DNA of 64,000 bases from an alpha proteobacterium BAL199 (GTDB taxonomy: Bacteria; Pseudomonadota; Alphaproteobacteria; Thalassobaculales; Thalassobaculaceae), in assembly GCA_000171835.1 (NCBI GenBank), contig ABHC01000008.1, positions 62,001 to 126,000 of the forward strand, written 5' to 3'. The notes under the pieces are model-generated. The model had not been told where the DNA came from. It searched no databases and worked only from the letters and a program-made list of their open reading frames with translations. A program made the translations under genes and the position numbers. Below are positions 1 to 64,000 of this stretch, in pieces; the stretch's first letter is position 1, and each line of letters opens with the position of its first letter.

Positions 1-2
1 GC

Positions 3-959
3 TGGAAAATGCACTCCGCGTTTGCCGGCAAGATCGCCGTCATCGGCGAAGGTGCCGTCAACATCTCGGACACCGTTACAAGCATGTCCGGTGGCGACGT
101 CACCCTGAAGATGTTCGAGCCAGGCGCGCTGGTTCCGGGTACCCAGTATTATGATCCGGTTTCCAGCGGAGCGCTTGACGCCGCGTTCGGTACGCCGGGT
201 TATAACGTCAATAAGAACAACGCATTCGCTTTCTTCTCGGCGGTTCCGTTCGGTCCGAACGGCGGTGAGTACTTGGCATGGATGCGCTATGCCGGCGGCG
301 AGGAAATGGCCACCGAGCTCTACGCTCGTGACAAGATCCGCTACAATCTCTGCGGTGTTATCGCACCGGAGTCCTCAGGCTGGTTCCGCAACGAGATCAA
401 GTCTCTTGATCAGTTGAAGGGCCTGAAGATGCGGTTCTTCGGCCTCGGCGCGAAGGTCATGGAGAAGTTCGGCGTGTCGACCCAGCTGTTGGCTGGCGGT
501 GACATCTACCCGGCCCTGGAGCTCGGTTCGATCGATGCGACCGAATTCTCGATGCCGGCAATCGACAAGGATTTGGGTTTCTACCAGATCGCCAAGCACA
601 ACTACTTCCCAGGTTGGCACCAGCAGTCGACGATGAACGAGTTGCTGATCCACCAGCCGTACTATGACGCGTTGGACGCCACTCAGAAGGCGGTCATCAG
701 GGGCGGTTGTGACGCGAACGTGATGTACATGTTCGTCCGCGGCGAAGCGATCCAGTTCGCGGCGATGAAATTCCACCAGGAAAAGGGCGTCACCATTCAT
801 CGCTGGTCGGATGCCGACCTCGCGAAGTTTGAGGCTGCCTGGGAAGAAGTCATCACCGACGAAATCAAGGACAACGCAGACTCCAAGAAGATCTGGGCGT
901 CTCTGAAGTCCTTCCGCAAGGACTACGCGATCTGGAAGGACAACGGCTATCTGAAGTAA
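3..959 (+). CDS. TRAP transporter substrate-binding protein (5' partial)
   Basis: This is the periplasmic solute receptor of a TRAP transporter, of the DctP/TakP-FcbT type, which hands an organic acid to the membrane subunits encoded next. The frame is open to the window edge and no signal peptide is seen, so the Met at 9 is an internal residue and the gene begins upstream. Family features are the N-terminal WKMHSAF strand, the segment LDQLKGLKMRFFGLGAKVM, and the GGDIYPALELGSIDATEF region that contacts the ligand carboxylate in TakP-like receptors. The C-terminus is complete. The gene precedes dctQ and dctM on the same strand, but 195 bases and hairpins intervene. The ligand cannot be read from the sequence; a monocarboxylate or 2-oxoacid is a guess. 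Confidence 0.9.
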   Translation, partial: WKMHSAFAGKIAVIGEGAVNISDTVTSMSGGDVTLKMFEPGALVPGTQYYDPVSSGALDAAFGTPGYNVNKNNAFAFFSAVPFGPNGGEYLAWMRYAGGEEMATELYARDKIRYNLCGVIAPESSGWFRNEIKSLDQLKGLKMRFFGLGAKVMEKFGVSTQLLAGGDIYPALELGSIDATEFSMPAIDKDLGFYQIAKHNYFPGWHQQSTMNELLIHQPYYDALDATQKAVIRGGCDANVMYMFVRGEAIQFAAMKFHQEKGVTIHRWSDADLAKFEAAWEEVITDEIKDNADSKKIWASLKSFRKDYAIWKDNGYLK

Positions 960-997
960 GATCTGCCGAACGTTCTACAGATTGTTGAAGACTTGCA

Positions 998-1097
998 TGC
1001 GGTGCTGACCTGTTGCCGGTTGGCGGGAGGCAGCACCGCAACTTTTACAAGCCCGACCGAGTCGGCATTGTTGCCGGGGAAGTCGGGTGTCTTTTTA
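998..1097 (+). promoter_or_regulatory. Hairpins and T-run between TRAP receptor and permease genes
   Basis: A perfect 10-bp stem (TGCGGTGCTG at 998-1007 with CAGCACCGCA at 1031-1040) is followed by ACTTTT. A second set follows: CCGAC at 1053-1057 can pair with GTCGG at 1061-1065, or as CCCGAC with GTCGGG at 1082-1087, which is followed by CTTTTT at 1091-1096. The arrangement resembles a partial terminator or attenuator that would keep receptor expression above permease expression. No experiment supports it. Confidence 0.5.
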
Positions 1098-1154
1098 GGT
1101 GTAACGCATTTGTTTGGTAGTTGAGGCACAAGAACCACTACTGGGGAACGCCCG

Positions 1155-1844
1155 ATGCGCAGTCTTCTACAGGTCGCCAACCAGCTTGAACGCTTTCCAC
1201 AGATGTTTGGAAAGGTTGGAGCCTGGCTGATCCTTCCGTTGATTTTCATCATCATGTTCGACGTGGTGACAAGAAAGTTCACGGTCGTTCAACAGGCGAT
1301 CATGAACTCGCCGCTGTACGTGATCCTGTCGCCAACGAAGTTACAGGAAATGGAATGGCACCTGCACGCTGCTCTCTTCCTCTTGGCGTTGGGGTATGCG
1401 TACACGGTGAACGCGCATGTGCGCGTCGATCTGATGCGGGAGAAGATGAGCGACCGCGGTCAGGCTTGGGTCGAATTGATGGGGATCCTCTTCTTGATGA
1501 TCCCGTACATCGTGGTCGTGCTGTTTTACGGCTGGACGTTCTTCTATCAGGCTTGGGAGTCGAATGAGGCGTCCGACGCGATGACCGGCCTGTCGCACCG
1601 CTGGGTCATCAAATCGTTCGTGCTGATCGGGCTGTTCCTCGCTTTGATGGCCGGCGTATCGACCCTGCTTCGACAAGTGGTGTTTCTCTTCGGACCGGAA
1701 GAACTGCGTCCGGAGGTCAAGATGAACATGCTCACATCCGCCGTGGCAGAGCATCTTCCGAAGATCGAAGACGACGATGAAGGCAACGATATCGCGAAGC
1801 TCGAGGGTCACTATGATGACTCCGAGATCGTGCGGGGAGGCTGA
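1155..1844 (+). CDS. TRAP transporter small permease (DctQ type)
   Basis: This is the small membrane subunit of the TRAP transporter, with about four transmembrane helices. It binds the large permease and helps receive the substrate receptor. At 229 residues it is somewhat longer than the simplest DctQ proteins; an acidic, hydrophilic tail (IEDDDEGNDIAKLEGHYDD) follows the last helix. Hydrophobic segments are visible at about residues 22-40, 75-92, 113-133 and 160-180. A GGGGAACG ribosome-binding site precedes the ATG. The stop codon is three bases from the GTG start of dctM, so the two permease genes are co-translated. Confidence 0.9.
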   Translation: MRSLLQVANQLERFPQMFGKVGAWLILPLIFIIMFDVVTRKFTVVQQAIMNSPLYVILSPTKLQEMEWHLHAALFLLALGYAYTVNAHVRVDLMREKMSDRGQAWVELMGILFLMIPYIVVVLFYGWTFFYQAWESNEASDAMTGLSHRWVIKSFVLIGLFLALMAGVSTLLRQVVFLFGPEELRPEVKMNMLTSAVAEHLPKIEDDDEGNDIAKLEGHYDDSEIVRGG

Positions 1845-1847
1845 GCC

Positions 1848-3218
1848 GTGGATTTCTATTGGGAGGACTACCTCGCGGTCTACATGTTCGCGGCGCTTGC
1901 GTTCGGACTGTTTTCCGGGTTTCCGGTCGCCTTCGTGGTTGGAGGTGTTGGCCTTGCGTTCGGCTTCATCGGAGCGTCAGTCGACTACTTTTCGTTGATC
2001 GAGTTCTACAACATCCTGCCACGCATCTGGGGTGGTGCTGCCGCCAATCCGGTGCTGGTCGCGGTTCCCTGTTTCATTTTCATGGGCACGATGCTGGAGC
2101 GATCCGGTGTCGCCAATGACCTGCTCGACATCCTGGAGATCCTGTTGCGCCGGGTCCCCGGTGGGCTCGCCCTCTCGGTCACGGTCATGGGCACGATCAT
2201 GGCGGCAACCACCGGCATCATCGGTGCATCGGTCGTGATGATGACTCTGATGGCGCTGCCGACCATGCTGCGGCAGCGCTACCAGAAAGAGTTGGCCACC
2301 GGCACGCTGGCCGCCTCCGCCACACTGGGAATCCTAATTCCACCGAGCATTATGCTCGTGATCATGGCCGACCTTCTGGCGATCTCGGTTGGTAATCTGT
2401 TCCTGGGTGCCATCCTGCCGGGGCTGCTGTTGTCCGGCCTGTACTTCGCGTACATCCTGGCGGTATCGGCGCTTAAGCCACACTGGGCACCGTCACTGTC
2501 GGACGATGTCGGCCCGGACACTCACGCCGGAATGGCGTTGATGCTCTTGAAGGGTTTCGTTCCGCCGGTGTTTCTGATCACGCTGGTGCTGGGTTCGATC
2601 TTCGCAGGTTGGGCGACCCCGACCGAGGCAGCCGGCGTTGGCGGATTCGGCTCGTTGATTTTGGCTATCGTCAACCGTAAATTGACGTGGTCGGTCGTCA
2701 AGGATGTCTGTGAGCGGACCGCTCTGACGACCGGCATGATCTTCTTCATCTTCATGGGAGCGACGGCGTTCTCCTATGTGTTCCGTTCGCTCGGCGGCGA
2801 AGACCTCATCATCGAGTTCATCGAGCACCTTGGCTTCGAGGCCTGGGGGTTGTTGTTCGTCCTGATGTTCACGATCTTCATCCTCGGGTTCTTCTTTGAC
2901 TGGATCGAAATTACCCTGATCGTGCTGCCGGTGTTCACACCGATCGTCGAACTGATGGATTTCGGAACGCACGTCGAGGGCCGCGATGTCATCTATTGGT
3001 TCGCGATCCTGGTCGCCGTTAACTTGCAGACATCGTTCCTGACGCCACCGTTCGGCTTCGCCTTGTTCTACCTGAAGGGTGTCGCGCCAAACTCGGTGAA
3101 GATCCAGAACATCTACCGAGGCATCGTGCCGTTCGTCTGCCTGCAGGTGATGGGGCTGGTTGCCGTGATCATCTGGCCGCAGATCACCCTGTGGCTGCCG
3201 TCCGTCCTCCTGGACTGA
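1848..3218 (+). CDS. TRAP transporter large permease (DctM type)
   Basis: This is the 456-residue ion-coupled transport subunit of the TRAP system, with about twelve hydrophobic segments, belonging to the ion transporter superfamily. Typical DctM signatures are GGVGLAFGFIGA near the N-terminus, MAATTGIIGASVVMMTLMAL, the loop ATLGILIPPSIMLVIMADL, and NLQTSFLTPPFGFALFYLKG near the end, all family-conserved. Start is GTG at 1848, three bases after dctQ, with GGGGAGG upstream. A strong bidirectional terminator lies 28 bases past the stop, so the operon ends here. Family call is secure; the substrate is unknown. Confidence 0.95.
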   Translation: MDFYWEDYLAVYMFAALAFGLFSGFPVAFVVGGVGLAFGFIGASVDYFSLIEFYNILPRIWGGAAANPVLVAVPCFIFMGTMLERSGVANDLLDILEILLRRVPGGLALSVTVMGTIMAATTGIIGASVVMMTLMALPTMLRQRYQKELATGTLAASATLGILIPPSIMLVIMADLLAISVGNLFLGAILPGLLLSGLYFAYILAVSALKPHWAPSLSDDVGPDTHAGMALMLLKGFVPPVFLITLVLGSIFAGWATPTEAAGVGGFGSLILAIVNRKLTWSVVKDVCERTALTTGMIFFIFMGATAFSYVFRSLGGEDLIIEFIEHLGFEAWGLLFVLMFTIFILGFFFDWIEITLIVLPVFTPIVELMDFGTHVEGRDVIYWFAILVAVNLQTSFLTPPFGFALFYLKGVAPNSVKIQNIYRGIVPFVCLQVMGLVAVIIWPQITLWLPSVLLD

Positions 3219-3246
3219 TCGCAGTCTTCTTGGACCAGACATAAAC

Positions 3247-3274
3247 AAGGGCCGCTCCTCCGGGAGCGGCCCTT
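3247..3274. terminator. Bidirectional rho-independent terminator
   Basis: A perfect 12-bp stem, AAGGGCCGCTCC with GGAGCGGCCCTT, closes a TCCG tetraloop. It carries A's on one side and TT on the other, so it can work on both strands. It lies between the convergent dctM and mgsA ends. Confidence 0.85.
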
Positions 3275-3312
3275 CGTCATTCCAGAACACGGACAAGTGG
3301 TTGGAACGAACG

Positions 3313-3762
3313 CTACCGACTGCTGCCCGGCACCACCCGCTCAAGATAGGACGCGTAGTCAGTGTCCCTCGGCGCGTACTCGGCGTCGAACAGCGGGCTG
3401 GAGATCACGAAATCGGCGGTCGTGCGGTTGCACGCCATCACGATATTGTAGACCGTTGAAAGCCGGACCAGCGCCTTGACGTCGACGTCGTGCGGCATCG
3501 CCGACATCGGGTCGGAGAAGAAGATCAACGCGTCGAGCCCGCCTTCCGCGATCAATGCACCCATCTGCTGATCACCGCCGAGCGGTCCGCTTTTCAGACG
3601 CTTAATGGACAGCCCCAGGCGATCTGCGATCATCCCACCGGTCGTTCCGGTTGCCCATAGTTCATGCACCGCAAGCCGCGCGCTGTGCGTGGTGGCCCAA
3701 TCAAGCAGATCCGCCTTCCGTGCATCGTGGGCGATCAGCCCGATCCGCTTGCGCCGCTCCAT
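3313..3762 (-). CDS. mgsA: Methylglyoxal synthase
   Basis: Cytoplasmic lyase converting dihydroxyacetone phosphate to methylglyoxal and phosphate, a glycolytic bypass that relieves sugar-phosphate stress. The 149 residues match the family length. The phosphate- and catalysis-related motif [11 protein letters not shown] contains the catalytic Asp, the N-terminal LIAHD carries a conserved His, and [12 protein letters not shown] holds the second conserved His. I start at the ATG of MERRKRIG; the open frame continues further upstream only through the end of the cupin gene. It follows the cupin gene by 17 bases and probably shares its transcript. Confidence 0.95.
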
Positions 3763-3779
3763 ATCACGCCCGCTCGCCG

Positions 3780-4292
3780 TCAACGGATGAACTGGTCGAC
3801 GTAGTCCGATCCCAACCCGACCTCGGTATAGTGCTTGCGGCACATGTCGAGTTTGGCGAACACATCCTCGAAACCGGTACACCGTCCGTGCTCGTCGACG
3901 TAATACATGCAGCCGGAGATGTTGAAGAACGTGATCATCTCCTCGCAATCCTCGTCGACCACCAGCGTATGGGTCTCGCCAGGCGGCTCGAACACGTAGG
4001 AGCCTTCGGTCGCGACCCAGTCGTGCTCAAGGTAGCGCCATTGGCCCTTCAGGACGAAGCCGTGGACCGGTGCCGGATGCAGGTGCCGGCTGAGAACGCC
4101 CGATTTGCGCACCCGGAGCAGATTGCACCAGCCGCCGTTCAAGGTGTTGAACATCAACGGTCGGAACCAGACATTGGGCGCCTGCGGCACCCAGACTCGC
4201 TCGTCGTCCGGCATCGCCTTTTCGACGATCTCCATCGGCGACAACGGATGGGTCGACGCCGGGCGCTGCTGGTCGGCACTGCGCGCTCGCAT
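3780..4292 (-). CDS. Cupin protein, dihydroxyacetophenone-dioxygenase-like
   Basis: Single-domain cupin of 170 residues, similar in layout to the 2,4'-dihydroxyacetophenone dioxygenase and ChrR-type cupins. A metal site can be read in [16 protein letters not shown] (His-x-His plus a third His) and the later ETHTLVVDE. This arrangement would bind Fe or another divalent metal. The first 19 residues are polar and may not be translated; Met20 (MEIVEKAMP) is an alternative start. It lies immediately upstream of mgsA on the same strand, suggesting a link to reactive carbonyl or diketone metabolism. That link is inference, and the substrate is unknown. Confidence 0.75.
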
Positions 4293-4434
4293 GACGGTAA
4301 ATCCCTGATAGATTTCGACGAGGCGGACCTTAGCGACGTTTCCGGCAGATGTTGAGTCGGACGGACCAGCCCGCCTGATGCCGACGGCAGGGAACCGTTA
4401 CCTGCCCGGTCCGTTCAGTTCGTCGGGCGATCGC

Positions 4435-4483
4435 ACATCTGTCCGACATCACCGTGACCGTCTCAAAAGACATCTGACATCGG
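4435..4483. repeat. Four ACATC repeats in a divergent promoter region
   Basis: ACATC occurs at 4435, 4446, 4470 and 4477, twice as ACATCTG (4435 and 4470, 35 bases apart). The cluster sits between the divergent cupin and creA genes and could be an operator array. No regulator is identifiable. Confidence 0.35.
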
Positions 4484-4549
4484 TCTGAGCGGTCCATATA
4501 TGCACTGCGGCCAAGATGGCTGCGATGCCGGACAGCCCCAAGGAAGAAC

Positions 4550-5065
4550 ATGATCGATCACGCGCTCCTATCACCCTGGCCGCGCCTTCGCCGACGGATG
4601 CTTGCCGGCTTGGCGACCATCTGGCTGATCACGCCAGTCCCGATCGCGCAGGCCGACGAGATCGGCGAGGTCACCACCGCGTTCAAATTGCTCGGTGCCA
4701 ACCACAAGATCGTTGTTGAAGCCTTCGACGACCCCGAAGTCGCCGGCGTCTCCTGTTTCCTGTCGCGGGCGAAGACCGGCGGCATCAAGGGATCGCTCGG
4801 TTTGGCAGAGGACACCTCGGACGCATCCATCGCCTGTCGCCAAACCGGACCAATCGAGATCAAACACCGCCTCGCCGACGGCGAACGGGTGTTCCGCGAA
4901 CGCACATCACTGCTGTTCAAAACCATGCAGGTCGTCAGGTTCCACGACGAGAAACGCAACACTTTGGTCTACCTCACCTACTCCGACAAACTGGTCGACG
5001 GTTCGCCGAAGAACTCGATCTCGGCAGTGGTCATCCGACCCTGGTCGACCGCAAGCGGCAATTGA
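4550..5065 (+). CDS. creA: CreA family exported protein
   Basis: Small periplasmic protein of the CreA family (171 residues with leader), conserved in Proteobacteria and of unknown biochemical role. An N-terminal signal peptide is visible: basic WPRLRRRM, a hydrophobic core, and cleavage after AQA before DEIGEV. The mature part shows the family pattern: a [19 protein letters not shown] segment, then [13 protein letters not shown], then [20 protein letters not shown]. Two cysteines (in VSCF and IACR) are conserved and may form a disulfide. AAGGAAG lies just before the ATG. The next gene is 58 bases downstream. Confidence 0.9.
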
Positions 5066-5123
5066 TCCGAGGGACAGCTGGGTCAACTGAGCTGCCGAGA
5101 CGCCAAGAAAGGAACAACCGATC

Positions 5124-5999
5124 ATGGTCAGGTGGCGCGGACGGGAATCCAGCCAAAACGTCGAGGATCGCCGCGCAGCCAGCGGTGGCGGCAGATCCCT
5201 GCCGATGCTTCTGTTGCGCCTCGTGTTTACTCGGTTCGGCATTGTCGGCGTGGCGGCCCTTGCCGGCGGCTACTTCGCGCTTCAGGCGGTCGGAATCGAC
5301 CCTATGCTGTTGCTGGCGCCCCAAAGCGAGCAACAACAGCGACCGCAGTCGTCTGCCAGCAACGAGCAGTTCGCCTTCGCCAGTATCATCCTGGCCGAGA
5401 CGGAGACCGTCTGGGAGGCGCTCTTTGCGGCATCGGGTGGGCGCTATCCGCCTCCGACCCTGGTGGTGTTCAGCGGCCAGGTCCATTCGGACTGCGGCGC
5501 CGCCAGCAGCGCCTCGGGACCGTTTTACTGTCCGGCAGACCAGAAAATTTACCTGGACACCACTTTTTTCGGTGAACTCGCACAGCGGTTTCGGGCGCCT
5601 GGTGACTTCGCCGCCGCCTATGTCATCGCGCACGAGGTCGGCCACCACGTTCAGGATCTAGTCGGGACCTTGTCGGACGTTCATCAACGTCAGGCCGGAC
5701 TGGGGCCGGCCGCAATCAACGCCCTGCAGGTGCAGGTTGAACTACAGGCCGACTGTTACGCCGGGCTGTGGGCCCACCACGCCGAGCGCACCGCCGGCTT
5801 GCTCGAGGAAGGGGACATCGCTGAAGGAATGGCAGCGGCGGCCGCGATCGGCGACGACCGGCTGCAACGCAATTCCGGGCGCCGCGTCGACCCGGAATCG
5901 TTCACTCACGGCACGTCCCAGCAGCGTCAGCGGTGGTTCCTGCGCGGCTACCGAAGCGGCGAAACCGGGGCCTGCGATACCTTCGCAGGCCCTCTCTAA
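5124..5999 (+). CDS. Neutral zinc metallopeptidase, YpfJ family
   Basis: Membrane-anchored putative zinc peptidase of the YpfJ/KPN_02809 family (COG2321), 291 residues. One transmembrane helix lies at about residues 33-53, so the catalytic part is probably periplasmic. The zincin motif HEVGH is at 170-174, followed by HVQDLVG. A later acidic stretch, VELQADCYAGLWAHH, supplies the third ligand region typical of this family. The segment SGPFYCPADQKIYLDTTFF is also diagnostic. AAAGGAA precedes the ATG. Substrate unknown. The 3' end of the coding sequence forms part of a terminator hairpin. Confidence 0.93.
   Translation: MVRWRGRESSQNVEDRRAASGGGRSLPMLLLRLVFTRFGIVGVAALAGGYFALQAVGIDPMLLLAPQSEQQQRPQSSASNEQFAFASIILAETETVWEALFAASGGRYPPPTLVVFSGQVHSDCGAASSASGPFYCPADQKIYLDTTFFGELAQRFRAPGDFAAAYVIAHEVGHHVQDLVGTLSDVHQRQAGLGPAAINALQVQVELQADCYAGLWAHHAERTAGLLEEGDIAEGMAAAAAIGDDRLQRNSGRRVDPESFTHGTSQQRQRWFLRGYRSGETGACDTFAGPL
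5968..5992. terminator. Terminator overlapping the end of the metallopeptidase gene
   Basis: The stem GGGCCTGCGA (5968-5977) pairs with TCGCAGGCCC (5983-5992) around a five-base loop, just before the stop codon. It separates the convergent peptidase and sugar-kinase genes, whose ends are only 7 bases apart. There is no clear T-run. Confidence 0.5.
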
Positions 6000-6006
6000 C
6001 GGGCCC

Positions 6007-6939
6007 TCAACGCGCCAGCAGTGCCCGCACTGCCTCAGCCCTCGGGATCGGAGCGACGGCACCATAGCCGGTGGTGGTAAGGGCCGCGGCCGCGTTGGCG
6101 TAGCGGGCCGCTTGGAACGGGTCATCGCCAGCAGCAAGCCGGGCCAGGAACGCGCCGTCGAAAGTGTCGCCTGCCCCGGTCGCGTCGACCGCGGTGACCC
6201 GGAACGGAGTGATCCGCTCTCGTCGTTCAGGGGTAGCCACTAACGCACCGTCCGCCCCGAGCTTCAGCGCCACCACTCGCGGGCCGCGGCGAAGATAGGC
6301 ATCGGCAATCGCATCAGGGTCCTCAAGTCCGGTCAACGCCCGCGAATCGTCAACCGACGGCAGGGCGATGGTGCAACGCTCGATCGCGCCGTGCATGACG
6401 GCGCGCGCGCGCTCCAGCGACCAGAGCTTGAGGCGCAGATTGGTGTCATAGGCCACCTCACAACCGGCACTCCGCGCCTCTTCGATCAGCCGGAATCCAG
6501 CATCGCACGGCCCCTCACCGACTGCCTGGCTGATCCCCGACAACTGAACGATCCGAACCCGCGGCAGCAGCGAAACAGGGAGGTCCTCCGGCCGGTATCG
6601 GCTGGCAGCGGAGCCCGCGCGGTAGTAGCTGAAATCCCGGCCGGCCGGATTGGGAGTGATGAAATACAGCCCGGTCGGAGCAGCCGCCACCGTGTGTACA
6701 TTGGAGTCGTCGACGTTCTCGCGGCGCCAGAGCGCCCGCAGTTCCCGTCCGAAGGTGTCGTCACCGACCGCCGATGCATAGGCGGTGCGCGCGCCCTGCC
6801 GCGACGCGGCGATGGCGCAGTTCGATGTATCACCACCGTAACCGGGCCGATAAGCCGCCTCTCCACCCTCCCCGTCAATGCGGGTGAGTTCCATGAGCGG
6901 CTCGCCGAAGCAGAGGAGATCGATGTCGCGTGTTGTCAT
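6007..6939 (-). CDS. PfkB-family sugar kinase, 2-keto-3-deoxygluconate kinase-like
   Basis: Cytoplasmic ribokinase-fold kinase, most like 2-dehydro-3-deoxygluconokinase, which makes KDPG from KDG. PfkB signatures: N-terminal CFGEPLMEL, the substrate-lid region RPGYGGDTSNCAIAASRQG, and the C-terminal anion-hole motif VDATGAGDTFDGAFLARL with the catalytic Asp of GAGD. I start at the ATG of MTTRDIDLL (310 residues). An upstream TTG would add 12 residues. It is divergent from the RraA-led catabolic operon across about 160 bases, which suggests a shared sugar-acid pathway. Substrate specificity within PfkB is not certain. Confidence 0.8.
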   Translation of the reverse strand: MTTRDIDLLCFGEPLMELTRIDGEGGEAAYRPGYGGDTSNCAIAASRQGARTAYASAVGDDTFGRELRALWRRENVDDSNVHTVAAAPTGLYFITPNPAGRDFSYYRAGSAASRYRPEDLPVSLLPRVRIVQLSGISQAVGEGPCDAGFRLIEEARSAGCEVAYDTNLRLKLWSLERARAVMHGAIERCTIALPSVDDSRALTGLEDPDAIADAYLRRGPRVVALKLGADGALVATPERRERITPFRVTAVDATGAGDTFDGAFLARLAAGDDPFQAARYANAAAALTTTGYGAVAPIPRAEAVRALLAR

Positions 6940-7097
6940 GGCGCGCAAGGTGACCGAGCCCGAGGAATCCGGCAAGCCCGATCGGCCAAACCTGTTGCCT
7001 AGGCCCCGACCCCTGCTAGTGTGTCATCATATGTCTTTCGGGCCGACCGGCCATCGAATGCATCACCCGTACGCATCGCCAACAAGGGACGCAAACA

Positions 7098-7799
7098 ATG
7101 ACCGAGATTTCGGCGGCAGATCTCGACCGCCTTACCGCCTGGGACACCCCGACGATCTGCAACGCGCTCGAGCTCACCAACCCGGAGCGGCGGGCCACCG
7201 GCTTCACCACCGGGCACATGGTCTGTGCCTTTCCAGAGCTGAAACCGGTCTGTGGTTACGCCCGGACCGCGACCATCCGCGCCGTGGCTCCGCCGGTCCG
7301 CACGGCCGCCGAGAACATGGCGACCCGGCAAGGCTACTACGAGTACGTTGCCGCAAAGCCCGGGCCAACTGTCGTCGTCATCCAAGATTTGGATCCGGAG
7401 CCGGGTTTCGGCGCGTTCTGGGGTGAGGTGAACACCGCCATCCACAAGGGCCTCGGAGCGCTCGGTGTTGTCACGGACGGGTCGATCCGCGATCTCGACG
7501 CCTGTGCCAAGGGCTTCCAACTGGTCGCCGGTCGCGTCGGGCCGAGCCATGCCCATGTCCACCTCGTCAGCCACGGCGGTCAGGTCAACATCTTCGGCAT
7601 GGTGGTGAACGACGGCGACATCATCCACGCCGACCGGCACGGCGCCGTCGTCGTGCCGCGCGATGCTGTCAAGAAGTTGCCGGACGCGGTCGAACTGCTG
7701 ACCCGCCGCGAGGCAGTGATTCTGGATGCCGCACGCGCGCCCGGCTTCAACATCGACAAGCTGAAGGCTGCGATGGGCCAGTCGGCCGAAATCCACTGA
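7098..7799 (+). CDS. RraA-type aldolase/decarboxylase family protein
   Basis: Protein of the RraA / 4-hydroxy-4-methyl-2-oxoglutarate aldolase family (233 residues). True family enzymes cleave 4-carboxy-4-hydroxy-2-oxo acids or decarboxylate oxaloacetate with Mg2+. The metal/substrate motif GVVTDGSIRDLDAC is intact, including the Arg-Asp pair, and the C-terminal DGDIIHADRHGAVVVP is the usual turn. First gene of a four-gene operon with a hydroxyacid dehydrogenase, an HpaI-type aldolase and an Ldh-type dehydrogenase, which makes a carbon-catabolic enzyme far more likely than an RNase E regulator. AAGGGA lies upstream of the ATG. Confidence 0.88.
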   Translation: MTEISAADLDRLTAWDTPTICNALELTNPERRATGFTTGHMVCAFPELKPVCGYARTATIRAVAPPVRTAAENMATRQGYYEYVAAKPGPTVVVIQDLDPEPGFGAFWGEVNTAIHKGLGALGVVTDGSIRDLDACAKGFQLVAGRVGPSHAHVHLVSHGGQVNIFGMVVNDGDIIHADRHGAVVVPRDAVKKLPDAVELLTRREAVILDAARAPGFNIDKLKAAMGQSAEIH

Positions 7800-7819
7800 C
7801 CAGAGCAGGACGCGCCATC

Positions 7820-8797
7820 ATGGCCAGCAACAAGAAGAAAGTCCTGGTCCTCAGCCCGCTTCACCCGGACGGCATGGCGCTGTTCGAGGGGCGGGAAGAT
7901 GTCGAGGTCGAGGTTCTGACCGATGTGTCGGAGGAGAACATCCTGCGGCACATCAAGGGCGTGCACGGGATCGGCGTTCGCGTCGCCACGATTTCGCGAA
8001 AGATCATCGAGGCCGCCGGCGGCACCCTGGAGGTCGTCTCCAGGCATGGCGTCGGCTACGATTCCGTCGATGTCGCGGCATGCACCGACAACGGCGTGCG
8101 GCTGGCGATTGCCCCGCGCGCCAACGCGCCGTCGGTTGCCGAGCAGGCCATGATGTACCTGCTGACGCTTGCCAAGCAGGTCGCTGCCTTCGACCCGATG
8201 ATCCGCCGCGGCGACTGGGCCAACCGGCACCAGGTTCAGGCGATCGACCTTGACGGCCGCACTCTGCTGGTGATCGGCCTGGGCCGCATCGGCTCGCGGG
8301 TGGTCAAGCGGGCGCGGGCGTTCGACATGCGGGTCATCGGCTACGATCCGTACGTCCCGGCCGACAAGATCCGGGAGATGGGCGCGGAACCGGTGTCCGA
8401 CTTCCGGACCGTTCTTGGCGAGGTCGACGCCGTGACGGTCCACTGCCCGCGTAATGCCGAGACCATCGGCATCATCGGTGAAGCAGAGCTCAACGCGTTG
8501 CGCCCCGGCGCGCTGGTGGTGAACTGCGCGCGCGGCGGGCTCGTTGACGAAGCGGCTCTGGTCGCGGCAATCCGTTCCGGTCAGGTTTCCGGTGCCGGCT
8601 TCGACGTATTCGACATCGAGCCCCCGGCACCAGACCACCCGTTCTTTGCCGAGAAACGCATCCTGATGACCCCGCATTCGGCGGGAATCAGCCTGGAGGC
8701 TGCGAAGCGCTCGGCGGTACAAACGGTAGAGAACATTCTGGCCACCTTCGACGGTACGCTCGATCCGGCCGTCGTCGTCAACAAAGAGGTCCTGTAA
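7820..8797 (+). CDS. D-2-hydroxyacid dehydrogenase (NAD-dependent)
   Basis: Dehydrogenase of the D-isomer-specific 2-hydroxyacid family (325 residues), close in layout to phosphoglycerate dehydrogenase without the ACT regulatory part. It oxidises or reduces a 2-hydroxy/2-oxo acid pair with NAD(P). The nucleotide fold shows LVIGLGRIGSRVVKRARAF followed by an Asp at the end of the second strand (GYDPY), favouring NAD. Catalytic residues are present: Arg in NCARGGLVDEAAL, Glu in FDIEPPAPDHPFF, His in MTPHSAG. Second gene of the operon, 20 bases after the RraA-type gene, with AGGA before the ATG. True substrate unknown. Confidence 0.93.
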   Translation: MASNKKKVLVLSPLHPDGMALFEGREDVEVEVLTDVSEENILRHIKGVHGIGVRVATISRKIIEAAGGTLEVVSRHGVGYDSVDVAACTDNGVRLAIAPRANAPSVAEQAMMYLLTLAKQVAAFDPMIRRGDWANRHQVQAIDLDGRTLLVIGLGRIGSRVVKRARAFDMRVIGYDPYVPADKIREMGAEPVSDFRTVLGEVDAVTVHCPRNAETIGIIGEAELNALRPGALVVNCARGGLVDEAALVAAIRSGQVSGAGFDVFDIEPPAPDHPFFAEKRILMTPHSAGISLEAAKRSAVQTVENILATFDGTLDPAVVVNKEVL

Positions 8798-8826
8798 GGG
8801 CCTGAAACCTGAGGAAGGAAACGCTC

Positions 8827-9594
8827 ATGGACAGCCGATTGCACCGGGCATGGGCCGAGGGCAAGGGCGCGCTGAACGGTTGGCTCTCGATCCCGTCGAC
8901 CGTCACCGCCGAATTCATGGCCCTGCAGGATTTCGACAGCCTGACCGTCGACCTGCAGCACGGCCTCGTTGATTACCAAACCGCCCTCAGCCTGTTCCAG
9001 GCGGTTGAAGGTCGTGGTCCGGCGCCACTCGCCCGGGTGCCGTGGAACGAGCCGGGCATCATCATGAAGCTGCTGGATGCCGGCGCCATGGGCATCATCT
9101 GCCCGATGATCAACACTGCCGACGACGCCAAGAAATTCGTCGGTGCCTGCCGCTATCATCCGGATGGCTACCGCTCGACCGGACCAACCCGCGCCGGGTT
9201 GATCTATCCGAACTACTTCCCGCAGGCCAACAAGTCGATCGTCACCCTCGCGATGATCGAGACGGTGGAGGCGGTCGGCAACGTCGATGCGATCTGCGCC
9301 ACCCCCGGCCTGACCGGCGTGTATGTCGGGCCGAGCGACCTGGCGGTTTCCATGCTCAAGAGCCCGGGCATGGACCCGACCGACCCGGAAGTCGTCGCCA
9401 ACATCGACAAGATCCTGGCGGCTGTGAAGAAGGCCGGTCTGAAAGCCGGCATCCACTGTCTGACGGCGGCTTATTCCCGGAAGATGGTGGAGAAGGGCTT
9501 CGACTTCGTCACCCTCGCCTCCGACGTCCGGATGTTCCTGAACGCGGCGTCCGGCGACGTGAAGACGTACCGCGACCTTGAGGCGAAGCGATGA
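8827..9594 (+). CDS. HpcH/HpaI family aldolase
   Basis: Class II pyruvate aldolase of the HpcH/HpaI (4-hydroxy-2-oxoheptanedioate aldolase) family, 255 residues. Such enzymes split 4-hydroxy-2-oxo or 2-keto-3-deoxy acids into pyruvate plus an aldehyde, with a divalent metal. Family features: DLQHGLVDY near the N-terminus, the Arg in LARVPWNEPGI, DAGAMGIICPMINTADDA, the metal-binding Glu in MIETVEAVGNVDAI, and GVYVGPSDLAVSM with the second metal ligand Asp. A strong GAGGAAGGAAA precedes the ATG. Third gene of the operon; its stop overlaps the next start by four bases. Confidence 0.92.
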   Translation: MDSRLHRAWAEGKGALNGWLSIPSTVTAEFMALQDFDSLTVDLQHGLVDYQTALSLFQAVEGRGPAPLARVPWNEPGIIMKLLDAGAMGIICPMINTADDAKKFVGACRYHPDGYRSTGPTRAGLIYPNYFPQANKSIVTLAMIETVEAVGNVDAICATPGLTGVYVGPSDLAVSMLKSPGMDPTDPEVVANIDKILAAVKKAGLKAGIHCLTAAYSRKMVEKGFDFVTLASDVRMFLNAASGDVKTYRDLEAKR

Positions 9595-10730
9595 CGAACG
9601 GCGTCAAGCGCGAGGGGAACCAGGCGCTGGTTCCCTCCGCGGGCATGGAGGCACTCGGCCGGGCGATCTTCGCCAAGGCCGGGTGCTCGCCCGAGGAAGC
9701 GGACCGGATTGCCCGGCGCCTGACCGGCGCCAACCTGCGTGGCCACGACAGCCACGGGGTGATCCGCATCCCACGTTATGTCCAGTGGATCGGCGACGGA
9801 GTTCAGGTTCCGAACCAGACCGTCACGTTGCTGCTCGATCAGCCGAGCTTCGCCATCGTCGACGGTCAGTACGGTTTCGGCCAGTCGATCGGCGAGCAGA
9901 CAGTGGATATTGGTATCGCGCGGGCCAAGAAGCACGGCGTGGCCGTCACGGCACTGCGAAACTCAGGCCATCTCGGCCGGATTGGCGATTGGGCGGAGCG
10001 GGCGGCCGCGCAAAACATCGTCTCGATCCACATGGTCAACGTTCGCGGCTCCCTGCTGGTCGCGCCCTACGGGTCCCTGAGCCGCCGGATGGGCACGTCG
10101 CCGTTCTGCGCCGGCATACCGGTCGCCGGAGGCGAGCCGATCATCCTCGACTTCGCAACGTCGCTGGTCGCCGAAGGCAAGGCCCTGGTCGCCCTGAAGG
10201 GAGGCAAGCCGCTGCCGCACGGCTCGCTGGTCGATGGCGACGGCAACCTGACCGCCGATCCGAGCCCGCTGTATGGCACGGTGCCGCCGAACGGCTATCC
10301 CGATGCCAACAACGGTCCCGGCGCCTTGCGGGCGTTCGGTGATCACAAGGGGTCGGGCATGAACTTCCTGATGGAGATGATGGCCGGTGCCCTGGGTGGC
10401 AGCGGGACCGCCGGCGCAATCGGCGAGCCGAAGCGCCGCCGGTTCTGCAACGGCATGTTCTCGTTCTACGTCGATGCCGCCGCCTTCGACACCGACAACG
10501 CGTTCGCAGCCGAGGTTAGGAGCTACGTCGATTTCGTGAAATCGGCGACCCCCACGACCCCGGGCGGCGAGGTGCTGGTTCCTGGTGAGAAGGAGCGCGC
10601 AACGCTGGCCGAGCGGACCGCCACTGGCCTGCCTCTGGCAGTCGAAGCCTGGGACGACATTCTGAACACCGCCCGCAAGCTCGGGATCGGCGAGACCGAC
10701 ATCAAGACGGCGGTCGGCGGGGCCATCTGA
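9591..10730 (+). CDS. Ldh family oxidoreductase (malate/L-lactate dehydrogenase type)
   Basis: NAD(P)-dependent oxidoreductase of the Ldh_2 superfamily (YlbC, ureidoglycolate, malate/sulfolactate dehydrogenases), 379 residues, acting on a 2-hydroxyacid or 2-oxoacid. Diagnostic segments are LRGHDSHGVIRIPRY (with the catalytic His), DGQYGFGQ, the nucleotide-binding SGHLGRIGDWAERAA, and GDHKGSGMNFLMEMMAGALGG. It begins in an ATGA overlap with the aldolase stop, so translation is coupled. Together with the upstream D-hydroxyacid dehydrogenase it would give the operon two hydroxyacid oxidoreductases of opposite fold, perhaps handling two centres or an epimerisation. That role is inference. Confidence 0.92.
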   Translation: MTNGVKREGNQALVPSAGMEALGRAIFAKAGCSPEEADRIARRLTGANLRGHDSHGVIRIPRYVQWIGDGVQVPNQTVTLLLDQPSFAIVDGQYGFGQSIGEQTVDIGIARAKKHGVAVTALRNSGHLGRIGDWAERAAAQNIVSIHMVNVRGSLLVAPYGSLSRRMGTSPFCAGIPVAGGEPIILDFATSLVAEGKALVALKGGKPLPHGSLVDGDGNLTADPSPLYGTVPPNGYPDANNGPGALRAFGDHKGSGMNFLMEMMAGALGGSGTAGAIGEPKRRRFCNGMFSFYVDAAAFDTDNAFAAEVRSYVDFVKSATPTTPGGEVLVPGEKERATLAERTATGLPLAVEAWDDILNTARKLGIGETDIKTAVGGAI

Positions 10731-10742
10731 GCGGTCGAATTC

Positions 10743-11714
10743 TCAGTCACGCGGCCCCGGCACCGGGGTCGTGTGATCTGCGACATACGCCCCGCGGCTT
10801 CCCTTAGGGCGCCAGCGGCCGGTGGTGGTATCCGCGCTGGTGTGCAGTTCGAGTTCGGCGTTGAGTTCGGCCCCGATGCAGACGATGTACGCGGAGATGT
10901 AGAGCCACATCAGCAGGACCACGACCGCGCCGAGCGCGCCAAACGTCTCGTTGTATGTTCCGACATTGGCAACATACCGCCCGAACCCCCAGGACGCGGC
11001 CAGCCACAACACGGTTGCCAGGATGGATCCCGGAGTGATCCAGACGGTGCGGGCGCTGCGGCGGTTCGGCCCGTAGCGGTACAGCAACCCAAGCGCCACC
11101 AGAACAACGCCGGCCAGTAATAGCCATCGGGCTCCCAGCAGCATGTTGGATACGGTGTCCCGAAACGCCAGCAGCGCCACGGCAGCCGGCACCGCCGCCA
11201 GCAATCCGATCGCCAACACAGCGAACACGAGTCCCGCCAAAGTGAAGGCCAGGGCCGTAATCCGCGGCCGGATCCAGCCGCTACGGTGGGTTTCGTTGTA
11301 GGCAATGTCCATTGCGCTCAGCAACGCAGTCGCACCCTTCGCGCTGCTCCAGATTGCCAAGACCAGGGTGAAGACAAGGCCGAGACCAAGCGTGGTGTCG
11401 GTCGTGCCGCTGACCTGCTTCAACTGCATCGCCAGCAGGTCGAATACCTCTGCAGGAACCAGCTCTCGGATTGGCTCCAGTTGCGGCATCACCATTCCCG
11501 GATCGGCAACCAGACCGTAAAGGATCACGAAGGCGGCGATGGCGGGAAAGATCGACAGGAAGCCGAAGAACGCCACACCGGCGGCCACGACCGGAACATC
11601 GTCCTTGGAGATCTGGCCAGTGACCCGTTTAGCCACCCCCCACCACCCGCGAAGCGGAATCCGACGCGGTGCCGTCGCATGCTTTCCAAGGTGGTCACTG
11701 TCGGAGCCTGTCAT
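10743..11714 (-). CDS. YihY/BrkB family inner-membrane protein
   Basis: Integral membrane protein of the YihY (formerly RNase BN) family, 323 residues with about six helices. Characteristic segments are VAAGVAFFGFLSIFPAIAAFVILYG, AIWSSAKGATALLSAMDIAYNE, and the YNETFGALGAVVVLLMWLYIS region near the C-terminus. The family is conserved but of unknown function; it is not an RNase. Its 3' end faces the Ldh-type gene 12 bases away. It is separated from the lyase gene behind it by 93 bases and may have its own promoter. Confidence 0.93.
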   Translation of the reverse strand: MTGSDSDHLGKHATAPRRIPLRGWWGVAKRVTGQISKDDVPVVAAGVAFFGFLSIFPAIAAFVILYGLVADPGMVMPQLEPIRELVPAEVFDLLAMQLKQVSGTTDTTLGLGLVFTLVLAIWSSAKGATALLSAMDIAYNETHRSGWIRPRITALAFTLAGLVFAVLAIGLLAAVPAAVALLAFRDTVSNMLLGARWLLLAGVVLVALGLLYRYGPNRRSARTVWITPGSILATVLWLAASWGFGRYVANVGTYNETFGALGAVVVLLMWLYISAYIVCIGAELNAELELHTSADTTTGRWRPKGSRGAYVADHTTPVPGPRD

Positions 11715-11807
11715 CGCCGGGCAGACACACCTTCCTGAACGACCCAGGAAGGACCTGGGCTCAGCACAAGCAACGCGGCTCGATGTGCCGAGGTTCCGGG
11801 ACTGTCC

Positions 11808-12701
11808 TCAGCTGGACGAATCGTCAACCGGTCCGTAGCGCCGCTCCTCGGCGTAGTAGCTGTCAAAGCCGACGGTCTCGTAGAGCTGCTCGAACGGCAT
11901 CAGCCGATCGCCGCCGGGGTGACTGCCCGCGGCCATCAACGCCAAGGTATCGTGCATGGCGCGCAGCGAGGCATTCAACAATGTCAGCCCGAACAGCGCC
12001 AGGTCGTAGCCCAGCGCCTCCGCCTGCTTCGGCGACAGCAACGCCCGGTCCGGCTTCTCGACCTGCGCCAGCATGGTCGGCACCGCGACCCGGCGGTTCA
12101 ACTCCGCCATCTCGGCCTCCGACTGCGGTCCTTCGAAATACACGATGTCGGCCCCCAGGTCGGCGAACGCCTCGGCCCGCCACAAGGCCTCTTCGAACCC
12201 CTCGGGCCCTCGGCTGTCGGTGCGGCCGATGACCAGGATGTCGCCGCCCGCCGCCTGGATCTCAGCGCGCGCGTCGAGCGCCGCGCGCAGACGCGTGGTG
12301 GCTTCCGCCCTGTCGACCACCGCCAAACCGTGAGCGTAACCGCAACGCTTGGGATAGACCTGATCCTCGATCATGGCGCAGGCGAATCCGGCACGGTGGT
12401 AGCCGCGAACTGTGCGCTTCACGTTCACCGGGTTCCCGAAGCCGGTGTCGGCGTCGCCGATCACCGGGATGTGGACGGCGTCGCAGATCCGCCGCCCCTG
12501 CGCGACCATCTCCTCGTAGGAGATCAGCCCGGCATCCGGCAGCGCCAGTTGCGTCGCCGACACCGCGTACCCGCTCATGAACGCAACGTCGAAGCCGGCA
12601 CGCTCGATCAGCCGGGCGGACATTGCGTCGAAGCAACTCGGCACCACCGCGATCCCCGGCCGGGTCAGCAGGGCGCGCAACATCGGTGCGTGTGTGGACA
12701 T
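11808..12701 (-). CDS. Isocitrate lyase/PEP mutase family lyase
   Basis: TIM-barrel enzyme of the ICL/PEP mutase superfamily, 297 residues. The Mg-binding GDADTGFGNP is at 82-91 and EDQVYPKRCGYAHG at 112-125. The loop carries Cys120, as in methylisocitrate-type C-C lyases, although the usual following His is Tyr here. This favours a lyase (2-methylisocitrate or a related 2-hydroxy acid) over the Cys-lacking oxaloacetate decarboxylases, but the Tyr makes the substrate uncertain. AAGGAGA precedes the ATG at ideal spacing. Its neighbours are unrelated and no prp genes adjoin it. Confidence 0.85.
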   Translation of the reverse strand: MSTHAPMLRALLTRPGIAVVPSCFDAMSARLIERAGFDVAFMSGYAVSATQLALPDAGLISYEEMVAQGRRICDAVHIPVIGDADTGFGNPVNVKRTVRGYHRAGFACAMIEDQVYPKRCGYAHGLAVVDRAEATTRLRAALDARAEIQAAGGDILVIGRTDSRGPEGFEEALWRAEAFADLGADIVYFEGPQSEAEMAELNRRVAVPTMLAQVEKPDRALLSPKQAEALGYDLALFGLTLLNASLRAMHDTLALMAAGSHPGGDRLMPFEQLYETVGFDSYYAEERRYGPVDDSSS

Positions 12702-12786
12702 GGACGGTCTCCTTGATGCGGTCGGCTGGTCGGTTGGCAGCCGGAGCCTAGCGCCTCCAACCAGAAGAATGCACCACTGGCATTGC

Positions 12787-13887
12787 TCAAAGCTCTACCG
12801 GCCGCCGGAACGCCCGGCCGACTGACCGGGCCAACGCCTCGGGCAGATCACACACCCAGTGATCCGCGAGATACCGCCGGAAATCGTAGATCGTGACGGC
12901 CGGACAGACCTCAAACTCCAGCAGGTAGGGAACACCGCCCGTGCTCACTCGAAAATCGAGGGAAAACACGTCTCGCAGACCGAGGCCAACCGCGACTCGG
13001 CGCGCCATCGCGGCAATCTCGGTCGCAACGTCAGGGTCCTCCGCAAACAGGTCGATCATCCGCGGAACGAAGGTCGCCGTCCCGCCTCTCGAGGCTGATG
13101 CGGTCCCTTCGGTGTCGGCGGTGCCAGACAGAGTGACGTTGTCGGCCATGGTCATGAACGCGCCAGCCGCCTCGCCCCGACCGCCGGTCTCCAGGCGGTA
13201 AACACCCAACCGTTTGAGTTCGGGATCGGCATCGACCGCCATGTACGACACCCGCACGTCGAAGCCTGGAACGAAGGCCTGGACGACCGCGTCATCGCGA
13301 TAGCGCGCGTGGATCCGGCCGGACAGCGCGGTCGCCTGCTCGACGGTATCGACCCTCGAGTCGGCCCAGATCCCCAGCTTGGCGCCAAGCGTGTTGGGTT
13401 TCACGAACCACGGCCCCGGTCCATCCAAAGGCGGAGAAAGCCACCGACCGTCCCGCATCAGTCCGGTTCGCGGAACGGCAACGCCGAGAGACTCGGCAAC
13501 GGCACCGCATTTCGCCTTGTCCTGCGCCAGATGCTGGACATGCGGCAACGCACCGAAGCTGCGGGCACCGAATAGCCGGGCGACCGCCGAGCCGCCGCTG
13601 CCTCGGTAGTATCGGATGCCGTCTGTTACCGGCCAGACCACGGTGTCGGCCGGCCGTTCGCGCAGCCAGTCGATCCATTCGGCGGGTACCGTGGGGTCGG
13701 CGAACCGGACGGCAACGCCAACAGCCTCCAAAGCGGACCGGATCGGGGCTTCGAATGCAACGAGATCGGTCGCCTGGCTCAGATACCCGGCGATTTCGCC
13801 TGCAGTCTCAGGAGCGAACCCCGCGACCTGCAGCCGCGCCGCACACTCGGCCTCCCGCTCGGCCAGGATCAGCATACGGCGCGTCAT
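12787..13887 (-). CDS. ATP-grasp domain protein
   Basis: Probable cytoplasmic ATP-grasp ligase of 366 residues with a D-Ala-D-Ala-ligase-like layout. An N-terminal Rossmann-like part is followed by VKPNTLGAKLGIWADSRV (ATP-lysine strand and flexible loop), AFVPGFDVRVSYMAVD, and a C-terminal LLEFEVCPAVTIYDFRRYL where family members have metal-binding Glu/Asn residues. The substrate carboxylate and nucleophile are unknown. I use the ATG of MTRRMLILAE, which overlaps the stop of the upstream metallo-hydrolase gene by four bases; the longer open frame upstream is a shadow of that gene. The tight pairing implies one pathway. Confidence 0.8.
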   Translation of the reverse strand: MTRRMLILAEREAECAARLQVAGFAPETAGEIAGYLSQATDLVAFEAPIRSALEAVGVAVRFADPTVPAEWIDWLRERPADTVVWPVTDGIRYYRGSGGSAVARLFGARSFGALPHVQHLAQDKAKCGAVAESLGVAVPRTGLMRDGRWLSPPLDGPGPWFVKPNTLGAKLGIWADSRVDTVEQATALSGRIHARYRDDAVVQAFVPGFDVRVSYMAVDADPELKRLGVYRLETGGRGEAAGAFMTMADNVTLSGTADTEGTASASRGGTATFVPRMIDLFAEDPDVATEIAAMARRVAVGLGLRDVFSLDFRVSTGGVPYLLEFEVCPAVTIYDFRRYLADHWVCDLPEALARSVGRAFRRPVEL

Positions 13888-14615
13888 GCCGACTTCTCCC
13901 GCCGATAGGCCTCGATGAGTTTGCGCAACCGCCGTCCGTCGAAAACCTCGAAATGCCCAGGAAACACCCTCGATACCGGCAGTTCGAGCAGCCGCTGGTG
14001 GGTTGCCAGCAGGTCCGGGATCGACGCACCCGGGATGGTGTCGAACATCTCGCCGGCGTAGATCGCATCGGCCGCGAACAGGAAACCAGTCGCTTCCTCG
14101 AAGAGACACACGTGGCCCGGCGAATGGCCCGGCGTGTGCAACACCGTCAGGGTTCGACCGCCGAGTTCTAGGCGATCACCCTCCTCGACCGTCGCGGTCG
14201 CTGGCATCGGAGGCAGACGCCAAGAATCGGCGTCAAAGCCACCGGAAACCGGATCGAAGGCGAGCGCGTCGTAGCCGTGCAGGAACGGCAGGCTCTGCAC
14301 CGCTTCGGGCGTCGGATCCGCCAGGATCGACGCTTCCAGCGGGTGAACCAGCCGTTCGGCAAAACGGTGCAAGCCGCCAACGTGGTCGAAATGAGTATGA
14401 CTGGCGAGGGCGACGACCGGTCGATCGAACAACTCGGGCACCGCCTGATCCAGCGGAACCAGCCCCCACCCGGCGTCGAGCACGAGCCGACGTTCGGCGC
14501 CGTCGATCACCCAGATGGCGCCGCGGCAATATGGATGGGCGAACAACTCCTCGATCCGCCACAGCCCGTCGCCATGGTTCTCGACCCGGATCGTTCCGTC
14601 GTCACGCGCTTGCAT
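13884..14615 (-). CDS. Metallo-beta-lactamase-fold hydrolase
   Basis: MBL-fold hydrolase, 243 residues, with the dinuclear metal motif HTHFDH at 73-78, a third His in TPGHSPGHVCLF, the Asp of FAADAIYAG, and a final His in VFPGHFEVF. All ligands are therefore present. Family members include glyoxalase II and lactonases. Acidic and aromatic residues near the active site do not reveal the substrate. The gene is translationally coupled to the ATP-grasp gene downstream (ATGA). No signal peptide is seen, so it is cytoplasmic. Confidence 0.9.
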   Translation of the reverse strand: MQARDDGTIRVENHGDGLWRIEELFAHPYCRGAIWVIDGAERRLVLDAGWGLVPLDQAVPELFDRPVVALASHTHFDHVGGLHRFAERLVHPLEASILADPTPEAVQSLPFLHGYDALAFDPVSGGFDADSWRLPPMPATATVEEGDRLELGGRTLTVLHTPGHSPGHVCLFEEATGFLFAADAIYAGEMFDTIPGASIPDLLATHQRLLELPVSRVFPGHFEVFDGRRLRKLIEAYRREKSA

Positions 14616-14656
14616 CGCCTACCCTCAACACGAGGAGTCGATGGTGGCAAAAGCAA

Positions 14657-14683
14657 AACCCCCGCGCCAGCGGCGTGGGGGTT
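14657..14683 (-). terminator. rpmF terminator
   Basis: A 12-bp stem, AACCCCCGCGCC with GGCGTGGGGGTT (one G-T pair), closes an AGC loop. On the minus strand it is followed by TTGCTTTTGCC, a good intrinsic terminator 30 bases after the L32 stop. Confidence 0.85.
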
Positions 14684-14713
14684 CGCAAAACATCCAGACG
14701 TCGAAAACGCTGC

Positions 14714-14899
14714 TTAGATCTTCTCTTTGACCTTCAGGACCTGACGGCCACGATACATGCCGGTCTTCAGGTCGATGTGGTGCGGCCGGTGCAATTCGCC
14801 GGTATCCGGATTCTCGACATAGGCGTCGGGACGGATACTGTCGTGCGCCCGGCGCATGCCCCGCTTGGACGGGCTGGTTTTCCGCTTTGGAACGGCCAT
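14714..14899 (-). CDS. rpmF: 50S ribosomal protein L32
   Basis: Small ribosomal protein of the large subunit, 61 residues. The N-terminus [20 protein letters not shown] is the invariant L32 signature (Met-Ala-Val-Pro-Lys, then basic). The C-terminal half [20 protein letters not shown] is the alphaproteobacterial form, which lacks the zinc-ribbon cysteines. Start is the ATG at 14899. The gene stands alone rather than next to plsX, as it is in many bacteria, and is followed by a strong terminator. Confidence 0.97.
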
Positions 14900-15105
14900 C
14901 GTTCGCACTCCACAAGAAACACTGCGTCGCAGGCGCACCCGCAACGGAGGGCGCGTTATACGGATTCGCATCGGTGGATGCAAGGGTCGTCGCGCATGAC
15001 GGATCGGGTAAAGTCAGGCGCCGTCCGGATGTCACACGATCGACACGAGTCTCCCGTACAGACGTGGCACACTCCCACGCTTCCGCCATCCAACCATTGT
15101 CCATC

Positions 15106-16245
15106 ATGAACACCATATTCCAGAACGCTCGCATCGTCCTGAACGACCAGATCGTCTCCGGCACCCTGGAGGTACGGGATGGCCGGATCGCCGCTGTCGA
15201 CGACACTCCGGCAGCGCCGAACGGTGCCCTGGACCTCGACGGCGACTACCTGATGCCCGGCCTGATCGACCTGCACACCGACAATCTTGAGAGCCACTAC
15301 GAGCCGCGCCCACAAGTCTACTGGGACCCGATTGCGGCGGCGGTGAATCACGATGGCGAAGTGGCGGTAGCCGGCGTCACCACCGTGTTCGACGCGCTGT
15401 GCCTCGGGCTGACCGACAAGGGTGAGTTGCGGGCCAAGCACGTCCGCCCCCTGGTCAACGGCGTTACCAATGCCAGGGCCGCCGGAATGCTGCGCATCGA
15501 CCACCGCATTCACCTGCGCTGCGAGGTCATCGGTCCGACCGTGCTGGACCAGCTCGCGACCTTCGACGACGACCCAACGGTCGGCCTGATCTCGGTCATG
15601 GACCACGCACCGGGCCAGCGGCAAACCGCCGACGTCCAGGTCTGGTTCAAGCTGCGCTGCGAGATCGACGGCATGTCCCGGGACCAGGCCGAGGCCGACT
15701 TCGAGCGTCTGACCAACGCGTCGCGTGAGTTTGGGCCGAGTCATCGTCGCGCTGTCGCGGCCTGGGCGCGCGACCGCGGGCTTGGGCTTGCCAGCCATGA
15801 CGACCAGACGGTGGATCATGTCGCGGAGTCCGCCGATATCGGCTGCACGATCGCCGAGTTTCCGACGACCGTCGAAGCGGCGCGTGCCTCACGCGAATCC
15901 GGTATCGCCGTCATGATGGGCGGCCCTAATCTGGTCCGCGGCCGATCGTCCTACGGCAACATCACGGCGCGCGAATTGGCGGAGGCCGGGCTGCTGGACA
16001 TCGTTTCCTCAGACTATGTACCGGCGAGCATGTTGCACGCGGTCTTCACGCTTGCCGAAACGGTCGATGGGTGGAACCTGCCACGCGCTGTCGCAACGGT
16101 GACGTCCACCCCTGCGGCCGCCGCCCACCTCGACGACCGAGGGCGCATGGAGGCCGGCCTGCGGGCCGACCTGATCCGGGTACGGGTGGTCGACGGCCGA
16201 CCGGTGGTACGCGGCGTCTGGGTCGCCGGCGAGCGGGTGGCGTGA
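15106..16245 (+). CDS. phnM: Alpha-D-ribose 1-methylphosphonate 5-triphosphate diphosphatase
   Basis: Amidohydrolase-superfamily enzyme PhnM of the C-P lyase pathway. It removes pyrophosphate from ribose methylphosphonate triphosphate to give the 5-phosphate. The 379 residues fit the family. PGLIDLHTDNLESHYEPRP (51-69) carries the metal-binding HTD variant of PhnM, and LASHDDQTVDHV, IAEFPTTVEAA and VSSDYVPASML follow in order. Start is the ATG before NTIFQNARIV. No phnGHIJKL genes accompany it here, so it may be a dispersed part of a C-P lyase route or act on a different nucleotide-like substrate. It overlaps the next gene by four bases (GTGA). Confidence 0.93.
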   Translation: MNTIFQNARIVLNDQIVSGTLEVRDGRIAAVDDTPAAPNGALDLDGDYLMPGLIDLHTDNLESHYEPRPQVYWDPIAAAVNHDGEVAVAGVTTVFDALCLGLTDKGELRAKHVRPLVNGVTNARAAGMLRIDHRIHLRCEVIGPTVLDQLATFDDDPTVGLISVMDHAPGQRQTADVQVWFKLRCEIDGMSRDQAEADFERLTNASREFGPSHRRAVAAWARDRGLGLASHDDQTVDHVAESADIGCTIAEFPTTVEAARASRESGIAVMMGGPNLVRGRSSYGNITARELAEAGLLDIVSSDYVPASMLHAVFTLAETVDGWNLPRAVATVTSTPAAAAHLDDRGRMEAGLRADLIRVRVVDGRPVVRGVWVAGERVA

Positions 16246-17027
16246 CGGGTTTCGGTTCGCAGCACGTCGCCCTGCTCATGCTGCTTGGGCTCGCGGCATG
16301 TGCGGGGGCCAGGCAACCGGCGACTGACTGCCCTGCCCCCGCAGTCATCATCGACATCGGCCATACCGCCGTTGCGCCCGGCGCGACCGCGGCGTCCGGT
16401 GCCACCGAACACTCATACAATCACCGATTTGCCGCGTTGCTCGCCAAGACGCTGCAGAACCAGGGTCGGACCATCCATACCGTAGAAATCACGGGGCCCG
16501 ACCCGCGGCTGGACCGTCGCGTAGAGGAGATCCGGTCGATCACCTACGGTATCACGCATAGCCTTGTTCTGTCGGTTCACCACGACTCGGTACAGGAACG
16601 CTATCTGAAGTCCCGCTTGGTGGACGGCGTCGAGCGCCTCTACACGGACACCGCCACCGGATTCTCGCTGTTCGTGCCGGCCGAAACTGCGGTTGCCGGG
16701 GACAGCCTGGCCGCCGCCCGGTCCATCGCCGATCGCCTGATCGCTGCCGGCGAACGGCCGAGCCGTCATCATGCCGAGCCGATCGAAGGCGAGAACCGGC
16801 GCCTGCTCGATCAGGAGCGTGGCATCTATGCAGGCGATTTCCTGAAGATCCTGCGCACCGCCGAAGCGCCGATCGTCCTGCTCGAAATCGGGGTAATCAA
16901 GAATCCGGCGGACGAGCAACGCCTGTCCGATCCCTCAACCGCCACCGCAGTTGCCGAGGCAATCGCCGGCGGTGCCACCCTGCCCTGCCGAGTCACTTCA
17001 CCGTCAGCGGCCAGAATACCGGGATGA
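16242..17027 (+). CDS. Lipoprotein N-acetylmuramoyl-L-alanine amidase-like
   Basis: Predicted lipoprotein of the Amidase_3 zinc fold, 261 residues, starting at a GTG that overlaps the phnM stop. The leader ends in the lipobox LAAC with Cys20, so it should be lipid-anchored in the periplasm. Amidase features are IIDIGHTAVAPGATAASG (first zinc His), a Glu in GATEHSYNHRF, LVLSVHHDSV (second His) and IVLLEIGVIKNPADEQRL with the catalytic Glu. It would cleave the amide between muramic acid and stem peptide. The C-terminal 35 bases overlap the convergent permease gene. Confidence 0.82.
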   Translation: MTGFGSQHVALLMLLGLAACAGARQPATDCPAPAVIIDIGHTAVAPGATAASGATEHSYNHRFAALLAKTLQNQGRTIHTVEITGPDPRLDRRVEEIRSITYGITHSLVLSVHHDSVQERYLKSRLVDGVERLYTDTATGFSLFVPAETAVAGDSLAAARSIADRLIAAGERPSRHHAEPIEGENRRLLDQERGIYAGDFLKILRTAEAPIVLLEIGVIKNPADEQRLSDPSTATAVAEAIAGGATLPCRVTSPSAARIPG

Positions 17028-18789
17028 TCAGCACGGCCGTAACCCACAAGATCAGGTTTAACGGAATACCAACCCGCAGGAAGTCGACGAACCGGTATCC
17101 ACCGGCGCTGTAGACGAATGTATTGGTCTGGTAGCCGATCGGCGTGGCAAAGCTGGCGCTGGCGGCAAACATGACGGCCACCACGAACGGCCGCGGATCA
17201 ACCCCCAACTGATGGGCCAAACCGGCAGCGATCGGTGCCAACAGCACGGCAACCGCATTGTTGCTCATGATCTCGGTCAGCACCGATGTCAGAAGATAAA
17301 CACCTGCCAGCACCGCGAGCGGACCAAGCCCGGCGCCCAGCATGGCGACGGACTCCACGATCATCTGGCCGGCCCCAGTCTTGTCCATGGCGCGGCCCAG
17401 CACCAACATTCCCAGGATCAGCATCAGGATGTCCCAGTGCACCGCGTCATAGGCATCATCGGAGTCCAGACAGCCGAATCCGACGACCGCAGCGGCGGCC
17501 ATCAGGGCGAGAGCCGCGATCGGCAGCACCTCCAGCGCCGCCAGCACGACGACGCCCAGCACCGCCACTAGCGCGATCGGCGCTTTGCCACGGCGAAACG
17601 GCCGCTCGGTGGGTTGCGTCAGGTTCACGAACTCGCGGCGTTCAAACATCCTTGCCATGCTGGCCGGAGGGCCTTCAACCAGGACCGTGTCGCCGACCCG
17701 CAGCCGGATCTGGTCGAAATTCTCTTCCACATGCTCGCCGTGGCGATGAATCGCCAGCACATACGCGCCGTACAGCCGCCGCAGGTCGAGATCCGCTAGG
17801 CGCAATCCGAATGCGTGTGATCGTGGACCGACCACCCCCTCCATCAGAACCGTCTCATGGGTCGTGATCGGCTCGATGGCGTGTCCGTCCGGCCCCCCGA
17901 ATTCCACGTCGCCGGCTTCGCGGAGCCCCAGCATGTCGCTCATTCCGCTGCGAATGACGATGCGATCACCGGCCGCCAGCACCAGATCGTCGAGTTCGTA
18001 GCGGAACGAGCGATCGGCCCGCAGCACGTCGATCACTCGCAGCCCGCGCTGCTCGGTGAAGCCGGCCGAGCGCAACGGCCGGTCGACCAGCGGCGAGCCG
18101 AATGGCACCAGCACCTCGGCGAAGAAGTGCCGGTCCGAGGACTTCGGCAGCATGGCCGCAAGACTGTCGCGGACCGGCAGCAGGCGCTGTCCGATGAGCA
18201 GCATGTAGACGGTGCCGACCAAGGCCATCACCGCACCGGCCGCCGTGATCTCGAACATACCGAATGGCGCCAGTCCGACGCGCTGCGCGACCCCGTCCAC
18301 CAGCAGGTTGGTCGATGTACCGATCAGGGTCGTCGTGCCACCGAAGATGCTGGCATAGGACAACGGAATCAAAAGCTTGGATGGAGACGTGCCGATGGTC
18401 TGCGCAAGCGCGATGACCACGGGGGTCAGGATCACCACGACCGGCGTGTTGTTGACGAACGCCGACAGCACCATGACCCCGATCATCAAGACGGCCAGTG
18501 CGGCGATCGCCGACGCCCCGGCTGCCTTCATCATGATGCGGCCCAGGCCGTCGATCACCCCGGTCCGTTCCAGTGCAGCACTCAGCACGAACATCGACGC
18601 AATCGTCGCCAGCGCCGGATTGCCGAAAACGCTGAGAACTTCGTCCGTCGCAAGCACCCCGGTCGCCAACAGCACGGCGACGGCGCTCAGCGCCACGATG
18701 TCCGGTTTCACACGCTCCCGAACGAAGCCGAAGAAGACGATCACCACCAGCACAAAGACGATGGCGACGTCGATGACCGCCCGGTCCAT
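16993..18789 (-). CDS. SLC13-type permease with two TrkA-C domains
   Basis: Inner-membrane transporter of the DASS/SLC13 group, 598 residues. Two hydrophobic halves flank a soluble middle part (about residues 200-370). The middle part holds two TrkA-C/RCK_C domains, one around SPLVDRPLRSAGFTEQRGL and one around NFDQIRLRVGDTVLVEGPP. Membrane signatures include AFVNNTPVVVILTPVVIALA with the Asn-Thr-Pro hairpin and, in the second half, EIMSNNAVAVLLAPIAAGLA. Proteins of this build are usually annotated as sodium-coupled sulfate or dicarboxylate carriers. The RCK_C domains suggest ligand gating. Substrate unknown. Confidence 0.9.
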   Translation of the reverse strand: MDRAVIDVAIVFVLVVIVFFGFVRERVKPDIVALSAVAVLLATGVLATDEVLSVFGNPALATIASMFVLSAALERTGVIDGLGRIMMKAAGASAIAALAVLMIGVMVLSAFVNNTPVVVILTPVVIALAQTIGTSPSKLLIPLSYASIFGGTTTLIGTSTNLLVDGVAQRVGLAPFGMFEITAAGAVMALVGTVYMLLIGQRLLPVRDSLAAMLPKSSDRHFFAEVLVPFGSPLVDRPLRSAGFTEQRGLRVIDVLRADRSFRYELDDLVLAAGDRIVIRSGMSDMLGLREAGDVEFGGPDGHAIEPITTHETVLMEGVVGPRSHAFGLRLADLDLRRLYGAYVLAIHRHGEHVEENFDQIRLRVGDTVLVEGPPASMARMFERREFVNLTQPTERPFRRGKAPIALVAVLGVVVLAALEVLPIAALALMAAAAVVGFGCLDSDDAYDAVHWDILMLILGMLVLGRAMDKTGAGQMIVESVAMLGAGLGPLAVLAGVYLLTSVLTEIMSNNAVAVLLAPIAAGLAHQLGVDPRPFVVAVMFAASASFATPIGYQTNTFVYSAGGYRFVDFLRVGIPLNLILWVTAVLIIPVFWPLTVK

Positions 18790-18848
18790 GTCGTTTCGTC
18801 TCGCTGCTTAGTACACCCGGCGCAGCCCGGGATCGTCGCCCAACGCTC

Positions 18849-19358
18849 CTATGACGCCCCAGGTTCCGGCTTTCCGGCATCTGTGTCGATTTTGTACCGG
18901 AAATCGCAATGGCTGGCCCCGCCCATGATGGTCTGGGTGCGTTCCAGCGTGATCCGTGGATCGAAGCCCTGGCAGAACGTGCCGTCGCGATTGCACGACA
19001 GCAGGTGGCCGATGTCGCCGAGCCCCATCGCCCGGTACATCTCCGAGTAGCGGCAACGCGTCACGTTGAAGTCGAGAGTCTCCGCTGAGCGTCCGACCTC
19101 CTCGATCTCCAGCGCGCCGCCGGCCGTCCAGTGCTTCTGGATGGCTGCAAACCCCTCGATCCCGAGATGTCCGTCGGCCGCCTCGGCAAATGACTTGCCC
19201 TGCGCGATCGCCGCCTTCTCGATCGCCGAGCCGAGCACGGCCTGCGCCGCCTCGACGCCGAAACGCGACACCATCTCGTCGTAGATCGGCTTGATCACCT
19301 GCGCCTCGATCCGCCGCTGCTGCAGGATCGGAAGCTGTTCGCTACGCTCACTCATCAT
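18849..19358 (-). CDS. L-2-amino-thiazoline-4-carboxylic acid hydrolase-like protein
   Basis: Protein of the ATC-hydrolase family (169 residues). The founding enzyme opens 2-amino-thiazoline-4-carboxylate on the route to L-cysteine, but most members are untested. Conserved elements are NVTRCRYSEMYRAMG, LLSCNRDGTFCQGFDP and SHCDFRYKID, which supply four cysteines and several aromatic residues typical of the family. Two adjacent ATG codons follow GGAGAG; either can be the start. It lies just before a glutathione S-transferase gene (10 bases apart), so both may serve thiol or xenobiotic turnover. Confidence 0.82.
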   Translation of the reverse strand: MMSERSEQLPILQQRRIEAQVIKPIYDEMVSRFGVEAAQAVLGSAIEKAAIAQGKSFAEAADGHLGIEGFAAIQKHWTAGGALEIEEVGRSAETLDFNVTRCRYSEMYRAMGLGDIGHLLSCNRDGTFCQGFDPRITLERTQTIMGGASHCDFRYKIDTDAGKPEPGAS

Positions 19359-19368
19359 GCTCTCCGCT

Positions 19369-20031
19369 TCACGCCTTGCGCGACAGCCGTCGGTCGGCTT
19401 CGGCCACTTCCAAGGCCACCGCAGCTACTGTGGGCCGGCTGCCGACCGCATCGTGCCACGCCTGCAACGTCGGAATCGAAGCCAATTTCGGCCCGCCGAG
19501 CCGCAGCGAGTACAGCACACTCATGAACATGGCGATGTCCGCAGTCGTGAACGCCCCACACAGATAGGGGCCCTCGAGCTTGCTTGCGACCATCCCATAC
19601 AGGTCAAGCAACTCCCGCTCGGCCTGCTCAGCCTCTGCTGCCTGCTGGCGCCGACGCTCCGGGTCGGAATGTTCCGGTTCGGTGCGGTACATCAGCTTGG
19701 CAAGCGGACGCAGCAGGATCTCGTCGGCGGTCAGCTCCAGCAGACGGCAGCGCGCCCGTCCCTTTGGATCACGCGGCATCAACGGCGGCTGCGGATAGGC
19801 GTCCTCCAGATACTCGAAGATGACGGTGGAATCGAACAGCGTCAGGTCGCCATCAACCAGGACCGGCACCTGTTTCTTCGGGTTGGCGGCGATAACCGCG
19901 GGGTGTTTCGGCGAATACCCCTCAGACTGCGAGAACGCCACCAGTTCACGCTCAAATGACAGCCCCTTCTCGGCCAGCGCGATTTCGACCTTTCGCGCGA
20001 ACAGGCTGAGCGGTGCGGAATACAGCTTCAT
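19369..20031 (-). CDS. Glutathione S-transferase family protein
   Basis: Cytoplasmic GST-fold protein, 220 residues. The thioredoxin-like N-terminal domain begins MKLYSAPLSLFARKVEIAL, with the cis-proline loop KKQVPVLVDGDLTLFDS (glutathione-contacting Asp-Ser in the Glu/Asp-Ser position). The all-helical C-terminal domain ends with the family capping segment TTADIAMFMSVL. Its transcript continues into the ATC-hydrolase-like gene. The natural electrophile is unknown; dechlorination, isomerisation or thiol exchange are all possible in this superfamily. Confidence 0.93.
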   Translation of the reverse strand: MKLYSAPLSLFARKVEIALAEKGLSFERELVAFSQSEGYSPKHPAVIAANPKKQVPVLVDGDLTLFDSTVIFEYLEDAYPQPPLMPRDPKGRARCRLLELTADEILLRPLAKLMYRTEPEHSDPERRRQQAAEAEQAERELLDLYGMVASKLEGPYLCGAFTTADIAMFMSVLYSLRLGGPKLASIPTLQAWHDAVGSRPTVAAVALEVAEADRRLSRKA

Positions 20032-20106
20032 GACTTTGCTCCATCACGGGACCAATCATCGACGATGACCGGAACATAACGGGAACATTAATCCATGACA
20101 ACGCGA

Positions 20107-20883
20107 TTACCGCGCGCTGTAACCACCATCGAGCAACAGGTCGGCGCCCGTCATGAAGCTGCTGTCCTCGCACGCCAGGAACACGGCACCGCGCGCCATC
20201 TCCTCCGGTCGACCCAGACGGCCGAGCGGGTGCATGGTCTTGCCCCACTCGCTCTCGGCACGTTCGGGGCTGCCGTAGCGCGAGAACAGCCGATCGGTCG
20301 CGGTACCGCCCGGCGACAGGGTGTTCACCCGGATTCCGTCCGCCGCATGGTCCAGCGCCATCACCTTGGCGAGTTGGACCAGTCCGCCCTTGGTGGTGCA
20401 GTAGGCGGCACTGCCCGGCGTGCCGACCCGCGCCATCTGCGATGCGGTCAGAATGATCGATCCGCCGCCGGCCCGCTTCAGATGCGGGATGCCGTGCTTG
20501 CAGAGGTGGAACACTCCGGTGAGGTTGACCGCAAGGGCCTGGACCCAGTCGGCCTCGCCCAGATCCTCCACGGTCGCCGGTGGGGTCAGGGTTGCCGCGT
20601 TGCCGACCAGGATATCCAGGCCACCGAACGCCTCGACCGCCGCGTCCACCGCGTCCAGCACGGAGTCGGTCGATCGAACATCGCAGTAGCCGCCTTCCAC
20701 CTTGCCGCCGGCGTCGCGCAGTTGCGCCGCTAGGGCTTCGGCCTCGGCGCCGTGCAGGTCGGCGCACCATACGGCCGCGCCTTCCGCCACGAACGCCTCG
20801 ACAATGGCCTTGCCGATGCCGCGGGCGGCACCCGTCACAATTGCCGCCTTGTCCACCAGGCGACCAGCACCGGCACCGGACAT
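20107..20883 (-). CDS. SDR family oxidoreductase
   Basis: Classical short-chain dehydrogenase/reductase, 258 residues. The cofactor motif VTGAARGIGKAIVEAF lies near residue 17, DLHGAE follows the second strand (favouring NAD), the structural NAAT is present, and the active site is Ser (IILTASQM) with YCTTK. The C-terminal SFMTGADLLLDGGYSAR is typical. GAGGAG precedes the ATG. It is adjacent to an alpha/beta hydrolase gene (1 base apart), so the two probably act on one ester- or lactone-derived alcohol. Substrate unknown. Confidence 0.94.
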   Translation of the reverse strand: MSGAGAGRLVDKAAIVTGAARGIGKAIVEAFVAEGAAVWCADLHGAEAEALAAQLRDAGGKVEGGYCDVRSTDSVLDAVDAAVEAFGGLDILVGNAATLTPPATVEDLGEADWVQALAVNLTGVFHLCKHGIPHLKRAGGGSIILTASQMARVGTPGSAAYCTTKGGLVQLAKVMALDHAADGIRVNTLSPGGTATDRLFSRYGSPERAESEWGKTMHPLGRLGRPEEMARGAVFLACEDSSFMTGADLLLDGGYSAR

Positions 20884-20884
20884 G

Positions 20885-21775
20885 TCAGCTCTCCTCGTCT
20901 TGGCTCAGGATGTTGGCGGTCTGCGACCGGGGATCGCGCAAGGTCCAGCGGCCACTTTCAACAGTGTGCATGAAGTCCTCGAGAACCGCATTGAACAACG
21001 CCGGTTCTTCGAGATTCATGGTGTGGCCGGTCTTCGGCAAGACCGACAGCGCGGCGGACGGAATGTTGCGCTTCATGAAGTTGCCGACGTCGAGGCACGG
21101 TTCGTCCTCGTCACCGTTCACGATCAGGGTCGGCACCGTCAGCGCGCGCATCCGGTCGACGAGGTCATACAGCGACGGCCGGCGCGCCTGGACGCCGCGC
21201 ATGGTGTTGGCGGAGCCTAGTGTGGAATGCTCGCACAACTGGGTTTCGAACTCCTGCCAACCGCGCGGGTCCTTGGCCTGGAATTGCACACGGGTCGGCC
21301 CGATGGCGTAGGACTTGCCGACCACCGCCATGGTCTCGGCGGCGATCCGGGCGGACGTCGCCTCGGTCTCCTTGCGGAACTGTTCGCGCTTATCGGCATC
21401 GGCGCCGTAGCCGCAGCCGGCGACCGTCAGAGACAGCGCCCGGTCCGGGTAACGGAAGCCGAAGTGCAAGGTGGCAAAGCCGCCCATCGACAGGCCGACC
21501 ACGTGCGCGGCATCGATGCCGAGCCCGTCGAGCACCGAACGGATATCGTCGGTTGCGCGGTCCTGGCTGTAGGCCTCATGGCTCTGAGGGACATCCGAGG
21601 GTGGGTACCCGCGTGCGTTGTAGCTCACGCAGCGGTAACGGCGCCCAAAATGCCGCATCTGCGGCTCCCACGCCCTATAGTCGCCGGCGTATTCATGGAC
21701 GAACACGATCGGCGTGCCTTCCCCGACCTCCTCGAAATACAGCTTCACGCCGTCGTCGGTGGTGACGTGTGGCAT
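20885..21775 (-). CDS. Alpha/beta hydrolase
   Basis: Alpha/beta-fold hydrolase of 296 residues. The nucleophile elbow GLSMGGFA carries the catalytic Ser. The acid is likely the Asp of NGDEDEPCLD, and the His is in PKTGHTMNLEEP. The oxyanion region reads VFVHEYAGD instead of the usual HGxPG, a small departure from the family norm. Start is the ATG of MPHVTTDDG, preceded by GGGAGG; the frame upstream is non-coding. Possible activities are esterase, lactonase or C-C hydrolase. It heads a pair with the SDR gene. Confidence 0.9.
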   Translation of the reverse strand: MPHVTTDDGVKLYFEEVGEGTPIVFVHEYAGDYRAWEPQMRHFGRRYRCVSYNARGYPPSDVPQSHEAYSQDRATDDIRSVLDGLGIDAAHVVGLSMGGFATLHFGFRYPDRALSLTVAGCGYGADADKREQFRKETEATSARIAAETMAVVGKSYAIGPTRVQFQAKDPRGWQEFETQLCEHSTLGSANTMRGVQARRPSLYDLVDRMRALTVPTLIVNGDEDEPCLDVGNFMKRNIPSAALSVLPKTGHTMNLEEPALFNAVLEDFMHTVESGRWTLRDPRSQTANILSQDEES

Positions 21776-21851
21776 CGCGCGGATCCTCCCAGGATCGGTC
21801 AACGGTGAATGGAACACCCCCACGGACGCGAGGGCAATGGTCGGTCGGCAT

Positions 21852-22646
21852 TCACGCGCGCCGACGGCGCGACAGAACCAGTGCAAGGCACGCGGCAAAC
21901 ACCGCCGCGCCGAGGAACGCGACGATCACCGCGGTCAGCGCCGGCAGCGGGCCAGCCAGGAAATGCAACGCCAGACAAAAGCTGGCGTAGACGACGAGCG
22001 ACGGCTGCGCCGCGTTCAGGGTCGCCGCCGTGAATTCCCGCCCGTAGTGGCCGTAGAGCATCCAGGCCGACGCGATCAGGGTGGTCGGGAAGGCCAGCAG
22101 GAAGCCCGACCAGACCGGACCCAGCCACGGGCTGGCCGTGGCCACGCTTGCCACCACCAACCCAGCTACCGCGCCCCGCACCATCACGAAGCTCCAACCG
22201 GCCGGAGCCGCGGCGCTGGTCGGCCGGCCGATGCCGCGGCGGCGCAGCAGCCAAGCCAGCAGCGCGCCGGTTCCGGCGGCGGCAAAGGCGAAAGGCAGGG
22301 TGGCCGGCAGCGCCTCGGTCGCCAGGGCCCATGCCGTCCAGGCCGCCAGTCCGGCCGCCAACGACAGCAGGAACCCACCGAACCGGGCGGCGTGTACCCA
22401 GGCGGTGCAGAACAGCAGGACCGCGCCGGTTACCGAGAAGGCCGTCAGCGCGCCGGCGTGAATGAACGGCGTCTCCTGCTCCAGCGCGATGAAGAAAAAG
22501 CCCGGACCGGCGTTCACCGGCAGAGTGATGAGCACGCTGGTCAATACCGGTCCGGCGCGCTGCGCCAGCCGTCCGGCCGCGACGATGACCGCCGCGGTCG
22601 CCAGCGCCTTCCACAGGATCGAGACGATAACCAGCGAGACGCTCAA
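21852..22646 (-). CDS. Uncharacterised inner-membrane protein with internal duplication
   Basis: Hydrophobic protein of 264 residues with about eight transmembrane helices and no recognised family. The two halves look related: a RAGPVLTSVLITLPVNAGPG segment near residue 30 resembles LGPVWSGFLLAFPTTLIAS near residue 175, each with Gly-Pro, a hydrophobic stretch and a Pro. Such a repeat suggests an inverted or direct topology duplication, as in small transporters. It starts at TTG in a TTGA overlap with the stop of the MmgE/PrpD gene, so translation is coupled. A carrier for that enzyme's substrate is conceivable but unproved. Confidence 0.75.
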   Translation of the reverse strand: MSVSLVIVSILWKALATAAVIVAAGRLAQRAGPVLTSVLITLPVNAGPGFFFIALEQETPFIHAGALTAFSVTGAVLLFCTAWVHAARFGGFLLSLAAGLAAWTAWALATEALPATLPFAFAAAGTGALLAWLLRRRGIGRPTSAAAPAGWSFVMVRGAVAGLVVASVATASPWLGPVWSGFLLAFPTTLIASAWMLYGHYGREFTAATLNAAQPSLVVYASFCLALHFLAGPLPALTAVIVAFLGAAVFAACLALVLSRRRRA

Positions 22647-24007
22647 CCCACCACCATCAGATCAACCAGCCGACGCGCGTCGTCGAGGCTTTCCAGATCA
22701 TCGACCAGCGCAATCAAGGTGTCGGCGTTGCCCGCCGGTACAGGGCCGTGCGCGAAAGCGAGGTTGCCGCGGAACTTGGCAAGGTGAGCCTCGTGACTCA
22801 TCGGCTTGGCCGGGTTGCCGTAGATCACCGACAGGGTCCTGGACACGTTTGCGCCGGAGTGCCGGGTCACTGTTACGGTAACCGGCGTCAGCGCGTTCGG
22901 GTCGGGGTTGCCGTCGGCGGTGATGGTGATCCGCTGCGCCAGTTCCAGGGTAGCGGCATCGCCCAGCGCCTCAGGCGTGAAGTCGCCGACGCCGAGATCG
23001 CCGGTAACCAGCAGTCGAGCCGCGGCGTAGGAACCGCACAGCCGGGCATAGTTCGGAGTCATGGCATCCTTGGGCGGCCGGCCGATCAGACGATGGGTCA
23101 GCGGCGGGACCGCGGCGGCTACCGACGCCACCTCATCAACTGCGAAGCCATGCTCCGTCCGCAGCTCACGCAGCGCATCCAGGATGCCGTGGGTCGCCCG
23201 ACCGCTCGGGAACGGCTTGTGCGCGACCTCGGTGATCCGCCAGACCCGGCCGAGGCCGGCCGTCAGGGCATCGGCGTCGTAGTCGCCTTCCATCAGGTTC
23301 AGGTAGCCGAACGGACCTTCCAGGGTGCCCCGCAGGCCGGGGATGCCGGCTTCGGCCATGCGCACCGCCACCACCGCGTTGCGCGCGTTGAAGCCGGCCT
23401 GCATGGCCAGCAGCGGCGAGCCCTCCACATGGGCCTGCATGGTGCCGCCGGTCTGGGCGTAGTAGATACCGAACGCGTCCAGCAGCCGTTCGCGATCGAG
23501 GCCGAAGGCGGCACCGAGGGCCGCCACCGCACCGAACCCGCCGCCGGTCGCCGGGCGGAAGAACCGCAGCCCGTTGCGTGCCGAACAGCCGATGTGGCAC
23601 GCCACGTCGACGCCCAGCACAACGGCGCGCAGCAGTGCCTTGCCGTCGATGCCACCGCGCGCCTCGGCCTCAGCCATGAGCGCCGAGAACGGCACCGCCA
23701 TCGGGTGCAGCACCGCCTGCTCGTGGACGCAGTCGTATTCGGAATTGTGGATCAGGTATCCGATGACCGCTGCGGCCGCCGGCGGCGGCAACGGCTCACC
23801 GGTGCCCCAGACCCGCGCGCCCGCGCCCGGCACCGCGCCCTGGAACGCGGCGATTGCCTCCCTGACGTACGGTGCCTGCGTGCCGGCAAGGCCGACGCCC
23901 ACGCTGTCCAGGATGAACACCTTGGCCGCCCGGATCGCATCCGCCGGCAGATCCTCGTACCGGGTGCCGACGACATGGTCGGCAAACCGTTCGATCGCGT
24001 CAGTCAT
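22643..24007 (-). CDS. MmgE/PrpD family protein
   Basis: Protein of the MmgE/PrpD (2-methylcitrate dehydratase, cis-aconitate decarboxylase) family, 454 residues. It shows the all-helical first domain with SVGVGLAGT and GYLIHNSEYDCVHEQAVLHP, and a lid domain with a cluster of conserved residues around HKPFPSGRATHG. Enzymes of this fold dehydrate or decarboxylate tricarboxylic acids. No prpB or prpC sits alongside, so propionate catabolism is not implied by context. A PEP-mutase-family lyase lies 10 kb away. Substrate uncertain. Confidence 0.9.
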   Translation of the reverse strand: MTDAIERFADHVVGTRYEDLPADAIRAAKVFILDSVGVGLAGTQAPYVREAIAAFQGAVPGAGARVWGTGEPLPPPAAAAVIGYLIHNSEYDCVHEQAVLHPMAVPFSALMAEAEARGGIDGKALLRAVVLGVDVACHIGCSARNGLRFFRPATGGGFGAVAALGAAFGLDRERLLDAFGIYYAQTGGTMQAHVEGSPLLAMQAGFNARNAVVAVRMAEAGIPGLRGTLEGPFGYLNLMEGDYDADALTAGLGRVWRITEVAHKPFPSGRATHGILDALRELRTEHGFAVDEVASVAAAVPPLTHRLIGRPPKDAMTPNYARLCGSYAAARLLVTGDLGVGDFTPEALGDAATLELAQRITITADGNPDPNALTPVTVTVTRHSGANVSRTLSVIYGNPAKPMSHEAHLAKFRGNLAFAHGPVPAGNADTLIALVDDLESLDDARRLVDLMVVG

Positions 24008-24383
24008 GGATGCTCCCGTCCGCTCTTGGCCCGCTCCGATCGCGCCTCAGGCCGACCGGGACCGGCAACTCACTGCTCGTACTTGCCGTCATCCACCTGC
24101 CGCCTATCGGGAGTTCCGCTATCTGGCACGAAGGCGCCAGAACGATGACCCGACCCTAGCAGGAAGCCGAAACCACGGTGAAGGCGCCCACTCGCCCGCT
24201 CGCGGCACGACGCCCGTTCACTCTCGGCGCAATTCGCTGACCACTTACCTTTCGATCTTCACTGGAGAGCCCAGGAAATGCCCGTTTCACGGGAACGCAT
24301 ATCGCCGTTCCGGGTTGTCACCACATCAGACAATCGCCGGGCTGCCCCGCGGCACCCTGTAACCCCAATCCTCGGAGGAAACC
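24008..24383. other. Intergenic region between divergent genes
   Basis: This 376-base gap separates the divergent MmgE/PrpD and micro-peptide genes. I see a GGAAC-type promoter candidate at 24292-24316 and a GGAGG ribosome-binding site at its end. No convincing gene or RNA is visible. A 70-codon open frame from 24278 runs through the micro-peptide gene in another frame and looks spurious. Confidence 0.5.
24292..24316 (+). promoter_or_regulatory. Candidate EcfG-type (general stress) promoter
   Basis: GGAAC at 24292-24296, then 16 bases, then GGTT at 24313-24316. This resembles the alphaproteobacterial EcfG consensus GGAAC-N16/17-CGTT. It is 68 bases before the micro-peptide start. The match is by eye and the -10 element is one base off. 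Confidence 0.35.
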
Positions 24384-24458
24384 ATGGCGGGCGGAATTCT
24401 ATTGTGGCTGCTCGGGGTTCCTATCCCGATCATCATCCTGCTTTTCCTGATTCTGTAG
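24384..24458 (+). CDS. 24-residue hydrophobic membrane peptide
   Basis: A 24-codon gene encoding an almost entirely hydrophobic peptide: MAGGILLWLLGVP, then a run of Ile, Leu and Phe ending ILIL. One transmembrane helix with a Pro kink can be drawn. A perfect CTCGGAGGAAACC ribosome-binding site precedes the ATG. The stop is 10 bases before the next ATG, which has its own AGGGAGACG, so the two genes form an operon. Peptides of this look are widespread in Proteobacteria and mostly uncharacterised. Function unknown; stress association is suggested only by the possible upstream promoter. Confidence 0.7.
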   Translation: MAGGILLWLLGVPIPIIILLFLIL

Positions 24459-24468
24459 GGAGACGACA

Positions 24469-25341
24469 ATGGTCTCCGTTTCACCGATAACCGTGGACAG
24501 CCATGACGCCTCTAGCTCCTGCGTTTCATGGGCCGCAATCATCGCAGGTGCCCTGGCAGCCACTGCACTGTCACTTGTCCTGCTGATCCTCGGCGCCGGC
24601 GTCGGCTTGACGATGGTGTCTCCCTGGTCGGCGCAAGGCGCCGGAACCACAGCAGTTGCCGCTTCCGCCGCCGCGTGGCTGGTGTTCACCCAGTGGGCAT
24701 CATCGGGCATCGGCGGATACGTCGCCGGGCGGATGCGCATCCGCTGGCCGGGCGTCGACCGCGACGAAGTGTTGTTCCGCGACACCGCCCATGGGCTCCT
24801 GGTGTGGGCGCTCGCTACGGTGTTGGTTTCTGGCCTGCTGGCGTCTGGAGGCGCGGCCACCGTGCAAAGCAGCGGATCTGCCGTTGCGGCCTTCACCGCC
24901 CAAAACTCTTCCGGTCCGCGGACCAGCTCAGCCGTGCCGACCGAGTACTTTGCCGACATGCTGTTCCGGCCAGGTGATGCCGCGACTACCACCGGCATTG
25001 ACGCGCCCGGGATCGATCCAAACGATGACGATGCCAAGGGCGAGGCGTCACGGATTCTGGTGATTGGGCTGACGACAGGTGACGTCCCAGCTGCCGACAA
25101 GGCGCAACTGGCCCATCTGGTCGCGACGCGCACCGGTATGCCCGCCACCGACGCACAGGCGCGTGTGGATGATGTCCTCGCTCGGATCGAGACCGCCAAA
25201 TCCGAGATCAAGGCCGCCGCCGACGACGCCCGCAAGGCCGGGTTGACGCTCGCGCTGATGACCGCGCTGTCGCTGTTCGTCGGCGCCTTCATCGCCGGCG
25301 TGGCCGCCGCCATCGGTGGACGCCAACGCGACCTGGTCTGA
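24469..25341 (+). CDS. Uncharacterised membrane protein
   Basis: Membrane protein of 290 residues, not assigned to a characterised family. An N-terminal SWAAIIAGALAATALSLVLL helix is followed by a second (about residues 60-80), a third (about 107-127), a long polar region of about 120 residues rich in Asp, Ala and Ser, and a last helix at about 261-282. The polar part contains EASRILVIGLTTGD and an Ala/Asp/Lys-rich helical stretch (about 220-255) that may form a coiled coil. Similar proteins sit in stress-response loci of rhizobia, from memory. Co-transcribed with the micro-peptide 10 bases upstream. Confidence 0.75.
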   Translation: MVSVSPITVDSHDASSSCVSWAAIIAGALAATALSLVLLILGAGVGLTMVSPWSAQGAGTTAVAASAAAWLVFTQWASSGIGGYVAGRMRIRWPGVDRDEVLFRDTAHGLLVWALATVLVSGLLASGGAATVQSSGSAVAAFTAQNSSGPRTSSAVPTEYFADMLFRPGDAATTTGIDAPGIDPNDDDAKGEASRILVIGLTTGDVPAADKAQLAHLVATRTGMPATDAQARVDDVLARIETAKSEIKAAADDARKAGLTLALMTALSLFVGAFIAGVAAAIGGRQRDLV

Positions 25342-25502
25342 CGAGCTCGCCCGACTTTCATGGGTGAGCGACCACGAACCGTCGTCCTGGCATTGGCCCC
25401 TGTCCATTGCCGGGACGATGCCTATGCGCTGCCTCAATTTCACACCAGATTGAGGGTGCTAGGAAAACACGACGTTGCCGATCACCCGTGAGGCCCCGTG
25501 CC

Positions 25503-26417
25503 GTGACCGATGATCCCTACACCGTGCTCGGCGTCGCCCGCACCGCGACGGACGCCGAGATCAAGACCGCCTACCGGGCGCTTGCGCGCAAGCTGCACCC
25601 CGACATCAACGCCGGCGACACAGCAATGGAGGAACGGTTCAAGACCGTCTCCGCCGCCTATGACTTCCTGCGCGATCCTGAACGCCGGCGGCGCTACGAC
25701 GCCGGCGAGATCGACGCAACAGGTGCGGAAAAAACGAATCGGAGCTTCTACCGGCAATACGCCGATACCGGCTCTAGGAATCGGTACGAGCCAGACAACG
25801 GCTTTGACGATCTCGGCGACCTGTTCGGTCGGGGAGGCTTCAGCGGTGCTCGAGGCCGCGAGCGGGTGCGGCTCCGCGGCGCCAACCTGCGCTATCACCT
25901 GGAGATCGGGTTTATCGACGCCGTCAACGGCGCCACCCGCCGGGTCACTACCCCCGATGGCGCCACGCTCGATATATCGATCCCCGCCGGCATCGCTGAC
26001 GGCCAGACGATCCGCCTCGCCGGACGTGGCCAGCCGGGGCTCAACGACGGTCCGCCGGGGGACGCGCTGATCGGCATCACCGTGGTCTCGCATCCAGTGT
26101 TCGCCCGCGACGGCGACGACATCCGCATCGAGCTTCCGATCTCGATCGACGAGGCGGTGCTGGGTGCCTCGGTCGATGTGCCGACCGTGTCGGGACGGGT
26201 CAAGCTGCGAATCCCGCCCGGTTCCAGCTCCGGCAAGATCCTGCGCCTGAAAGGCAAGGGCGTGCGCGGTCCGAAATCGGTGGTCGGCGACCAACTGGTC
26301 GTGCTGAAGATCGTACTGCCGGAGACCGTCGACGAGCGGTTGAAATCCGCCATGGAAACCTTGCGCGAGGCCGGAACCTACGATCCCCGCTCAGGCTGGA
26401 AAGGACGCAACCCATGA
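25503..26417 (+). CDS. cbpA: J-domain co-chaperone, CbpA/DnaJ-C type
   Basis: DnaJ-family co-chaperone lacking the zinc-finger domain, like CbpA, 304 residues. The J-domain occupies about residues 1-66 (DDPYTVLGVARTATDAEIK) with the HPD motif in RKLHPDIN. A short Gly/Phe-rich linker (FDDLGDLFGRGGFSGARGR) and two DnaJ C-terminal beta domains follow. It would recruit DnaK and hold unfolded clients. I choose the GTG at 25503; the open frame upstream encodes low-complexity sequence without family match. It overlaps cbpM by four bases. Confidence 0.92.
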   Translation: MTDDPYTVLGVARTATDAEIKTAYRALARKLHPDINAGDTAMEERFKTVSAAYDFLRDPERRRRYDAGEIDATGAEKTNRSFYRQYADTGSRNRYEPDNGFDDLGDLFGRGGFSGARGRERVRLRGANLRYHLEIGFIDAVNGATRRVTTPDGATLDISIPAGIADGQTIRLAGRGQPGLNDGPPGDALIGITVVSHPVFARDGDDIRIELPISIDEAVLGASVDVPTVSGRVKLRIPPGSSSGKILRLKGKGVRGPKSVVGDQLVVLKIVLPETVDERLKSAMETLREAGTYDPRSGWKGRNP

Positions 26418-26743
26418 TGCTGGAAACCGACGTTCTGGCCCAGATTCAGGGGATGACCCGCACCCGGCTTCGGATCTGCATCGAGCAGGAATGGGTCCGC
26501 CCGGCGCGCAGTGATCGTGGCCATGCCTTTGATGCCCTGGATGTCGCCCGCTTGCGGTTGATCGCCGAGTTGACGGAGGATTTGCAGGTCAATGATGACG
26601 CGGTGCCGATCATCCTGTCGCTGGTCGATCAGGTGCACGGCCTGAAGCGCCGGCTGCGGCTGTTGGACGAAGCGGTCGCTGAACAGGACGAGACGGTCCG
26701 GGCGCGCATCGCCGAACATCTTCAAACCCGGGAGAGCTCCTAG
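26414..26743 (+). CDS. cbpM: Chaperone modulator CbpM
   Basis: Small MerR-like helical regulator of CbpA, 109 residues. In E. coli CbpM binds the CbpA J-domain and blocks its action on DnaK. The N-terminal half has the family's LRICIEQEWVRPARS pattern, a helix-turn-helix-like fold repurposed for protein binding. The second half, with LVDQVHGLKRRLRLLDEAV, is a dimerising helix. The start overlaps the cbpA stop (ATGA), keeping the inhibitor and target in step. Confidence 0.9.
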   Translation: MMLETDVLAQIQGMTRTRLRICIEQEWVRPARSDRGHAFDALDVARLRLIAELTEDLQVNDDAVPIILSLVDQVHGLKRRLRLLDEAVAEQDETVRARIAEHLQTRESS

Positions 26744-26767
26744 CCTCGCTCCATCTCCGAATCTCGG

Positions 26768-27058
26768 CTACGCCGCTGCTGCGCGCGCCAGTGGCAGCTC
26801 GCTTTCCTCCGCCTCGGCAGCGGCAATCGCACGGGCGAGCGCGCCCTGCAGCGCTTTGGCCGACTCCAACGTCAGCTCTACCGCCGCCCGCGCGCCGGGG
26901 CCGCGATCCTGGTTCACGAAATCAATGATGATGGCGTCGTCCAGCAGCGCGTGGTTCGGGTGATCGTAGGACACGACGGCATGGGACACCGGGAACCAGC
27001 CGTCCATGCTCTTGCCCGCCCCTTCGGCGCGGACGATCTCGACAATGGACGTACACAT
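26768..27058 (-). CDS. Small conserved protein, DUF6295-like
   Basis: A 96-residue cytoplasmic protein that I recall as resembling the DUF6295 group; the identification is from memory. Visible features are an N-terminal MCTSIVEIVRAEGAGKS, the conserved-looking SYDHPNHALLDDAIIIDFVNQ with a His pair, GPGARAAVELTLESAKAL, and an Ala/Glu-rich tail. It is five bases downstream of the dienelactone-hydrolase gene on the same strand, so it is very likely co-transcribed. No function is proposed. Three residues (DHPNH) look like possible metal or substrate contacts. Confidence 0.65.
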   Translation of the reverse strand: MCTSIVEIVRAEGAGKSMDGWFPVSHAVVSYDHPNHALLDDAIIIDFVNQDRGPGARAAVELTLESAKALQGALARAIAAAEAEESELPLARAAAA

Positions 27059-27063
27059 GATGC

Positions 27064-27810
27064 CTACCTCGCCAGGTGCTTGCCGAAGAACGCGAAGATT
27101 TTCTCCCAGCCGTCCATCGCCTGTTCGACCCGGTACATCGGCCGGTGGTGGTAGAAGAACCCGTGGCCGGCACCGTCGTAACGGTGGAACGCGTAGTCCT
27201 TGTTATGTGCCTTCAGTTCGGCCTCGTGCTGGTCGACCTGTTCCGGGCTGGGTGCCCGGTCGTCGTTGCCGAACAGCCCCAGCAACGGGCAGCTCAGATC
27301 CTTAGTCAGAGAGATCGGCGGCACCGGCTGCTTGGCCGGGCGGTCGTCCTCAGCCTGCACGACGCGCCCACCCCACAGCTCGACCACCGCGTCGATATTA
27401 TCGCGCCGGCAGGCGTAGAGGAACGCCTGGCGGCCACCTGAACAACTACCGATCAACCCGACCTTGCTGCTGACATATGGCTGCGCGCGCAGCCACTGGA
27501 CCGCTCCCTCGGTGTCACCGACCATCTGGTCGTCGGCCACTCCGCCCTCGGCCCGCGCCTTGGCCGCGACGTCGTCGGCATGGCCCTCGCCGAGGCGGTG
27601 ATAGAGGTTGTGGCTGATCGCAGCGTAGCCGTGATGGGCGAACTTGCGGGTCATCTCCCGGTAGAACTCGCCCCAGCCGGGCAGATGGTGGATCAAAACG
27701 ACCCCCGGGAACGGTCCCGGCCCCATCGGCCGCGCCGCATAGGCCGAGATCGGCTCGTGGTTACTGCCAGGGATGGTCACGGATTCCGCGATCATGCTTT
27801 CGTACGCCAT
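27064..27810 (-). CDS. Dienelactone hydrolase family protein
   Basis: Alpha/beta hydrolase of the dienelactone hydrolase family, 248 residues. It probably opens lactones or activated esters of small acids. The nucleophile is the Cys of LIGSCSGGRQAF (GxCxGG), the His is in YDGAGHGFFYHHRP, and an acid lies in LGLFGNDDRAPS; the triad is complete. The ATG at 27810 follows GAGAGGTGA at good spacing; a GTG nine bases upstream is a weaker choice. It forms an operon with the downstream DUF6295-like gene. No aromatic-ring cleavage genes adjoin it. Confidence 0.9.
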   Translation of the reverse strand: MAYESMIAESVTIPGSNHEPISAYAARPMGPGPFPGVVLIHHLPGWGEFYREMTRKFAHHGYAAISHNLYHRLGEGHADDVAAKARAEGGVADDQMVGDTEGAVQWLRAQPYVSSKVGLIGSCSGGRQAFLYACRRDNIDAVVELWGGRVVQAEDDRPAKQPVPPISLTKDLSCPLLGLFGNDDRAPSPEQVDQHEAELKAHNKDYAFHRYDGAGHGFFYHHRPMYRVEQAMDGWEKIFAFFGKHLAR

Positions 27811-27931
27811 GGTCGTCACCTCTCGAGCACGCAGAACGGGAGCAGCCGCCGCAGGATCGGCAAGCGGTGACGAAGCCTAGCACGGCGTATGGCAGGGTCG
27901 CATAGCGGGTATTAACGGTTGTCCGAGGTGG

Positions 27932-28978
27932 TCAGCCTGACGCAATCCCCCAGCCAATCTGCGCCAGTCTCGGTGCCTTGGCCCCAACCTCCAGCGCGTC
28001 CAGTGAACTGGCGTTGCCTGCCAGCCCGCGGGCGTAGACGCCCTGGCAGATCGCGGCCAGCCGGAAGAACGAGAACGCCTGGAAGAACGGCAGATTCGGG
28101 ATACCAGCGCGTCCGGTACGGCGGCAGTAGGCGGCGATGTAGTCCTCCTCGGCCGGAATGCCCAGGGCCTCCAGGTCAAGGCCGACCATGCCCTTCAACG
28201 CCTTCTCGTCGTACGGCATGCGGTACGGCATGCAGTTGTAGGCGAGGTCGGACAGCGGGTGGCCGAGGGTCGACAGCTCCCAGTCCAGGATCGCGATCAC
28301 CCGAGGCTCGGTCGGGTGCAGCATCAGGTTCGGCAACCGGAAATCGCCGTGCACGATCGACACCTCGTCCGGCGGCGGCTCGTGAGACGCCAACCATTCG
28401 ATCAGCGCGTCCATGTCCGGCATCGGATCGGTCTTCGACGCCTCGAATTGCTTGGTCCAGCGATCAAGCTGACGACCGACGTAGTTGGCTGGCTTGCCGA
28501 AACCGTCGAGGCCGACCGCCGCCGGGTCCACCTTGTGCAACTTGGCGAGCGCATCGTTCATGGAATCCCAGATCGCCGCCCGCTCATCAGGGTCGAAGCC
28601 CTCATCAAGCGAGGGCTCGCCGGGAATCCGCCCCTCCAGGTAGTCCATCACGTAGAACGCCGTGCCGATCACGGCAGTGTCCTCGCACAGCAGGCGCATC
28701 ACCGGAACCGGCACGTCGGTGGCGGCGAGTGCGGCCATCACCTTGTACTCGCGTTCCACCATGTGGGCCGAGGGCAGCAGGGCGCCGGGCGGTTTCTTGC
28801 GTAGGACATAGGCATCGTCGCCAGCCTCCAGGTGGAAGGTTGGGTTCGATTGGCCGCCTTGAAACTGCATAACCCGCAGGCCGCGCTCGGCACCAGGCAA
28901 ACCCTGGTCGGCTAGCCAGCGCGCCAGCTGTGCTTCGTCGATGCGGTGGGCGTCGGTGACCGGGCCTAGGACTGCCAT
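27932..28978 (-). CDS. Phosphotransferase family protein (APH/choline kinase fold)
   Basis: Kinase-like protein of the aminoglycoside phosphotransferase fold, 348 residues, of the type often found near acyl-CoA dehydrogenases (ACAD10/11-like). The Brenner motif is VHGDFRLPNLML, with the catalytic Asp, and the metal-binding motif is AILDWELSTLGHP. The N-terminal QGGQSNPTFHLE forms the nucleotide loop, and a Lys in YVLRKKPPG is the ATP-binding base. In related proteins the substrate is a 4-hydroxyacyl-CoA or a hydroxylated lipid. An SDR gene precedes it by 10 bases on the same strand. Confidence 0.9.
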   Translation of the reverse strand: MAVLGPVTDAHRIDEAQLARWLADQGLPGAERGLRVMQFQGGQSNPTFHLEAGDDAYVLRKKPPGALLPSAHMVEREYKVMAALAATDVPVPVMRLLCEDTAVIGTAFYVMDYLEGRIPGEPSLDEGFDPDERAAIWDSMNDALAKLHKVDPAAVGLDGFGKPANYVGRQLDRWTKQFEASKTDPMPDMDALIEWLASHEPPPDEVSIVHGDFRLPNLMLHPTEPRVIAILDWELSTLGHPLSDLAYNCMPYRMPYDEKALKGMVGLDLEALGIPAEEDYIAAYCRRTGRAGIPNLPFFQAFSFFRLAAICQGVYARGLAGNASSLDALEVGAKAPRLAQIGWGIASG

Positions 28979-28988
28979 GCTGTTCGCC

Positions 28989-29753
28989 TCAAGACGGGTC
29001 GCCGATGGTCCGGCCGCCATCGGCAACGATGGTCTGACCGGTGATGAACGAGGCGCTATCGGAGGCCAGGAAGGTGGCAAGGGCCGCGATCTCCACCGGC
29101 TCTCCAATCCGCTTCAACGGGGTGATCGCCTCCATGATCGCCAGCCGCTTTGGGTCCTCCCACAGAGCGCGGGCGAAGTCGGTGCGTACCAAGCCAGGGG
29201 CGATGGCATTGGCGCGGATGTTGTGCCCCCCCCACTCGACCGCGAGGTTGCGCACGAACTGCTGCTCGGCCGCCTTGGAGATGCCGTACAGGCCGAGCTT
29301 GCGGTTGCCGTACATCGAAGCGATCGACGAGATCACGATGATCGAACCGCCGCTGCGTTCGGCCATCTGCGGCGCCACCATGTTGCACAGCCAGAACGCG
29401 CTCTTGACGTTGGTGGTCATGATCTTGTCGTAGGCCTCGTCGGAGACCTCGTGCATGGGGCCGAACACCGGATTGGTGGCAGCGTTGCACACCAGCACAT
29501 CGATCTTTCCATAGGCCCGTCGGGTGGCCGCCACCAACGTTTCCAGATCCTCCTTGCGGCCGATGTTGCACGGTACCGCGATCGCCTCGCCGCCGGCCGC
29601 CTGGATCTCGGCGACCACCGCGTCGCAGGCTTCCTGCTTGCGGCTGGACACCACGACCTTGGCGCCCTGCCTGGCCATGGTCTCGGCGATAGCCCGACCG
29701 ATGCCGCGCGACGAGCCGGTGATCAGGGCAACCTTGTCGGTGAGTTCAAACAT
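28989..29753 (-). CDS. SDR family oxidoreductase
   Basis: Short-chain dehydrogenase, 254 residues. Cofactor motif ITGSSRGIGRAIAETM, structural NAAT, catalytic Ser in IIVISSIASMYG, and YGISK active-site pair. The C-terminal FITGQTIVADGGRTIGD is the usual helix and end. The loop SSRKQE after the second strand suggests NADP, by the basic residues. AAGGA precedes the ATG. It sits between the phosphotransferase and a second SDR, 24 bases from the latter, so the three probably form one operon. Substrate unknown; beta-hydroxyacyl or fatty alcohol derivatives would fit the context. Confidence 0.94.
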   Translation of the reverse strand: MFELTDKVALITGSSRGIGRAIAETMARQGAKVVVSSRKQEACDAVVAEIQAAGGEAIAVPCNIGRKEDLETLVAATRRAYGKIDVLVCNAATNPVFGPMHEVSDEAYDKIMTTNVKSAFWLCNMVAPQMAERSGGSIIVISSIASMYGNRKLGLYGISKAAEQQFVRNLAVEWGGHNIRANAIAPGLVRTDFARALWEDPKRLAIMEAITPLKRIGEPVEIAALATFLASDSASFITGQTIVADGGRTIGDPS

Positions 29754-29777
29754 CGCGGAATGTCCTTGGCTACGGGA

Positions 29778-30563
29778 TCAGGTTGCGGTGACACCGCCGT
29801 CTACCACCAGTTCGATGCCGGTCACGAACGTCGAGTCATCGCTGGCGAGATACAGCACGGCCCCGGCCACGTCGGCCGGCGCGCCCATGCGACCGAGCGG
29901 GCTGGCGCTCTGCAGGGCGGCGCGCATGCGCTCGGGATCGCGGTGGGCGGCGACCATGCGGTCGACCATCGGGGTGTCGGTATAGGACGGATGCACGGAA
30001 TTGCAGCGGATTCCGTAGCCCTTGCGGGCGCAATGCAGGGCCACCGATTTGGTCAGCATCCGCACCGCACCCTTGGACGCGCAGTACGCCGCCAGCTGTG
30101 GGGCGCCGACGATCCCGGCGATGCTCGACATGTTGATGATCGAGCCGCCGCCGGTCTGCTTCATCGCCCGCACGCCGTGCTTGCAGCCCAGCATCACGCC
30201 TTCAGCGTTGACCCCCTGGATGCGGCGCCAGCTCTCGACCGTCAGATCCTCAATCGAGCCGTCACCTCCGCCGATACCGGCGTTGTTCACCAGAATGTCG
30301 AGCCGGTGATGCCGCTCCAGCAAACCGTCGATCGCCGCCACCCACTGGTCTTCGTCGGTGACGTCGAGCGCCACCGCCTCCGCCGACCCTCCGGCTTCGG
30401 TGATTTCGGCAACCACGGCGAGCGCGGTGTTCTCGTCGATATCAGCGACCAGCACGGTGGCCCCTTGTTCGGCCAGCGCCTGAGCGATCGCCCGGCCGAT
30501 GCCGGAGGCGGCGCCGGTCACCAGCGCGATTTTTCCGGCAACCCGGTTCTGTCCGGCGGCCAT
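29778..30563 (-). CDS. SDR family oxidoreductase
   Basis: Second short-chain dehydrogenase of this operon, 261 residues. Cofactor motif VTGAASGIGRAIAQAL with DIDENT after the second strand (NAD-type), NNAGIGGG, catalytic Ser in INMSSIAGIVG and YCASK. A long open frame continues upstream to 31709 but is the shadow of the MFS gene; the true start is the ATG at 30563, preceded by GGGAGGA. It differs from its neighbour in the C-terminal substrate loop (HPSYTDTPMVDRM). The pair may act on one molecule at two positions. Confidence 0.94.
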   Translation of the reverse strand: MAAGQNRVAGKIALVTGAASGIGRAIAQALAEQGATVLVADIDENTALAVVAEITEAGGSAEAVALDVTDEDQWVAAIDGLLERHHRLDILVNNAGIGGGDGSIEDLTVESWRRIQGVNAEGVMLGCKHGVRAMKQTGGGSIINMSSIAGIVGAPQLAAYCASKGAVRMLTKSVALHCARKGYGIRCNSVHPSYTDTPMVDRMVAAHRDPERMRAALQSASPLGRMGAPADVAGAVLYLASDDSTFVTGIELVVDGGVTAT

Positions 30564-30643
30564 CCGCGAATCCTCCCTGACCACCCTCCCGGCGACGGTG
30601 GCAAGCTTAGGTAGGGCGGCACGGCCTGTCGAGGCGGAGGGGG

Positions 30644-31891
30644 CTATTCGGCCGGCTCGACGACCGGTGCCGCACGGCCGGCCGAACGGTCGCGTGCCTC
30701 GCGGCCAATGCGCGGATGGATCCGGCACGCCAGCAGCGACAGGCCGAAGGTCACCGCGCCGCCGACCACGAACACCACCGGCAACTCGAACACTCGCAAC
30801 AACACCGAGAAAATGCCCGGCGGGACGATGTCGGCAACATCGCGGTAGGTCGAATAGACCGTGGTCATCTCGGCCCGCTCGTGGCGGCGTACTGCATACA
30901 GGAACAGCATGTTGCCGCCGGCGTCGATCGCGCTCATACCGAGTGCCGCGCAGATGATCAGGGCAACGCTGATCCAGGGATGGCCCCAGAACGCCGACAC
31001 CATCACCGTGGTGACCGCCGCAAGCATGAATCCCGCCATGAACACCCGCCGGATGCCCTCGCGTCGCACCAGTTGGCCGGACAGCGGGGTCAGGAACAGG
31101 AAGCTGGTGCCGACCGATACGATCGCCCCGCCGACCTCGGGCCCCAGGCCACTTTTGACGGCGTAGATCGGGACGTAGATGAAAAACACCACCCACCACA
31201 CATTGCGTCCAGTGGTCATCACCCAGGCCAGCCGAAGACGCGGTTGCGCGAAGTACCGCCGGACATAGGCCAGCGGTGTGGGTACGGGAACCGCCTTCTG
31301 AACGACCGCCGGATTCTCGGTGATCCGCAGAAACCAAAAATACGCCAGCGCGACCAGTGCGACCCCGGCCGAAGCAATGAACGGCACCTCGCGCCCGAAA
31401 TGCTCGCCCAACCACACACCCAGGAACGGACCGGTGCACCAAGCGGCCGCCGAATAGAACAACCGCATCGGCTCCGACCGGCTGAGGTCCTTCTTGGCAA
31501 TGAAGTCGAGGATGTACAGGCTGAGGCAAACCGTGATCGCTACGGTGCCGACGGCGCGCACCACCATGCCGGCCATGAACCCCTCGAACCCCGGCGCGAC
31601 ATAGAACGCCGGTGCCAAGGCCAAGCCGAGGAAGCCGAGCGAGTACACCCAGCGCCGGGCGGTCTTTCGAACCAACCACGGGATGCAAAGGCTGGTTGCC
31701 AGCGCACACAGACTGGCCCCGAAGAACACCGAGCTGACGCCCTCCGCATCGCCGAGGAAACGAAAGGCCTCGATCGGCAACACGGTCGACAGCAGCGCCC
31801 GGGCGAAGGATTCCAGCGCGAACAGCACCGCGAACGCTTCGGCCCCGGGCGCGCCCAGCCGCTTGAAGAATACGGGGCGCCCCAACTGCAT
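30644..31891 (-). CDS. MFS transporter
   Basis: Twelve-helix major facilitator superfamily transporter, 415 residues, with a short polar C-terminal tail. Distinctive motifs are LSLYILDFIAKKDLSRSEP between helices 4 and 5, and RYFAQPRLRLAWVMTTGRN before helix 7. Both are echoed in a second MFS protein at 61221-62408, so the two are paralogues. It is divergent from the acyl-CoA ligase across about 210 bases. It may import or export the acid used by the ligase, but nothing in the sequence fixes substrate or direction. Confidence 0.9.
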   Translation of the reverse strand: MQLGRPVFFKRLGAPGAEAFAVLFALESFARALLSTVLPIEAFRFLGDAEGVSSVFFGASLCALATSLCIPWLVRKTARRWVYSLGFLGLALAPAFYVAPGFEGFMAGMVVRAVGTVAITVCLSLYILDFIAKKDLSRSEPMRLFYSAAAWCTGPFLGVWLGEHFGREVPFIASAGVALVALAYFWFLRITENPAVVQKAVPVPTPLAYVRRYFAQPRLRLAWVMTTGRNVWWVVFFIYVPIYAVKSGLGPEVGGAIVSVGTSFLFLTPLSGQLVRREGIRRVFMAGFMLAAVTTVMVSAFWGHPWISVALIICAALGMSAIDAGGNMLFLYAVRRHERAEMTTVYSTYRDVADIVPPGIFSVLLRVFELPVVFVVGGAVTFGLSLLACRIHPRIGREARDRSAGRAAPVVEPAE

Positions 31892-32100
31892 GATGGAACC
31901 GGTAAAATCAGGGTTTCGAAAGAACGGACATTAGGCGCCCTAAGACCGTCGGCGCCAAGCGAAATGGCCGCCCATTCCCCTCGCCGCAGAGCCTTGGCAT
32001 TGCTATCGTTTGGACAACGGTGTGCATGACGCGCCGATCGGAGGAAACGACCGGTTGCGACCCGTCAAAAGCGGCCGCGCCGAGCCAGCGAGGATACCGA

Positions 32101-33759
<1,659 letters not shown>

Positions 33760-33805
33760 TGGGACGGGCTGCTTTCGTGGACTTCAGCAAGGACGGGGCG
33801 GGGCG

Positions 33806-34447
33806 TTAGGCGCCTCTGGCAGGTCGGCGGACAACCGTCACCGTCCCGCTGTTGCCGCCGCCACAGTAGAACCGGTCACCGCCGTCGGATTCCAGCCCCG
33901 AGACGTTGGTTCCTGACGGCATAGTCAGACTCTGTAAGACCTCGCCGGACTGAGGATGGACCTGCCGCAACTCGCTCTCGTTGGCTTCCCACGTTCCATG
34001 CCACAGCTCGCCATCGACCCAGGTGACGCCGGTGACGAAGCGATTGGACTCGATGGTGCGCAGGATCGCGCCGGTCCCCGGATCGATCTGGTGGATCTTC
34101 CGGTCGCGATGCTGCCCCACCCAGAGCGATCCCTCGGCCCAGGCCAGCCCGGAATCTCCGCCGCCACCAGGCGCCGGGATCGTTGACTGCACCTCACCGG
34201 TTTCCGGGTCGATCTTCTGAATACGGTTCTCCGCAATCTGGAACAGATACCGGCCGTCAAAGGCGGTTCCGGCGTGCGCCGCAACGTCGATCGTGCGCCC
34301 CGTCTTGCCGCTCGCCGGATCAAGTGCGTTCAGTTTGTCGCCGGACGCGAACCAGATCTGACGACCGTCGCACGTGACACCGGCGACCTCGTCGACGCCC
34401 GGAAACGGCCCATATTCCTGAATGATGTCGGCTGCTGCTTTCTTCAT
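33806..34447 (-). CDS. Small beta-propeller protein
   Basis: A 213-residue protein made of repeated beta-strands with GxLWVGQ-type and IDPxTG-type motifs (DPASGKTGRT, DPETGEVQST, DPGTGAILRT, HPQSGEVLQS). It resembles glutamine-cyclotransferase-like or Vgb-like propellers but is shorter, with perhaps five blades. No signal peptide is seen. Four of the blades end in a similar DPxTGxxxxT turn. It lies 34 bases after the winged-helix regulator gene on the same strand, so the two are probably co-transcribed and divergent from the DUF899 gene. Role unknown; it may sense or bind a small ligand. Confidence 0.75.
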   Translation of the reverse strand: MKKAAADIIQEYGPFPGVDEVAGVTCDGRQIWFASGDKLNALDPASGKTGRTIDVAAHAGTAFDGRYLFQIAENRIQKIDPETGEVQSTIPAPGGGGDSGLAWAEGSLWVGQHRDRKIHQIDPGTGAILRTIESNRFVTGVTWVDGELWHGTWEANESELRQVHPQSGEVLQSLTMPSGTNVSGLESDGGDRFYCGGGNSGTVTVVRRPARGA

Positions 34448-34481
34448 CTGTCCAACCTCACGGTTCGTTGATGGACTAGAC

Positions 34482-35702
34482 CTACTGGCTCGGTAGCGGC
34501 GCCGGGAGTAACAAGGTTGTCGGGAATCCGGGCACCGGTGGGGTCATCCAGCGACGCGCTCGTCCGCGACCGATCGGCTGCGCCCTGCCGGCCACCGCGA
34601 GCGCATCAAGGCCCCGCTGAACGGTACGCTGGCTGGCCCCAAGCGCAATCGCCAGCGCGGAGCTGGACCAGCATTCGCCATCGGCGAGCAGCGCGATCAG
34701 CGCCGCATGCTCCTCCTCGACTGGCGGCACCAAAACGACCACCTGTCGGCCCCCATGGGGCGCCAGGATGAACCCTCGTTTCGTCGCCCTCACCTCCGTG
34801 AACGCCCGCAGCTCCGCACGCAGCCGGCCAATCTCCACTCGCAATCGCGCCCGATGCGATTCATCCGTGAATCTCGCCTGAACGGCCTGTTCAAGCAGCT
34901 CGCTCCGCGACGCATCCGCCGGCCAAGCCTCGGCCAACGTGCGTGCCAACGCGAACAATACCGGTCGGGTCGCAAGAGCGACCACAGTGCCGGCGTCGCG
35001 CACGACATGGCGACATGCATCCACGACCAGCACGTCCGATGCCAGCAGCGCTTCAACCTCCTCGAGCCGCAGAAGCCTCTCCTCGCCGCGTGCGATCAGG
35101 CGTGCCGCAGGCCCATCCAGGGCCTGAGAGGCGCTCTCGACCTCCGCAATCAGGCCGTGAACCCCGGCATGTCGGGCGGCGTCCCTTGCACGGACAAGCG
35201 CGTCGCGCGCTGTCCTGGTCGACAGGCGCCGCATCGCAATGCCCGCGACGACCATCTCATAGCCGGCCCGGGATGCAGGCGGCAGCATCGCCGGATCGAG
35301 TTCCGCCAGCGACCGATCGGCATCGTCGAGGCGGCCGATCAGCAGCAGCCGCCGGGCCGCAAGGTAACCCGCATGCGCAGCGTTCACCCGGTCACCGTGC
35401 CGCTCAAGCGTCGCCTGCGCTGCGTCGAGATCCTTTGCGGGCCAACCCAGATCGCGTGAGACCAGCGCGATCTCGGCTTCGGCGACGACGCACCGCGCAC
35501 GGGCTACCGGTTCCTTCAGGCCGAAAGCACGCGCCGAGCGCCGCAGGAGAGTCTTCGCGCGAGCCATATCGCCGAGCTGCGCCATCGCAATGCCGCGCAA
35601 CGCCAGCGCCGGCGCATCGTCGCGCAGGGCCACCCGGTTCAGCGCCCCGAGTGGATCGCCAGACGCCAGAGCCCGTGCTGCGGCCGTGATCAGCGAGTCC
35701 AT
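34482..35702 (-). CDS. TPR-like protein with C-terminal winged-helix domain
   Basis: A 406-residue protein that looks like a transcription regulator of unusual build. The N-terminal about 200 residues are Ala/Leu/Arg-rich helices with TPR-like spacing. A central VLVVDACRHVVRDAGTVVALATRP stretch is followed by a helical region, and the C-terminus has an HTH: LALGASQRTVQRGLDALAVAGRAQ with a basic wing. Because the DNA-binding domain is at the C-terminus, it may be a signal-responsive regulator. Its start lies five bases from a repeat that also occurs before the divergent DUF899 gene, so it could control itself and DUF899. The family name is not known to me. Confidence 0.75.
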   Translation of the reverse strand: MDSLITAAARALASGDPLGALNRVALRDDAPALALRGIAMAQLGDMARAKTLLRRSARAFGLKEPVARARCVVAEAEIALVSRDLGWPAKDLDAAQATLERHGDRVNAAHAGYLAARRLLLIGRLDDADRSLAELDPAMLPPASRAGYEMVVAGIAMRRLSTRTARDALVRARDAARHAGVHGLIAEVESASQALDGPAARLIARGEERLLRLEEVEALLASDVLVVDACRHVVRDAGTVVALATRPVLFALARTLAEAWPADASRSELLEQAVQARFTDESHRARLRVEIGRLRAELRAFTEVRATKRGFILAPHGGRQVVVLVPPVEEEHAALIALLADGECWSSSALAIALGASQRTVQRGLDALAVAGRAQPIGRGRARRWMTPPVPGFPTTLLLPAPLPSQ

Positions 35703-35706
35703 TTAA

Positions 35707-35730
35707 TTCCCGACACAGTTGCCACTTCCA
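35707..35730 (+). promoter_or_regulatory. Repeat A upstream of the winged-helix gene
   Basis: First copy of a 24-base near-repeat whose core is CCCGACACAGTTGCCACT. It ends five bases from the ATG of the TPR/winged-helix gene, over its probable ribosome-binding site. The matching copy is at 35948-35971 (20 of 24 identical). Confidence 0.5.
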
Positions 35731-35758
35731 GGAGTCGACGCCTCGACTCAAACCAGCC

Positions 35759-35779
35759 CGTGGCGTTGACAACGCCACG
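35759..35779. promoter_or_regulatory. Perfect 9-bp palindrome in the divergent promoter region
   Basis: CGTGGCGTT (35759-35767) and AACGCCACG (35771-35779) form a perfect inverted repeat around GAC. It lies between the winged-helix gene and the DUF899 gene. It could be a dimeric operator or a hairpin; there is no T-run. Confidence 0.5.
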
Positions 35780-35947
35780 AGCGCATTCGGACACACAAGA
35801 GGGATGTGTGCGCGTTGCTGCTGAATGGCTCAGTCCGGATGTTATCTGCTGATGAGCGCTTTCCACCCTGCACCATGGTTCAGTCTGATCGGCGTGCCTT
35901 GGTGACTTTATCCCGAGTACGCCTTTGCATTCGGCTGGATCGAACAA

Positions 35948-35971
35948 ATCCCGACACACTTGTCACTCCCA
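35948..35971 (+). promoter_or_regulatory. Repeat B upstream of the DUF899 gene
   Basis: Second copy of the 24-base near-repeat, core CCCGACACACTTGTCACT, 94 bases before the DUF899 start. The inner GACA-CACT-TGTC is itself an inverted repeat. The same orientation as repeat A argues for a regulator binding both copies. Confidence 0.5.
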
Positions 35972-36064
35972 CCGCCCGGGCGACGGCCTCCAGTCTGACT
36001 CCTGACACCAATCAGCCTGCAACGCCGAAATTGGTACGGCAGGCCAAGCCAGGAGACAGCGACG

Positions 36065-36829
36065 ATGACGACCCACACGACCGGAACCCGAGAGGAATGG
36101 CTTTCGGCGCGGCTCGACCTCCTTGAGGCCGAGAAGGACCTGACGCGGCGGAGCGACGAGTTGGCGCGGCGGCGGCAGGCGCTGCCATGGGTCAGGGTCG
36201 ACAAGGATTACCGGTTCGAGACCGACGACGGCGACGCCTCGCTGGCGGACCTGTTCGGGGGACGCTCGCAGCTTCTCGTCTACCACTTCATGTTCGGCCC
36301 CGACTACACCGCTGGCTGCCCCTCCTGCTCGGCGGTCGCCGACGGCTTCAACGGCTTTGCGGTCCATTTGGCCAACCACGACGTGACGCTCACCGCGGTG
36401 TCGAGGGCGCCGCTGGCGAAGCTGCAAGCCTACAAGCAGCGGATGGGCTGGACGTTCCCGTGGGCGTCCTCGCACGACGGCGCCTTCAATTACGACTTCA
36501 ACGTCTCCTTCACCGCGGAACAGCAGCGCGACGGGACGGTCGAATACAACGACCTGCGTGGCCGTCACGCTATGGACGCGGTCCCGGCCCCGGAGCCGGT
36601 CGTGCAGTTCGCGAAGTCGTGCGGAACCGATGCCCCGACGTACGCGCGTGACCGGCCGGGACTGAGCGCCTTCGTGCGCGAAGACGGGGTCGTGTACCAC
36701 ACCTACTCCAGCTTCGCCCGCGGATTGGACGGACTGTGGGGCATGTACCAATGGCTCGACCGCGCGCCGCTGGGACGCAACGAGGCGGGCGCCTGGTGCC
36801 GCCGTCACGACGAGTACGGCACGCGTTGA
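36065..36829 (+). CDS. DUF899 family thioredoxin-like protein
   Basis: Thioredoxin-like protein of the DUF899 family, 254 residues, of unknown biochemical function. Characteristic segments are WVRVDKDYRFETDDGDASL, then LFGGRSQLLVYHFMFGPDYTAGCPSCSAVADGF with the CPSC pair in the thioredoxin active-site position, and FPWASSHDGAFNYDF. A short N-terminal helix with EEWLSARLDLLEAEKDLTR is also conserved in the family. AGGAGAC precedes the ATG. It is divergent from the winged-helix regulator across a 362-base control region. A redox or peroxide-related role is inferred from the fold only. Confidence 0.9.
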   Translation: MTTHTTGTREEWLSARLDLLEAEKDLTRRSDELARRRQALPWVRVDKDYRFETDDGDASLADLFGGRSQLLVYHFMFGPDYTAGCPSCSAVADGFNGFAVHLANHDVTLTAVSRAPLAKLQAYKQRMGWTFPWASSHDGAFNYDFNVSFTAEQQRDGTVEYNDLRGRHAMDAVPAPEPVVQFAKSCGTDAPTYARDRPGLSAFVREDGVVYHTYSSFARGLDGLWGMYQWLDRAPLGRNEAGAWCRRHDEYGTR

Positions 36830-36883
36830 AGGTCGGACTGGCGATGGCCATGCCGCAGCAGCCATCGCCCGCCGACACCCGGA

Positions 36884-37912
36884 TCAACCGCGCGTCGGAT
36901 CCTCCGAGACCTGGATCAGCTGCTTGCCGAAGTTCTCGCCGCGCAGCAGGCCGATGAAGGTTTTGGGTGCGTTCTCGAGGCCGACCGTGACCGACTCCCG
37001 ATACTTGATGCGCCCCTCCCGAAGATAGCCGCCGACCTCCTTCATGAAGGCTTTGTGGCGGTTGCCCCGGTCCGAGACGATGAAGCCCTGGATCTTCAGC
37101 CGGTCGGTCAGGATCCGACGCATCAAGGCCGGCAGGCGGTCGGCATCGCCGCCGACCGGGCCGGTGTTGTACATCGAGATCATCCCGCACACCGGGATGC
37201 GTCCGAACGGATTCATGAGCGACAATGCGGCGTCCAGGGTCGGACCGCCGACATTCTCGAAATACACGTCGATACCGTTCGGGCAGGCTGCCTTCAGATC
37301 GTCGCGCAGCGTGGCCGAACGGTGGCTGACGCAAGCGTCGAAGCCGAGTTCGTCAACAACATAGCGGACCTTCTCGTCCGGTCCGGCGACCCCGACGGCC
37401 CGTGCGCCCTTGATCTTGGCAAGCTGGCCAACGACCGAGCCGACGGCACCGGATGCCGCTGACACAACTACGGTCTCCCCCTCCTTCGGCTCGCCGATGT
37501 CCAGAAGTCCCACATAGGCGGTCAGACCCGGCATTCCCATAACGCCGACCCAGGTCGACAGCGGCGCCAGCGCCGGGTCGAGCTTGCGCACGCCGTTGCC
37601 GTCCGAGACCACATGGCTCTGCCAGCCGAACATGCCGAGCACGAAATCACCCTCGGCGTAGCCCGGGTGGTTGGATTCCATCACCTGGCCGACGGTTCCC
37701 GCGCCCATCACCTCGCCGATCTCCACAGACTTCGCGTACGACCGGGCGTCGTCCATCCGGCCGCGCATGTACGGGTCGAGCGACAGCCAGATGATCCTGA
37801 CCAGCATCTGCCCAGGTCCGACCGCCGGCAGCTCGGCCTCGGCGATCTCGAAGTTCTCCGCCGTCGGCTCCCCCTTGGGGCGCTTCGCGAGGCGGACTTG
37901 CTGGCTCTTCAT
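36884..37912 (-). CDS. NADP-dependent oxidoreductase (MDR, leukotriene-B4-reductase type)
   Basis: Zinc-independent medium-chain reductase, 342 residues, of the group that reduces double bonds of alkenals, enones and prostaglandins. N-terminal WLSLDPYMRGRM is the signature of this group. The cofactor fold has VVVSAASGAVGSVVGQLAKIKG with the Ala-Ala-Ser-Gly and Val-Gly steps, and FENVGGPTLDAALSLM follows. I place the start at the ATG of MKSQQVRLAK, eight bases after GAGGAAA; a second ATG 24 bases upstream is less likely. Stands 34 bases before the GMC gene's end on the same strand. Confidence 0.92.
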   Translation of the reverse strand: MKSQQVRLAKRPKGEPTAENFEIAEAELPAVGPGQMLVRIIWLSLDPYMRGRMDDARSYAKSVEIGEVMGAGTVGQVMESNHPGYAEGDFVLGMFGWQSHVVSDGNGVRKLDPALAPLSTWVGVMGMPGLTAYVGLLDIGEPKEGETVVVSAASGAVGSVVGQLAKIKGARAVGVAGPDEKVRYVVDELGFDACVSHRSATLRDDLKAACPNGIDVYFENVGGPTLDAALSLMNPFGRIPVCGMISMYNTGPVGGDADRLPALMRRILTDRLKIQGFIVSDRGNRHKAFMKEVGGYLREGRIKYRESVTVGLENAPKTFIGLLRGENFGKQLIQVSEDPTRG

Positions 37913-37946
37913 CGGACTTTCCTCGTCTCGGTTCAAACTGACTGGA

Positions 37947-39554
37947 TCAGGCGCGCAGGTCCTCGCGGATCAGGTCGGAGGCCTTCTCGCCGATCATGAT
38001 CGACGCGGCGTTAGTGTTCCCGGATACCATGGTCGGCATGATTGATGCGTCGGCGATGCGCAGGCCCTGCAGACCATGAACGCGCAGGCGTGAATCCACC
38101 ACCCCTTCCGGCCCCGGCGCCATCCGGCAGGTGCCAATCGGGTGGAACGCAGTGTTGGCGGTGCGTCGGACATGGTCGAGCAGGTCGGCGTCGCTGGTCA
38201 CACTCGGACCCGGGTCGACTTCCTCGCCACGGTAGACGTCCAATGGTGTCGAGTTGCCGAGCTTCCGGATCAACTTGACGCCGTCGATCATGGTCTGCTG
38301 GTCCAACGGATCGGACAGGAAGTTGAACCGGATCTCGGGGTGTTTCTTCGGATCGGCCGAGCCGATATGGATCGAGCCCAGACTTTCCGGCCGCAACTGA
38401 TAGCAGGTCAGGGTCATGCCCGGCCAAGGCTGAAGGCTTCGACGCGACGCGTCTCGGATGACATACGGCATGACATGCATCTGAATGTCCGGACATTCCA
38501 GGTCCGGACGCGTCTTCAGGAACCCGAGCAGCGGCGCCGAGGGCAGCGCCAGGAAGCCACGGCGGGTGGCAAGGTAACGCAGCGCCTGCCAGACCTTACC
38601 CAGCCCGGCAATCCGGTCGTTGTAAGAGAGGCCGCGCTGATTCAGCCGCCAGTAGACGCGAGCGTTGATGTGGTCGCGCAGGTGCTCGCCGACGCCCCGC
38701 AGTTCGTGGCGAACGGCGATGCCGTGTCGGCCGAGCACCTCCGGGCGACCGATCCCCGACAGTTCCAGCAGTTGCGGCGTGGCCACTGCACCGGACGAGA
38801 CCACCACCTCCCGACCGGCCCGTGCTTCGAGCGTGCGGCCGTGCTGCTCGTATGCGACCCCGACACAGCGAGTGCCGTCGAACAAAAGCCGGGTCGCATG
38901 GGCATCGGCCAAGATGCGAAGGTTCGGACGGTTGCGCGCCGGCGTCAGGTAGGCGACGGCGGCGCTCATCCGGCGACCGTCGCGGATCGTGGTCTGGGTG
39001 CGGACCACCCCCTCCTGGTCGGCGCCGTTGTAGTCCCGGTTCCGCTTTAGGCCGATGGACTCGGCGCCGGCAAAGACTGCGTCGTACAGCGGGTTCTGAT
39101 CATACGCCTCGCAGACGTGCAGCGGGCCGCCCTGCGAGCGCCAGTCGTCGGCGCCGTGTTCATAGTTCTCCATCCGCTGGAAGATCGGCAGTACATCGTC
39201 GAAACTCCAACCACGGTTTCCGAACTGCGCCCAGGTGTTGTAGTCGATTGGCTGGCCGCGCACGTAGACCAGCCCGTTGATCGACGACGACCCTCCGACC
39301 ACGCGGCCGCGCGGCACGGGGATCGGACGGTTGGCGGTCCCTTCCTCCGGGACCGAGCGGTACCGCCAATTGGCGGTCGGATGATCGATCAGCAGGCCGA
39401 ACGACATCGGCAGGGACGTGTAGGGATGGCTTGCGGCCCCAGCCTCCAGCAGCAGCACTTTGAGCTTCGGGTCCTCGCTCAACCGCGATGCCAGGGCGGA
39501 TCCAGCCGAACCGGCTCCGACAACCACGAAATCGTATGTCTCTGCCTGATTCAC
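37947..39554 (-). CDS. GMC family FAD-dependent oxidoreductase
   Basis: Flavoprotein of the glucose-methanol-choline family, 535 residues, oxidising an alcohol or amino alcohol such as choline. FAD fold VVVGAGSAGSALASRLSE at the start, then PVPRGRVVGGSSSINGLVYVRG and a GMC signature near SSGAVATPQLLELSGIG. The catalytic His region is AFHPIGTCRMAPGPEGVVDS, and NTNAASIMIGEKASDLI ends the chain. It starts at GTG (39554) after AAGGGAG; the frame upstream is not coding. Downstream on the same strand is the NADP reductase. Substrate not fixed, and BetB/BetI genes are absent. Confidence 0.92.
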   Translation of the reverse strand: MNQAETYDFVVVGAGSAGSALASRLSEDPKLKVLLLEAGAASHPYTSLPMSFGLLIDHPTANWRYRSVPEEGTANRPIPVPRGRVVGGSSSINGLVYVRGQPIDYNTWAQFGNRGWSFDDVLPIFQRMENYEHGADDWRSQGGPLHVCEAYDQNPLYDAVFAGAESIGLKRNRDYNGADQEGVVRTQTTIRDGRRMSAAVAYLTPARNRPNLRILADAHATRLLFDGTRCVGVAYEQHGRTLEARAGREVVVSSGAVATPQLLELSGIGRPEVLGRHGIAVRHELRGVGEHLRDHINARVYWRLNQRGLSYNDRIAGLGKVWQALRYLATRRGFLALPSAPLLGFLKTRPDLECPDIQMHVMPYVIRDASRRSLQPWPGMTLTCYQLRPESLGSIHIGSADPKKHPEIRFNFLSDPLDQQTMIDGVKLIRKLGNSTPLDVYRGEEVDPGPSVTSDADLLDHVRRTANTAFHPIGTCRMAPGPEGVVDSRLRVHGLQGLRIADASIMPTMVSGNTNAASIMIGEKASDLIREDLRA

Positions 39555-39689
39555 GCCCCGCTCCCTTACACGCCTGCAGTTCTGACGGTTGCAGCCCGAC
39601 TGCCGAGTGTGCACGGGAGCACGGCCGAGGTCTCGACCGAACATCCGGACTAGAGCGGTTCCTCGGCAGAAACAGTCTTGCAAACCATT

Positions 39690-39760
39690 AACTTCATAAA
39701 TAACAACACGATAAGATAAGTTATTCACATTATGCACAAGGTTATCCCGATAAATTCGGA
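39690..39760. promoter_or_regulatory. AT-rich segment with inverted repeats upstream of the GMC gene
   Basis: A markedly AT-rich stretch with AATAAC (39699-39704) inverted to GTTATT (39720-39725), two GATAA copies, and a perfect TTATC-CC-GATAA palindrome at 39742-39753. It probably holds the GMC promoter and an operator. The regulator is unknown. Confidence 0.4.
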
Positions 39761-39812
39761 CTCGGACGAATCCATGCCCGACCGATCATGCAGAATCCGA
39801 TCACCTTTCTGT

Positions 39813-40280
39813 CTACCGGTCCTCGGCGACGTCGCGATCCTTCACGCTCTCCATCACCACATAGGTACTGGTGTGGGAGACGTGCGGCAGGCTCGACAGG
39901 CTCTCACCCAGGCTGCGCCGGTACGCCCGGATGTCAGCGGTACGGACCTTCAGCAAGTAGTCGAATCCGCCGGCGATCATATGGCACTGCTCCACCTCCG
40001 GCAGTTTGCGGACCGCCCCGTTGAAAGCGTCAAGCGCCGGCGTCGTGGTGTCGCTCAGCGTCACCTGCACGAACGCGATGTGCCCTGCATCCAGCCGCGC
40101 CAGATCGACCAGGGCTGCGTATCCCAGAATGTAGCCGCGATCCTCCAGCCGCCGGACCCGCTGCTGGCAGGGGCTTTTCGACAGGCCCACCCGTTCGGCA
40201 AGCGCCGTCATCGTGATCCGGCCGTCCTTCTGCAGTTCTGTGAGTATTTTACGGTCAATCCGATCCAGATCGTCTGTCAT
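39813..40280 (-). CDS. putR: Lrp/AsnC family regulator, probable PutR
   Basis: DNA-binding regulator of the Lrp/AsnC family, 155 residues. The HTH occupies about residues 3-50 (DLDRIDRKILTELQKDGRIT then LAERVGLSKSPCQQRVRRLE). The C-terminal RAM ligand-binding domain has VRKLPEVEQCHMIAGGFDYLLKV. In Alphaproteobacteria a divergent Lrp-type protein, PutR, activates putA with proline as co-inducer; the position here matches that exactly. A TTG codon 12 bases upstream is an alternative start, but the ATG of MTDDLDRID is preferred on family length. Confidence 0.88.
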   Translation of the reverse strand: MTDDLDRIDRKILTELQKDGRITMTALAERVGLSKSPCQQRVRRLEDRGYILGYAALVDLARLDAGHIAFVQVTLSDTTTPALDAFNGAVRKLPEVEQCHMIAGGFDYLLKVRTADIRAYRRSLGESLSSLPHVSHTSTYVVMESVKDRDVAEDR

Positions 40281-40311
40281 AGTGCACTTCAATTCCTGTT
40301 TCGTCCGTATA

Positions 40312-40328
40312 TCCTCAGTATTTCAGGA
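40312..40328. promoter_or_regulatory. Dyad in the putR-putA divergent region
   Basis: TCCT (40312-40315) and AGGA (40325-40328) flank an AT-rich centre, with A-T agreement at one inner pair. It lies 32 bases before putR's ATG and in front of putA. An Lrp-type site is plausible but the dyad is short. Confidence 0.35.
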
Positions 40329-40420
40329 CAAATGGCCATGAAACAACCACGAACGATCCATCCGCGAAGCCGAACTGCGCTAGGATGCCGGCAGAACAGC
40401 ACGCGATGACGAGGTGGGCC

Positions 40421-43400
40421 ATGCGCGACGATACCGACACGCTCTCCGAACTCCGGCGGTCGATCGCCGCCCACACGCTGGCCGATGAGAAAGCGACCCT
40501 TGACGGTTTGATCGCTATCGCCGATCTGGACACCGGCGTCCGCACGACCATCTCCGCCGATGCGGCGCGCCTGGTACGGGCGGTTCGCGGCAGTACCAAG
40601 CCCGGCATCATGGAAAGCTTCCTGGCGGAGTACGGGTTGAGCACCAAGGAAGGTGTCGCCCTGATGTGCCTGGCCGAAGCGCTGCTCCGGGTGCCCGATC
40701 GCTGGACCATCGATGCGCTGATCGAGGACAAGGTGGCCCCCGCCGACTGGGGCCGTCACCTCGGTCACTCCAGCTCGCCGCTCGTCAACGCCTCCACCTG
40801 GGCGTTGATGCTGACCGGGCGCGTCGTCGGCGGGCATGAGGACGAGGACCTTGCCGGTGCACTGCACGGCATGGTCAAGCGGCTGGGAGAGCCGGTGATC
40901 CGCACCGCCGTGCGCAGAGCCATGCAGGAACTCGGCAAGCAGTTCGTGCTCGGCCGGACCATCGACGAGGCCGCCGAGCGGGCCAAGGGGATGGAAGCCA
41001 AAGGCTACACCTACTCCTACGATATGCTCGGCGAGGCGGCTCGCACCGAGGCCGACGCCCGGCGCTACCACATCGCATACTCCCAGGCGATTGCGGCCAT
41101 CGCCGCGCACTGCACGCACGGCGACATCCGCGCGAATCCCGGAATTTCGGTCAAACTGTCGGCGCTGCACCCGCGCTACGAGTACGGCCAGAAACCCCAC
41201 GTGATCGACGACATCGTTGCACGCACCCGCTCGCTGGCCCTGATCGCCAAGAGCGCCGGCATGGGGTTCAACATCGACGCCGAAGAGGCTGACCGGCTCG
41301 ACCTGTCGCTCGACATCATCGAGGCAGTTCTGTCGGATCGCGCGCTTGCCGGCTGGGACGGGCTCGGCATCGTGGTCCAGGCCTACGGTCGGCGGGCCCG
41401 CTATGTGATCGAGTGGTTGTACGCACTGGCCGCCCGCCTCGACCGGAAGATCATGGTGCGGCTGGTCAAGGGCGCTTACTGGGACAGCGAGATCAAGCGC
41501 GCCCAGGTCATGGGGCTCGACGGGTTTCCGGTTTTCACCCGCAAGGTGTCGACCGACGTGTCCTATATCGCCTGCGCGCGAATGCTGCTTGGCATGACCG
41601 ACCGGATCTACCCGCAGTTCGCCACACACAACGCCCATACCGTGGCCGCCGTTCTGCGGATGGCCGGTGGGATCGAAGGCTACGAGTTCCAGCGCCTGCA
41701 CGGGATGGGCGAGTCCCTGCACGAGGCGGTGCGCAAGGAGAGCGGCGCCCGCTGCCGGATCTATGCCCCGGTCGGCGCACACCGCGACCTGCTGGCCTAT
41801 CTGGTCCGACGCCTATTGGAGAACGGGGCGAACTCGTCCTTCGTGAACCAGATCGTCGACGAACGGGTGAGTGCGGAGGAGATCGCGCGCGATCCGATCG
41901 CGGCTGTCGAAGCCTTGGGGGCAGAGGTCGCCAACAGCCGGATCCCACGACCGTCCGCCATCTTCGGCGAGTCCCGTCGGAGTGCGAAGGGATGGGACCT
42001 GACCGATCCGGTAACCGTGTCCGAACTGGAAGCGGCCCGCTTGCCGTTCCAGACCCACAGTTGGGCCGCCGGCCCGATGATTGCGGCACCGGCCGCCGAT
42101 GCCGGCGCGACGCGCGACGTGCTCAACCCGGCAAATTCTGGTGAGCGCGTCGGCACGGTCGCCGACGCCACGGTCGAGCAGGTAGCGGCAGCCATTGGTG
42201 CGGCGAATGCCGCCCAGCCCGGCTGGGCCGCCCTGCCCGTCGACGAGCGTGCGGCCTGCCTCGATCGGATCGCCGAGTTGTACGAGGTCAACGCCCCCGA
42301 GTTGTTCGCACTGGCCTGCCGCGAGGCCGGAAAGACCCTGCTGGACGGCGTGTCGGAAGTCCGCGAGGCCGTCGACTTCTGCCGGTACTACGCGGCCGAG
42401 GCGCGCCGAGGTGGTGACGGTACCCGACCACCGTGCGGGGTGTTCGCCTGCGTGTCGCCGTGGAACTTTCCGCTCGCGATCTTCACTGGGCAGATCGCCG
42501 CCGCCCTGGTGACCGGCAACGCCGTGGTCGCCAAGCCGGCCGAGCAGTCGGTGCTGATCGCGGCGCGGGCCGTCGAGTTGATGCGCGAAGCCGGCGTGCC
42601 GGAGGCGATCATCCAACTGGTACCCGGCCCTGGCGAGACCGTGGGTGCGGCCCTGGTCGGCGACCCTCGTATCGCCGGGGTCTGCTTCACCGGATCGACC
42701 GACACCGCCCGGCGCATCCACCAAGCCCTGGCCGAGGCTACCGGCCCCGACACGCCGCTGATCGCGGAAACCGGCGGCCTGAACGCCATGATCGTCGACT
42801 CCACCGCCCTGCCCGAACAGGCGGTGCGCGACATCGTGGCCTCGGCGTTCCAGAGCGCCGGCCAGCGCTGCTCCGCGCTGCGCATCCTGTACGTCCAGAA
42901 GGACGTCGAAGAGCGCGTGCTGGAAATGCTGTATGGCGCCATGGACGCGCTGCGGATTGGCGACCCGTGGGACCTGTCCACCGACGTCGGTCCGGTGATC
43001 GACGGCGACGCCCAACGCGACATCGAGAGCCACTGCACGACCATGGAGGCGGCTGGACGCCTGCTGCGCCGCGCGATGCCGGCGAAGACGGCGTCAGCCG
43101 GCAGCTTCGTGCCGCCGACGGTGTTCAAGGTCGACGGCATCGGCGCACTGGAGCGCGAGGTGTTCGGCCCGGTCCTGCACGTCGCGACCTACGAGGCGGT
43201 ACACCTCGACCGGGTGCTGGATGCGATCAACGCCGCCGGCTACGGCCTGACCCTCGGCGTGCACACCCGGGTCGACAGCCGGGTGCAGCAGGTGGTTGAC
43301 GCCGCCAAAGTCGGCAACCTCTATGTCAACCGCAACCAGATTGGCGCGGTCGTCGGCTCCCAACCATTCGGCGGCGAAGGACTGTCGGGCACCGGTCCGA

Positions 43401-44116
43401 AAGCCGGCGGTCCACACTACCTCGACCGGTTCCGTCGACCGATGGAGCCTCGGACCTCCGGCTCGGCAGTCCCTGCATCCAAGCCCGTGGCCGCAGATGC
43501 GTTAGACCGGGCAATCAACGGCGTCAAGGCAGGCGACTGGTCGACCCGTACCGACCGTCTGGCCGTCCTGAAGCGGGTGGCCAGCGGTCTGGATAACGAC
43601 ATTCGGCCGATCGTTGAGGCTGCGCTCGTGACGGCTGAGAATGTCGACCTCTCGTCGGTCGACCTGCCGGGGCCGACCGGCGAGAGCAACCGTCTGTCCC
43701 TGCATCCGCGCGGAACCGTCCTGTGCTTCGGCGATCTTGGAAGCGGGAACGCAACCATGATGCTGGGTCAGGCGGTGCTCGCCCTGGCGCTCGGCAATGC
43801 CGTCGTGGCAATCGCTCCTGGGGCGGTTTCAGCGGTGTCCACCCTCCGGGCCGCCAGCGCTCCGGTCACGGCGATTGACGGGCGGATCACATCTGCATCG
43901 CTGGAGACCTGCAATCCGTTCGATGCGCTGGTGGCCGACGGTCCGAGCGGCGCACTGGTCGAAGTGCGCAGAGCACTTGCCGCGCGCGGCGGCGCGATCG
44001 TGCCGCTGGTGATCGGCCATGCCGATCCGCACCGGTTGCTGGTCGAACGGGCACTGTGTGTCGACACCACGGCGGCCGGCGGGAACGCCCAATTGCTGGT
44101 GTCGGCGACTGAATGA
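40421..44116 (+). CDS. putA: Bifunctional proline dehydrogenase/P5C dehydrogenase (type B PutA)
   Basis: Bifunctional enzyme converting proline to glutamate, 1231 residues. A proline dehydrogenase barrel (about 160-480) has VKLSALHPRYE, NIDAEEADRLDLS, RLVKGAYWDSEIKRAQ and YPQFATHNAHTVAAVL. The P5C dehydrogenase (about 560-1010) has FTGSTDTARRIHQAL, ETGGLNAMIVD and the catalytic Cys of GQRCSALRI near residue 817. A C-terminal ALDH-superfamily domain (about 1030-1231) marks type B. No ribbon-helix-helix DNA-binding region precedes the enzyme, so regulation falls to the divergent Lrp protein. Start at 40421 follows GAGGTGG; ATG codons 15 and 36 bases upstream are alternatives. Confidence 0.95.
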   Translation: MRDDTDTLSELRRSIAAHTLADEKATLDGLIAIADLDTGVRTTISADAARLVRAVRGSTKPGIMESFLAEYGLSTKEGVALMCLAEALLRVPDRWTIDALIEDKVAPADWGRHLGHSSSPLVNASTWALMLTGRVVGGHEDEDLAGALHGMVKRLGEPVIRTAVRRAMQELGKQFVLGRTIDEAAERAKGMEAKGYTYSYDMLGEAARTEADARRYHIAYSQAIAAIAAHCTHGDIRANPGISVKLSALHPRYEYGQKPHVIDDIVARTRSLALIAKSAGMGFNIDAEEADRLDLSLDIIEAVLSDRALAGWDGLGIVVQAYGRRARYVIEWLYALAARLDRKIMVRLVKGAYWDSEIKRAQVMGLDGFPVFTRKVSTDVSYIACARMLLGMTDRIYPQFATHNAHTVAAVLRMAGGIEGYEFQRLHGMGESLHEAVRKESGARCRIYAPVGAHRDLLAYLVRRLLENGANSSFVNQIVDERVSAEEIARDPIAAVEALGAEVANSRIPRPSAIFGESRRSAKGWDLTDPVTVSELEAARLPFQTHSWAAGPMIAAPAADAGATRDVLNPANSGERVGTVADATVEQVAAAIGAANAAQPGWAALPVDERAACLDRIAELYEVNAPELFALACREAGKTLLDGVSEVREAVDFCRYYAAEARRGGDGTRPPCGVFACVSPWNFPLAIFTGQIAAALVTGNAVVAKPAEQSVLIAARAVELMREAGVPEAIIQLVPGPGETVGAALVGDPRIAGVCFTGSTDTARRIHQALAEATGPDTPLIAETGGLNAMIVDSTALPEQAVRDIVASAFQSAGQRCSALRILYVQKDVEERVLEMLYGAMDALRIGDPWDLSTDVGPVIDGDAQRDIESHCTTMEAAGRLLRRAMPAKTASAGSFVPPTVFKVDGIGALEREVFGPVLHVATYEAVHLDRVLDAINAAGYGLTLGVHTRVDSRVQQVVDAAKVGNLYVNRNQIGAVVGSQPFGGEGLSGTGPKAGGPHYLDRFRRPMEPRTSGSAVPASKPVAADALDRAINGVKAGDWSTRTDRLAVLKRVASGLDNDIRPIVEAALVTAENVDLSSVDLPGPTGESNRLSLHPRGTVLCFGDLGSGNATMMLGQAVLALALGNAVVAIAPGAVSAVSTLRAASAPVTAIDGRITSASLETCNPFDALVADGPSGALVEVRRALAARGGAIVPLVIGHADPHRLLVERALCVDTTAAGGNAQLLVSATE

Positions 44117-44161
44117 TCATCCCAGAGTGCAGGAACCATGGGGCGCTCAGCGGTCGCCTGC

Positions 44162-44923
44162 TTAGGGCCGCGGGTCCATCAGCCGGGTATCGTAGGCGCG
44201 CGGCATCAGGCCCGACTGGAACCACAGCACGAAGGAATAGATGCTGAACACCGGCAACCCGAAGGCTCGGCGAAGGTCGGCGGCGTAGGGCACCATGTTG
44301 GTGCACTCCAGCACGATCGCGCCGATATCCGGATTCGCCCGAAGCAGTGCCCGCCCGGCGTCCAGCAGATCCTGCCGTGACATCTCGGTGTCGAGCGTCA
44401 GTTCGTTTCCGAGAATCGCCCGAGTGAACTCGCGCCCACCCTCGGTACCGACCACAGGCGTGTCCAACGCCACCCCGGCGGCGGCCAGATGGGCATCGGT
44501 CAAGGTGTCCTTCGATACCGTGATCACACCGACGCGCTTGCCTTTGGGCAGCAGCGCCTGAACCGTCGGGATCTGCATCAATGATGAGGTAGCGACCGGT
44601 ACCCCGACCGCGTCGGCGATCTCGCGCTGGAACAGCGACAGGAACCCGCAATTGGTGGTGATGCCGTCGGCACCGGTGGCGACCAGATCCTTCGCCGCCT
44701 CGATGAACGGCTGCAGCAGCCCTTCGGCCCGGTTGCGCACCACTCGATCCGGCGAAGCTCCACGCACCACCCGGTAGTGCACCGGGAACGGCCAAGTCAG
44801 CGCGTTGCCCATGTCGCCGGGCACCCGTGGGAATCGTGCCTCCAGCATCAGGATGCCAACCGCCGCGCCGAACACCGCTTTGCCGCCACCCTCCACCGTC
44901 AGTCCGGTTGCCGAACGCTCCAT
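44162..44923 (-). CDS. Aspartate/glutamate racemase family protein
   Basis: Asp/Glu/hydantoin racemase superfamily protein, 253 residues. Two catalytic cysteines can be read: one in GITTNCGFLSLF and one in IVLECTNMVPYA, facing each other across the pseudo-twofold. The pair is typical of cofactor-independent racemases and also of some decarboxylases and hydrolases. Start at the ATG of MERSATGLT after GGAGGG; an earlier ATG six codons upstream is less likely. It is convergent with putA 45 bases away, but a proline-related role is not implied. Confidence 0.85.
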   Translation of the reverse strand: MERSATGLTVEGGGKAVFGAAVGILMLEARFPRVPGDMGNALTWPFPVHYRVVRGASPDRVVRNRAEGLLQPFIEAAKDLVATGADGITTNCGFLSLFQREIADAVGVPVATSSLMQIPTVQALLPKGKRVGVITVSKDTLTDAHLAAAGVALDTPVVGTEGGREFTRAILGNELTLDTEMSRQDLLDAGRALLRANPDIGAIVLECTNMVPYAADLRRAFGLPVFSIYSFVLWFQSGLMPRAYDTRLMDPRP

Positions 44924-44998
44924 CGATAGCCCTCCAGTCACGTTCTACTGAACGCTATCCGGTTCGGCAGGCGACGCAAGCGAAACACAATCGAAAGA

Positions 44999-45020
44999 GG
45001 GCCCGGCTTGCGCCGGGCCC
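44999..45020 (-). terminator. Terminator of the liv operon
   Basis: GGGCCCGGC (44999-45007) pairs with GCCGGGCCC (45012-45020) around TTGC. On the minus strand CTCTTTCG follows. It is 25 bases past the binding-protein stop. Confidence 0.75.
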
Positions 45021-45044
45021 CTCCCATCAGTTCGGTCTCAGGTA

Positions 45045-46163
45045 TCAGGACTTCGGCGCAACGTCGCCGACCTCGACGTAGTTGCCCTTGGTCCACTCGT
45101 ACCAAGTGTAGTCGGCCGTGGTCCGGTCGCCGTTCTTGTCGAACGACAGCGAGCCAATCACCGAGGAGTACTCGCCGCTGTGCAAGGCGGCTTGGACCTT
45201 CTTCGCATCAATCGAGCCAGCCTTCGTCACCGCCGCCGCCCAGATCTGGATCGCGGAGTAGGTGTAGAGGGTGTAGCCCTCAGGATCGTAACCTTCGGCC
45301 TTGAACTTATCGACGATCGTCTTGGCTTCCGGCTTCGCGCGGGGATCCGGCGCGAAGGTGAACAGCAGGCCTTCACCGGCATCGCCGGTGATCGACCAGA
45401 ACTCCGCCGTGTTCAGCGCATCACCGGAAACCACCTGGGCCTTCAGGCCCTGCGAGCGCATCTGCCGGACGATCAGCCCGAGCTCGGTGTGGTAGCCGCC
45501 GTAGTACAGCGCGTCGATGTTGGCAGCCTTCAGCTTGGTCACGAACGCCGAATAATCACGCTCGCCCGGATTGACGGTCTCGTACAGCGCAACCTTGCCA
45601 CCGGCCTTCTCGAACGCGGCCTTGGTCAAATCGGCCAGCCCCTTGGAATAGGCCTGCTTGTCGTGCGCGAACGCAACGGTCTTGCCCTTGTAGTGCTTGG
45701 CCAGCCACGCACCGGCGACATCGCCCTGCTGGTCGTCGCGACCACAGTTCCGGAACACGTTGGCGAAGCCCTGCTCGGTGAACTTCGGGTTGGTCGACGC
45801 CGGGGACATCTGCACGATGCCCTCTTCGTTGTAGACCGCCGAAGCCGGGATCGACGAACCCGAGCAGAAGTGACCGGCGACGAACTTGATGCCGTCGTTC
45901 ACGAACTTGTTGGCAACCGCGACCGCTTCCTTAGGGTCGCACCGGTCGTCGCCGACCGACAGCACCAGCTGCTGGCCGAGCACGCCGCCGGCCGCATTGA
46001 TGTCGCGAACCGCCGCCATCGCGCCCTTTTGCATCTGCTCACCGAACGATGCGTATTGGCCGGTCATTGGCCCGGCAGTCGCGATCTTGATTTCCGCGTG
46101 AGCGCTGGCGGCCGTGAGACCCAACAGCGCCGCAGCCGCGGCCGTGACCATGTACCTCTTCAT
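45045..46163 (-). CDS. Branched-chain amino-acid ABC transporter binding protein (LivJ/LivK type)
   Basis: Periplasmic receptor of the Leu/Ile/Val class, 372 residues. Signal peptide MKRYMVTAAAAALLGLTAAS ending at AHA before EIKIATAG. The mature protein has AGPMTGQYASFGEQMQKGAM, the cysteine pair in GDDRCDPKEA and FRNCGRD, and VSGDALNTAEFWSITGDA, all typical. It is the last gene of the liv operon on this strand, unlike many operons where it is first. GAGGAGAC precedes the ATG. In this family ligands also include aromatic compounds and urea, so amino-acid specificity is an assumption. Confidence 0.94.
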   Translation of the reverse strand: MKRYMVTAAAAALLGLTAASAHAEIKIATAGPMTGQYASFGEQMQKGAMAAVRDINAAGGVLGQQLVLSVGDDRCDPKEAVAVANKFVNDGIKFVAGHFCSGSSIPASAVYNEEGIVQMSPASTNPKFTEQGFANVFRNCGRDDQQGDVAGAWLAKHYKGKTVAFAHDKQAYSKGLADLTKAAFEKAGGKVALYETVNPGERDYSAFVTKLKAANIDALYYGGYHTELGLIVRQMRSQGLKAQVVSGDALNTAEFWSITGDAGEGLLFTFAPDPRAKPEAKTIVDKFKAEGYDPEGYTLYTYSAIQIWAAAVTKAGSIDAKKVQAALHSGEYSSVIGSLSFDKNGDRTTADYTWYEWTKGNYVEVGDVAPKS

Positions 46164-46233
46164 CTGCGAAGTCTCCTCTATCGATCGTCTTCATTACTTC
46201 GGCACCGGGTAGCAGCCTGGAAGACACAAGCTG

Positions 46234-46620
46234 CTAGTCGGTCGCCGTCTTGGCGTGAGACGCACCGCCAAAATCCGTTCCAGGAACCGCTCGCCAGCTC
46301 AGCGAGCCGGTCCGTTCGTACAACCATGGGTACTGGGACACCATCATGTCCACCTCGTTCCACCGGAACGCCAACGCGGCGACCGTCAGGAACATCGCCA
46401 GCGCGATCGCGAAGCCCATTGGATCCAGAAGCGAAGCGTCGCGCAAGGCAAACAGCAGGAACCGATCGGCCATTGCGATCAAGACCGCGTAGCCCAACGC
46501 GACCTTGATCGACCGCCAGCCGCGCGCCGCTGCCTGACCCGCCAACCAGCTGCACAGCCCGAACACGATCGCCAGGATGATGAACACCGGTAACGACTTC
46601 GACAGGATCGCCTGGTCCAT
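46234..46620 (-). CDS. Small membrane protein of liv operons (DUF6867-like)
   Basis: A 128-residue integral membrane protein with two or three helices: SLPVFIILAIVFGLCSWLAGQ, ALGYAVLIAMADRFLLFAL and a third at MGFAIALAMFLTVAALAF. The C-terminal YPWLYERTGSLSWRAV is conserved-looking. In Alphaproteobacteria such genes sit in liv operons (DUF6867 from memory), between livF and the binding protein as here. A GTG directly before the ATG allows a four-base overlap with the livF stop; I use the ATG (TGATG). Function unknown; an accessory subunit is possible. Confidence 0.75.
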   Translation of the reverse strand: MDQAILSKSLPVFIILAIVFGLCSWLAGQAAARGWRSIKVALGYAVLIAMADRFLLFALRDASLLDPMGFAIALAMFLTVAALAFRWNEVDMMVSQYPWLYERTGSLSWRAVPGTDFGGASHAKTATD

Positions 46621-47333
46621 CACGCGTGGCCTCCCTCAAGATAGGCTGCCTTCACCTCGGGGTTCTCCAACAACTCACGCCCGGTGCCGGTCATGGTAAT
46701 CTGACCCGTCACCATCACATAGCCTCGGTGCGCCAATCGCAGCGCATGGTGGGCGTTCTGCTCGACCAGCAGCACGGTCATCCGGCGCTGGCTGTTGATG
46801 CGGTGGATCGCTTCAAAGATCTGCTTCACCACCAGCGGCGCCAGTCCAAGCGACGGCTCGTCAAGCAGCAGGAGCGTCGGCTCGCTCATCAGCGCCCGGC
46901 CGATTGCCAGCATCTGCTGCTCGCCGCCGGACAGCGTCCCGCCCCGCTGGCCCTCGCGCTCCTTCAGTCGCGGAAACAGCTCGAACACCGTCGCGAGATT
47001 GTCGTCATAGCGTGCCGGGTCCGACGTCAGCGCCCCCATTCGCAGGTTTTCCAGCACACTCATCCGCGGAAAGATCCGGCGCCCCTCGGGCGAGCAGGCG
47101 ATGCCGCGCCGCACGATGTTGTCGGTCCGCTCGGCCGTGATGTCGTTGCTGTCGAAGACGATCTGGCCCCGTCGGGCCGGCGTCACGCCGCAGATCGTCA
47201 TCAGCAGAGTCGACTTGCCCGCACCGTTCGCGCCGATCATGGCGACGATCTCGCCTTCTTCGACGTGCAGATCGACGCCCTTCAGCGCTTCAATCGCGCC
47301 ATAGAAGGTGTGCACTCCCTCGATCCGGAGCAT
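46620..47333 (-). CDS. livF: Branched-chain amino-acid ABC transporter ATP-binding protein LivF
   Basis: Cytoplasmic ATPase subunit of the liv transporter, 237 residues. Walker A GANGAGKST, signature LSGGEQQMLAIGRAL and Walker B LLLLDEPSLGL are all intact. The short H-loop region LLVEQNAHHALRLAHRGYVM is typical of LivF. It overlaps livG (TGATG) and is followed by the DUF6867-like gene. Paired with LivG it drives the LivHM channel. A GTG one codon earlier is an alternative start. Confidence 0.95.
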   Translation of the reverse strand: MLRIEGVHTFYGAIEALKGVDLHVEEGEIVAMIGANGAGKSTLLMTICGVTPARRGQIVFDSNDITAERTDNIVRRGIACSPEGRRIFPRMSVLENLRMGALTSDPARYDDNLATVFELFPRLKEREGQRGGTLSGGEQQMLAIGRALMSEPTLLLLDEPSLGLAPLVVKQIFEAIHRINSQRRMTVLLVEQNAHHALRLAHRGYVMVTGQITMTGTGRELLENPEVKAAYLEGGHA

Positions 47334-48136
47334 CACGCCACCTCCTCTTCGCCGAGATAGGCGGCGATGACACGCGGGTCGCTCTGGATCTCGGCAGGTG
47401 TGCCATCGGCGATCTTCTTGCCGTAGTCGAGGACGATAACGTGGTCGGAAATCTTCATGACCACGCTCATGTCATGCTCGATCAGCAGCACGCCGATGCC
47501 TTTCTCCTTGCGCAGCAACAACAGCAAGTCGTTGAGCTGCCCGGACTCCCGAGGATTGAGGCCGGCCGCCGGTTCGTCCAGGCAAAGCAGCACCGGATCG
47601 GAGCACATCGCCCGGATGATCTCGAGCCGCCGCTGTGCGCCATAGGGCAGGTTTCCGGCTTGCCAGTCCGCGACCTCGACGAGATCCGCCAGTTCCATGT
47701 AGTGGCGGGCCTTCTCGATCGCAGCATCTTCAGCGTGCCGGTAGCTCGGCAACCCCAGCATCCCGGAAACCGAATACCAACTGGCCCGCATCAGGTTGGT
47801 GTGCTGCGCCACCAGCAGGTTCTCCAGCACGGTCATGCGCGGAAACAACCGGATGTTCTGGAAGGTCCGAGCCACTTTGGCGTCCCGGCCGATCCGGTAG
47901 GCCTCCAGCCGTTCCAGCAGGAAGCGTTTGCCATCCGCCTGCTCCAACCGCAGTCGACCGACAGTCGGCTGATAGAAGCCGGTCAGGCAGTTGAACATCG
48001 TGGTCTTACCCGCGCCATTCGGCCCGATAATACCGGTGATCTCGCCGTCCCAGGCCGTGAAGCTCACATCGTCGACCGCCGTCAGGCCGCCGAACCGCAT
48101 GGTCAAGTGCTCGACCGAAAGAAGCGCGCGCGTCAT
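47333..48136 (-). CDS. livG: Branched-chain amino-acid ABC transporter ATP-binding protein LivG
   Basis: Second ATPase subunit of the liv transporter, 267 residues. Walker [13 protein letters not shown], signature-like [15 protein letters not shown], Walker [14 protein letters not shown], and the H-loop [13 protein letters not shown]. The insertion with [19 protein letters not shown] is the LivG-specific helical part. The start overlaps the livM stop by four bases, so translation is coupled. The chain ends [11 protein letters not shown], a common LivG ending. Confidence 0.95.
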
Positions 48137-49686
48137 TCCGCTGCCTCCCCGGCCGCGGCCACCGGTCTCGTGGACGGGCGCCCAGGCCCCGGCGGTGGCC
48201 GATTGGCCAGCAACACCGACGGCTCGCGATGCGACAGCAAACCGCGCGGCCGCCAGATCATGATCATGACGAGGCCGGCTCCGAAAGCGACCATCCGGTA
48301 CTCGGCCAGATCCCGGAAAACCTCCGGCAAGCCGATCAGCAACAACGCTGCGATCGCGATCCCGACCAGTGAGCCCATGCCCCCCATGACGACGATCGCC
48401 AGGATGATGGCGCTTTCGATGAACGTGAAGCTTTCAGGACTGATGAAGCCCTGGCGGGTGGCGAAGAACGCGCCTGCGAAGCCGCCCCACGCCGCCGAGA
48501 TCCCGAATGCCGCCAGCTTGATGGTCGTCCGATTGATACCGAGCGAGGCGCAGGCGATATCGTCCTCACGCAACGCCTCCCAGGCGCGGCCGATCGGCAA
48601 CTTGCGGATTCGCACCGTGAACAATGCCACCAAGGCCGCCATCGCCACGATCAGATAGTACAGGAAGATGATCCTGTGCTCCGACGAGTACTCCAGTCCG
48701 AAATACTCATGGAACGGCGGCAGCCCGTCGGATCCGTTTCTGGTCATCGACGCCAGGCCGAAGAAATCCGGCCGTGGGATGCCCGAAATGCCGTCCGGAC
48801 CGTTCGTCACGTCGTACCAGTTGATCAGTACGATCCGAACGATCTCTCCAAACCCGAGGGTCACGATCGCGAAATAGTCGCCACGCAATCGCAGCACCGG
48901 GAAACCCAGGATCAGGCCGAATGAGGCCGCCAGCAATCCGGCGAACGGCAGCGCAAGCCAGAAACTGATGCCGAGATGCTGCGCCGCCAGCGCGTAGGAG
49001 TATGCCCCAACGGCATAGAACGCGACAAAACCAAGATCCAACAGGCCGGCGTAGCCAACGATGATGTTCAGCCCCCAGCCGAGCATGACATAGGTGACGA
49101 TCAGGGTGGCGACGTCGATGACGTAGCGATTCGAGAAGGGCAGGAACGGCAAGGTTAGCGCGAACACCACGGCGATCGCCGCGAACACCTTGACCAGTTT
49201 GCGGACCTGATCGCCGATCGCTTCGGCGCGCGCGTCGCGATCGGCCTTGGTCGTCGACGAGTTTCGCCGGCTGACCTGAACGATGGCTCGGATCGCCAGG
49301 ATCGCCCCACCGACGCCGGTCAGAAACGACAGCGTGTAGGTTGGCGTAATCGCCGGCCAGGAGATAATGCCCAGGAGATGCGTCATGCCGTCGCGAAACA
49401 GATCCAGCACGCCGATCGCAGCGGCGATTCCGCCTCCGATCGCGACCCATGACTCCCGCCCGGGCGTCCGCAGCAGAATGATCCCAAACCGACCGAGCAC
49501 CAACATCACAACGATGAAGATCGTGCTGCCCCATCGGCTGGCGAGTTGCAATCCACCAGCGGCATCAATCGTCTCGTAGGCGACCAGGGGTACCGTCAAC
49601 GCAAGGCCGGCGAGCGCGGTCAGGCAGAGTTCCTTGAGCACGGCCTCAAGTCCGGGCCGGGCAGCCTCAACAGTCGAAGTGCTCAT
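48133..49686 (-). CDS. livM: Branched-chain amino-acid ABC transporter permease LivM
   Basis: Integral membrane permease, 517 residues, with about ten helices. LivM proteins of the short kind are about 320-350 residues; this one has an N-terminal extension with three or more additional helices (about residues 15-125), a form common in Alphaproteobacteria. The core carries [22 protein letters not shown] and the EAA-type loop [20 protein letters not shown] that contacts the ATPase. The C-terminus is long, Pro- and Arg-rich ([13 protein letters not shown]). It overlaps livG and lies one base from the livH stop. Confidence 0.94.
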
Positions 49687-49687
49687 G

Positions 49688-50593
<906 letters not shown>

Positions 50594-50910
50594 ATCCCCC
50601 CATCCGGCGGTTCGGTTGCTCAGGGAGCGCACTCACTGGCGACCCTTGGGCCGCCAGTGAGTGCGTTCTCGTCCGGTCCGAACCTGCCTGTCTCGAGCCC
50701 CTGTTCTGTCTCACGCGGCCATTGTCGCGGAGACACAGTGTACCCTCTTTTAATCCAGCCGCGCCTCGGGATAAAGCGGACATCAGACGGATCATCCAAT
50801 AATTGCGTGACGAAGAATTAATTGGATACCGCTTCCGTTTCAGCATACCGTTGTCAAAGGAAATTCAGCGGTTTGCCGAGAGCAAGTCGATGACGATCAG
50901 GGAGGGTGCT
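50594..50910. other. Intergenic region between the liv operon and the exported-protein cluster
   Basis: A 317-base divergent region. It contains a strong hairpin at 50627-50666 close to livH and GGAGGG before the gene at 50911. Between them I see no gene. Promoters of both sides must lie here, but I cannot fix -10 or -35 elements with confidence. Confidence 0.5.
50627..50666. promoter_or_regulatory. 14-bp hairpin in the liv leader
   Basis: CGCACTCACTGGCG (50628-50641) and CGCCAGTGAGTGCG (50652-50665) form a perfect 14-bp inverted repeat around a 10-base loop, with one extra G-T pair. It lies 34 bases before livH. Neither strand shows a T-run after it, so it is more likely an operator or structured leader than a terminator. 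Confidence 0.6.
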
Positions 50911-51240
50911 ATGCGTAAATTGATGGCGGTGGGGGCGGTGGCAGTCGTGCTCGCGACAGCGCCGGTCGCCCCGGCGGCGGCGGACCAAATCACCACCAAG
51001 ACCCTAGCCTATACTTTCGTGCTCGCGCTGGCCGGCACGGCCGCTGGCGCAATGCTGGTCCCATACGCCGCTCCGATGGCTGCACCCTATGTTGCAGGAG
51101 CGTACGCGACGACGGCGACCGCCGTGAACAGCGCGATAACCGGATTGGGGGGGCTATTGCTGACCGAACCCCGGATGACTGGTGCTGTGCTCGGCATGGG
51201 CGCCGGCCTGATGAGCGGCCTGTACTACTTCCAAGAATAG
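50911..51240 (+). CDS. Small exported membrane protein, unknown
   Basis: A 109-residue protein with a signal peptide of about 24 residues (MRKLMAVGAVAVVLATAPVA, cleavage after AAA before DQ). The mature part has a hydrophobic segment (about 32-55), an Ala/Gly/Thr-rich stretch with AAPYVAGAYATTATAV, and a last hydrophobic segment near the end (GAVLGMGAGLMSGLYY). It may be a small membrane-associated protein in the inner or outer membrane. AGGGAGGG precedes the ATG. It is the first gene of the unexplained cluster and has no family I recognise. The 88-base gap to the next gene leaves the operon uncertain. Confidence 0.6.
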   Translation: MRKLMAVGAVAVVLATAPVAPAAADQITTKTLAYTFVLALAGTAAGAMLVPYAAPMAAPYVAGAYATTATAVNSAITGLGGLLLTEPRMTGAVLGMGAGLMSGLYYFQE

Positions 51241-51328
51241 GCCGCTCAGAACCAACCCACACATCAACGACGGACAATTCCTGATAGTCGGGCACAGGGT
51301 GCACGAAAGCCAGTTGCGGGGGCATGGC

Positions 51329-52516
51329 ATGCATTTTCGGTACCTTTTATCGGCCTGTTTGGCCGTACTCGCCGGAGCTTTGTGTAGCGCTCCTGCCTTG
51401 GCGAATGATCTTGGCAGCCAGCATCAGGGGCGATTGAGCCTGTCTTCACGGCAAGTCCCGCTGCCGATCGGTGAATGGACGGTCGTCGGTCACGGCACCA
51501 ACAAGCTGGTGAGCGGCGCGCCCGGCGCCTTCGGCATGATCGAGAACACCATCCTTGCCCGTCGGGTCGATGGCAGGATCGACGCCCTAATCGAAATCAA
51601 CGTAAACCGACTGCCGGTCAGCAATGGCTGGGGATCAGCCAACGCCTGCAGTGCCAAGGATGGACTGGCGACCGTCGCGTTCTACAAGACCGGTGTCGAC
51701 GGCTTCTGCCTGTTCGTCCAGCCGACCGAATTGGGTGCTCCCAATGCACCGGGTCCGGACGCTTGGCTCGCCGCCCGTCCATTGCTCCACGAAGGCGCGT
51801 CACCGCCGTCCGACCTATGGCTGACGGTAGGGTTCCGGGTTTCGGACCGTCGGGATGTCCTCGACGTGCGCTATCATTTCGATCCCAGCCGGTTGAACCT
51901 ACAGCCCGTGCCGGCTCAGGATTGGAAGCTTGAGGCGGTCCTGAAGGCGCCAGACCGGTACGCAGCGGTCAATCAGTTGACCACCTGGGGCGGTCTGGCT
52001 GCCGGGCTGGTCCAGGATGGCTTCTGGAACAGCCTGTCCGAGCAGACCGCGACCGCCGCCCTGCCGAACCCCTGGGAAGTCGCGATTTCAGCTGACACCG
52101 CGAATGGTCATCCCTCCACCGCCGCCACCGGACGGGTGAGTGCAACGGCGCGGGTCGATGCCCTGGACAAGCTCTTGGCGTCCGGCGTGATCAGCGCCGC
52201 TGATCACGCCGCCTACCTTAAAGCGATCAACGACGAGAACGCTAAACCTCCACCGAACCCGGACGACTATTATCGATTGCTGGGGTTCAAGGTGATTTCG
52301 TTCAACTTCTTTCGCGTCTCGGTCGACTACATCCTGGCCTTCGTCGTCACCGTCAACTCTTTGATATCCGGCTATATCACGGCAACAATCGTGGCAACCC
52401 ACAGTGTTGCCCAGGTGTTCAACGACATGTGGTGGGACAACTACATAGCCACTCAGGCCAACAGCAACACGGTCGATTTCGTCTACATCGGCTCGCGGTC
52501 GGAGGGCGTGTCTTGA
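51329..52516 (+). CDS. Exported protein with SHOCT-like and DUF2061-like C-terminus (paralogue 1)
   Basis: A 395-residue protein of unknown function, first of two tandem paralogues. Signal peptide (1-25, cleavage at ALA before NDLG). Domain N: VPLPIG at 43-48, then GRIDALIEI, a C-x19-C pair (Cys107, Cys127), and a RRDVLDVRYHFDPS segment from 174. A SHOCT-like segment (277-300, LDKLLASGVISAADHAAYL) follows. The C-terminal part (320-373, KVISFNFFRVSVDY then FNDMWWDNY) looks like a DUF2061 two-helix domain. The paired cysteines suggest a periplasmic disulfide. The stop overlaps the next start (TTGA), so translation is coupled. Domain assignments are by eye. Confidence 0.7.
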   Translation: MHFRYLLSACLAVLAGALCSAPALANDLGSQHQGRLSLSSRQVPLPIGEWTVVGHGTNKLVSGAPGAFGMIENTILARRVDGRIDALIEINVNRLPVSNGWGSANACSAKDGLATVAFYKTGVDGFCLFVQPTELGAPNAPGPDAWLAARPLLHEGASPPSDLWLTVGFRVSDRRDVLDVRYHFDPSRLNLQPVPAQDWKLEAVLKAPDRYAAVNQLTTWGGLAAGLVQDGFWNSLSEQTATAALPNPWEVAISADTANGHPSTAATGRVSATARVDALDKLLASGVISAADHAAYLKAINDENAKPPPNPDDYYRLLGFKVISFNFFRVSVDYILAFVVTVNSLISGYITATIVATHSVAQVFNDMWWDNYIATQANSNTVDFVYIGSRSEGVS

Positions 52517-53688
52517 ACCGATCCAGCAGAGCAGTGAGCACGCTTCTCGGCGCGATTGTCGTGAGCGTCCTGGCGTTTGCCGGGACCGTCCAGGCACAGA
52601 CCGTCGGCACGGTCGTCAAGGACATTGTGGACGTCGCCGGCAAGCAGGTGCCGCTTCCTCCGGGTGACTTCACCGTGCTGGCCGTCGACAGCGTGTCAGC
52701 CCGCATCAAGAAGTCGGGGACGGAAACCGAACGCCTCGACCTCGGACCGGTTCGTCTGGTGGTGCTGGGCCAGATCAAAGACGGTCGGATCGCCAATGTG
52801 GTTCAGATCGGCGCCAACCTGATCCCGTATCATGACGGCTGGGGCATGACCGAGGACTGCACCCGGTCGGATCTTTACGCCGCCGTCACGCAGTACAAGA
52901 GCGGCTGGGACGTCTCGTGTCTCTATCTCAAACCACAGGCAATCAACGGCGAGACTGCAGCGCCGGGCGGTGAAGCTATGGCGCAATTCGCCCGAACCTC
53001 GAACGCCAGTGTCAGCAACTTCTGGCTGGTCGCGGGTCTGCGCATCGCGAACCGGCGGGACGTCATCGACGTCCAGTACCATGTCGATCCGTCTTCGCTC
53101 GGCGTGACGGCATCCGCGGCGGAGGCTGCATCCTGGGCGCCGGCAGTGATCGAGCAGCACCCCAGTCGGCTCGCAGTCGTAAAAGATCTCGCTGCATGGG
53201 CCGGCCTGATGGCGGAACCGCTGGACCAGGGTCTTAACCATCGACTGACGGCCACGTCGTTTCCCGACATGCGTAATGCAGCGGCGGTTGCGCCCGATGA
53301 AGCCCGACGCGCCGCCCAGATGGCCTCCCTCGACAAGCTGCGGGATGCCAAAGCGATCGATGATGCTGAGTACCAACGCCAGATGGCGATCATCGCCGCC
53401 AGCGCCACGGCAGTTGCCGCCGGCGATTGGACGTATGCCCAGGTTGCCGGCTGGAAGGCGTTTACCTATCGCGTGGTTGTGACCACGATCAATGCTGGCA
53501 TCGACTACATGTTCATCGGTCGGCCTTTTGCCGCCGGTGTGCTGGTCATCCTGCAGGTCGTCGTGAACACCACGAAATTCTTCTTCCACGAGATGATGTG
53601 GCAGGAGATGCTGGGCATCGGGCCATTGCAGCGGGACGGTCCGAACATCATCGAGTTCGGTCGCATCATTACCGCTTCATCCGGGTGA
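52513..53688 (+). CDS. Exported protein with SHOCT-like and DUF2061-like C-terminus (paralogue 2)
   Basis: A 391-residue paralogue of the upstream gene. It starts at TTG within a TTGA overlap, with GGAGGG just before, and has a signal peptide ending VQA before QTV. Shared elements are VPLPPG (46-51), C-x19-C (Cys116, Cys136), RRDVIDVQYHVDPS (from 181), SLDKLRDAKAIDDAEYQRQM (SHOCT-like, 272-291) and KAFTYRVVVTTINAGIDYMF with FFFHEMMWQ (DUF2061-like, 315-364). The His-Glu and Trp in the last segment fit the DUF2061 pattern. A 44-base shorter linker distinguishes it. Function unknown; an adaptor or oligomeric membrane-associated complex is possible. Confidence 0.7.
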   Translation: MNRSSRAVSTLLGAIVVSVLAFAGTVQAQTVGTVVKDIVDVAGKQVPLPPGDFTVLAVDSVSARIKKSGTETERLDLGPVRLVVLGQIKDGRIANVVQIGANLIPYHDGWGMTEDCTRSDLYAAVTQYKSGWDVSCLYLKPQAINGETAAPGGEAMAQFARTSNASVSNFWLVAGLRIANRRDVIDVQYHVDPSSLGVTASAAEAASWAPAVIEQHPSRLAVVKDLAAWAGLMAEPLDQGLNHRLTATSFPDMRNAAAVAPDEARRAAQMASLDKLRDAKAIDDAEYQRQMAIIAASATAVAAGDWTYAQVAGWKAFTYRVVVTTINAGIDYMFIGRPFAAGVLVILQVVVNTTKFFFHEMMWQEMLGIGPLQRDGPNIIEFGRIITASSG

Positions 53689-53772
53689 GCGAGGCGGCCG
53701 CGCCTAGAGGCCGTCTCTCTCCCCTCCCAATAAATGCAGACATGGTTGCCGGACAGCCTTAGTGTCGGTGGC

Positions 53773-54156
53773 ATGGCTGATCCGATGCTCGCCTTCATGT
53801 CAGAGCCACTGGTCGATTCAAAACGGATCGCAGCGCTGCAAGGAGTTATGAAGCCGGACGCTCTGCACCGCACGATCGATGCCTTCCGCACGGCAATTGA
53901 CGATCGGGCTGCGGAGATCGAGGCCGCGATGGCAACTGGCCAGCACACCGACGCGGTACGCCTTTCCCACTCGATCAAAGGGGTATCGGTGAATTTCGGT
54001 GCGTCCCGGCTTGGTGCGATCTCGTCGAGAATGGAGGCGTTGTTGAACGATGGTGACATCGACACCGCCGCCACTCTGGTCGAGGGTCTCGTGGAGATCT
54101 CCGAACAGACTGCAGCAGCCCTGAAGCAGGTGCAGGATGAACTCGGTAGCGGCTGA
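53773..54156 (+). CDS. Hpt domain protein
   Basis: Histidine-containing phosphotransfer domain protein, 127 residues. The four-helix Hpt pattern is AVRLSHSIKGVSVNFGASRLG with the phospho-accepting His66 and the usual following Lys-Gly, then LGAISSRMEALLNDGD and a C-terminal helix. It would carry phosphate between a hybrid kinase and a response regulator in the cytoplasm. A response-regulator gene is convergent 23 bases away, so they probably exchange phosphate. It lies 84 bases after the DUF2061-like paralogues. The start could also be the earlier ATG at 53734. Confidence 0.8.
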   Translation: MADPMLAFMSEPLVDSKRIAALQGVMKPDALHRTIDAFRTAIDDRAAEIEAAMATGQHTDAVRLSHSIKGVSVNFGASRLGAISSRMEALLNDGDIDTAATLVEGLVEISEQTAAALKQVQDELGSG

Positions 54157-54179
54157 CTTCTATCTCAGAAGGGGGCGGA

Positions 54180-54650
54180 CTACCCTTTCAGGGCGCTACG
54201 TAGCGCCGCCAGTACCTCGGTTCGCTTGCTGCGCATGGTCGCCGGCGGAATCGGCATGGATTTGAGCCACATCTTGAGACGATCCACTGCGCCGTGGACC
54301 CCCTCGTCCTTGAGCACGTAGTCGTCGCATCCCGCTTCGAAGCACGGGATCAGAGTCGACGGGTCGCGCGATGTCGTCACCACGAGAATCGGCATTCCCG
54401 CATCACCGATCTTGCGCGCCTCGGTGATGAATTCGATCCCGGCATCGGCTTTGTAGTCCTTGAACCGCCGATACACACCCAGATCAACCACACAAGCGGC
54501 GACCGTCGACGTCTTCAGAACATGGATCGCATCGTAGACGTTGTTCGCACTGACCACATTGTCGTTGACGTCGGTCGCCAGTCCCTGAAACAGCAATACT
54601 TGAACCGCATCGTCTTCCAGCAGAAGGATCGTGCGTTTCTTGACGCTCAT
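54180..54650 (-). CDS. Response regulator receiver protein
   Basis: Single-domain response regulator, 156 residues, without a recognisable output domain. The acidic pocket is EDD (12-14), the phospho-acceptor Asp56 is in CVVDLGVYR, the Thr/Ser switch is in LVVTTSRD, and the Lys114 is in YVLKDEG. The C-terminal about 25 residues (PIPPATMRSKRTEVL) is basic and could bind another protein. Start is the ATG of MSVKKRTIL. It faces the Hpt gene tail to tail, suggesting a small phosphorelay whose kinase is elsewhere. Confidence 0.88.
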   Translation of the reverse strand: MSVKKRTILLLEDDAVQVLLFQGLATDVNDNVVSANNVYDAIHVLKTSTVAACVVDLGVYRRFKDYKADAGIEFITEARKIGDAGMPILVVTTSRDPSTLIPCFEAGCDDYVLKDEGVHGAVDRLKMWLKSMPIPPATMRSKRTEVLAALRSALKG

Positions 54651-54735
54651 GCGCGCCACGCTCCAAAGCACAGCAGGTCCGTACGGCTTCGCACGGCATT
54701 GGACCCGGCCAACATTAACACTGAATAGCAGAGCT

Positions 54736-54945
54736 TCACGGCAGCCAGTCGGCGATCACGAACGGCACGCGTTGACGCGGAACTTCCGGATGGTGCCACG
54801 CGTAGACGGTCTCAGCCGCCTCGTAGGCCACGCGCTCATCGGCGCCGGCTTCCTTCAGGGCAGAGTACGCTCGGGTAACCGCCAGGTGACACGCGGCGGT
54901 TACGGGGCAATTCGGCTCGACCATAGTGACCGATTCCTCGCTCAA
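54736..54945 (-). CDS. Small conserved protein next to fur
   Basis: A 69-residue cytoplasmic protein starting in an ATGA overlap with the fur stop. Visible features are CPVTAACHLAVTRAYSALKEAG with two Cys and a His, then AYEAAETVYAWHHPEVP. The Cys/His content could bind metal, but nothing conclusive is seen. Coupling to Fur suggests an iron-linked role. No family is recognised. Confidence 0.6.
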   Translation of the reverse strand: MSEESVTMVEPNCPVTAACHLAVTRAYSALKEAGADERVAYEAAETVYAWHHPEVPRQRVPFVIADWLP

Positions 54946-55400
54946 TGCTTCTTCTTCAGGCGGACGCCGAACAATTCGAGATGGTGATCGACCAACTCAA
55001 AGCCAAGATCGCGGGCAATCCGCTTCTTCAGGTCCTCAAGCTCCTGGTTGAAGAACTCGATCACCTCACCGCTCTGCACATCGATCATGTGATGATGGTG
55101 GTCTTCCGGGCCCGACTGCTTCTCATAGCGCGCCCGACCATCGCCGAAATCGCGCTTAGAGACGATGCTCATCTCTTCGAACAGCTTCATGGTGCGGTAG
55201 ATCGTGGCCATGGATATGGAGGAGTCGATCGCTTTGACCCGATCATACAACTCCTCGGCGTCCGGATGATCCTCGGAATCCGACAGAACCCGTGCGATCA
55301 CCCGCCGCGGCTCGGTCATCCGAAGCCCCTTCTCGGCGCACAGCGCCTCGATCCTGGACAACACACCGATCTCGTCCACCACTCCGCCTTCGACGGTCAC
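54942..55400 (-). CDS. fur: Fur family transcriptional regulator
   Basis: Metal-dependent repressor of the Fur family, 152 residues. DNA-binding N-terminal part with LRMTEPRRVIARVLSDSE and AIDSSISMATIYRTMKLFEE. The regulatory metal site is the HHHH run at 101-104, then MIDVQSGEVIEFFNQELEDL. It lacks the CxxC structural zinc site of gammaproteobacterial Fur, as do alphaproteobacterial Fur/Mur proteins, which may respond to manganese as well as iron. Fur or Mur is therefore the fair reading; Irr is less likely. It overlaps the small gene downstream. Confidence 0.9.
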   Translation of the reverse strand: MTVEGGVVDEIGVLSRIEALCAEKGLRMTEPRRVIARVLSDSEDHPDAEELYDRVKAIDSSISMATIYRTMKLFEEMSIVSKRDFGDGRARYEKQSGPEDHHHHMIDVQSGEVIEFFNQELEDLKKRIARDLGFELVDHHLELFGVRLKKKH

Positions 55401-55410
55401 TGTTCCGTCC

Positions 55411-55953
55411 TCAGTTGACGCCGATGCTCTGGATGATCTCGGCTTTACCGCGGGTCATGTCGAACTTCAGACGCTCCACCGTCTCCAGATCCGTCCCGGT
55501 CACGCGAACGAAGCGTGCGTTGGCCGGATAGTCGATCGAGTGGATCGCGCCCACGTCGTATAGCCCGGCAACCCCTGGGGTCAACCGGTACGTCTTATCG
55601 TGCTCGATCGCGGCGTCTCCGGCCCCTGAACTGCCGTCGACCCGGCGATACTCGCTCATCTCGGTGTACTCGGTCGCCTGACCGTAGATCGCCCAGGACG
55701 AACCGTGGTCGTGCGGCGGCGACTTGCGGGCATCTTTGTTCACATGCGCGAGAACCACGAAATCGAAATCCGGATCGCGGTAGATCTGGTGGGTGCCGTA
55801 CTCGGCATCCGGACCGCAGGCCGAACGGACGAATTCGTCGTTCTTGAGCAAGGCTTCGAGGTTGCGCCGGATCGTCTCCTTGCCGCCGCGGCCGGGATCC
55901 GCCTTGAGTGCAGCGTTCGCGTCCTTGCAGAACTGCTCGAACGAGTAAGCCAT
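55411..55953 (-). CDS. Cysteine-dioxygenase-type cupin protein
   Basis: Cupin of 180 residues resembling thiol dioxygenases. The iron-binding part is read as PPHDHGSSWAIYGQ, which gives a His-x-His, with a third His in VGAIHSIDYPA. In cysteine dioxygenases these three His bind ferrous iron that adds O2 to a thiol. The related 3-mercaptopropionate enzymes cannot be excluded. Start is the ATG of MAYSFEQFC after GGAGGAG. It lies 10 bases before the fur gene on the same strand, possibly in one transcript. Confidence 0.82.
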   Translation of the reverse strand: MAYSFEQFCKDANAALKADPGRGGKETIRRNLEALLKNDEFVRSACGPDAEYGTHQIYRDPDFDFVVLAHVNKDARKSPPHDHGSSWAIYGQATEYTEMSEYRRVDGSSGAGDAAIEHDKTYRLTPGVAGLYDVGAIHSIDYPANARFVRVTGTDLETVERLKFDMTRGKAEIIQSIGVN

Positions 55954-56044
55954 CTCCACTCCTCCAGTCGTCGCGTTTGCGTTGATCGCCAATTTACGCC
56001 AGCGACCTTACGAGGACAACGCCGCCCGGTCGACCCAATCCGCT

Positions 56045-56578
56045 TCAGGAGATCAGAAGGCCTTCCATCCGATCGCGGTAGGCCTCGATCGGCGAGACGA
56101 TCAGGCCGTCGATCTTGCCGGCGTCATCCCACTCCCGCAGCCGCAAGGCGGCCGGGAGATGAGGGTCGGCGGCGAACTCCTGGACCTCTTCCGGCGACAT
56201 CGGTCCGCCCTGGTGCGCCAGCGTGTGAGTCGAAGCAGCCGACAACCGTGCCGCATAGTCCGGATCGACCGCCACCCGGTAGCGCTTCGCCGCCACGTGC
56301 ATGCGCACCGGTGCAACCACGCTCTCCGGGAAGTGCTGACCCAGGAACACCGCCCCGCCGACGTCGTGCCGGTGCACGCCGAACGCGTCGTCGGGGTCCT
56401 CGATCAGATGCCCGACGTCGTGCAGCAGGGCTGCAACCACCAAGGCGTCCCCCGCCCCTTCCCGCTCGGCCAGCGCCGCGCACTGCAGGCCGTGTTCGGC
56501 AACTGACACGTCCTCGCCATACGGCTCGCTGCCACGGGTTGCGAACAGGTCCAGGATATGATCGACGATCGCTGTCAT
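56045..56578 (-). CDS. HD-domain protein, PhnZ-like
   Basis: HD-fold protein of 177 residues, most like the diiron oxygenase PhnZ, which splits 2-amino-1-hydroxyethylphosphonate to glycine and phosphate. The HD motif is AALLHDVGHLIEDP, and LHVAAKRY-like and ASTHTLAHQGGPMSPEE segments follow in family order. The N-terminal EPYGEDVSVAEHGLQ may correspond to the Tyr/Glu lid of PhnZ, but Asp stands where Glu is expected. No phnY gene accompanies it. A stand-alone phnM lies 41 kb away. Phosphonate catabolism is therefore possible, and a nucleotide phosphohydrolase is an alternative. Confidence 0.75.
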   Translation of the reverse strand: MTAIVDHILDLFATRGSEPYGEDVSVAEHGLQCAALAEREGAGDALVVAALLHDVGHLIEDPDDAFGVHRHDVGGAVFLGQHFPESVVAPVRMHVAAKRYRVAVDPDYAARLSAASTHTLAHQGGPMSPEEVQEFAADPHLPAALRLREWDDAGKIDGLIVSPIEAYRDRMEGLLIS

Positions 56579-56638
56579 GGCGCCACGATAGCGCAGCCTC
56601 ACGGACGGGTCGACGACGTTGCCACCCGCCGCAACCCT

Positions 56639-57505
56639 TCAATCAACTGGTGTCAGCCTTGTCACGGTCTCCGGCGCCAGTTCGGCAAGGTAGATGGCTC
56701 CATCGGGCCCCACCGACATGCCGTGCGCACCGTTGATGGCGGCGCGCCCACGCCCGGCAACCGAGCCGTCGAGACGCAGCACATGGATCCGTGGCACCTG
56801 ATCCGAGATCAGCACCAGCCCGCGGTCGTCGACCACCACGTCCATCGGCTTGTGCATACCCTCCCAGACTGCCAGCACCCGGCCGTCGCGATCGAACACC
56901 TGGACACGGTTGTTCTCCCGGTCGGCAACCAGCACCCGGTCCTCGTGATCAATGGTGATCGCGTGCGGCGTGATGAAGGCACCCGGTCGAGTTCCCAGAG
57001 CACCCCACGAGCCAAGATGCTCGCCACTCGCCGAGAAGCGGTGGACGCGGGTGTTGCCATAGCCGTCCGATACATAGATCTCGCCGTCCGGTGCGACGGT
57101 TACGTCCGTCGGGCTGTTGAACGGCGCCTCGAAAGCCGGGGTGTTCCGGGTGCCCAGTGTGAAGAGCACCCTGCCGTCGAGATCGGCGCACACAACCTCA
57201 TGTGCATCCCGGTCGACGATGAACAGCCGCTCCGTGCCGTCCGGTCGTCGATCGATGTGGATCGCGTGACCGTCGACGATACGCCGATCCATCAGCCCGG
57301 CGACATAGGTTCCGTCAGGGCCGAAGACGACCACCGGAGGGTCGGTACGCTGCAGGACGAACAGACGGCCATCGGACGAGGCCGCAAGCTGGCTGACCAT
57401 GCCCCAGTACATCCCGTCCGGCAGGCGCGCCCAGCCCCGCTCGATCCGGTACCGGCGATCTCCCAGCGCGGTGACGATCCCCTCGTTGCCAAGGCTTGTG
57501 CTCAT
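56639..57505 (-). CDS. NHL-repeat beta-propeller protein
   Basis: Six-bladed propeller protein of the NHL/SMP-30 type, 288 residues. Repeat units such as NSPTDVTVAPDGEIYVSDGY, TPHAITIDHEDRVLVADREN and VDGHAIHIDRRPDGTERLF show the usual Asp, Gly and aromatic turns. No signal peptide is seen, so it is probably cytoplasmic, unlike secreted NHL lyases. Members act as lactonases, lyases or scaffolds. It sits 40 bases after the PhyH gene on the same strand and probably shares its transcript. Function unknown. Confidence 0.85.
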   Translation of the reverse strand: MSTSLGNEGIVTALGDRRYRIERGWARLPDGMYWGMVSQLAASSDGRLFVLQRTDPPVVVFGPDGTYVAGLMDRRIVDGHAIHIDRRPDGTERLFIVDRDAHEVVCADLDGRVLFTLGTRNTPAFEAPFNSPTDVTVAPDGEIYVSDGYGNTRVHRFSASGEHLGSWGALGTRPGAFITPHAITIDHEDRVLVADRENNRVQVFDRDGRVLAVWEGMHKPMDVVVDDRGLVLISDQVPRIHVLRLDGSVAGRGRAAINGAHGMSVGPDGAIYLAELAPETVTRLTPVD

Positions 57506-57545
57506 CGATGCAAACCTTCAACGCCACATTGACGGTCGAGCCCAC

Positions 57546-58388
57546 TCACACCTTGATGTGCGCCGGCTGCCCTGCGACCCCTTTGTAGAGCACGCTTTGG
57601 CGAAACTCGAGGATGCGCTTGTGCTCGGCGATCGCCTCGGCGTCCATATCGGCCTTCGGCGCCTTCTCATGCATGAAGTGCCCGTAGCGGTCCTCGCCGC
57701 GCACCAGCAGAGCGGCATCGCGGTCGCCGTTGATCTGTTGGACATGCGGGGCGACGTAGCGAATGGCGACGCCGATGCGGCGGTCGTCGCTGCGGTTCGG
57801 CTCCGACGCGTGCGCCGCCAGCACGTGGTGCAGCGACGCCTCGCCCGGCTGCAACGGCATCAACACCGCCTCATCCTCGTTGACGTCGACCGCGATCTCC
57901 TGGCCACGGGTCAGCAGGTTCTCCTTGGCGAGTGTGTCGCGGTGGGCAATCTGCTTCCACTGGTGGCTGCCTGGAATAACCTTCATGCATCCGCTGACCT
58001 CGGTAGCCGGCGACAGCGCGACCCAAGCGGTCACCACATCCGGCTTGTCCAAACCCCAGTAGGTCGCGTCCTGGTGCCAGGATACAAAGCCCGGATTGTG
58101 TGCATCTTTTACGAACAGCGAGGTTCCCCAGCAGAACAGGTCAGGACCCAGCAGGTCCTCAACGGCGTCGAGAATGCTCGGGTTCAGCACCAGTTCGGTC
58201 ACCCAGGTCTGGAGCAGGTAAAGCTTGGCGCCCTTCGACAACTCGTACCAGCCGCCGTTCGCCGCCTCGTACGCCTCGAACCGGCGCCGGTACGCAGCCG
58301 CCGTGGCCGCGTCCATCGCACGGACCGGCGAGGCATAGCCGTCGCGGTGGTACGCGGCGATCCGTTCGTCGGACAGAACCTTACCCAT
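57546..58388 (-). CDS. Phytanoyl-CoA dioxygenase family protein
   Basis: Fe(II)/2-oxoglutarate-dependent dioxygenase of the PhyH family, 280 residues. It hydroxylates a substrate such as an amine, halogenated compound or fatty acid derivative. The iron facial triad is SWHQDATYWGL (His-x-Asp) with a distal His in LHHVLAAHASEPN, followed by the 2-oxoglutarate Arg near NRSDDRRIGVAI. GTG directly before the ATG is an alternative start. Divergent from a LysR regulator with a 17-bp dyad between them, and followed by an NHL gene. Substrate unknown. Confidence 0.9.
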   Translation of the reverse strand: MGKVLSDERIAAYHRDGYASPVRAMDAATAAAYRRRFEAYEAANGGWYELSKGAKLYLLQTWVTELVLNPSILDAVEDLLGPDLFCWGTSLFVKDAHNPGFVSWHQDATYWGLDKPDVVTAWVALSPATEVSGCMKVIPGSHQWKQIAHRDTLAKENLLTRGQEIAVDVNEDEAVLMPLQPGEASLHHVLAAHASEPNRSDDRRIGVAIRYVAPHVQQINGDRDAALLVRGEDRYGHFMHEKAPKADMDAEAIAEHKRILEFRQSVLYKGVAGQPAHIKV

Positions 58389-58456
58389 CACGCGTCACTC
58401 CCTTCGACCGGCTGAGCTTGTCTCATCCGTTTGAACCACGGTAAGGGCACCGGTTG

Positions 58457-58473
58457 GTATCGACAAATGATAC
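58457..58473. promoter_or_regulatory. LysR-type operator candidate
   Basis: GTATC (58457-58461) and GATAC (58469-58473) form an inverted repeat around seven bases. A T-N11-A also fits (58458 and 58470). It lies between the divergent PhyH and LysR genes, as expected for LysR autoregulation and control of the neighbour. Confidence 0.5.
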
Positions 58474-58503
58474 GATTTCATGACTCGAGTGAACTGAGCT
58501 CAG

Positions 58504-59409
58504 GTGACCATGCCAGATCTACCACCTCTCTCCGCTCTGCAGGCCTTCGAGGCGACCGCCCGCCGGCTCAGCGTGCGCGATGCATCGGAGGAGTTGCGGG
58601 TCACACCGTCGGCGGTCAGCCACCGGCTGCGGAACCTGGAAACCGCCATTGGGGTCAAGCTGTTCCACCGTCTCAACCGACAGCTCATTCTCACCGACGC
58701 CGGCTCGGTGTACCTGTCGCGGGTCGCACCGGCGTTCGATGCGCTCCGCTCGGCGACTTCGGAAATCGCCGAGCGCGGATCGGCCGACACGCTGACCCTG
58801 ACCGCACCACCTAGCTTTGCCGAGATCTGGCTGCTACCCCGGCTCAGTCGATTCCTGTCGGCGCATCCGGACATCGACCTGCGGGTCGAGGCATCGTCGC
58901 GCGCCGTCGACTTCTCGCGCGAGCCGGTCGACGCCTCGATCCGCTATGGGCGCGGCGACTGGCCGGGGCTGGTCGCCCGCAAGCTGGTCGAGGAGCAGTT
59001 GGTTGCGGTATGCGCACCGTCCCTGCAGACTGGAACCTATGACGTGACGGAGCCCGGTGACCTCGCCCGACACACCCTGATTCACTCCGATCAGCGGCTG
59101 ACCAGCTGGACTGCGTGGCTGCGCAGCCATGGCCATGGGACGGTCAAGGGCGACCGGAATCTACGGTTTTCGCAATCCGCTCATTCCCTACGTGCCGCGG
59201 CCGACGGGCTGGGCGTGGCGCTGGAAAGCCGGATCATGGCAGCGGCGTATCTGGACGCCGGAACACTGGTCGAGCCGTTTCCCGACCTTGCGCCAGCCGA
59301 CGACGGTGCGGCCTATCACCTGGTGGTGCCGCCGGACCGGTCGATGCTGCCGAAGGTGCGGGCGTTGGATTCCTGGCTGACCGATGAAGCTGGCAGCACA
59401 TCAATCTGA
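58504..59409 (+). CDS. LysR family transcriptional regulator
   Basis: LysR-type regulator, 301 residues, of the GcvA-like group. N-terminal winged-helix segment LPPLSALQAFEATARRLSVRD with SEELRVTPSAVSHRLRNLE and the linker IGVKLFHRLNR, then a substrate-binding domain (about 90-300) with GDWPGLVARKLVEEQLVAV and RAAADGLGVALESRIM. GTG at 58504 or ATG at 58510 can be the start. It is divergent from the PhyH/NHL genes, so it probably regulates them in response to a pathway compound. Confidence 0.92.
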   Translation: MTMPDLPPLSALQAFEATARRLSVRDASEELRVTPSAVSHRLRNLETAIGVKLFHRLNRQLILTDAGSVYLSRVAPAFDALRSATSEIAERGSADTLTLTAPPSFAEIWLLPRLSRFLSAHPDIDLRVEASSRAVDFSREPVDASIRYGRGDWPGLVARKLVEEQLVAVCAPSLQTGTYDVTEPGDLARHTLIHSDQRLTSWTAWLRSHGHGTVKGDRNLRFSQSAHSLRAAADGLGVALESRIMAAAYLDAGTLVEPFPDLAPADDGAAYHLVVPPDRSMLPKVRALDSWLTDEAGSTSI

Positions 59410-59469
59410 CGCCTTGCCGGTGCACCGACTTTCATCCATCACACCGTCTGACTGAGCGAGAATGCCTTC

Positions 59470-60222
59470 ATGACCTCACCGATGCCTGTTCTTGTCCGGA
59501 CCGCAGAGGACTTGGCGCCTGTGCTCGCCCGGGTGTCCGCAGGCGCTCTCCTGATCGGGCTGGACTTCGACGGTACGCTGTCGCCGATCGTTGACCGGCC
59601 GCAGGATGCCCGGCTGGACACCGGCATGCAGCACCGTCTGGGCCAGTTGTCTGCGCTGGTTCCAACCGCCGTCGTCAGCGGCCGTGACCTTGACGTTCTG
59701 CACGCACTGGTGCCGGTCGCGGGCCTCACGCTTGTCGGCTCTCACGGTCTCGAGATGTCGCATCCGGACGGGACAGTCGAACGCGCCGACGGCCTCGACC
59801 GCAGCGACGCCGACCTGTCGGCCCTGGTCAAACGGCTTCACTGCGCAACCGCGTCCCTGCAAGGGGTTCTGGTGGAGCCGAAGCGGCATTCGGTCGCCGT
59901 GCACTGGCGCATGGCGGCGTTGTCCGAACAGACGGCGGCGGAACGCGTGGTGCTCGACGCAGCCCGAGAGGCTGCGTCGTTCAAGGTAGTCACGGGAAAG
60001 ATGGTGGCGGAACTGCGTCCGGCAATCGAACGCGACAAAGGCGGGGCAATCGCCCTGCTCCGTGCTGCTGCGGTCGTGGACGGCAAGTCACCGACGGTGC
60101 TTTACATCGGCGATGACGTTACCGATGAGGATGCGTTCCAAACCCTCGATCCGGCACGGGATGTCGGTATCTTGGTGGCGTCGTCGCCACGGCCTAGTGC
60201 GGCGGGCTTGGCGTGTTCATGA
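59470..60222 (+). CDS. otsB: Trehalose-6-phosphate phosphatase, frameshifted near the C-terminus
   Basis: HAD-superfamily trehalose-phosphatase, 250 residues as read. LDFDGTLSPIVDRP carries the nucleophile Asp of HAD motif I, then AVVSGRDLDV, LVGSHGLEM and the later TGKMVAELRP with DKG. LYIGDDVTDEDAFQTL is the last HAD motif. The ending PRPSAAGLACS is abrupt, and the following reading frame one base ahead continues WRVHDIAAVADLLDRLIA, which is what the family end should look like. A single extra T at 60208-60209 would explain it. No otsA gene is present in this window. Confidence 0.85.
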   Translation: MTSPMPVLVRTAEDLAPVLARVSAGALLIGLDFDGTLSPIVDRPQDARLDTGMQHRLGQLSALVPTAVVSGRDLDVLHALVPVAGLTLVGSHGLEMSHPDGTVERADGLDRSDADLSALVKRLHCATASLQGVLVEPKRHSVAVHWRMAALSEQTAAERVVLDAAREAASFKVVTGKMVAELRPAIERDKGGAIALLRAAAVVDGKSPTVLYIGDDVTDEDAFQTLDPARDVGILVASSPRPSAAGLACS

Positions 60223-60289
60223 CATTGCCGCGGTCGCCGACCTGCTCGATCGGTTGATCGCAACGCGCCGGGCCGCCGCTACTCCATGA
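60209..60289 (+). other. Out-of-frame C-terminal tail of otsB
   Basis: Continuing in the alternative frame from TGG at 60209 gives WRVHDIAAVADLLDRLIATR and a stop at 60287-60289. It restores the usual C-terminal helix of trehalose-phosphatases and supports a one-base frameshift at T60208/T60209. Confidence 0.7.
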
Positions 60290-60617
60290 TGCAGCAGGAC
60301 ACCAGATCGTCGCCACGATAGAGGGCGGCGGCAAATCGGTGATTGCCGTCCTGGATGTGGCCGTCGCGGATGGTGACCGAACAGCGATTGGGGTGAACAT
60401 TGCGGATCAGCCAGGCGATGCGCCCGGCGTGCTCGGCGGCCGGTACCGGCGCGTTCGGGTCGCGGCCCTCTTCCGGTGCAATCAGATCGTCGTTGGCTAG
60501 ATGCCGCTCGATCAGACCGTCGTCCACGGTGACACCGCCGGCCCAGCGCGGATAACTGCGCACACCGGTCAGTTCCATCACCTCACGGACAGGCAGGGTC
60601 GCGAGTCGGATCGCCAT
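60279..60617 (-). CDS. Small ParB/Srx-like protein
   Basis: A 112-residue protein resembling the ParB/sulfiredoxin nucleotide-binding fold. The core CSVTIRDGHIQDGNHRFAAALYRGDDLV resembles the DGNHR phosphate-contact motif of ParB-like domains. It lacks a HTH, so it is not a chromosome-partition ParB. The last bases overlap the restored otsB tail by 11 bases, as tail-to-tail genes. A strong hairpin lies 74 bases upstream. No function is proposed. Confidence 0.65.
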   Translation of the reverse strand: MAIRLATLPVREVMELTGVRSYPRWAGGVTVDDGLIERHLANDDLIAPEEGRDPNAPVPAAEHAGRIAWLIRNVHPNRCSVTIRDGHIQDGNHRFAAALYRGDDLVSCCIME

Positions 60618-60690
60618 CGGAAGGCCCTTCTTCGGTGCATCGTGTCAATCAGGCGGGCACCGGCAGGCCGAGTGATCCCAGGGTCTGGAA

Positions 60691-60730
60691 CGTCACGGAG
60701 GCCCCGCGCTAGGCGGAGGCCTCCGTGACG
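60691..60730. promoter_or_regulatory. 13-bp hairpin upstream of the ParB-like gene
   Basis: CGTCACGGAGGCC (60691-60703) pairs perfectly with GGCCTCCGTGACG (60718-60730). Inside, CCGC and GCGG can extend the stem past one bulge. No T-run follows on either strand. It lies between the divergent ParB-like gene and the small membrane-protein gene. Confidence 0.55.
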
Positions 60731-60884
60731 AAGGGGCGTTTATACGGATTCTTTTTGCGTTGCAACACCGTCAAAACGACAGCGCGTGTCGTCGCCAGAC
60801 GATTGCTCGGGACCACTCGCGCCTATCTATCGGAAAGCATCAGAAACAGTGCCGTGCATGCGGCCGACATTATGGACCGTCGCT

Positions 60885-61199
60885 ATGCCACAGGGCCTTG
60901 AAAACCAGAACCTCGCCGTCGATCCGTCGGTTGATCCAATCGTCCTGGCGGTGATGCTGATTGCATTCCTGGTCGGTGCCGTTGGACCGTTCGTTCTGTG
61001 CGTTCTCGGATCAGTCCGCGAAGAGCGAGCCATGCGTCGCTTTGCTGCAAATGCGAAGGCCGTGGAGGAAGCGCAGATCGCCAATCCGGTCGACAGCAAC
61101 GTGCTTCCCGCTGCCCTCCCCCTGCAGGCATCCGCAATGCCGGAAACCCTATTGCCAGCGAACGACGCCGCAGGCCCGGTCCAGGCGGTCGGAGGCTGA
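60885..61199 (+). CDS. Small single-helix membrane protein, hypothetical
   Basis: A 104-residue protein with one clear transmembrane helix (about residues 17-41, PIVLAVMLIAFLVGAVGPFV) and a polar C-terminal tail with AAGPVQAVGG. The ATG of MPQGLENQN has no strong ribosome-binding site. Codon composition resembles its neighbours. There is no recognised family; it may be a membrane-anchored small protein or not expressed. Confidence 0.4.
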   Translation: MPQGLENQNLAVDPSVDPIVLAVMLIAFLVGAVGPFVLCVLGSVREERAMRRFAANAKAVEEAQIANPVDSNVLPAALPLQASAMPETLLPANDAAGPVQAVGG

Positions 61200-61220
61200 C
61201 GCCGCTGCGATAGCTCGGAG

Positions 61221-62408
61221 CTACAACCGGCGCGGCAGATAGGTGGCTATGCCAGCCGTCCCGATCATCAGCACCCCCAGGGCGACAAACACCGACCCGA
61301 TCGGAAAAACGATCAGCAGACCGGCGTAGATTGCCGCCGGCAACAGTTGTGACATTTCGATGTAGGTTCGGAACACCGAAGTCATTTCCGAGCGTTCGTA
61401 CGGATGGACCGAACGCAAGAACGGGATGTTGCCGAGCGCGTCCAGGGTAACCGACCCAAGGCAGGCCACGAAGAACAGAGCGGCCAGAACAGCCGGTCCC
61501 GGCTGCAACAGGCCCGCGATCACCGACAATGTGCCGGTGAACACCAGGGCGCCCATGACCATCCCGCGGATTCCGAAGCGGCTGCCCAGGCGGCCGGCGA
61601 TCGGTGCCAAGAACAGCATCCCCTGCCCACCCGACAGCATCGCCGCTGCCAGCATCTCGTCGCCGCCGGCCTGGACGATATACAGCGGCGGATAGACGAA
61701 GAACGTCGTCCAGAACGCACTGCGGGCGAACGGGATCGCCCAGGCTAGACGCAGGCGCGGTTGCGCCAAGAACCGGCGGATGTTGTGCCAGGGCATCGGC
61801 GGCTTGCGGGTCGCGGGCGCAACCGCCGGGTTGTCTTGCATCCGCAGCAGCCAGAAATACCCCAACGCCAACAGCGCGAAGATCGCGCTCGGTACGCAGA
61901 CCGCCAGCAAGCCGTGGGTCTTGTACAGCCAGATCCCGAGCGCTGGGCCGATGAACCATGCCACCCCCATCACCGCCAGGCGCCGCGGCTCGGCCGTCAC
62001 GAAATCCTTCCGGCGGATGTAGTCGAGGATGTAGAGGTTCAGCGCGATATTGACGCACACCACCGCGAGCGCCCGGAACTGCAATGAAGCTATGAACGGG
62101 ATCGTCGCCTCGGTGATCATCAAAAGAGACGCCGCCACCATGAACAGGCAGCCGGCCGAGAACACCCACTTCCGCCGGACCACACGGATCACCAAGGGAA
62201 CGGCGAAACTCGCCAGAAGCGCCAGCACCCCGATCGTGGTGTAGGTGATCGAGACATTCCGGGCCGAACCCAACAGCTCATAGGCTTCCAACGGAATGAT
62301 GCCGGCAATCAGCGACCGCGAAAACGCCTCGGTCGCCGACAGAATCGCAAAAACGTTCGCGCCGGGTCGATCGACGACCCGCAGCCACATGGGAAAGCGG
62401 ATTTCCAT
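61221..62408 (-). CDS. MFS transporter (paralogue of the 30.6-kb gene)
   Basis: Second major facilitator transporter, 395 residues, twelve helices. It shares with the 30644-31891 protein the segments LNLYILDYIRRKDFVTAEP and RRFLAQPRLRLAWAIPFARS, the N-terminal AFSRSLIAGIIPLEAYELLG pattern and the ENPAV/DNPAV turn after helix 6. The two are clearly related and likely transport related compounds. It faces the small membrane-protein gene, and its promoter lies before the YjbR-type gene. Substrate unknown. Confidence 0.9.
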   Translation of the reverse strand: MEIRFPMWLRVVDRPGANVFAILSATEAFSRSLIAGIIPLEAYELLGSARNVSITYTTIGVLALLASFAVPLVIRVVRRKWVFSAGCLFMVAASLLMITEATIPFIASLQFRALAVVCVNIALNLYILDYIRRKDFVTAEPRRLAVMGVAWFIGPALGIWLYKTHGLLAVCVPSAIFALLALGYFWLLRMQDNPAVAPATRKPPMPWHNIRRFLAQPRLRLAWAIPFARSAFWTTFFVYPPLYIVQAGGDEMLAAAMLSGGQGMLFLAPIAGRLGSRFGIRGMVMGALVFTGTLSVIAGLLQPGPAVLAALFFVACLGSVTLDALGNIPFLRSVHPYERSEMTSVFRTYIEMSQLLPAAIYAGLLIVFPIGSVFVALGVLMIGTAGIATYLPRRL

Positions 62409-62645
62409 GGGACCAGCTTACCGATCGAACAACACTCGGCCAGCCCGTTTGCGACACCTCAGCAACTCCAGGTCTGACGCAACGGATTGCGACGGTTGAC
62501 GGTTCCACGCGGCCCTTTCAACCTCCGCGACTCGGGCCGCAGCCCCAACCGGGCCGGGTATCCCGCCCGGGATCGCTGGAGTATTTTCATCAACCCCGAA
62601 CCGAGGCGCATCAGAACTACACGCCTGAACAAAGCCGGAGAACGC

Positions 62646-63011
62646 ATGACATACGACGAGTTCAACGTGTTCTGCGCGTCGCTGCATGCCACGACCCACG
62701 TGGTGCAGTGGGGCGGCTCCGACGTCTGGAAGGTCGGCGGAAAGGTGTTCGCCATCGGTGGCTGGGACAAAGGCAAAGACCCCGCCTACACCTTCAAGGT
62801 GTCCGAGATCGCCTATGAATTCCTGAAGGAACAGCCCGGCCTGCGGCCCGCGCCATACCTGGCGTCGCGTGGCATGAAGTGGATCCAGCACTACGGTACC
62901 CCGGGCCTGAGCGACGAAGAGTTGAAGGAGTATCTGGGAGTGTCGCACCGCATCGTGGCCGGCGGGCTGACCAAGAAGCTGCGCCGAGAACTGAACCTCT
63001 ACATCGAATGA
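62646..63011 (+). CDS. MmcQ/YjbR family protein
   Basis: Small YjbR-fold protein of 121 residues. The family is conserved, sometimes called DNA-binding because of a helix-turn-like fold, but no function is proved. Signatures: MTYDEFNVFCASLHATTH, VWKVGGKVFAIGGWDKGK, FKVSEIAYEFLKEQPGLRPAPYLA and SHRIVAGGLTKKLRRELN. Start is the ATG after GGAG; the open frame upstream is non-coding. It faces the anti-sigma gene tail to tail. Confidence 0.92.
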   Translation: MTYDEFNVFCASLHATTHVVQWGGSDVWKVGGKVFAIGGWDKGKDPAYTFKVSEIAYEFLKEQPGLRPAPYLASRGMKWIQHYGTPGLSDEELKEYLGVSHRIVAGGLTKKLRRELNLYIE

Positions 63012-63020
63012 GGCGGCATC

Positions 63021-63347
63021 TCAGCGACGGGTGTCGGCGGAGTCCTCCTGCCGAGCCGCCAGAATCGCCTGGACCAGATCCTCGGGCACGCTCATCAGGG
63101 CCTGCTCATCGCTGTAGCGGATCGTGTCCCCCGCCAGCCGGCGTGCCTTGTCATAGGCTCGTAGATAGCGCCTGCAATGCGAACACAGCCGGGTATGCAG
63201 GTTGATCCGGTGCCGGTCGATCGGGCTGAGCGTTCCGTCCAGATAGTCGACCAGACCCGCCTCGAACTCCTCGCAGGTCATGGCACCGTGCAGGCCCCAA
63301 CTCATCCAGTGGCGGATCCGCTCCATCAGGCTGCGTTGCCGGCTCAT
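63021..63347 (-). CDS. Anti-sigma factor with zf-HC2-type zinc motif
   Basis: Anti-sigma factor-like protein, 108 residues. MTCEEFEAGLVDYLDGTLS with HTRLCSHCRRYLRAYDKARR gives the H-x3-C-x2-C zinc-finger anti-sigma arrangement (ZAS/zf-HC2). No transmembrane helix follows, so it is a soluble cytoplasmic type. It overlaps the sigma gene by four bases (ATGA), the usual coupling of such pairs. It should bind and hold the ECF sigma until a thiol or redox signal releases zinc; that is family knowledge, not seen here. Confidence 0.85.
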   Translation of the reverse strand: MSRQRSLMERIRHWMSWGLHGAMTCEEFEAGLVDYLDGTLSPIDRHRINLHTRLCSHCRRYLRAYDKARRLAGDTIRYSDEQALMSVPEDLVQAILAARQEDSADTRR

Positions 63348-63994
63348 GCCGAGATGTCTCCCGTCCACAGCGGTTCGATCAGGCGCTTCAGGGTCGAGCG
63401 GGCGCGGTGCAGGCGAACCTTCATCGCGCCTTCGGCAATTCCCAACGCGTCAGCGGCCTCTTTGGTGCTCCAACCTTCGAGGTCCCGAAGCACCAATGCC
63501 GTTCGGTACCCATCAGGCAACATGTCGATCTTGCCGCGCACGAAATCCCGTACCCGCCGACGCTCCAACTCGCTTTCGGGATCGCCGTCCGGCACATCGA
63601 CCGTATCGCGCCGCCAGCCGTCGGCGTCGAAGCTCGGCAGCAGATCGTCGATCGGCGTCTCAGCCAGACGTCGCTGTTTGCGCAGCCGCATCAGGGCCGC
63701 GTTGATGGTGATGCGGTGCAACCAAGCACCAATAGAAGAGCGCGGCTCGAAACTGCCGATCGCCCGGAATGCCGACAAGAAGGCTTCCTGTACGCAGTCG
63801 TGGGCTGCCGCCTCGTCGCGCACCAGACGCCGGGCGGCTGCCAGCAATCGTCCGCTTTCACGCCGCACCAGGATCTCGAATGCGCGCTCGTCGCCAGCCT
63901 TTAGGCGGGCGACCAACGCACCCTCCTCGGCTTCGACGTCATCCTGCTGTAGAGACCCCTCGGTCGGCCGCACGCCCGCCCCATCCGATTTCAT
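63344..63994 (-). CDS. ECF-family RNA polymerase sigma factor
   Basis: Extracytoplasmic-function sigma factor, 216 residues. Region 2 reads HDCVQEAFLSAFRAIGSFEPRS followed by IGAWLHRITINAALMRLRK, and region 4 has LPDGYRTALVLRDLEGWSTKEAADALGIAEGAMKVRLHRAR, the HTH that binds -35. An N-terminal acidic, poorly conserved arm of about 25 residues precedes it. Its start is 6 bases from the window end, so its promoter is not visible. Co-expressed with the anti-sigma gene downstream. Confidence 0.93.
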   Translation of the reverse strand: MKSDGAGVRPTEGSLQQDDVEAEEGALVARLKAGDERAFEILVRRESGRLLAAARRLVRDEAAAHDCVQEAFLSAFRAIGSFEPRSSIGAWLHRITINAALMRLRKQRRLAETPIDDLLPSFDADGWRRDTVDVPDGDPESELERRRVRDFVRGKIDMLPDGYRTALVLRDLEGWSTKEAADALGIAEGAMKVRLHRARSTLKRLIEPLWTGDISA

Positions 63995-64000
63995 TGGCGC

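Follow-up and report, generated by a model that had tools for sequence, protein, structure and literature searches.

Proteins sharing the Mog1p/PsbP fold are described in two papers as assembly, stability, or membrane-complex factors (PMC7716261, PMC4524185), and an excerpt from a third terms the likeness of Tsi3 to Mog1p and PsbP loose (PMC3792639). The Eag chaperones are reported, again in excerpt, to pack against transmembrane helices (PMC7773334). Among the extracts found on DUF2061, the Caulobacter gene CC_0155 and the Shewanella gene SO_4740 each appear in a table of iron-linked genes (PMC3751524 and PMC12442407, respectively), and in Pseudomonas the gene PA3237 is reported to have an effect on resistance to polymyxin B (PMC12632274); these extracts hold hints of links to iron and envelope stress and describe no mechanism. 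The SHOCT domain has been proposed to serve oligomerization, a proposal that was unsupported in the one test reported (PMC3581485).

We analyzed a 64,000-nt stretch of the genome of the alpha proteobacterium BAL199 (the window), in which two overlapping genes, here called A and B, follow a small gene, S. All three lie on the plus strand.

Two exported paralogues and their conserved parts

Gene A (51329 to 52516) starts with ATG and encodes an exported protein of 395 residues, in which an N-terminal domain is followed by a SHOCT-like segment and a two-helix membrane hairpin; gene B (52513 to 53688) starts with TTG and encodes an exported protein of 391 residues. The first-pass annotation had reported two overlapping reading frames of these lengths, and translation bore out both the lengths and a 4-nt overlap. 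The signal peptides that it proposed are visible by eye and as hydropathy peaks, of 2.06 at residues 6 to 24 in A (leader, residues 1 to 25; 51329 to 51403) and of 2.17 at residues 8 to 26 in B (residues 1 to 28; 52513 to 52596), with the cleavage sites placed by eye. Pairwise alignment showed A and B to be homologues over almost their whole length (26% identity; E of 9e-33), and a search of the organism's own genome with A returned only A itself and B.

Alignments place the N-terminal domain at residues 28 to 232 of A (51410 to 52024) and 31 to 241 of B (52603 to 53235). Both copies contain the VPLPxG and RRDVxDVxYHxDPS motifs attributed to them (PLPxG is at residues 44 to 48 of A), and the C-x19-C pairs are where the annotation had put them, at C107/C127 in A and C116/C136 in B. 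In a 13-row alignment of seven A and six B proteins, PLP-G, both cysteines, R174, D176, Y182, and several tryptophans were invariant, whereas in the RRD motif neither the H nor the DPS was invariant. Over a wider alignment of 29 N-domain proteins (A4), which leaves out the pair-bearing loci L025 (where B is frameshifted), L028, and L029 (the last two near L027), both cysteines were present in 27 and neither in 2 (L068 and L076), and in no protein did one occur alone, although its apparent conservation is favored by the way the distant rows were collected, through a profile of sequences that all carry the pair. A further alignment (A5) omits L077 as well. The spacing was 19 to 21 residues, except for 25 in L074 and 29 in L075. 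Joint retention or loss of the cysteines is what a disulfide would predict, and the 107/127 and 116/136 pairs probably form one, as had been suggested for the periplasm. On the aligned sequences, the PLPxG motif and the cysteine pair are hallmarks of the domain.

A SHOCT-like segment had been claimed for both, and the likeness held, although the B segment (residues 269 to 292; 53317 to 53388) scored 17.4 bits against a Pfam cutoff of 27 and the A segment (residues 273 to 300; 52145 to 52228), a helical stretch aligned to that of B, had no Pfam SHOCT match. In relatives, this region gave weak, subthreshold matches to GvpG and MMOB4860. Likewise, of the DUF2061-like C termini proposed for both proteins, that of B (residues 315 to 364; 53455 to 53604) scored 36.5 bits, above the cutoff of 23.1, but that of A (residues 314 to 374; 52268 to 52450) has diverged and reached only 12.6 bits; it is related to the B hairpin through the full-length alignment only. 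The statement that both copies keep all motifs proved wrong for the tail: the KxxxYR and HExxW patterns occur in B only, and A has KVISFNFFR and NDMWW at these positions.

The hairpin is nevertheless the best-conserved part of each protein, with a mean pairwise identity of 0.77 among seven A proteins and 0.89 among six B proteins (residues 306 to 368 of B), compared to 0.56 and 0.52, respectively, for the N-terminal domains. If the leader is cleaved, a hairpin at the end of an exported protein can insert only from the periplasmic face of the membrane, and we infer that this is probably the case here. Five places in the organism's own genome exceeded the DUF2061 cutoff, namely, B, the short L091, L092, L093, and L094; in a Pfam scan, L092 had two DUF2061 stretches and L093 had one. 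By eye, L092, L093, and L094 (on contigs C69, C68, and C39, respectively) also look exported.

Distribution and modeled fold of the N-terminal domain

The annotation had claimed an N-terminal domain without a known family, and this was upheld: no Pfam or NCBIfam family reached its cutoff for the domain of A, of B, or of 10 distant members, and the best E value of a sequence-profile search of the PDB was 0.085. That match, to Development-specific protein S (1prr), and one to TatC (E of 0.27) were judged to be due to chance and were rejected.

The annotation, which presented the architecture as undescribed, overstated its uniqueness, and the N-terminal domain is not peculiar to the pair. A search of 385 alphaproteobacterial genomes matched 34, which, sorted by the positions matched, comprised 20 with the N-terminal domain (18 loci plus G000 and G026), 11 with DUF2061 only, and 3 with other parts; a search of the phylum matched at least 4 of 398 genomes, one of which (G730) lies outside the class. 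Mostly no more than four candidates per genome were scored in the class search and seven in the phylum search, and the counts are therefore lower bounds. Among the carriers, the domain follows a leader or lipobox and stands alone; is doubled within one protein (G249 and G413); is followed by a C-terminal SHOCT, above the cutoff in L074 (29.3 bits) and below it in L070 and L069; or is joined in a single gene to DUF2061, above the Pfam cutoff in both G086 (31.5 bits) and G777 (48.9 bits). In G216, a diverged tandem pair of N-domain genes (L061:7180-9274, minus strand) has hydrophobic tails that match no Pfam family, and the S profile found no S at this locus.

A lipobox pattern occurs at residues 16 to 19 in 5 of the 29 aligned rows (L066, L067, L073, L075, and L076); these five proteins end at 214 to 249 residues, and by eye they have no hairpin. 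Similar patterns at residue 10 of A and residue 18 of the B protein of G001 were judged to be chance occurrences within the leader. In G333, two adjacent genes for N-domain-like lipoproteins were seen on the minus strand (L066:6511-7230, recognized by eye only, and L066:7319-7960). The lipobox versions indicate that tethering to the membrane recurs by other means, and the single-gene fusions together with the N-domain-only proteins indicate that the domain is able to function outside the pair. We regard it as a recurring alphaproteobacterial envelope domain, unnamed in the libraries searched, with interchangeable membrane tethers.

AlphaFold2 models of B and of the N-terminal domain of A were built in separate runs from alignments of four sequences. 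The B model had a mean pLDDT of 58, with strand blocks at 83 to 89, a low-scoring cysteine loop and tail, and a very weak hairpin; the A model (residues 26 to 245) had a pLDDT of 71 and a pTM of 0.73. In both, strands dominate the domain, a helix lies between strands, and a long helix forms the C-terminal end. In Foldseek, the top rank went to GntR/UTRA effector domains with either model (E of 1.4e-3 and 1.8e-3), and nothing was returned at an E value of 0.001 or better.

We then ran a structural aligner on Foldseek's own match list. Mog1p was the best aligned chain for both models, with a Z score of 7.8 over 148 residues (within 35 to 244) for B and 8.8 over 146 residues for A; the aligner's own note states that models lacking a clear match typically reach a best Z of 7 to 8. 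For the A model, Mog1p was followed by CyanoP (7.7), the PknH ectodomain (7.4), TplEi (6.9), and Apa (6.8), then by PsbP, TiME, and BT_1490 (6.7 each), DcrB and Tsi3 (5.9), and human Mog1 (5.7). Judged by title, Mog1, PsbP/CyanoP, or DcrB account for 8 of the top 19 rows of this list; PsbP and CyanoP stand below Mog1p in the lists of both models, DcrB is in that of A, and chains outside the Mog1/PsbP group (PknH, BT_1490, TplEi, Apa, and TiME) score between 6.6 and 7.7. UTRA chains reached a Z score of 5.7 at most, over 104 to 106 residues, for A and 6.1 over 102 to 113 residues for B.

Profile-profile comparison with hhalign gave E values of 0.45 against DcrB, 0.76 against UTRA, and 0.64 against the S family, which served as a control; the DcrB and UTRA negatives are weak because only four DcrB sequences were available and several UTRA rows had been read in the wrong frame. 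The DcrB family (PF08786) was not listed for A or B in Pfam up to an E value of 10, and DcrB was found in 0 of 31 relatives and in 3 of 150 genomes of the phylum. As modeled, the N-terminal domain is likely to have a Mog1p/PsbP-like fold. By sequence it matches no named family above the cutoff in Pfam or NCBIfam, in line with the annotation, but since both models resemble a known fold, the fold itself is probably not new.

A three-gene unit and its age

Gene S (50911 to 51240), located 88 nt upstream of A, encodes a 109-residue protein with a leader visible by eye followed by hydrophobic segments rich in small residues; it has no Pfam or NCBIfam match above the cutoff. An S homologue lies directly upstream of A in all seven pair-bearing genomes of the order and also precedes A in G383, a member of another family (E of 3.6e-23), so that the order S-A-B holds in 8 of the 8 genomes found with the pair. 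Two other genomes covered by the same search, G035 and G015, have neither the pair nor S. The tandem pair described in the annotation is therefore real, but the unit comprises three genes, the conserved S having been missed. Its distribution is patchy: of the order's 36 genomes, 7 carry it, and these represent 3 of the 12 genera; among 61 relatives searched, it was found in 7; and the family of G383 has one full pair among seven genomes. A relative of B was found in record NZ_BMZS01000003.1.

When the neighborhoods of the window, G001, G002, G006, G026, G030, G034, and G383 were compared, the corresponding genes common to different genera were S, A, and B, with no other conserved neighbor; the few further matches (L024/L025 with L027/L029 and L026 with L029) differ in place or orientation. 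The stop of A overlaps the start of B by 4 nt in all six intact pairs of the organism's own family, with the B starts as chosen in this analysis, and in G383 the genes are separated by an 11-nt gap. The annotation had suggested looking for the pair in other genomes; it is kept together in two families, which fits a heteromer.

Several features near the unit were noted. Preceding S in the window is a cluster of genes for an ABC transporter of branched-chain amino acids, recognized by eye (45045 to 50632, minus strand). In G001, which belongs to the same genus, a second S-like gene follows B (L024:5532-5852, minus strand), and in G002 B is split by a frameshift at about positions 5700 to 5720 of L025, perhaps an assembly error. 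Downstream of B, at a distance of about 1.25 kb, is a Fur-like regulator gene, also recognized by eye (54942 to 55400, minus strand), and an antisense reading suggests that such a gene follows B in G002 as well. Given this gene and the iron-linked DUF2061 genes of other bacteria, Fur boxes were sought upstream of S at eight loci. The best sites had 8 to 10 mismatches of 19 and were equaled by 12 to 99% of shuffles; being no better than shuffles, the candidate Fur box was dropped.

In a tree of 18 proteins, one branch (100/100) separated the eight A rows from the seven B rows, with three outgroup rows set aside, whose long branches leave their placement and the root unsure. Proteins of G383 are present on both sides, which argues that the duplication preceded the divergence of these lineages and that the pair has been kept since. 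The dN/dS ratios were 0.10 to 0.29 over eight comparisons of S, A, and B and 0.10 to 0.19 in the three comparisons of S alone. Judged from their sequences, A and B arose by an old duplication and have stayed under purifying selection. Searches for mobile relatives gave no match to B in a plasmid collection, and none of the 34 stretches of viral contigs that matched a pattern coded for a relative; no PADLOC anti-phage family matched A, B, or S at E values up to 1, and matches to PHROGs were weak, with a best E value of 0.072.

Possible roles and comparison with known systems

By analogy with other proteins of the Mog1p/PsbP fold, our preferred reading is that S, A, and B form one envelope unit, an inner-membrane-anchored heteromeric assembly or stability factor or chaperone with S as its partner or client. 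We give this joint reading a tentative probability of about 0.4. After export of A and B, the N-terminal domain would adopt a Mog1p/PsbP-like fold in the periplasm, and from that side the hairpin would insert into the inner membrane, with A and B pairing through their hairpins; the resulting heteromer would act as an assembly or stability factor, and S, small, hydrophobic, and exported, may be its membrane partner or client. It is from co-inheritance that we infer both the heteromer and the partnership with S.

The strong conservation of the hairpins, including their polar residues, would also be accommodated if the hairpins themselves were active, with A, B, and perhaps S building either a small channel in the inner membrane or a bundle that binds ions, metal, or heme, while the N-terminal domain serves as a periplasmic gate or sensor. 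The iron-linked tables and the polymyxin B phenotype cited above for DUF2061 genes, as far as those excerpts go, point in the same direction; however, these data come from DUF2061 genes of other bacteria, no channel family was matched, and the search for a Fur box before S at the eight loci was negative. We therefore consider a hairpin-centered channel or metal role the main functional rival, albeit an unlikely one. A and B could instead be plain structural envelope proteins in which the hairpin is a mere anchor and the pair is redundant, a reading about equally doubtful: the lipoprotein-like versions of the N-terminal domain show that anchoring is interchangeable, but a part that does no more than anchor would not need to be the best conserved, and both copies have been retained since an old duplication.

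Less probable than either is a periplasmic UTRA-like ligand-binding domain, which would make A and B membrane-tethered small-molecule sensors or scavengers. Although GntR effector-binding domains lead the Foldseek ranking for both models, the aligner places Mog1p above UTRA over a longer span in both cases, neither protein has an output domain, and no sequence link to UTRA was found in a comparison that, with its misread rows, is a poor test.

Four described systems come closest to the locus. The B tail resembles DUF2061 (PF09834) in its K...YR and HExxW patterns and above-cutoff score, and the single-gene proteins G777 and G086 also exceed the cutoff, but in A and B the hairpin closes a protein that is exported and so probably enters from the periplasm, and the A copy has diverged below the cutoff. 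S-A-B offers a compact, co-inherited handle on what exported DUF2061 hairpins do. With SHOCT (PF09851), the locus shares a segment preceding the hairpin, and a true SHOCT ends the N-domain carrier L074, whereas in A and B the segment is internal and below the cutoff. Mog1p/PsbP-like proteins (Mog1, PsbP, CyanoP, DcrB, and PA0094) have a domain layout comparable to that of our models, which align best with chains of this group; they differ in that no sequence similarity to them was found, the N-terminal domain of A and B, with its C-x19-C pair and PLPxG motif, being a separate sequence family, and in that this domain is fused to a membrane hairpin.

The Eag chaperones (DUF1795) of type VI secretion have a fold similar to that modeled here (EagT6 complex 6xrf; Z of 5.0), but they are cytoplasmic and act on prePAAR effectors, whereas A and B bear leaders; by eye, no type VI or prePAAR effector gene was noticed among the reading frames of the window. 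It is conceivable, though quite improbable, that A and B are periplasmic counterparts, in fold, of the Eag chaperones, each equipped with a membrane hairpin of its own. The N-terminal domain would then cradle transmembrane helices in the periplasm, whether its own hairpin, that of its paralogue, or those of S, and release them into the inner membrane; were this true, S-A-B would be a self-contained device that inserts or assembles membrane helices from the outside.
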